IMG/VR virus record: IMGVR_UViG_3300032304_000828 | Location: 1 to 20,753 of that record | DNA from: a virus | Strand: one strand, 5' to 3' | DNA: 20,753 nt | Shown: piece by piece, positions 1 through 20,753 of the stretch | Layout of the letters: the number at the start of each line of letters is the position of its first letter | Numbering within the stretch: position 1 is the first letter of the stretch | The notes under the pieces: model-generated | What the model was told of the DNA's origin: nothing | Database searches by the model: none | What the model saw: only the letters and a program-made list of their open reading frames with translations | Translations under genes and position numbers: made by a program

Positions 1-200
1 CTAGTAATCGAATCTAAAGAACGTTCTTGTTTTTCTTGAAGGTTTGCAATTGCTTGAAGTATTTTAAGTTCTTCAGCAGCAAGTTTATTAAGTGCAGCTT
101 GTTTTTTAGATATATCTATAATATTTTCTGCTTTTGCTTGCTCTGCATAAATATTTTCAAGTTTTTCTTTTTGTATATCTAATGATGTTCTTTTAGCCAT
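1..200 (-). CDS. Partial coiled-coil protein, C-terminus outside window
   Basis: An ATG at 200-198 opens a frame that runs without a stop to the left edge, giving 66 complete codons. The translation starts MAKRTSLDIQKEKLENIYAE and continues as an unbroken stretch rich in Ala, Glu, Lys, Gln and Leu with heptad-like spacing, so a long helix or coiled coil is likely. I see no Cys, no membrane segment and no catalytic motif. It begins 7 bases after the stop of the preceding 72-aa gene, in the same direction, so the two are probably cotranscribed. The leader is A-rich with no Shine-Dalgarno sequence, like its neighbours. Function is unknown. Because it lies downstream of gp26, a tail or baseplate role is possible, but that is inference from position only. 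Confidence 0.7.
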   Translation of the reverse strand, partial: MAKRTSLDIQKEKLENIYAEQAKAENIIDISKKQAALNKLAAEELKILQAIANLQEKQERSLDSIT

Positions 201-207
201 AACTTAG

Positions 208-426
208 TTATTTAAAGTTTTTATTACCAGTCTTAGCAGTAGTATATTTAGAACTTTTATTTTTTTCTTGATATACTTTCATTGATTTACTTGCATTTTT
301 AGCGGCATTTTTAGCTTTATACGTAGCTTCAATAAATTCTTTTTTCTTAAAGAATTCTTGTTGACGCTTTGCAAATGATTTAGGAAATAATGCAACTAAT
401 GTACTTGCTAATATAGATGTTAACAT
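208..426 (-). CDS. Small basic protein with hydrophobic N-terminus, unknown function
   Basis: This 72-residue frame starts at an ATG. Residues 1-18 (MLTSILASTLVALFPKSF) are hydrophobic and could form a short membrane helix or an uncleaved signal. The remainder is very lysine-rich, with Ala/Lys/Asn runs (about residues 20-50) that look helical. I do not recognise a family. It is the first gene after the terminator at 468-499 and is followed 7 bases later by the coiled-coil gene at the left edge. The pair therefore looks like the start of a new transcription unit downstream of gp26. The upstream leader is AT-only with no Shine-Dalgarno. A small membrane-associated phage protein is possible, but nothing in the sequence assigns a role. 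Confidence 0.6.
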   Translation of the reverse strand: MLTSILASTLVALFPKSFAKRQQEFFKKKEFIEATYKAKNAAKNASKSMKVYQEKNKSSKYTTAKTGNKNFK

Positions 427-467
427 ATCTTTTTATTCTTTTATATTATTAATTATCGTTATACAGT

Positions 468-499
468 AAAAAAGCCCTTTTTACTTAGGGCTTCTTTTT
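468..499 (-). terminator. Intrinsic terminator, bidirectional in form
   Basis: On the minus strand a perfect 7-bp stem, AAGCCCT (493-487) with AGGGCTT (478-472), encloses an 8-base loop and is followed by a run of six T (473-468). The stem begins within the last codons of the small gene ending at 485. Read on the plus strand, the same hairpin is followed by a T-rich tract at 492-499, so it could stop transcription from both sides. Confidence 0.85.
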
Positions 500-679
500 C
501 ATAAAATCGGGTTTAGATATTTTAGGCATTTTGCCCTTTGCTTCTGAAGTTTGCTTTTCAATTTCTTCATTTTCTTTATTAACAAAGTCATTGATTTGTT
601 TAATATAGAATCTTCGAAGCCACACAGGTAAGGAATACACGCTCTCCCACGTAAATCCTCCTTTCCCGTGATATACCAA
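485..679 (-). CDS. Small protein overlapping/following gp26, possible frameshift extension of gp26
   Basis: The only usual start in this frame is a TTG at 679, giving 64 residues. However, the frame is open upstream to 754, 41 bases inside gp26, and contains no ATG or GTG. The protein-like part seems to begin before the TTG: codons 709-680 read KPILHTEIFN and run straight into LVYHGKGGFTWESVYSLPVW, then LRRFYIKQI and a charged, Lys/Glu-rich tail ending in KKKP. The aromatic and glycine pattern across the TTG looks like one continuous domain. I recall similar short frames after gp26 in marine T4-like phages but cannot verify this. Three readings are open: translation from TTG, a +1 (or -2) frameshift from gp26, or a one-base sequencing error in the seven-T run at 734-728. 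Coding is likely; the mode of expression is not settled. Confidence 0.65.
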   Translation of the reverse strand: MVYHGKGGFTWESVYSLPVWLRRFYIKQINDFVNKENEEIEKQTSEAKGKMPKISKPDFMKKKP

Positions 680-713
680 GTTAAATATCTCGGTATGCAG
701 AATGGGCTTATAG

Positions 714-754
714 TTAAGCCCCAGGCCAAAAAAAGTCCACTCCCACGGGTAAAT
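714..754 (-). promoter_or_regulatory. Candidate ribosomal frameshift window at the end of gp26
   Basis: The last codons of gp26 read GTG GAC TTT TTT TGG CCT GGG GCT TAA, including seven consecutive T (734-728). In the +1 frame the region from 754 to 485 has no stop, and it has no standard start before 679. A slip on the T run, or a +1 slip at CCT GGG just before the TAA, would append the downstream frame to gp26. Proline codons are known +1 slip sites in some phage tail chaperone genes. I see no obvious downstream pseudoknot. Confidence 0.35.
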
Positions 755-1568
755 TTAATTTGCCTTCATAATAACATTCTTGGCAAGTAAAATCAACATT
801 AAAATCTACACCTGGTGATATATTTTTAATGTGGTCTCTTAACCCTCTTGAATCTTGCGCAAATAATTCATTATCAACGAAATCATTAATATATTTTTTG
901 TCTTCGTTGCCGTCAACTGAAATAATAATATACTTTAATCTTGTAGTAAGATCTTTACTGATACCTGTTTTATTTGTCTTTTTAAGATTTTCAAGTTCTA
1001 GTTGAATTTTCTTTTCATCTCCGTGAGTAAGTAATTTAAATATCACTTCACGATTAGATGCTGGTAAAGTAAACTTAAATTGGTTTGCTTTAACCATTTC
1101 TACATTTTCAATATCAAATGCTTTTTCTTTTAATAAAGTTAAATCAAATGATATTTTAGATTCTTTAGTACATTCTGGACAAGTACAAGTAGCATCATAT
1201 ATTTTACCGTATCCTAATATTCTAGATGCAATCATAATAGCATCTTTATCAGCGCCAATTAAATCGTTATACTTAATAGGAGTTATAATTAATGCTTGAA
1301 ACAATTTATCTAATACAACTCCTTGTTTAATTAATGATTGAGTTGTAAGAATATCTTCTTCGGCGGCAGTCATATATTTTAATTCTATTGTGCCGCTTCT
1401 TAAAGGAGAATCTTCTGGATATAATAATCCTTTTGATGGTAATGAAATTACTTCCGTAGGGAAATTAATAGTTCTTACTTCTTTTTGCTTGTATTCTTGA
1501 ATAATACTGTTTTTTAAATCTTGGATAGAAGTTTTATCCATTGGATAATTGTCGTTTACTATACTCAT
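714..1568 (-). CDS. 26: T4 gp26-like baseplate hub / tail assembly protein
   Basis: The 284-residue product carries the signature of the T4 gp26 family. Around residues 37-62 it reads FPTEVISLPSKGLLYPEDSP then an R-x-G-x-I-E-L-K-Y stretch, followed by MTAAEEDIL (66-74) and a helical segment with LIKQGVVLDKLFQALI (79-94). Cys128, Cys130 and Cys133 (TCTCPEC), together with Cys262 and Cys265 (TCQEC), could form a zinc site, as in related proteins. It ends DFFWPGA. T4 gp26 acts in assembly of the central hub, around the tape measure protein. The start ATG follows an AT-only leader after the terminator at 1604-1630, so gp26 heads its own unit. The 3' end overlaps another open frame that may be joined to it by frameshifting. 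T4 gp26 is shorter (about 208 aa). Confidence 0.85.
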   Translation of the reverse strand: MSIVNDNYPMDKTSIQDLKNSIIQEYKQKEVRTINFPTEVISLPSKGLLYPEDSPLRSGTIELKYMTAAEEDILTTQSLIKQGVVLDKLFQALIITPIKYNDLIGADKDAIMIASRILGYGKIYDATCTCPECTKESKISFDLTLLKEKAFDIENVEMVKANQFKFTLPASNREVIFKLLTHGDEKKIQLELENLKKTNKTGISKDLTTRLKYIIISVDGNEDKKYINDFVDNELFAQDSRGLRDHIKNISPGVDFNVDFTCQECYYEGKLNLPVGVDFFWPGA

Positions 1569-1603
1569 AACATATTTACTTTATTATAATTATCTCAATC
1601 ATG

Positions 1604-1630
1604 AAAAAGGCCCGCATTTTATTGCAAGCC
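1604..1630 (-). terminator. Intrinsic terminator between the 101-aa gene and gp26
   Basis: On the minus strand an 8-bp stem, GGCTTGCA (1630-1623) with TGCGGGCC (1616-1609), includes two G-U pairs and has a loop of six bases. It is followed directly by five T (1608-1604). It would end the transcript carrying the tail tube, ferritin and 101-aa genes before gp26. Confidence 0.75.
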
Positions 1631-1665
1631 AATTTCGGGGTAACTTCGGGAAAAGTTAATATTGT

Positions 1666-1971
1666 TTAATCTAAAGTTCTGATATGATCCATTATATAAT
1701 CAAATATTTCTTCTGATTCAAATCCATCTTCTTTTAAATCTCTTATAATACTTGATGCTGCATTAACTAAAGAATTTATATCTTTCTGACTTACTAAACC
1801 ATCCATACGAGAATATCCTTCAGCATCTATTTCTTTAATAGGTTCTTTTGTTTCTTTCTTAGCTTCGTATTCATCCATTACTTCTTTAATAGTTGGTAAT
1901 GGCTTACCTGCTTTACGTTCCCAAGCAAATCCTTCTTTAAGAAGAGACTTTAATTTTATTTGTTTTGTCAT
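1666..1971 (-). CDS. Small charged protein with LLKE N-terminus, unknown function
   Basis: The 101-residue, largely helical, charged product starts MTKQIKLKSLLKEGFAWERK and then has GKPLPTIKEVMDEYEAKKE. The C-terminal half (residues 58-100) appears to be a separate small helical bundle. I recall marine T4-like phages carrying several unrelated proteins that begin with a K-L-x-x-L-L-x-E element like this one. The L-x-E tripeptide at 11-13 matches the cleavage rule of the T4 prohead protease gp21, so a packaged or capsid-targeted protein is a possibility. It sits 12 bases downstream of the ferritin gene and before a terminator, so it ends the tail tube operon. No enzyme motif is visible. Confidence 0.75.
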   Translation of the reverse strand: MTKQIKLKSLLKEGFAWERKAGKPLPTIKEVMDEYEAKKETKEPIKEIDAEGYSRMDGLVSQKDINSLVNAASSIIRDLKEDGFESEEIFDYIMDHIRTLD

Positions 1972-1983
1972 TGTTGTTTAATG

Positions 1984-2505
1984 TTATTTAAAATATGTTT
2001 GCTCAAAGTATAATACTTCGAAATTATTTTCTACATTTACAAGCATCGCTGCATTTAGTAAATCTGAATATTCAATTACTGATTGATTTTGACCCATTCT
2101 ATATGCCGTTAAAAAATCAAATGTATTTAAATCGCTAGAAAATAATTCTTTAGAATCTTTTAAATATGCTTCATAAAGAGCATATTCAATTTGATAAGCT
2201 TTATTAACAATATCAATTAAGTTTGTAAATGCTACATTACCTTTAATTGATGGCATATTAGGAACAACATTCCAATCTACTAAATACTTTTGAATGCCTT
2301 CTGCATGCTCTAATTCATTATCAGCTTCTTCCGCAAAAAATGCAGCAGCTTTTAAATACCCTTCACCAGCGCACCAATTATGGGCATTTCTGTAAAAGTA
2401 ATGAGCCCCGTATTCGTCTTTTAATCTCTCCGTTAATTTTGTTACCGTTTCAGGTGCCAAGACCTTCGGATTTTTTATACTTGATTGTGATGCCTGTGTA
2501 ATCAT
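1984..2505 (-). CDS. Ferritin-like iron-oxidising protein
   Basis: The 173-residue protein aligns by eye with E. coli ferritin FtnA through helices A to D. LTERLKDEYGAHYFYRNA with NWC (24-45) matches helix A, where Glu31 corresponds to ferroxidase Glu17. EEADNELEHAEGIQKYL (59-75) matches helix B, with Glu64 and His67 corresponding to Glu50 and His53. YQIEYALYEAY (104-114) supplies Glu107 for Glu94. YRMGQNQ (135-141) supplies Gln139 for Gln127. The iron-binding set of the ferroxidase centre thus seems intact. FtnA Glu130 falls opposite a non-acidic residue. The C-terminal helix E is short. Ferritins oxidise Fe(II) and store it in a 24-subunit shell in the cytoplasm. The gene lies 17 bases after the tail tube gene and 12 before the 101-aa gene, all in one direction, so it is expressed with late tail genes. 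Whether it assembles a shell or joins the virion cannot be told. Confidence 0.88.
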   Translation of the reverse strand: MITQASQSSIKNPKVLAPETVTKLTERLKDEYGAHYFYRNAHNWCAGEGYLKAAAFFAEEADNELEHAEGIQKYLVDWNVVPNMPSIKGNVAFTNLIDIVNKAYQIEYALYEAYLKDSKELFSSDLNTFDFLTAYRMGQNQSVIEYSDLLNAAMLVNVENNFEVLYFEQTYFK

Positions 2506-2522
2506 AATTTATTGTAAAATTA

Positions 2523-3014
2523 CTAGTAATTTAATATAGCGTAATCGTAAGTAATAGTAACTGTAATAGTTACTGCTTCTCCGTCATTCGCCCAATCCAT
2601 TTCATTAAAATTAACATCTGAACACCAAGCGCCTTTTAATACCCATTCTTCTACTTTATCACCTACTGGTCCTAAAGAATTAAAAGTAATGTCTTTTTTG
2701 TAAAAATCACTATATCCATCACGTCCTGTTACGCTTTCATGTCCTAAACGAATCCATTCCATAATAGCTTGAGCTCCTGAAGGTACAATTGGATCATATA
2801 ACGTAATAGAAATATCTTGCCAACGTGACTTACCTTTTACTTTTCTATCTACGTTGATATGATCTAATACTGTTATATTTGACGTTAAATTGGGTCTAGC
2901 AGCGGCTTTAATAATGAAAGAAGGAATACCTTCAATATACATAAAGAATCTATTAGTTTGTTTTGGTTCCCAACTTTGGAACATTATTTCCGAAGGGTCT
3001 AATATTTCTGGCAT
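2523..3014 (-). CDS. 19: Tail tube protein, T4 gp19-like
   Basis: At 163 residues the product has the same length as T4 gp19. The N-terminus contains QTNRFFMYIEGIPSFIIKAA (19-38), the typical opening of the tube family, followed by the HINVDRKVKGKSRWQDISIT segment with LYDPIVPSGA. The C-terminus is a repeated beta strand, EAVTITVTITYDYA. Gp19 subunits stack as hexameric rings to form the inner tube through which DNA passes, surrounded by the gp18 sheath. It is the first minus-strand gene left of the homing endonuclease, and a motif resembling other unit-start motifs in this window lies about 21 bases upstream. In T4 genes 18 and 19 are adjacent; here they are about 4 kb apart. Confidence 0.95.
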   Translation of the reverse strand: MPEILDPSEIMFQSWEPKQTNRFFMYIEGIPSFIIKAAARPNLTSNITVLDHINVDRKVKGKSRWQDISITLYDPIVPSGAQAIMEWIRLGHESVTGRDGYSDFYKKDITFNSLGPVGDKVEEWVLKGAWCSDVNFNEMDWANDGEAVTITVTITYDYAILNY

Positions 3015-3035
3015 ATTTTTATATGATTATATTTG

Positions 3036-3054
3036 TTATTTAATATAAATATCA
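3036..3054 (-). promoter_or_regulatory. Shared AT-rich motif upstream of the tail tube gene (candidate promoter)
   Basis: On the minus strand this reads TGATATTTATATTAAATAA. The same 19 bases occur at 15099-15117, and related versions lie at 6906-6924 and 9989-10007. All four are in gaps next to the start of a minus-strand unit. It may be a phage late promoter. Read on the plus strand it contains TATAAATA, the T4 late promoter core, which would face the homing endonuclease, so its orientation is ambiguous. Confidence 0.35.
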
Positions 3055-3110
3055 TACCTATATACTTTTTTTAGTTTCTTGGTAATTTAATTTAAATTTA
3101 TTATAATTAT

Positions 3111-3118
3111 TATAAATA
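3111..3118 (+). promoter_or_regulatory. TATAAATA late-promoter-like box before the homing endonuclease
   Basis: A perfect match to the T4 late promoter core lies 11 bases before the plus-strand ATG at 3130. A transcript starting there would have almost no leader. An AAAGAG purine stretch (3118-3123) lies at a plausible Shine-Dalgarno distance, which the minus-strand genes lack. In DNA this AT-rich the box could occur by chance. Confidence 0.35.
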
Positions 3119-3129
3119 AAGAGCCTAAA

Positions 3130-4590
3130 ATGACTAATAACCCTGGAAGGAAACCTGGCATTAAACGAATAGGAGAATGTCCGATATGTAATATATCATT
3201 TGAATGTAATCCAAGTAATAAAAAAATATACTGTAGTAAAAAATGTGCTAATACAGATCCTGTCGTTAAAGATAAGATACGGGCTGGGCTAAAGGAATCA
3301 TGGAACGGTATTCATCCTATGTTAAGAGATGATGTAAAGAAAAAGCATAAAGAAACAATGATTAAAAACCATGGCGTTGAATATACTATGAAAAACCCAG
3401 AGCTGGTTAAAAGATCTTTAGAAACTAAACTAAAGAAATTTGGACCATCGATGAATAATTTAGAAAAGAGAAAAGAAACTAATTTATTAAGATATGGTTA
3501 TACTCATTCTAATTTTGCTTCACTTCAAAAAAGATATGATGTTAAATATGAAAAGATAATTAATTCATGGAAACATATTATACCATTATTTACTAAAGAA
3601 GAATATCATGGATGTGCACATACTGAAAGATATGATTTTCAATGTGTTGAATGTAATTATTCTTTTAATGTATCTATTGATAATGGATATATACCGCATT
3701 GTAGAATATGCGCTAATAAAAATAATCAAGTATCTAAATCTTCTGGAGAATATCAAATTATCGATTATATTAAGTCAATTGCTCCAAATTTGACGATTGA
3801 ACATAGCAACAGAAATATACTAAATGGAAAAGAATTGGATATTTATATACCAGAATTAAAATTAGCTATTGAATATAATGGTATATATTGGCATTCAGAG
3901 TCAAATGGAAAAAATAAACGGTTCCATATCAATAAAACGAATAGTTGTGCTCATTTTGGTATTCAATTATTACATATATTTGATTATCAATGGGACTTAA
4001 ACCAAGATATTATTAAATCATTAATAGCATCAAAAATACATCAAACGAAGCCGATATATGCTAGAAAATGTAAAATTAAAAAAATTACATCAAAAATTAA
4101 AAATGAATTTTTAAATAATACTCATATACAAGGCCAATGTAATTCTTCAATTAACTTAGGATTATATTACAATGATGAATTAGTTTCAGTAATTACTTTT
4201 GGAAAATCTAGATATGATAAAAAATATGAATATGAACTATTACGATATTCATCTAAACTGCATACTACAGTTGTAGGTGGATTTTCTAAATTACTTAAGT
4301 ATTTTATTAAAGAATATGCTCCTAAAAATATAATGACATATTGCGACAGAAATACTTCCACCGGCAATGTTTATTTAAAAAATGGATTTTCTTTAGTAAA
4401 CATAGTAGACCCTGGGTATTTTTATTTTAAAGATTATAATGTGTATAGTAGAGAGCAATTCCAAAAACATACTCTATCATCAAAATTAAAATATTATGAT
4501 AGTAATTTAACTGAATATCAAAATATGAAAGTTAATAAATATGATAGAGTATGGAATTGTGGAAATTTTAAGTTCGAACTTATTACCTAA
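3130..4590 (+). CDS. Free-standing homing endonuclease, Vsr-like / EDxHD type
   Basis: The 486-residue protein is modular. A first zinc-finger-like site has Cys17, Cys20, Cys35 and Cys39. Residues 60-140 hold repeated helix segments with K-x-x-G-V/Y-x-x-T/S (HGVEYTMKNPELVKRSLETK, LRYGYTHSNFASLQKR), like DNA-binding repeats of homing enzymes. A second Cys cluster is C172, C175, C191 and C194. The nuclease core has Glu207 (SSGEYQI), Asp237 in KELDIYIPELKLAIEYNG, His255 in YWHSE, and Asp285 in HIFDYQWD, which fits the E-D-x-H-D arrangement of I-Bth0305I-type enzymes. The C-terminal part (about 315-445) has a TFGKSRYDKK to VVGGFSKLLKYF to GNVYLKNGF pattern that I recall accompanying such nucleases in phages. 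It is the only plus-strand gene and stops four bases from the end of the convergent GAF-like gene. These features indicate a mobile intergenic gene rather than a structural gene. Confidence 0.88.
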   Translation: MTNNPGRKPGIKRIGECPICNISFECNPSNKKIYCSKKCANTDPVVKDKIRAGLKESWNGIHPMLRDDVKKKHKETMIKNHGVEYTMKNPELVKRSLETKLKKFGPSMNNLEKRKETNLLRYGYTHSNFASLQKRYDVKYEKIINSWKHIIPLFTKEEYHGCAHTERYDFQCVECNYSFNVSIDNGYIPHCRICANKNNQVSKSSGEYQIIDYIKSIAPNLTIEHSNRNILNGKELDIYIPELKLAIEYNGIYWHSESNGKNKRFHINKTNSCAHFGIQLLHIFDYQWDLNQDIIKSLIASKIHQTKPIYARKCKIKKITSKIKNEFLNNTHIQGQCNSSINLGLYYNDELVSVITFGKSRYDKKYEYELLRYSSKLHTTVVGGFSKLLKYFIKEYAPKNIMTYCDRNTSTGNVYLKNGFSLVNIVDPGYFYFKDYNVYSREQFQKHTLSSKLKYYDSNLTEYQNMKVNKYDRVWNCGNFKFELIT

Positions 4591-4594
4591 TATT

Positions 4595-5221
4595 TTATTT
4601 TTTTCGTAAAAAAGCATCTAATAAAACACCTATTTGAGCTGCATGAGTTTTTATATTGTCGTATACTTCGTCATTTAAATCTTTTTTACGTTTTGTTGCT
4701 TCGGCTGAAAGAACGCCGATCATTTTTCCGTCAATGTTTTTAAGAGCAAACATATACGAAGATTTACAATTTGTTTCTTCTGCCAAATAACGTAATCCGT
4801 AAGTTGGTGTTTCTTCGTCTTTATAATCTACAATAATAATTCTGTCGTGATCTAAAAGTCTGTTAATTGATTTACTGAATAAATTTATCGGTATATTTTG
4901 AAAGTTATGGCGAATTGATTCAGCATTTGTACTTACAGCTTCATATATCATAGAAAACTTTTGAATAGATTTTCCTGTAGGATAAAAATGTCCCCCATTA
5001 TGAAATTGGGTAATCCAAACACGATCTAATAAAGATTCATCTAATATTTGATCTAAAATTTTACAAATAATTTCACCATTCTCTGCCGCATCTTTAATAG
5101 GGTCTTTGGTTTTTTTATGTTCTTGAAGATAATGTCTTGCTACTAATATAGCAACAGGCCCTAATACGCCGGTTAAGAACGCCGGTAATGAACTAGATAC
5201 GATACTTAATATACTTTCCAT
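4595..5221 (-). CDS. Membrane-anchored GAF-like domain protein
   Basis: Residues 7-30 (SSSLPAFLTGVLGPVAILVARH) are a hydrophobic helix followed by a basic, charged linker, suggesting an N-terminal membrane anchor. The rest (about 45-208) looks like a GAF domain. A helix (ICKILDQILDESLLDRV) leads into ITQFHNGGHFYPTGKSIQKF, then a long middle part, RIIIVDYKDEE, and a late beta-alpha segment IDGKMIGVLSAEATKRKK. GAF domains bind small ligands or mediate dimer contacts. No output domain (kinase, cyclase) is attached. A combination of a holin-like membrane helix with a sensor would be one reading, but no lysis genes are in view. It lies 41 bases downstream of the 361-aa gene and is the last of that run before the homing endonuclease. 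Fold assignment is by pattern and is moderately sure; the role is unknown. Confidence 0.65.
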   Translation of the reverse strand: MESILSIVSSSLPAFLTGVLGPVAILVARHYLQEHKKTKDPIKDAAENGEIICKILDQILDESLLDRVWITQFHNGGHFYPTGKSIQKFSMIYEAVSTNAESIRHNFQNIPINLFSKSINRLLDHDRIIIVDYKDEETPTYGLRYLAEETNCKSSYMFALKNIDGKMIGVLSAEATKRKKDLNDEVYDNIKTHAAQIGVLLDAFLRKK

Positions 5222-5262
5222 AATATAAGATTATTGTTCGTTATAGTAGAAATATACAGATA

Positions 5263-6348
5263 TTATATTTTAGTTAATTGAGGAGTATATGGAGATACTT
5301 TACTAAAATTGTTTCTGATAACAGGGTTTGTATATGCTTTAGTTTTATCTTTAGCAGTAATGTCTTTGCCCATTGAAAATGCGCTAGGTCCATTTAATTT
5401 AATAATGATATCTTGAGGATTTCCTTTTGATGGAATAACAGTTACTTTTACTTTAGAAAATCTTCCGCCAACACCGGTAATTTTATTTATCTCAGCTTGA
5501 AGTGCGGCTAATGCTGCTTCTCTATTATCTTTTGCAACTAATCTAAATGCTACTGCTGTGTCATAATCTGCTGATTCATCAACACCTGTTTCTCTACGAA
5601 ATTGATTAGCATCTTTTTCCATTTCATCTGCAGTCATTTGATCAAGCCATACTTTTTTAAATTCGTTAAAGTTTCTTACTGGCTTTCCATATAATTCAAT
5701 CGTCCCTTCTTCTGTATCAATATAAATATCAGCCGTTTGATAGCCCATATCTAATATTAATGTACTATAATCTTTTCCAATAGCAGTACCACCTGTAATA
5801 CGTTTGCCAGCTTTTTCTGCCCACGAAGCTACTGTATTAACTAAAGAAGATACGCCGTTTCTTTTGGCAAATTTTTTAATGTTATCAGGTACATAAGCTT
5901 CAGTTATTTTATTAGTAGATCGTTCTGATAATACTTCTTTAATGACTTCTCCAATCATTTTAGTTAGTTCTGATTTTTTCATAGTATTTTCTTTTAATGA
6001 TAATCCTCTTTTAGCCATTTCTATTTTTACTAGTTTTTGCTGAAATGCTAATGGAGAATTTGGAATACCATTATTATCTTTAGCCCATGCAATTAAAGTA
6101 CTATCTGGTAATTCTTTAACTTGTGTTGCAAATTCTCTCGGAGTCATACTTTTATCCCATAATACTTTGCGAGCTACTTTTGTTAATGTTGATGCTTCAT
6201 TAGTTTTACCTTCGTTAGCATTTATATGTAATGCTGCTAAGTAGTTTTTTAATGCTTCTTTAGTACCTTTAGTATGTCCAACGACTTTACCGGTATCTTT
6301 TTTAGTAACGACATATTTGTCGCCTTGTTTATGATATGAATATGGCAT
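5263..6348 (-). CDS. Multi-domain phage protein with L/I-x-E cluster, unknown function
   Basis: The 361-residue product seems to have three parts. Residues 1-48 (starting MPYSYHKQGDKYVVTKKDTG, then KVVGHTKGTKEALKNYLAAL) form a small domain that I recall at the N-terminus of several phage proteins. Residues 52-115 are helical. Residues 118-150 are dense in L/I-x-E tripeptides: LKE, IGE, IKE, LSE and ITE. A Met at 123 begins MKKSELTKMIGEVIKE, which looks like another protein start, so the gene may be a fusion or have an internal start. The C-terminal region (150-361) alternates strands and helices with a WLDQMTADEMEKDANQFRR helix; I do not recognise it. The tripeptide cluster fits the cut-site rule of T4 gp21 protease, hinting at a head-packaged protein. 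It is 30 bases downstream of the 123-aa gene. No catalytic motif is evident. Confidence 0.75.
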   Translation of the reverse strand: MPYSYHKQGDKYVVTKKDTGKVVGHTKGTKEALKNYLAALHINANEGKTNEASTLTKVARKVLWDKSMTPREFATQVKELPDSTLIAWAKDNNGIPNSPLAFQQKLVKIEMAKRGLSLKENTMKKSELTKMIGEVIKEVLSERSTNKITEAYVPDNIKKFAKRNGVSSLVNTVASWAEKAGKRITGGTAIGKDYSTLILDMGYQTADIYIDTEEGTIELYGKPVRNFNEFKKVWLDQMTADEMEKDANQFRRETGVDESADYDTAVAFRLVAKDNREAALAALQAEINKITGVGGRFSKVKVTVIPSKGNPQDIIIKLNGPSAFSMGKDITAKDKTKAYTNPVIRNNFSKVSPYTPQLTKI

Positions 6349-6378
6349 ATTGATTTATGTTTCTTTATTATATAATTA

Positions 6379-6750
6379 TTACCAGGCGCGACAGCTCCAG
6401 TAGCGAGCTGATGTCCTGTCTTTAGCTGTATCGCATTTATGACGTGCTCTAAATGATTTTCTTCTAGCTGGTATGTTTTTCTTGATTCTCATGTTAGGAT
6501 CTCCAAAGTTAACTTTAACTACGTTACCTTTTTCATTCTTTACATATACAGAACGTTTCTTAGGACCGCCTGGAGTTAAAAATGGCTTTCCTAATGAAAC
6601 TTTTCTTCCTTTATATTCAGCTTCTCCTAATATAGGATTGGCTTTAAGTTCTTGAAGAAATTTAATGGCACATTCGTTGCACATTGTTTTTTCAGATTCT
6701 ATTTCTTCAAGACATTCTTTGATTAAACTCTCTAATAATATACTTTTCAT
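6379..6750 (-). CDS. Basic conserved phage protein, probable virion component
   Basis: The 123-residue product begins with an acidic helix, MKSILLESLIKECLEEIESE, containing several L/I-x-E tripeptides. A Cys pair follows (TMCNEC). Around residue 44 it becomes strongly basic, with AEYKGRKVSLGKP, SVYVKNEKGNVVKVNFGDPN and IPARRKSFRARHKCDTAKDR, ending SARYWSCRAW. I recall this C-terminal pattern (ARRKSFRARH then C-D, R/K-x-x-x-ARYWSC-x-x-W) as a recurring domain in marine T4-like phages, but I cannot name its function. The basic C-terminus suggests nucleic acid or capsid contact. Its ATG overlaps the TGA of the 51-aa gene by ATGA, so the two are translationally coupled. The acidic leader followed by a basic body would fit removal by the prohead protease; this is inference. 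Confidence 0.78.
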   Translation of the reverse strand: MKSILLESLIKECLEEIESEKTMCNECAIKFLQELKANPILGEAEYKGRKVSLGKPFLTPGGPKKRSVYVKNEKGNVVKVNFGDPNMRIKKNIPARRKSFRARHKCDTAKDRTSARYWSCRAW

Positions 6751-6902
6751 CTTCCTTGACCTTTATATCTTTTCTTATAGTGCTTTGATTGTTTATTTTT
6801 GCTCGACTTTTTCTTCGAAACAATACCAGGGCGCTTTCTTTTTGATTGTTTAAAAAATGCCCTTGTTGCTGTTGGGCCCTTTTTTTCTGGTTTCTTTGCC
6901 AT
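6747..6902 (-). CDS. 51-aa lysine/arginine-rich small protein
   Basis: A short frame starting at the ATG at 6902 encodes 51 residues, beginning MAKKPEKKGPTATRAFFKQS and ending HYKKRYKGQGR. About 40 percent of residues are Lys or Arg. The pattern KRPGIVSKKKSSKNKQSKHY resembles a small basic protein that I recall in marine T4-like genomes. Its stop overlaps the ATG of the 123-aa gene (ATGA), and it starts 29 bases after the terminator of the tail sheath gene, so it leads this unit. A different frame over the same DNA is open but weaker in protein-like character. A DNA-binding or head-packaged role would suit its charge. This is not shown by the sequence. Confidence 0.75.
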   Translation of the reverse strand: MAKKPEKKGPTATRAFFKQSKRKRPGIVSKKKSSKNKQSKHYKKRYKGQGR

Positions 6903-6905
6903 CTA

Positions 6906-6924
6906 TTTTTTATAATAAATATCA
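6906..6924 (-). promoter_or_regulatory. AT-rich motif between sheath terminator and the 51-aa gene
   Basis: The minus strand reads TGATATTTATTATAAAAAA, matching the motif at 3036 and 15099 in its first ten bases and sharing 13 bases with the one upstream of the sheath gene. It lies between a strong terminator and a new unit, where a promoter is expected. The gap of only three bases to the ATG at 6902 argues against a simple promoter with a start site downstream of it. Confidence 0.3.
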
Positions 6925-6931
6925 TATAAAG

Positions 6932-6967
6932 AAAAAAACAGCCCTATATTTTTTAGATATAGAGCTG
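6932..6967 (-). terminator. Strong intrinsic terminator after the tail sheath gene
   Basis: On the minus strand CAGCTCTATAT (6967-6957) pairs with ATATAGGGCTG (6949-6939) in an 11-bp stem with one G-U pair and a 7-base loop. Seven T follow immediately (6938-6932). It lies 29 bases past the sheath stop codon. Confidence 0.92.
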
Positions 6968-6996
6968 CTTTATAAAATCGAAAGTTATTTTATTAA

Positions 6997-9963
6997 CTAT
7001 GCTGGAAGTTCCATTCCTGTCGGAGTTAAGTTAAAGTTAATAACTATAAATTCCGCAGTTTTAGAAGGTTGTAAATAAATGTCACCTACTAATAAATTTC
7101 TGTCAATTACTGCTGGAGTATTATTAGTGTCATCCATTACTACTCTAAAAGCATATAATCCTTGACGCTGTTGAATAGATTCTAAATAAGGATTAACTAT
7201 ACTTAAAAATCTGTTTCTAGTAGCAGCAGTATTTTGTTCAAATACTAAATATCTAGATGTCGATGCAATATATTTCTTAACTGTAATTAATAATCTTCTT
7301 ACATTGATTCTATCTAATGCACTAGGTCTTTGTTGTAAAGTCTTTTGACCCCAAGCACAAATTCCTTGACCAGGAAACGAAGCAATTGGATTAACATTGT
7401 TTTCATATAATGTATCTCTTTCTGAATGACTTAATTTTGTCGTTACATTAATAGCATCTGTAATACCTCCTCTATTTAAACCTGCTGGTGCATACCATTC
7501 AGCTGAAACTGAATCATTAAATGCTAATACTCCTGGCATTAATACACTAGGTGGTACCCATATTGGTTTATTTATTGCCGTATCTAATACTTGCATCCAC
7601 GGATAATATGTAGCAGCATAATTAGTATCCATATCAGATGTTTGATTTACTACTGTTGCAATACTATCATTATAAGCCCCGACATCTACAATAGTAAACA
7701 CATCTTGACGATCTTCTGCTGTAGAAATCATATATTCTGCAACATATGGATGTAATCTTTTAATTACACCAGGAGCAAATATACCATTAATATCATATTC
7801 ATCTTGATTTGCTAATGTATCTAATGCATCTGTATATTTAACAGCCCCTACTGATGTAGCAGTGGATAAATTAAATCCAAAAGAGTTAGTAGCAGTAATA
7901 TCACCCCCGCTCAATTTTACTTTTGCAGGAGTCATACCATCTGAACCTCCTTGTAAAGGAACTGTAAATTGTACATTTGAAGGAGTAGGTCCTGTTACGC
8001 CTGTCAAATCAACTTTTGCATCTAACATACCACTATATTGGATTCCAGAATTAATTGGCATTGTATAATTATCAACTATAAAATCTGGAGCTAATGATGG
8101 AATTTCAATAGAAGCAGAAGTAGGAATTGCTTTTAAATAATTCACATTATCTAACTGTCCAAAATCCCATCCTAAAAACTTATTGCCGGTATATGAGTTA
8201 TTTGGTCCGTTTTGAGATGTTGAATAAACTGGCGCAACCATATTTGCATTTACGAATCCGATATAAGTTTGTTTTAACGATCTAAATCCTCTAGGTGATA
8301 AAGTTTCGCTTACTGCTTTAGAATCTACTGCAGCATCCATTTCTATTCTAATATAGTTAGATATATTAGCATAATTGCCGTATTCAACAACTTTGTTAGT
8401 CACTGTATCAAATTCTTTATATTTATCTCCAATTACACGAGCAATATACTGCGGACTATCAGGGTTTAAATTTAAAGATCTGTATTGTTCTAATATATTA
8501 GGTCTATTATCTGTATCAGAATATGATCTAACTAATAAATCAAATGTAGAATAACTACCAGAAGAAAATTCTCTTAAGTTTGTAATAGATATTTTAACAT
8601 CTGTATTAGTATCATTACCATCAGATAAATGATGGGCTTTAAATAAATTTTGAGTTGAATATGATACACCAACACCTAATATCTGTCCTGAAGTAATCCA
8701 AGGAGTAGATGCATAGCTATAATCTGCAAATGTCACATCATATGACGACGTAAGCATTATAATTTGCGGTGTAAATAATGATTGTGATGCAGGCACAGCA
8801 GCTACACTGCTAGATATAACTACAGGATATTGAGCTTGTGTATAAGTTAATGAACCTACCCAACGTCCGGTAGAATTAGTCCAAGACGTATCTGCTAATT
8901 GCGAAGTTGAAAGAGTGGCCCTGTTAATATACATTAATACATTGCTACCAGAAACTGTATTTAATTTGCCAAAGTAATCAAATCCATCTTGTTTATCAGG
9001 AAATAAATTTACGTATTGTAAATTAGAACCTGTTAATAAACTAGGACTAAAGTTTGGCAATGACAATAATGATGCTGTTGGAACTGTAATTACAAATAAA
9101 TAATTTGATGTAGAACCAAAACCAAAATAACCATGAAGTGAAGTCACACGTCCTTGTTCTGCTGGCGATAATAAATTCCAATTAGCAAGGCTAGTAGGTA
9201 AACTACCCGACCCTAAAAAAGTCTGCCCGGTAACATATACAGCGTTCATACTTACATTTGCAGTACCCATAGATTGAGATACGACAGTGCTTCCTGTAAC
9301 TACTGTAACTGCTCCTACTGAAAGGGCTAAATTCTCTGAATAATTTTGGAAATTAACATAAGAATAAAATCCATTAGAATAATTAGTATTACTTATTTTA
9401 GTAGCATCAGGTGATGTTCCTAATACTTTTGTAATATAATCCGTTCTTTGAGGATTGATCGATAAAGACTTTACAATAGCCGGTACTCCTGAGCCTGATA
9501 ATGTAACTGTAAACGAAGTAGCAATATTACCACTTACTGCTGTTGAGTTACGAGCATCTAAATTAGTGCTAGTGTCATTTTTTGCTGGGTGTAATCCTGA
9601 TATAATTCTGAATTGTGATACGCTAGACCCAGAATTAAGAGTCGCGCCAGCTAATGCTGCTAATTTGTTTGTTGTGGTTGTAAAGCTCCAACCACCATCA
9701 CCTAAGATTCTAACTACGATTGCTGATGAAGCATTTCTAAGGTAGTTTTTTACTGCGTACGGAATGTAAGTTTGTGACGAATCTTCGCCGCCAAACATAA
9801 TCTGGTAGTCTTGATAACTAGTAACTTGCATTGGTACACCTGCAGGGCCTTTTAATGTAGGCCCAACAAATGCAGCTCCAATTGCAGCGATACCAGCTGG
9901 AAGAAATGATAAATCATTTTCATTCGTAAATACTCCAGGACTGATAATTCTTTCTGTTGCCAT
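6997..9963 (-). CDS. 18: Tail sheath protein, T4 gp18-like
   Basis: The 988-residue product opens with the usual sheath start, ERIISPGVFTNENDLSF, then GIAAIGAAFVGPTLKGPAG, a YQDYQIMFGGED segment and a KNYLRNASSAIVVRILG segment. The C-terminus carries the conserved half: TTYENN-type loops, an ICAWGQKTLQ segment, DRINVRRLLITVKKYIAST, a FEQNTAATRNRFLSIVNPYL segment and a final AEFIVINFNLTPTG. Sheath subunits wrap the gp19 tube and contract to drive it into the cell. T4 gp18 has 659 residues. The extra 300 or so here lie in the middle (roughly residues 110-700), which is Ser/Thr/Asn-rich and likely forms outward-facing domains. The gene stands alone between a weak upstream hairpin and a strong downstream terminator, fitting a very highly expressed product. 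The leader is A-rich with no Shine-Dalgarno. Confidence 0.95.
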   Translation of the reverse strand: MATERIISPGVFTNENDLSFLPAGIAAIGAAFVGPTLKGPAGVPMQVTSYQDYQIMFGGEDSSQTYIPYAVKNYLRNASSAIVVRILGDGGWSFTTTTNKLAALAGATLNSGSSVSQFRIISGLHPAKNDTSTNLDARNSTAVSGNIATSFTVTLSGSGVPAIVKSLSINPQRTDYITKVLGTSPDATKISNTNYSNGFYSYVNFQNYSENLALSVGAVTVVTGSTVVSQSMGTANVSMNAVYVTGQTFLGSGSLPTSLANWNLLSPAEQGRVTSLHGYFGFGSTSNYLFVITVPTASLLSLPNFSPSLLTGSNLQYVNLFPDKQDGFDYFGKLNTVSGSNVLMYINRATLSTSQLADTSWTNSTGRWVGSLTYTQAQYPVVISSSVAAVPASQSLFTPQIIMLTSSYDVTFADYSYASTPWITSGQILGVGVSYSTQNLFKAHHLSDGNDTNTDVKISITNLREFSSGSYSTFDLLVRSYSDTDNRPNILEQYRSLNLNPDSPQYIARVIGDKYKEFDTVTNKVVEYGNYANISNYIRIEMDAAVDSKAVSETLSPRGFRSLKQTYIGFVNANMVAPVYSTSQNGPNNSYTGNKFLGWDFGQLDNVNYLKAIPTSASIEIPSLAPDFIVDNYTMPINSGIQYSGMLDAKVDLTGVTGPTPSNVQFTVPLQGGSDGMTPAKVKLSGGDITATNSFGFNLSTATSVGAVKYTDALDTLANQDEYDINGIFAPGVIKRLHPYVAEYMISTAEDRQDVFTIVDVGAYNDSIATVVNQTSDMDTNYAATYYPWMQVLDTAINKPIWVPPSVLMPGVLAFNDSVSAEWYAPAGLNRGGITDAINVTTKLSHSERDTLYENNVNPIASFPGQGICAWGQKTLQQRPSALDRINVRRLLITVKKYIASTSRYLVFEQNTAATRNRFLSIVNPYLESIQQRQGLYAFRVVMDDTNNTPAVIDRNLLVGDIYLQPSKTAEFIVINFNLTPTGMELPA

Positions 9964-9988
9964 TTTTATTTGTTATATTGTTTTATTT

Positions 9989-10007
9989 ATTTTTATAATA
10001 AAAGTAA
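9989..10007 (-). promoter_or_regulatory. AT-rich motif 25 bases before the sheath gene (candidate promoter)
   Basis: The minus strand reads TTACTTTTATTATAAAAAT. The 13 bases TTTATTATAAAAA also occur upstream of the 51-aa gene at 6907-6919. Position and spacing suit a promoter for the separately transcribed sheath gene, but the base composition makes chance matches common. Confidence 0.35.
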
Positions 10008-10023
10008 AGAAGAATTTCTCTAC
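10000..10023 (-). terminator. Possible AT-rich terminator between the 92-aa gene and the sheath gene
   Basis: On the minus strand GTAGAGAA (10023-10016) pairs with TTCTTTAC (10011-10004), eight pairs with one G-U and a four-base loop, followed by TTTT (10003-10000). The stem is AT-rich, so it may be weak or only attenuate. Confidence 0.45.
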
Positions 10024-10047
10024 GAATATAATTATAGAAACTTACTA

Positions 10048-10326
10048 TCAAACCTCCGAAATAAATTCGCCTGATTCTAGGTTTACTGAGCCCATTCCGT
10101 ATTTTTTAGTAAATGCTTGCTGAACTTTAGATTCTTGTTCTTTTAGTTCTAAAAATACTGCTTGTAATTTAGAAAGTTCATCATCCATACCAGATAATGC
10201 TAACGTTAAATTAATTTTTTCTAAATGAATTTGGCCTAGTTGAGCTGTTAGTTCTAAATATTTATTTTGAATGGACTTTAATTCTTCTAATTCTTCATTA
10301 GTTAATTTCTTTATTATCTTTTCCAT
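10048..10326 (-). CDS. Coiled-coil small phage protein, unknown function
   Basis: The 92-residue protein is one long helical hairpin by appearance. LTNEELEELKSIQNKYLELT with a following QLGQIHLEKINL forms the first helix, and DDELSKLQAVFLELKEQESK the second. It ends in a short KKYGMGSVNLESGEFI strand element. I recall this helix-QLGQI-helix-KYG-G-S-hydrophobic-L-x-x-G-x-F layout in marine T4-like phages, where it is annotated as hypothetical; it looks prefoldin-like. It lies 8 bases after the 168-aa gene, which also has a KKYG-T-V-x-x-D-G-S-I-F element, so the two may share a small beta motif. A possible weak terminator follows at 10000-10023. A chaperone-like or assembly role is conceivable but unproven. 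Confidence 0.75.
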   Translation of the reverse strand: MEKIIKKLTNEELEELKSIQNKYLELTAQLGQIHLEKINLTLALSGMDDELSKLQAVFLELKEQESKVQQAFTKKYGMGSVNLESGEFISEV

Positions 10327-10334
10327 ATATTATA

Positions 10335-10841
10335 TTACTCTGGCTTTTCTATTAGATTTTGTAAAATAAATGAATAAGATTTGTCTGTTTCGATTTTATC
10401 TAATACTGATAAAGAAATAGGCATATATTTAATTTCTTTTTCTTCAGTTAATAAAGTACTAAATTCTGATTGAAAGTTAGTATATTCTTCACTTACCTCT
10501 GCTTCAATAACATTTCCGTTTTCATCATATACTTCGCTGTCTTTTTTGTACACAGGAATAAAAATCGAACCATCTTCTGTTACAGTTCCGTATTTTTTAA
10601 TAAGTTCATCACGAAGACTATTTATTGATTCTTTAATAGGCTGAAGTTCTTTGTTTAATTCTAATAACCAAAATTTTGTAGAAAGTGGTAATATTTCATT
10701 AATAAAGCCTTTAAGAATTACAGTAGGTTCAGATGGTTGTTCTGCATCGGCTGAATTACTTTGTGGAGCAGGCTGTGTCATTCCATTTAGTTCTGAATCT
10801 AATAGGAAAATGTTGCCCAATTTAATTTTTAATGTTTGCAT
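10335..10841 (-). CDS. Phage protein of unknown function (168 aa)
   Basis: The product starts MQTLKIKLGNIFLLDSELNG, followed by a low-complexity linker rich in Pro, Gln, Ser and Ala (about residues 23-40). A helical middle contains TKFWLLELNKELQPIKESIN and RDELIKKYG, then a DGSIFIPVYKKD strand and an acidic stretch. The C-terminal EKEIKYMPISLSVLDKIETD with YSFILQNLIEKPE resembles in layout some small phage proteins with a long helix followed by L-x-E-E-K-E-I and P-I-x-L. I cannot name a family with confidence. It lies 8 bases upstream of the 92-aa gene and 56 bases downstream of the 127-aa gene. No Cys residues, membrane helix or enzyme motif is seen. Confidence 0.7.
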   Translation of the reverse strand: MQTLKIKLGNIFLLDSELNGMTQPAPQSNSADAEQPSEPTVILKGFINEILPLSTKFWLLELNKELQPIKESINSLRDELIKKYGTVTEDGSIFIPVYKKDSEVYDENGNVIEAEVSEEYTNFQSEFSTLLTEEKEIKYMPISLSVLDKIETDKSYSFILQNLIEKPE

Positions 10842-10897
10842 ATTGTTTTATTATTTAATTAATTGTAATATAATAGATTAAAGTTAATTAAACAACC

Positions 10898-11281
10898 TTA
10901 TTCAGCTTCTTCTTCAACTACTGGCTCTTCAGCTACAAATAAAACTACTTTTTCAAATATAGCTTGTTCGTTAATAGGGTTAGCGGTTTGTAAGTTAGAG
11001 ATAACCATTGTTTCTAATCCATCGATCAATTGATTATATGGGTCGGTAATTTCTGTGTTGAAAGTTAATGTTGATCTGTCTATATTTGAATAAGGAACTG
11101 TTCCTACAACACTTGTATTTTCAGTTGAATGTGGAATTGTTGCTGATGAAGGTCCAGTAATATGAACATCCATGTTGATAACACCTGCATATTCTAAATG
11201 CGGTACTAATTTTAATTTAGGTGATTGATGAATCAAACCTGTTGCTGGGTTTTGAAATAACCCTGTTACTTGTATTGCCAT
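10898..11281 (-). CDS. Hypothetical phage protein, beta-rich with acidic tail
   Basis: The 127-residue product starts MAIQVTGLFQNPATGLIHQS and looks mostly beta-stranded through the first 80 residues (KLKLVPHLEYAGVINMDVHI; STLTFNTEITDPYNQ). It ends in a short acidic tail, EEPVVEEEAE. Nothing in it matches a known enzyme. The L-F-Q-N-P-x-T-G-hydrophobic opening recalls small virion or baseplate-associated proteins, but this is a weak impression. It follows the DUF2061 gene by 24 bases, with the same strand and no terminator between, so it may be transcribed with the sulfation cassette even though its content suggests a structural gene. The A-rich leader lacks a Shine-Dalgarno. Confidence 0.65.
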   Translation of the reverse strand: MAIQVTGLFQNPATGLIHQSPKLKLVPHLEYAGVINMDVHITGPSSATIPHSTENTSVVGTVPYSNIDRSTLTFNTEITDPYNQLIDGLETMVISNLQTANPINEQAIFEKVVLFVAEEPVVEEEAE

Positions 11282-11305
11282 TGTTTTTTTGTTTATTTTA
11301 TTTAA

Positions 11306-11740
11306 TTATTTAAGTTTGACAAATTTATACCAAACTCTTTCATGAATAAAGTATAATATTGGTTTTATTGCTAATTCACCAACACCTAACATAGAAGCCA
11401 TAGCTATCGGTGCTCCTAAAGTATATGCAACTACTACTGTTGTTAAAGTTCCTAAAAATCTATATGAAATAGTTTTTAATAAGTGTCTTTTAAAGGCAGA
11501 TTCCTTTGGTGGCGTTGTAATATGGGCAATATTATCTTTAATAACACAATTACCTTTACAAGTAATATGCCATTTATATCCTAAACTACCCATATGATCT
11601 TTTGTTGTATAAACTTCACCATTAACAAAAATATCTGAAACTAATGTTTCTATACCATTTTCATCAATCAATCTCCATCTTTCAGTATCATCTTTAGATA
11701 CGGTATTATATCTTATTTGGTATACTTTTGATGTGCTCAT
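11306..11740 (-). CDS. DUF2061 membrane protein with N-terminal soluble domain
   Basis: The C-terminal part (about residues 80-144) is a clear DUF2061 domain: KRHLLKTISYRFLGTLTTVV, a first membrane helix to about residue 107, then a second around APIAMASMLGVGELAIKPIL, and the closing YFIHERVWYKF. The N-terminal 75 residues (VYQIRYNTVSKDDTERWRLI; GYKWHITCKGNCVIKDN) form a soluble beta-rich domain. DUF2061 has no known activity. I recall it next to sulfate-activation genes in Flavobacteria, which would support a link to sulfate metabolism; this should be checked. Its ATG overlaps the stop of the nucleotidyltransferase (ATGA), so translation is coupled. It is the last member of the three-gene overlapping set. 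A membrane partner that channels sulfate or tethers the enzymes is an inference. Confidence 0.88.
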   Translation of the reverse strand: MSTSKVYQIRYNTVSKDDTERWRLIDENGIETLVSDIFVNGEVYTTKDHMGSLGYKWHITCKGNCVIKDNIAHITTPPKESAFKRHLLKTISYRFLGTLTTVVVAYTLGAPIAMASMLGVGELAIKPILYFIHERVWYKFVKLK

Positions 11741-12135
11741 AATTTTCCTTCATTTCTTAATTCTTCTCTGATTTTTGTGGCTGATATTTCTCCTATTTCT
11801 GTAGGCGGAATATGTTCTATAATATCATATCCAACACCTCTTCCAAATTCAATAGAGCATATATCAGGGATAATAATAACTTTTACTTTATCATTCATAT
11901 CAGAATAATAATTTTCTATGTTGTTCTTTACCTGCTCAGCACTGAACGGATTTTTTTCATCGGGGCTAATATCCCTGATACATATCAATACGTTCTTATT
12001 CTTTATCAAAGCCTGGTTAAATAAGGCTTTATGTCCATCATGTAACGGTTGCCATCTTCCTACAAACATAGCATGTTGATTATCTTTTGCTTTTAAAGAA
12101 GATTCAACGTGATGCTTAATACTCCATTCTTTCAT
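11737..12135 (-). CDS. NadM-like nucleotidyltransferase of unknown substrate
   Basis: The 132-residue protein has both hallmark motifs of the HxGH nucleotidyltransferase superfamily. MFVGRWQPLHDGHKALF (23-39) includes the HDGH ATP-binding signature, and ISATKIREEL (117-126) corresponds to the C-terminal I-S-x-T-x-I-R motif. Between them, DEKNPFSAEQVKNNIE (59-74) and VKVIIIPDI (84-92) resemble the NadM nicotinamide-nucleotide adenylyltransferase layout. Such enzymes transfer an AMP or CMP group from a nucleoside triphosphate. ATP sulfurylase belongs to the same superfamily but is far longer and has a different first motif. Overlaps of four bases (ATGA) join it to the APS kinase before and the DUF2061 gene after. 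By context it could make an activated sulfate or sugar precursor; the sequence alone fits an NMN or pantetheine-type substrate equally well. Confidence 0.85.
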   Translation of the reverse strand: MKEWSIKHHVESSLKAKDNQHAMFVGRWQPLHDGHKALFNQALIKNKNVLICIRDISPDEKNPFSAEQVKNNIENYYSDMNDKVKVIIIPDICSIEFGRGVGYDIIEHIPPTEIGEISATKIREELRNEGKL

Positions 12136-12569
12136 AACTTTATTTTATTATTTGATATTTTTAAAATACATTCTTCAACAGATATATTTGTTGTATCTAT
12201 ATCTATAAAATCTTCTGTTGGTTTTTGATAATCACTTACATGAAAATTTTCTCGTCCTCTAATTTCTGTTGTATGAACATAAATTTCTTGAATTGAATTT
12301 CCAAGTTTAGTTTTAAATTCATCTCGTTGATCTTTATAAGGAGATACTAATGAAACAACGACATTACATTCTTTATTATGTAAGAAATGCGCTAATTGCT
12401 GAGCTAGATTTATATTTTTTCTTCTTCCAGTTTCACTGTAATCTGTATTAGCAAATATAGCTCTTAAATCATCGCCGTCAATGTGAAATACATTATCTAA
12501 CGTTTGTTTTAAAGCATTTGCTAATACAGTTTTACCATGACCTGGTTGTCCCGTGAACCAAAATATCAT
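12132..12569 (-). CDS. cysC: Adenylylsulfate (APS) kinase
   Basis: The protein is 145 residues, against about 200 for bacterial CysC, but the ordered motifs are present. There is a Walker A loop GQPGHGKT (7-14) and an IDGDDLR element (30-36) matching L-D-G-D-N-V-R. DYSETGRRKNINL (43-55) matches the S-x-x-D-R-x-E-N-I-R region. SLVSPYKDQRDEF (73-85) matches the S-P-Y-R-x-x-R-D core. IYVHT (96-100) is followed by a DIDT end (123-126). The segment between IYVHT and DIDT is shorter than in CysC and lacks a full lid. APS kinase phosphorylates APS to PAPS, the donor used by sulfotransferases, in the cytoplasm. Its stop overlaps the start of the nucleotidyltransferase (ATGA). The upstream 86-aa gene is 21 bases away. 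The substrate-loop differences leave some doubt about specificity. Confidence 0.85.
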   Translation of the reverse strand: MIFWFTGQPGHGKTVLANALKQTLDNVFHIDGDDLRAIFANTDYSETGRRKNINLAQQLAHFLHNKECNVVVSLVSPYKDQRDEFKTKLGNSIQEIYVHTTEIRGRENFHVSDYQKPTEDFIDIDTTNISVEECILKISNNKIKL

Positions 12570-12590
12570 AACTTATTATTTTAAAGACTT

Positions 12591-12851
12591 TTAAGCTTGA
12601 TAATTGTTACCGGCTACAATACAAGCTTCTATTTGTAATCTTTGTTCTGTTGTTAATCCTGCTGCGAACCAATCCTTAGATAACATTAAAGATAAATGTT
12701 CTACGTTAGGTTTAATGAGCTTTTCTTTTTTTGTTTCAAAGGGTTCAGATACAATTGAATTAATTAAGTTTACAGAATCAAATGCTGCTTTGATTGAGTT
12801 ATTAACTTGTTCTGCTGTTTTTGTTTCTAATTGAAATTGTGGTGTTTCCAT
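12591..12851 (-). CDS. Small helical phage protein, unknown function
   Basis: The 86-residue product starts METPQFQLETKTAEQVNNSI and is largely helical. The C-terminal half contains IKPNVEHLSLMLSKDWFAAG followed by LTTEQRLQIEACIVAGNNY. The N-V-E-H-L-x-x-M-L-x-K-D-W-F motif is one I recall from hypothetical proteins of related marine phages, where no function is given. It lies between the sulfotransferase (17 bases) and the APS kinase (21 bases) on the same strand, so it may be part of the sulfation transcript. Alternatively it may be a resident phage gene around which the cassette was assembled. No Cys pair, metal site or membrane helix is seen beyond a single Cys. Confidence 0.75.
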   Translation of the reverse strand: METPQFQLETKTAEQVNNSIKAAFDSVNLINSIVSEPFETKKEKLIKPNVEHLSLMLSKDWFAAGLTTEQRLQIEACIVAGNNYQA

Positions 12852-12868
12852 TTTGTTTTTATTTTATA

Positions 12869-13687
12869 TTATACGTAATTGAATTTTTTAAAGTACCAAT
12901 TATAATGTTCTTTTAATCTAAAACATTCTTCTTCTCCTAACACTTCGATAAAATCATTAACTACTGGTTTTAATTTTGGCTGTATTGTATGATTGCCAAA
13001 CATACCATGAATAACATCATTTTCTTGAGTTAATTGTTCGATATTATTAAAGTTATGTGTATAGTGTGGTATTTCTAAATAATCATATATTTTTTTAAGT
13101 TCAGCTTCTGGGTTTGTTGTTAAATCTTCAAAACGAACAAATAATATTTTTTTATCTAATCCTTGATGTATAACTTCACTTAACCATTCTACTGAAGGGC
13201 CTATAGGAGGAGCAACAGAAAAATGATCTATTCTTGATTTAGTAGTCATATTTTTTAATTCTATGTTATTAACTATCATTGAATCTTTATCTGGATTTTT
13301 TCTCATGTTTTTTTCCATAGAAGCAAAGATAGCCCTTAAATCACGAACCATACAAATCATTTTAACGTCTCCGTTAAAAAATTTAATAAAGTCATAATGG
13401 CCTAACCAACCTCTACTTTTTTCCATAATATATGGTCTATCAGTTATTCCATCAAAAAATCCTTGGATTCCGCCATTTAAAAAGCCTTTAAAGCCCGATT
13501 TCATTACTTCTGGGTCTTGTGCTTTAAAAGCATCTCCTGTGGTGTAAATTGTTCTGGCTTGTAAAAGAAATTCAATTACTCCGGATGTTGGTGTTGAATA
13601 AATTTCTGGATTCTGCATTAATATATTTTGTATTAATGTAGAGCCAGCTCTTGGTAAAGAAGCATTAAAAAAAATTTGTTTTGTCAT
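12869..13687 (-). CDS. PAPS-dependent sulfotransferase
   Basis: The 272-residue protein has the two PAPS-binding elements of sulfotransferases. The 5'-phosphosulfate loop is FNASLPRAGSTLIQNIL (7-23), with the R-A-G-S-T core. The 3'-phosphate element is MICMVRDLRAIFASMEKNMR (110-129), matching the V-R-D-P-R-x-x-x-x-S pattern with Leu for Pro. LFVRFEDLTTNPEAELKKIY (182-201), the usual F-E-D-L-x-x-x-P segment, and YDYLEIPHY follow. PYIMEKSRGWLGHYDFI (85-101) may shape the acceptor site. It would move a sulfate from PAPS to a hydroxyl or amine of an unknown acceptor. It has no signal peptide, so it acts inside the cell. Together with the APS kinase three genes on, it forms the core of a sulfation module. 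A TATAAATA box lies 64 bases upstream on the same strand. Confidence 0.9.
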   Translation of the reverse strand: MTKQIFFNASLPRAGSTLIQNILMQNPEIYSTPTSGVIEFLLQARTIYTTGDAFKAQDPEVMKSGFKGFLNGGIQGFFDGITDRPYIMEKSRGWLGHYDFIKFFNGDVKMICMVRDLRAIFASMEKNMRKNPDKDSMIVNNIELKNMTTKSRIDHFSVAPPIGPSVEWLSEVIHQGLDKKILFVRFEDLTTNPEAELKKIYDYLEIPHYTHNFNNIEQLTQENDVIHGMFGNHTIQPKLKPVVNDFIEVLGEEECFRLKEHYNWYFKKFNYV

Positions 13688-13751
13688 ATTGTATTTAATT
13701 AATATGTATCAATATAATAAATTTATTTTAGATTTCCAAATTTTATTTTAT

Positions 13752-13759
13752 TATTTATA
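13752..13759 (-). promoter_or_regulatory. TATAAATA box upstream of the sulfotransferase
   Basis: The minus strand has a perfect TATAAATA, the T4 late promoter core, 64 bases before the sulfotransferase ATG, in the 98-base gap after the 408-aa fibre. It could drive the sulfation cassette late in infection. The rest of the gap is plain AT-rich DNA with no clear hairpin. Confidence 0.4.
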
Positions 13760-13785
13760 TAATCAATTTTTTCTTTCTTAGTATA

Positions 13786-15012
13786 TTATATATAATATGG
13801 AATATATACTAACACACCGTTTAATGTTGCTTTATAATATCCATCAGGTGTTGTTGTATTAGAAGGAGTACCTGTATCTAATGACATTGAAAGTACTCCA
13901 TTAACACTTAATGAGCCTGTAATATCTAAACTTCCAGTTTTTGATTGGTTTCCTCCTGTTAATATAAAATTAGTAATATCATATCCATCTATAAATGTAG
14001 TATTATTTGCTTGCAAGGCATATGATGCCGTCCCTGTAAATGAACCTGTTATACCGCCGGTTACATTTAAAGAACCAGTTATAATTGTGTTTCCAAAAAC
14101 ATCTAATTTAGCATTTGGTGTTGTTTTACCTATACCTACATTACCTTTTAAGGCCGTAGTAATAATAGAATTATTTCCTAGTACAACTGTATTACTTCCT
14201 AACCCTATTGCGTTATTACCGATTATAATTTGGTTTGTTTGATTAGAACTCAATGGTCGAGTATCTTGACCAATAAATATTGAAAGACTGCTTGTTGTGT
14301 TATTAGTTCCATCAGATATACGTCTTCCTGCTGATTGTCCAAATGCTATATTATGAGAACCGGATGTGATATTATATAAAGAGAATCTCCCAATTGCTGT
14401 GTTATAGTTTCCGACTATGTTCTTTTGTAAAGATCTATACCCAATTGCTGTATTATTGATTCCGGTTATGTTGTAGGCTAAAGCACTGAATCCCATGGCT
14501 GTGTTATAGTTTCCAGTTGTGTTAGAATATAAAGATCTATTTCCAATTGCTACATTAAAATATCCGTATGTATTATTTCGTAAAACACTTCTTCCTATTG
14601 CTACATTAAATGCTCCAGCTGTGTTATTGCGTAAAGCATTTTGTCCTATTGCCGTGTTATATCTTCCAACTGTGTTATTTTGTAAAGTATTACTCCCAAT
14701 TGCCATATTTTGGTATCCAGTATTACTAGGACTAAAGGCTGTTATTGAACCGATTGAAATATTGGTAGATATATTACCATTTCCTCGATTAATTAATAGT
14801 TCATTAATTGAACCAGTTACAGTTAAACTTCCAGTTATTATAGCTGAACCAGTAAATGGAAATGGTGGTGTTGATGGTGCAAAGGATGCACTTAATGCTT
14901 GAGTTGCATATGAAGATGTTCCTAATAAAGAACCTGTAATACCGTTAGATACGGTTAATGAATTTAAAAAAGCATCCGAACCGGATACAATGACGCGTTT
15001 CCATGATGGCAT
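13786..15012 (-). CDS. Tail fibre-like protein with YadA-head-like repeats (408 aa)
   Basis: The protein opens with MPSWKRVIVSGSDAFLNSLT, nearly the same as the start of the 680-aa protein (MATWKKVIVSGS), which suggests a shared virion-attachment element. Residues 22-70 have G-S-L-x-G-T-x-S-Y-A and TGSLTVTGS patterns. Residues 97-230 hold eight 17-residue units of the form N-T-x-G-x-x-N-x-A-I-G-x-x-x-L-x-x (for example NTAIGQNALRN), recalling the AIG beta-roll of trimeric adhesins. The next part (245-300) contains a IFIGQDTRPLSSNQTNQIII segment and GNVGIGKTTPNAKLDVFG, shared with the 707-aa protein. It ends NGVLVYIPYYI. There is no C-terminal S74 peptidase. It probably forms a trimeric fibre that contacts the host or decorates the virion. 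Confidence 0.85.
   Translation of the reverse strand: MPSWKRVIVSGSDAFLNSLTVSNGITGSLLGTSSYATQALSASFAPSTPPFPFTGSAIITGSLTVTGSINELLINRGNGNISTNISIGSITAFSPSNTGYQNMAIGSNTLQNNTVGRYNTAIGQNALRNNTAGAFNVAIGRSVLRNNTYGYFNVAIGNRSLYSNTTGNYNTAMGFSALAYNITGINNTAIGYRSLQKNIVGNYNTAIGRFSLYNITSGSHNIAFGQSAGRRISDGTNNTTSSLSIFIGQDTRPLSSNQTNQIIIGNNAIGLGSNTVVLGNNSIITTALKGNVGIGKTTPNAKLDVFGNTIITGSLNVTGGITGSFTGTASYALQANNTTFIDGYDITNFILTGGNQSKTGSLDITGSLSVNGVLSMSLDTGTPSNTTTPDGYYKATLNGVLVYIPYYI
14323..14724 (-). repeat. Eight tandem 51-bp (17-residue) coding repeats
   Basis: Eight consecutive units in the 408-aa gene encode N-T-x-G-x-x-N-x-A-I-G-x-x-x-L-x-x, the first one residue shorter and the last one degenerate. DNA identity between units is moderate, with T-G-T-G-T-T-A-type blocks recurring on the plus strand. 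Units are clearly more diverged here than in the 707-aa gene. Confidence 0.85.
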
Positions 15013-15033
15013 AGTATATAATATTTATTTAGG

Positions 15034-15101
15034 TAATCATGGTTAGATACACACACTTATGCCGTGTGAGGGCCTACTTCCCTATATAGGGCCAATGATT
15101 A
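15034..15101 (-). other. 68-base intergenic element predicted to fold into a multi-hairpin structure
   Basis: The outer ends, TAATCATTGG and CCATGATTA on the minus strand, pair in 9 bp with one bulged T. Inside are CACAC-GGCATAA-GTGTG, a 5-bp stem with a 7-base loop, and the perfect palindrome CCCTATATAGGG; AGGG/CCCT can pair in more than one way. It is far more GC-rich than the surrounding gap, and no coding frame explains it. It lies in the 111-base gap upstream of the 408-aa fibre gene, within its likely leader. It does not fit a tRNA: there is no D-arm and no T-loop consensus. A regulatory RNA structure or a recombination site are both possible. Confidence 0.5.
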
Positions 15102-15117
15102 TTTAATATAAATATCA
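15099..15117 (-). promoter_or_regulatory. 19-base motif identical to that upstream of the tail tube gene
   Basis: The minus strand reads TGATATTTATATTAAATAA, identical over all 19 bases to 3036-3054. It lies just after the 78-aa gene's stop and before the structured element leading to the 408-aa fibre gene. A promoter for that fibre would put the hairpin element in its 5' leader. Confidence 0.4.
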
Positions 15118-15123
15118 GTTAGG

Positions 15124-15360
15124 TTATCTTTTGCCGGTATTTTTATTATTTTCAAAAGCAATTGCTGCTTGCAAATCATTTTGCTTTTTAAGCTCAGCTT
15201 CTTGTTTTATTCGTTGTATTTCAGATAATTCATGTTCAAGTTTCATTTGAAGATTGGCTAAAAATTTAGCGTCTTTACCTTGAATGGTTACTGATTCTAA
15301 AGACTGGCGAATAAAATTTATTTCATTTGAAGATAAATTAATTGAAAATATTTCTTCCAT
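15124..15360 (-). CDS. Small coiled-coil phage protein, paralogue of its neighbour
   Basis: The 78-residue product starts MEEIFSINLSSNEINFIRQS. It contains LESVTIQGKDAKFLANLQMK followed by LEHELSEIQRIKQEAELKKQ, a clear helical and then charged coiled-coil tail. The segment L-S-x-x-E-I-x-x-I-x-x-x-x-x-x-x-x-I-x-G-K-D-x-x-x-x-x-x-L-x-x-K-L aligns with the 85-aa protein immediately upstream (LSAKELEIILTLIKKSSFLG then EDIEIIYNMVIKLQ). The two therefore look like a diverged tandem duplication. It lies 12 bases downstream of that gene. I recall the same S-x-x-E-hydrophobic … G-x-D … K-L-Q pattern in other marine T4-like phages as hypothetical. No function can be assigned. Confidence 0.75.
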   Translation of the reverse strand: MEEIFSINLSSNEINFIRQSLESVTIQGKDAKFLANLQMKLEHELSEIQRIKQEAELKKQNDLQAAIAFENNKNTGKR

Positions 15361-15372
15361 AACTAGTTTTTA

Positions 15373-15630
15373 TTATTTTGTCTGCTCTAAATATTGATTT
15401 TGTAATTTAATAACCATATTATAAATAATCTCTATGTCTTCTCCTAGAAAGCTTGATTTCTTTATTAAAGTTAATATTATCTCTAATTCTTTTGCAGAAA
15501 GACTAGCCAGGGACTGTTTAGGTAATTCCGGGCTAGTCTTTTCAATAATATTAGCCACTTCCACGTGACTTGCTGTAAATCCCATAACTGTATTTAATAA
15601 ATTTTTATGAATAAATCCAAATAGCTTCAT
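15373..15630 (-). CDS. Small phage protein, paralogue of its neighbour
   Basis: The frame from the ATG at 15630 gives 85 residues and overlaps the 3' end of the 707-aa gene by 26 bases. An internal ATG at 15585 (MGFTASHVEVANIIEKTSPE) would start 20 bases after that gene's stop and avoid the overlap. Because the conserved-looking part begins after residue 40, the choice is open. The core reads LSAKELEIILTLIKKSSFLG then EDIEIIYNMVIKLQNQYLEQ, matching the layout of the 78-aa protein next to it. It is helical, with no Cys and no membrane segment. Function is unknown. Confidence 0.7.
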   Translation of the reverse strand: MKLFGFIHKNLLNTVMGFTASHVEVANIIEKTSPELPKQSLASLSAKELEIILTLIKKSSFLGEDIEIIYNMVIKLQNQYLEQTK

Positions 15631-17728
15631 CAGTACCTATAAATATATTACCAGTTGCTTGATATCTTGATGGGGCAGCTGTCGGTACAGTGCCAGTACC
15701 TATAACAGTTGCAGTAACAAAAGCATCAGGTGTAAAGTTTGAATTGGCAGCATTAAATGAACCTGTAAATGCCCATCTTGTAGTACCACTATCAAAGCCT
15801 AACAATTCACCTATATCTTGAATACCTTGCTGAATTACAATACCACCATCTCCTGCTGTATTTGAACCAGAAGCAAATACTATAAATCTGTCTGCTACTT
15901 CTAAGTTTGTGGTACTTTGAAATGAAGCAGTACCTTGAACTGTTAAATTATTTGTAATAACTGCATTACCAGTGACAGTTAATAATGAACCGTTAAATGT
16001 TAAATTTGACTCGCCATTAATAGAGCCGCCGCCTGTTGCTGTTAATATTCTATTATCAGTATTATTAGTAATGTTTGATGAAATACCTCCTACGACTGTT
16101 GCAAATGAAGCACTTGCAGCATTTGTTGCGAATGAAGCACTTACAGCATTTGTTGCAAATGAAGAGCTTATAGCATTTGTTGCATTTGTTGCAGTTAAGG
16201 CATATGAAGCACTTATAGAATTTGCTGCATTTGTTGCAAAAGATGCTGTTCCAAATAAAGAACCTGTTATACCAGAAGTTACGATTAATGAACCCGTTAC
16301 TGTTAATCCGTTTGTAAATCTTCCTGAGCCTAATACATCTAGATTAAATGCTGGTGATGTAGTTCCAATACCAACATTACCTTTTAAGGCTGTAGTTGTA
16401 ATTGAATCATTTCCTAATACTACGGTGTTACTTCCTAATCCAATAGCACTATCACCAATTACAATTTGATTGGTTTGATTGTTGCTTAATGCTTTGGTAT
16501 TGCTTCCGATAAATATTGAAGCATTAGTTATTGCATTTGATGTTTCTCCGTCCGCTATAAATCTTCCTGCTTCATATCCTAATGCTGTATTATCAGTACC
16601 GATTGTGTTACTATATAAAGAATATTTTCCAATTGCTGTATTATTATTTCCGCTCGTATTAAGGCGTAAAGAATTAAATCCTAATGCTGTATTATCAGTA
16701 CCGATTGTGTTAGATATTAAAGCAGCATTACCAATTGCAGTATTATTAGTTCCGGTTGTGTTTTGATTTAAAGCAGTTCTTCCAATAGCAGTATTATTAG
16801 TTCCGGTTGTGTTATTAGATAAAGTACTGCTTCCTATTGCTGTATTACTTCCTCCGGTATTACTAGAATTAAATGCTGTTGTAGAGCCAATTGAAACATT
16901 GGATGATACATCACCATTACCTCTGTTAATCAATAACCCATTTATACTTCCAGTTACATTTAAAGGACCTGATATATTTACTTGCCCATTATTTCTAACT
17001 GTAAATAATGCACTTGAACCACTTGTTAATGTAAATGAATTTGAACCACTAGACACAGAACCAGTAACTGAGCCTTCTACTATCTTATTTTGGCTAACGT
17101 TGGATATTGAATTATTAAGATTGGCTATAGATGAACTAAAGTTAGTTAAAACTGTATCTACTGTTTGACCGACATATTGATATGCTGTAACTTTAACTGT
17201 TTGCGATGGAGTTGGGGCATCAATATTAAACTGTAAAACACCATTTTTATAATCAAATTGGTAGTTAGCTGCATTTTGTTTAACATTATCAACTAATACG
17301 ACAATATTATAACCAGGAGGATTGTCTTGAGCATCTGCGTTTGTTAATGACGGACTAGCGTATTTGTTTGATATAAAATTGGTTTGCTGGCTAGATTGAA
17401 TAATTTGAGGTGTAATTGATGAGCCTGACGGATCAAGAAAAAACCAAGCATCGACTAATGAAGCACTAACAACATTTGATGGTGTTAATGTTTGTTGATA
17501 CCAATATTTTAGTAAATTCTGTCCTCCAACAGAGTATATATTTCCATTCTGACCTGAACCAGAAAATGGTAAACTAGATGTAGGTAATAAATTAGATTGA
17601 GCGTATACTTCTTTAGAATTTATATCTAATACACTAGTGAATGCTTCTTGAGCATCTGTTAATGATGCTACAGTATATCTTCTACTCTGTAGTAACCTAT
17701 TAGATTTTATTATTTTATCAATTGCCAT
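15605..17728 (-). CDS. Large tail fibre/virion structural protein with two kinds of tandem repeats (707 aa)
   Basis: Residues 1-210 form a distinct N-terminal region, starting MAIDKIIKSNRLLQSRRYTV, with a beta domain around PPGYNIVVLVDNVKQNAANY then QFDYKNGVLQFNI. From 255 the protein parallels the 408-aa fibre: NVTGSINGLLINRGNGDVSS, six 17-residue N-T-T-G-T-N-N-T-A-I-G-x-x-A-L units (290-390), an ASIFIGSNTKALSNNQTNQI segment, and GNVGIGTTSPAFNLDVLG. Residues 496-544 contain 9-residue S-F-A-T-N-A-x-S-A repeats. The C-terminal part (about 605-707) includes EVADRFIVFASGSNTAGDGG with later RWAFTGSF and ends GNIFIGTDEAIWIYS. I recall similar C-terminal segments in marine phage fibre proteins. It probably forms part of a trimeric fibre or whisker. 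It ends 26 bases into the next small gene. Confidence 0.85.
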   Translation of the reverse strand: MAIDKIIKSNRLLQSRRYTVASLTDAQEAFTSVLDINSKEVYAQSNLLPTSSLPFSGSGQNGNIYSVGGQNLLKYWYQQTLTPSNVVSASLVDAWFFLDPSGSSITPQIIQSSQQTNFISNKYASPSLTNADAQDNPPGYNIVVLVDNVKQNAANYQFDYKNGVLQFNIDAPTPSQTVKVTAYQYVGQTVDTVLTNFSSSIANLNNSISNVSQNKIVEGSVTGSVSSGSNSFTLTSGSSALFTVRNNGQVNISGPLNVTGSINGLLINRGNGDVSSNVSIGSTTAFNSSNTGGSNTAIGSSTLSNNTTGTNNTAIGRTALNQNTTGTNNTAIGNAALISNTIGTDNTALGFNSLRLNTSGNNNTAIGKYSLYSNTIGTDNTALGYEAGRFIADGETSNAITNASIFIGSNTKALSNNQTNQIVIGDSAIGLGSNTVVLGNDSITTTALKGNVGIGTTSPAFNLDVLGSGRFTNGLTVTGSLIVTSGITGSLFGTASFATNAANSISASYALTATNATNAISSSFATNAVSASFATNAASASFATVVGGISSNITNNTDNRILTATGGGSINGESNLTFNGSLLTVTGNAVITNNLTVQGTASFQSTTNLEVADRFIVFASGSNTAGDGGIVIQQGIQDIGELLGFDSGTTRWAFTGSFNAANSNFTPDAFVTATVIGTGTVPTAAPSRYQATGNIFIGTDEAIWIYS
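16097..16243 (-). repeat. 27-bp coding repeats (S-F-A-T-N-A-x-S-A)
   Basis: Within the 707-aa gene, 9-residue units SFATNAVSA, SFATNAASA and close variants repeat. On the plus strand they appear as GCATTTGTTGCAAATGAAGC-type blocks with very little change. The near identity at base level suggests recent expansion or slippage. Confidence 0.8.
16559..16861 (-). repeat. Six tandem 51-bp coding repeats, paralogous to those at 14323-14724
   Basis: Units encode N-T-T-G-T-N-N-T-A-I-G-x-x-A-L-x-x. Some adjacent units are nearly identical in DNA (CAGTATTATTAGTTCCGGTT recurs on the plus strand), so this array looks younger than the one in the 408-aa gene. Confidence 0.85.
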
Positions 17729-17742
17729 GTTATTATACTATA

Positions 17743-19785
17743 TTATGAATATGTTACTGCTATATTTGTTATTGGAGCTTCATCTCCGTTGTATCTTACT
17801 AATACTATTAAATCTCTAAATGTTCCATCTAAAGTCATACCATCTGCTGCTCTTAAAGGAACAGTATATGTTGTTGAAGCTACACTACCTCCTGTATTAC
17901 CATATAAAGCTATATTAGTAGTAAATGGATTTTTAAAATCATCATTAGCTATATTATCTGATATTAAGTTTGAGGTTGTGGCTAATGGGTCATAAATTCT
18001 AGGTATAGCATATGAACCAACACCTGAACTTAAAAATATTAAAGCTACTGACGTACCAGCTGATGTCGAATCCCATCCTACTAATGTTTTACCAACATCT
18101 ATAGTCATTGATGTAGCTGCCGTTCCTAAATCACGTCTAAATGCTCTAGCATAATATTTATATGTTTTACCGCTATTTGGATCAGGTAACCAATATCTAT
18201 ATTGACCACCTGGTCTTACTAAGAATCCAGGTTTAACTTGTAAATCTAAAGCTCCTAAATTATATCCTTCAAATGAACCTGTAGTCCATTTTGTACCGTT
18301 TGCATAGGAACCTGATAATATATTATTATCTATTTTTAATCTAAAGTTTTCGCCAACAAATGTTTCTGAACCTCCTGTTAATGTTACAGCATCATATGCT
18401 TGAGCTCTGCCATAATAACCTAATGAACCTGAAGCTACAGGTTGACCAAATGTACCGGCTGTATGAAATCGATAAGTTTGAGTATTTAATGTAGATTGAG
18501 AATCATTTCTATCTCTACCTCTTGTTAATACTGTAAATGTTGTTGAAGATAAAGAATTAGCTTGTTGTATATTTGTAGCACCACTCGAACCTGCACTAAA
18601 TGATACACTACCACTTAATTTAACTATATCATTAATAACAGGCACTGTACCTGTATTTCTAGGTGTTACTCCTGTTGAATCGAATATTGCATTCGCTGTT
18701 TGTACCGTACCACCATTTGTTGATGCGGCTGTTATACCACCTAACGTTACTAAAGAATTAGCAGTATTTAAATCAGATATTGTCGTGCTCGAAGCATATA
18801 AAGGAGCAAAAAATCCACTTGCTGTTGATATTTGAAACCAAGTAGCAGTTAATAAATATGGAGCACCGCTTAATGAGCGCGATGTAGCAGTTAACGAACC
18901 AGTTATACCGCCGGTATATGATAATGAATTATTACCTATGTTACTATCTATTGTAGTTGTAGGAGCAAAAAATATTCTTTCTGTAGCTATATTAGGTACT
19001 GTATAAGCTGACGACCCACTATTTATTCTAATTGATGCTGATATATGGTACCAACCTGATGAACTTACATTAGTAAATGATCTTCCATTATTATATAACC
19101 CTGAGCTAAATACATTAACAAATTTACCATCTTGAAAAGCTGGAGGTATAACTAATGGGTTAGCTGTATTTATTTTGCCTAAGGTCAATCCGCCTGAAGA
19201 ACCAGTTACTGCTAACGATAGTAAATTTTGTGATTGAGATGTTTCTGTTGACGTTTCATTATTATTGTCTGAATAAAACCAATTAATAGAACTAGATACA
19301 CGAAAAGGGACATTAGATAAAGTTCCTAATCCAAATAATTGAGCATCTACTGATGAAGATACTATTGTAGTTCCTGCGGCAACACTATTATATGCTATAT
19401 TAAAACTTGAAGTATTATAAATAGTTTTACCTGAGAATAATGAACTACCAGCTGATGCAAATCCTTGATTAACTAGATAAGCTACATCGCTGTTACTATA
19501 ATTTTGAGGTACATAACCCGCAGGAGCAATAGCAGTGCCGTTATTTGTAATTGTTTCGCTGATACTAGCAAATGTTCTAGTATTAGGTGTCGGGGCTGGC
19601 GCTGATGCACTTAATAATCCCGCTACGAATCGTAATATGTCTGAAGTATATGTAGTAGGGCTAAAAGTACTAAAATAACTACCATCTAAACCAGAAGTCC
19701 AAGGATTTACTGTTGGTTCTCCATTAAAATGGTTTTCTAATTCAGCTACTGAGCCACTTACTATAACTTTTTTCCAAGTTGCCAT
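17743..19785 (-). CDS. Large beta-rich virion structural protein (680 aa)
   Basis: It begins MATWKKVIVSGSVAELENHF, sharing the K-x-V-I-V-S-G-S-x-A start with the 408-aa fibre. The body is Ser/Thr/Asn/Gly-rich and reads as a chain of beta domains. SSGWYHISASIRINSGSSAY and a GGITGSLTATSRSLSGAPYL stretch lie in the middle, and YFSTFSPTTYTSDILRFVAG near the N-terminus. The C-terminal third contains GSFEGYNLGALDLQVKPGFL, YRYWLPDPNSGKTYKYYARA and a final VLVRYNGDEAPITNIAVTYS. I recall such Y-Y-A-R-A-F and V-R-Y-x-G-x-E segments in structural proteins of marine T4-like phages, but no function is attached to them. No peptidase or lyase motif is seen. It lies 14 bases upstream of the 707-aa gene, and the two are likely cotranscribed. 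A fibre, whisker or baseplate-peripheral protein is likely. Confidence 0.82.
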   Translation of the reverse strand: MATWKKVIVSGSVAELENHFNGEPTVNPWTSGLDGSYFSTFSPTTYTSDILRFVAGLLSASAPAPTPNTRTFASISETITNNGTAIAPAGYVPQNYSNSDVAYLVNQGFASAGSSLFSGKTIYNTSSFNIAYNSVAAGTTIVSSSVDAQLFGLGTLSNVPFRVSSSINWFYSDNNNETSTETSQSQNLLSLAVTGSSGGLTLGKINTANPLVIPPAFQDGKFVNVFSSGLYNNGRSFTNVSSSGWYHISASIRINSGSSAYTVPNIATERIFFAPTTTIDSNIGNNSLSYTGGITGSLTATSRSLSGAPYLLTATWFQISTASGFFAPLYASSTTISDLNTANSLVTLGGITAASTNGGTVQTANAIFDSTGVTPRNTGTVPVINDIVKLSGSVSFSAGSSGATNIQQANSLSSTTFTVLTRGRDRNDSQSTLNTQTYRFHTAGTFGQPVASGSLGYYGRAQAYDAVTLTGGSETFVGENFRLKIDNNILSGSYANGTKWTTGSFEGYNLGALDLQVKPGFLVRPGGQYRYWLPDPNSGKTYKYYARAFRRDLGTAATSMTIDVGKTLVGWDSTSAGTSVALIFLSSGVGSYAIPRIYDPLATTSNLISDNIANDDFKNPFTTNIALYGNTGGSVASTTYTVPLRAADGMTLDGTFRDLIVLVRYNGDEAPITNIAVTYS

Positions 19786-19802
19786 AATATATTATTTTGT
19801 TA

Positions 19803-19932
19803 TTATTATATATAATTATATTCTACGAACTAAAACTCATAAAAAAAAGATAACGTAAAATATTATTTTATTATTATTGTTATTATAATCTACGAATCTA
19901 AACTCACAAAAAAAGAAGATGATGTAAAATAT
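19803..19932 (-). repeat. Imperfect tandem duplication (67-base period) covering the 3' end of the 127-aa gene
   Basis: The last 13 or so codons of the 127-aa gene plus about 20 bases beyond its stop (19870-19932) reappear in altered form in the gap at 19803-19857. CTACGAA occurs at 19890 and 19823, followed in both by CTAAA-type bases, CTCA, an A run, and a TAAAATAT end. The outer copy is frameshifted and has an in-frame stop, so it is non-coding debris of a duplicated gene end. Confidence 0.6.
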
Positions 19933-20273
19933 ATTCCACCTGCTTCCGGTGGGTCAGATAAAAAGCTTGATTGGGTAGGTATATATACAATACTTTGGCT
20001 TATTTTAAAAATAGGTATATTTTGTATATTATTAATTAAGAATACATTACTTTTAAAAGTAGTTTGATTTTGTGTTATAGTTAAAAACTCCACACTTGAA
20101 GATTTAACTAAAAATAAATTATTTATATCTACGCTAGCACTAATACTTCCTGTTGATATTCGTTGTCCTAAAAAAGGTAAATTTGTAAGGCCGCTACCAT
20201 CGCCACTAAACGAACCAGAAAAGCCGCCGGATAATGGATATAATAGTTGATCATTTTTTATTTTTAATGCCAT
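19890..20273 (-). CDS. Small fibre-like virion protein (127 aa)
   Basis: The product starts MALKIKNDQLLYPLSGGFSG and has the S-F-S-G-D-G-S-G-L-T-N-L-P motif, which is very common in phage tail fibre segments. A central beta region follows (RISTGSISASVDINNLFLVK; FLTITQNQTTFKSNVFLIN). It ends PPEAGGIYFTSSSFFVSLDS, a G-G-I-Y-F-x-S-S-x-F-F end that I recall in other marine phage structural proteins. It is 9 bases downstream of the gene at the right edge and is followed by the tandem duplication of its own 3' end. It is likely a short accessory fibre or a connector for the larger fibres downstream. The start is preceded by an AT-only leader. Confidence 0.75.
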   Translation of the reverse strand: MALKIKNDQLLYPLSGGFSGSFSGDGSGLTNLPFLGQRISTGSISASVDINNLFLVKSSSVEFLTITQNQTTFKSNVFLINNIQNIPIFKISQSIVYIPTQSSFLSDPPEAGGIYFTSSSFFVSLDS

Positions 20274-20282
20274 ATATTATAA

Positions 20283-20753
20283 TTATAAAAATTTACCAAT
20301 TATAAAAATTTCATCCGTAGTAGAAAGTCCGTAGCCTATAGATGCTGTATCAAATATTATTACAATATTACTTACAACTTGTGTAAATGATATTACATAT
20401 GTCGATGGTATATTTTGCCCGTTAATAAAATAATAAAATGAATTTTTAGTTGTCGGAGTTAATGCTGGAGGTGCGGGTAATATCGTCGCATTATTTATTA
20501 TAGCAGAATTATTTGTTAAATATGCCGCGATTTTAGTTTTATTTGAATTAATATATATTAATGATTCTTCGTCTAATGTTCCTCCACCTTGGCTACTTCT
20601 TTCTGTCGGAGAACCTATAATATTACCAGATATAACAGATGTTTTGCCTGTTTCTGATGTCATGCTATCTAATAAGTTGCTTGATTCATAGAAATTAATA
20701 ACTACTTTATTTGCAGGTATTATTTTTTGAACGGTTGGTCTATTTCTAGCGTC
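20283..20753 (-). CDS. Partial structural protein, N-terminus outside window
   Basis: The frame ending at 20283 is open to the right edge. The 30 codons beyond the ATG at 20663 contain no stop and read protein-like (RPTVQKIIPANKVVINFYES), so that ATG is internal and the gene starts outside the window. The visible 156 residues end in a beta domain, FYYFINGQNIPSTYVISFTQ, then NIVIIFDTASIGYGLSTTDE and IFIIGKFL. This N-G-Q-x-I-P … F-x-x-x-x-I-G-Y … D-E-hydrophobic … G-K-F layout resembles end domains of phage virion proteins that I recall. It is followed after 9 bases by the 127-aa fibre-like gene, as part of the fibre operon. Confidence 0.75.
   Translation of the reverse strand, partial: DARNRPTVQKIIPANKVVINFYESSNLLDSMTSETGKTSVISGNIIGSPTERSSQGGGTLDEESLIYINSNKTKIAAYLTNNSAIINNATILPAPPALTPTTKNSFYYFINGQNIPSTYVISFTQVVSNIVIIFDTASIGYGLSTTDEIFIIGKFL

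Follow-up and report, generated by a model that had tools for sequence, protein, structure and literature searches.

Sulfate enters metabolism through ATP sulfurylase, an enzyme with two textbook kinds, Sat and CysDN. The step is common to sulfation and assimilatory sulfate reduction, and APS is the established substrate of the APS kinase CysC. The described systems closest to the locus treated here are the PAPS synthetases, the bifunctional ATP sulfurylase-APS kinases (Sat-CysC, PAPSS), together with a sulfotransferase. The predicted reactions are alike, leading from sulfate over APS and PAPS to a sulfate ester, and here too an APS-kinase-type domain is adjacent to an HxGH adenylyltransferase or joined to it in CysC-NT and NT-CysC fusions. 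The difference lies in the adenylyltransferase, a nucleotidyltransferase (NT) of about 110-160 aa which lacks the QXRN loop, does not reach the PF01747 cut-off and shows no significant match to the Sat profile.

Rhizobium carries nodPQ (PMC4220642) with a sulfotransferase, a sulfate-activation set which, like the present cassette, is dedicated to sulfation; in the cassette CysDN is replaced by NT. The same replacement distinguishes it from the flavobacterial DUF2061-CysC-CysD operons, in which DUF2061 lies beside CysC or CysD. In phages, sulfotransferases have been annotated in cyanophages, and 62 cysC auxiliary metabolic genes of freshwater phages were interpreted as assimilatory sulfate reduction (PMC10914622). 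That study describes a phage-borne CysC-like kinase as found here, and the parts of it considered by us mention no NT, DUF2061 or sulfotransferase partner; its cysC set may overlap with our kinases. In the open-access papers searched, NT is nowhere described as an ATP sulfurylase, be it a novel, an alternative or a minimal one, and no account was found of the coupled cassette, of a DUF2061 function or of phage sulfation.

The window, by which we mean the whole 20.7-kb viral contig that was analysed, comes from a large phage with a contractile tail and covers its tail region, with genes for sheath, tail tube, a T4-type baseplate and fibres with repeats. Compared by sheath and tube, the nearest isolates are the Microcystis phage Mel-JY01 and Flavobacterium immuto-group phages.

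The genes of the cassette

Five open reading frames are transcribed from the minus strand in the order sulfotransferase, 86-aa protein, APS-kinase-like protein, NT and DUF2061 protein (Table 1), which confirms the five co-directional genes of an earlier note on this DNA. The note also had the last three genes joined by ATGA, and such overlaps are present at the kinase/NT and NT/DUF2061 junctions.

Table 1. Features of the cassette and its upstream side in the window
Feature	Position	Strand	Remarks
DUF2061 protein, whole	11306..11740	-	PF09834 54.7 bits, cut-off 23.1
DUF2061 membrane domain	11330..11482	-	PF09834 54.7 bits
N-terminal domain of DUF2061 protein, 86 aa	11483..11740	-	separate gene in many relatives
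NT, NMNAT-like-fold adenylyltransferase, candidate minimal ATP sulfurylase, 132 aa	11737..12135	-	CTP_transf_like 26 bits, cut-off 21
ISATKIR motif of NT	11767..11787	-	S118 and R123 invariant in 103 sequences
GRGVGYD loop of NT, family-specific, proposed sulfate/acceptor site	11824..11844	-	G98, R99, G102 and Y103 invariant in 103 sequences
GRWQPLHDGH, nucleotide-binding HxGH-type motif of NT	12031..12060	-	G26, R27, Q29 and H32 invariant in 103 sequences; H35 in at least 90%
Short-lid APS-kinase-like enzyme, 145 aa	12132..12569	-	Pfam APS_kinase 57.3 bits, cut-off 21.1
Shortened kinase lid (TTEIRGRENFHVSDYQKPTE)	12213..12272	-	long CysC lid missing in 117/117 viral kinases
DGDDLR motif of kinase	12462..12479	-	in 115/117 viral kinases
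Walker A loop GQPGHGKT of kinase	12528..12551	-	in 114/117 viral kinases
86-aa protein, optional cassette member	12591..12851	-	related gene in 17/86 distinct viral loci
Sulfotransferase, PAPS-dependent type, 272 aa	12869..13687	-	Sulfotransfer_3 60 bits, Sulfotransfer_1 52.6 bits
RDLRAIFAS, 3'-phosphate-binding element, residues 115-123	13319..13345	-	RD......S kept in aligned relatives
PRAGST, 5'-phosphosulfate-binding loop, residues 12-17	13637..13654	-	PR.G.TL kept in aligned relatives
TATAAATA box	13752..13759	-	exact match, 65 bases 5' of sulfotransferase start; possible late promoter (weak)

The sulfotransferase has the features of the PAPS-dependent enzymes: both Pfam matches exceed their cut-offs, the match to phrog_27463 amounts to 132.8 bits, and the two PAPS-binding elements which the note had claimed are there (PRAGST and R115..S123) and conserved among relatives. 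Its best solved relative, a weak match, is a tyrosylprotein sulfotransferase. No Pfam or PHROG family matches the 86-aa protein.

The kinase was called an APS kinase in the note. The Pfam match agrees with this, as do the solved structures, since every significant relative is an APS kinase or a bifunctional enzyme containing one, and the APS kinase motifs (P-loop, DGDxxR, RxxN, SxxSP) are all kept. What it does not have is the standard lid; the elements of the long CysC lid (D.KGxY, FTG) occur in none of the 117 viral kinases. Because of the shortened lid the window kinase fails to reach any of the NCBIfam APS-kinase cut-offs (64.5 bits, where the TIGR00455 equivalog asks for 138.7).

In the DUF2061 protein an N-terminal domain of about 86 aa, for which no family was found, is fused to a membrane domain. 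In two relatives (L018, L019) a separate gene of about 77 aa, the counterpart of the N-terminal domain, lies between NT and DUF2061. Among the 30 DUF2061-bearing genomes of the Flavobacteriales sample described below, at least 20 have CysC or CysD no more than 4 kb from DUF2061, and DUF2061-CysC fusions exist (L075, L076); DUF2061 is therefore tied to sulfate activation. That it serves sulfate entry or anchors the enzymes at the membrane is our guess.

Late expression, suggested earlier from the position of the genes, found no support in a promoter motif: the T4-type late motif TATAAATA is found 11 times in the window against 9.6 expected and is thus not enriched.

NT as a candidate ATP sulfurylase

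The most informative part of the cassette is NT. A structure model built from a 103-row alignment reached a pLDDT of 91.2 and a pTM of 0.82 (an earlier one from 19 rows was poor, with a pLDDT of 72.7), and its fold is like that of an NMN adenylyltransferase (NMNAT); these enzymes are also the closest solved relatives by sequence. With its alpha/beta fold and its GRxQPxHxGH and ISxTxIR motifs NT belongs to the NMNAT-like adenylyltransferase superfamily. It shares the fold, the nucleotide-binding half and GRxQPxHxGH with archaeal-type NMN adenylyltransferase (NadM) and PPAT, but differs from them in a shortened acceptor half with an invariant GR.VGY loop, and in its genomic company of sulfate-activation genes. 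Haloarchaeal copies have the variants GRDVGY, GRNVGY or GREVGY. We propose that this loop is the sulfate-binding site.

Membership of NT in the Sat family was considered and rejected, as there is no significant profile match, and only a functional analogy is retained. The NT of the window scores 14.7 bits with PF01747 (Sat) against a cut-off of 24.3, and those of other phages reach at most 18.9 bits. In the alignments GRWQP stands where Sat has its QXRN (RNP) sulfate/alpha-phosphate loop, a motif defined in PMC3779200, and the profile alignment does not superpose the GRD loop of Sat on GR.VGY of NT, which reads GRDVGY in some haloarchaeal copies. No ATP sulfurylase was found over the cut-off elsewhere in 29 phage records; in the two records for which the places were compared (G355, G347) the weak matches coincide with NT itself.

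We consider the cassette to be, with good probability, a self-contained sulfation module composed of NT as ATP sulfurylase, the short-lid kinase, the sulfotransferase and DUF2061 as membrane component. NT would join sulfate to AMP from ATP, giving APS and PPi, which is the task of an ATP sulfurylase; the kinase would turn APS into PAPS by 3'-phosphorylation; and the sulfotransferase would pass the sulfuryl group on, its likeliest acceptor being a glycan located on the virion's fibres or close to them. The DUF2061 protein may be the membrane component linked to sulfate activation. The earlier note had the phage bring its own donor supply as well as the transfer step; the kinase and the sulfotransferase do stand in one conserved cassette, but the proposal was incomplete in giving the nucleotidyltransferase no role.

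It should be mentioned that several observations count against a sulfation module: NT is unrelated to ATP sulfurylase by profile and has no QXRN loop, the viral kinase is without the APS-kinase lid, about a third of the viral loci have no recognised sulfotransferase, and the NT-positive genomes are clustered, some of them having Sat or CysD.

Replacement of CysD and Sat by NT in cellular genomes

When genomes were scanned, NT turned up in Bacteroidota, Fidelibacterota (Marinimicrobia), Nitrospirota, Patescibacteria, marine group III and DPANN archaea, and Haloarcula. The APS-kinase gene (CysC) is near NT or fused to it in 42 of 49 cellular loci, and fusions occur in both orders, CysC-NT (L058, L074, L077, L078) and NT-CysC (L079, L081, L082). 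About 24 of these 42 kinases have the full lid and 18 a short one, so both kinase types accompany one NT family; the full-lid CysC paired with NT exceeds the apsK equivalog cut-off (211-290 against 138.7 bits). Near some cellular NT genes there are CysQ genes of the inositol-monophosphatase type (L053, L066, L079) or sulfotransferases (L053, L066, L077). Cultured haloarchaea carry plasmids on which, in all four annotated regions, the gene after a sulfotransferase is a CysC-NT fusion labelled as cysC only. The order in Nitrospirales is sulfite reductase-TusA, APS/PAPS reductase, NT.

Replacement was tested in 296 genomes of one order, Flavobacteriales (the order of genome G033), 119 of which have CysC. 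NT occurs in eight genomes, each of which also has CysC, immediately upstream of NT. Of the 111 CysC genomes lacking NT, 110 have CysD, as against none of the eight that have NT (Fisher p = 1e-11; our p-values are descriptive, as the genomes are related rather than independent samples and many of them incomplete, and the NT-positive ones are also phylogenetically clustered). Sat is likewise found in none of the eight. The single CysC-positive genome with neither NT nor CysD is G246, whose CysC is partial and lies at a contig end. Of 149 genomes in the phylum of genome G005, seven have NT and none of these seven has Sat or CysD, whereas 51 of the 82 other APS-kinase genomes have Sat and 18 more have an open frame of CysNC length. 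Over all 49 NT genomes, Sat is found in six (among them Nitrospirales, G010, G014 and G028) and CysD over the cut-off in two (G031, G041). Judged by NT scores and gene neighbourhoods, each group seems to contain two or more NT lineages, and the effective number of independent replacements of CysD or Sat by NT is perhaps four to six.

Since NT is found in sulfation as well as in sulfate-reduction settings and there replaces the known enzymes, it most likely makes APS from sulfate and ATP, being a small ATP sulfurylase non-homologous to those described. With moderate confidence we extend this, from genome comparison, to a third ATP sulfurylase class with an NMNAT fold and about 110-160 residues, profile-unrelated to Sat and CysDN and spread over bacteria, archaea and phages. 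Together with APS kinase it would be the smallest known PAPS synthetase and give phages a complete pathway from sulfate to product.

If a third, tiny ATP sulfurylase exists, the prediction of sulfate use would change in marine bacteria, archaea and phages, which at present seem to possess an orphan CysC. Phages would carry a whole sulfation pathway, probably decorating fibres or associated glycans, and a compact PAPS-making enzyme would be at hand for biotechnology.

The cassette in phages and the alternative readings

Viral contigs were searched with the kinase alone, which gave 28 loci, some on contigs that end early. NT is near the kinase in all 28, the DUF2061 protein in 25 and the sulfotransferase in 19. 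After addition of NT and kinase-profile scans there were 86 distinct viral loci with both flanks, of which 86 have the kinase, 85 NT, 53 DUF2061, 43 a recognisable sulfotransferase, 37 the N-terminal domain of the DUF2061 protein and 17 the 86-aa protein. The link between kinase and NT is best judged from the 28 loci, because NT was absent from that query and the other loci were found via kinase or NT. The cassette thus recurs far beyond chance, on dozens of divergent viral contigs, and the earlier suggestion to look for co-occurrence in related phages, where genes never found together would have spoken against a coupled set, came out in its favour.

In roughly one third of the viral loci kinase and NT come with no recognised sulfotransferase; L031 and L169 have other candidate transferases, recognised by motif only and with no Pfam match. 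In some loci (L027, L140, L141) a gene for a HAD phosphatase lies between kinase and NT. Loci of either kind may make other products. This touches an alternative which we hold to be improbable, that the product of NT and the short kinase is another 3'-phosphonucleotide donor and that the "sulfotransferase" moves a group other than sulfate. The CysC-like Cj1415 serves phosphoramidate donor synthesis in Campylobacter, and the lidless viral kinases, the GRGVGY acceptor loop, unlike that of Sat, and the HAD phosphatase would suit such a donor. The same NT family, though, pairs with full-lid CysC well over the equivalog cut-off and comes after CysH/CysI in Nitrospirales. The phosphoramidate route requires genes for glutamine kinase and amidohydrolase, and none were seen in the loci inspected.

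We give little credence to NT and kinase being a nicotinamide/NAD salvage pair of the NadR type, in which the kinase makes NMN and NT makes NAD, the sulfotransferase being coincidental or using host PAPS. The kinship of NT with NMN adenylyltransferases, by sequence and fold, would agree with it, and in Stenotrophomonas phages divergent kinase-NT fusions adjoin NADAR and MazG genes; these fusions and those of Microvirga, with divergent kinases and other neighbours, may have a different function. Salvage is at odds with the solved relatives of the kinase, which are APS kinases, and leaves unexplained why NT accompanies full-lid CysC, CysQ, sulfotransferases and CysH/CysI and why it excludes CysD and Sat. 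Both NAD salvage and a Campylobacter-like phosphoramidate donor rank below the sulfation module.

That NT regulates or recycles adenylates for CysC, with APS coming from host ATP sulfurylase and the phage bringing kinase and sulfotransferase only, which is close to the reading of the earlier note, is very improbable: phages normally depend on host enzymes and Sat or CysD is present in some NT-positive genomes, but most such genomes keep CysC without recognisable CysD or Sat, haloarchaeal plasmids have a CysC-NT fusion on its own next to a sulfotransferase, and the catalytic motifs of NT do not vary among 103 sequences.

For a sulfation module the neighbours are of interest as they bear on the acceptor. 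They were counted in 63 viral loci flanked on each side by 2.5 kb or more, of which 41 bear the sulfotransferase; fibre-like genes are near 38 of these 41, and a GT9-like gene (like L018:7288-8160, a weak match to glycosyltransferase family 9) is near 37, although none was found within the 20 kb of the window itself. These neighbours make a glycan on or near the fibres of the virion the likeliest acceptor. Of the targets named earlier, fibres and glycans are thus favoured and a free small molecule is disfavoured. FkbM-type methyltransferases are also found near some of the viral cassette loci.

Neighbours of the cassette in haloarchaea and marine cells

A gene of the YqcI/YcgG family adjoins the cassette of sulfotransferase and CysC-NT, a fusion of APS kinase with the candidate ATP sulfurylase (NT), on plasmids of cultured haloarchaea (loci L298, L299 and L302), and at L301 it lies upstream of this cassette on the opposite strand. 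This haloarchaeal neighbour suggests that the product of the cassette is a small metabolite which is modified as well as sulfated. In marine bacteria and archaea, SAM-cycle genes (MetK, SahH, MetH or MetF, recognized by sequence inspection only) are often found near kinase/CysC-NT genes (L038, L052, L056, L061, L064).

Fusions and inserts

In the Bacteroidota loci L075 and L076 the membrane domain DUF2061 is joined to the N-terminus of APS kinase, and NT follows. At L002 the divergent kinase-NT fusion is located downstream of the genes for MazG and cysteine dioxygenase and adjoins a NADAR gene. The phages with a HAD-family phosphatase insert are without a recognised sulfotransferase; the insert hints at a different product or at nucleotide clean-up.

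Features at related loci and in the window
Feature	Location	Strand	Carrier, context or match
Divergent kinase-NT fusion	L002:4590-5330; L003:4593-5324; L300:6581-7363		Stenotrophomonas phages and Microvirga plasmid
DUF2061-APS kinase fusion	L075:3686-4384; L076:5312-6010		Bacteroidota
Small HAD-family phosphatase gene	L027:6440-6784; L140:4623-4991; L141:4626-4994		Between kinase and NT genes
Ferritin-like protein gene	window 1984-2505	-	PF00210, 56.9 bits
486-aa ORF	window 3130-4590	+	Weak matches: DUF7487, Mom-like

The tail region of the window

The ferritin-like gene is flanked by the tail tube gene and a T4-type baseplate gene. The 486-aa ORF lies inside the tail operon on the strand opposite to it, and is possibly an insert of the homing-endonuclease type.
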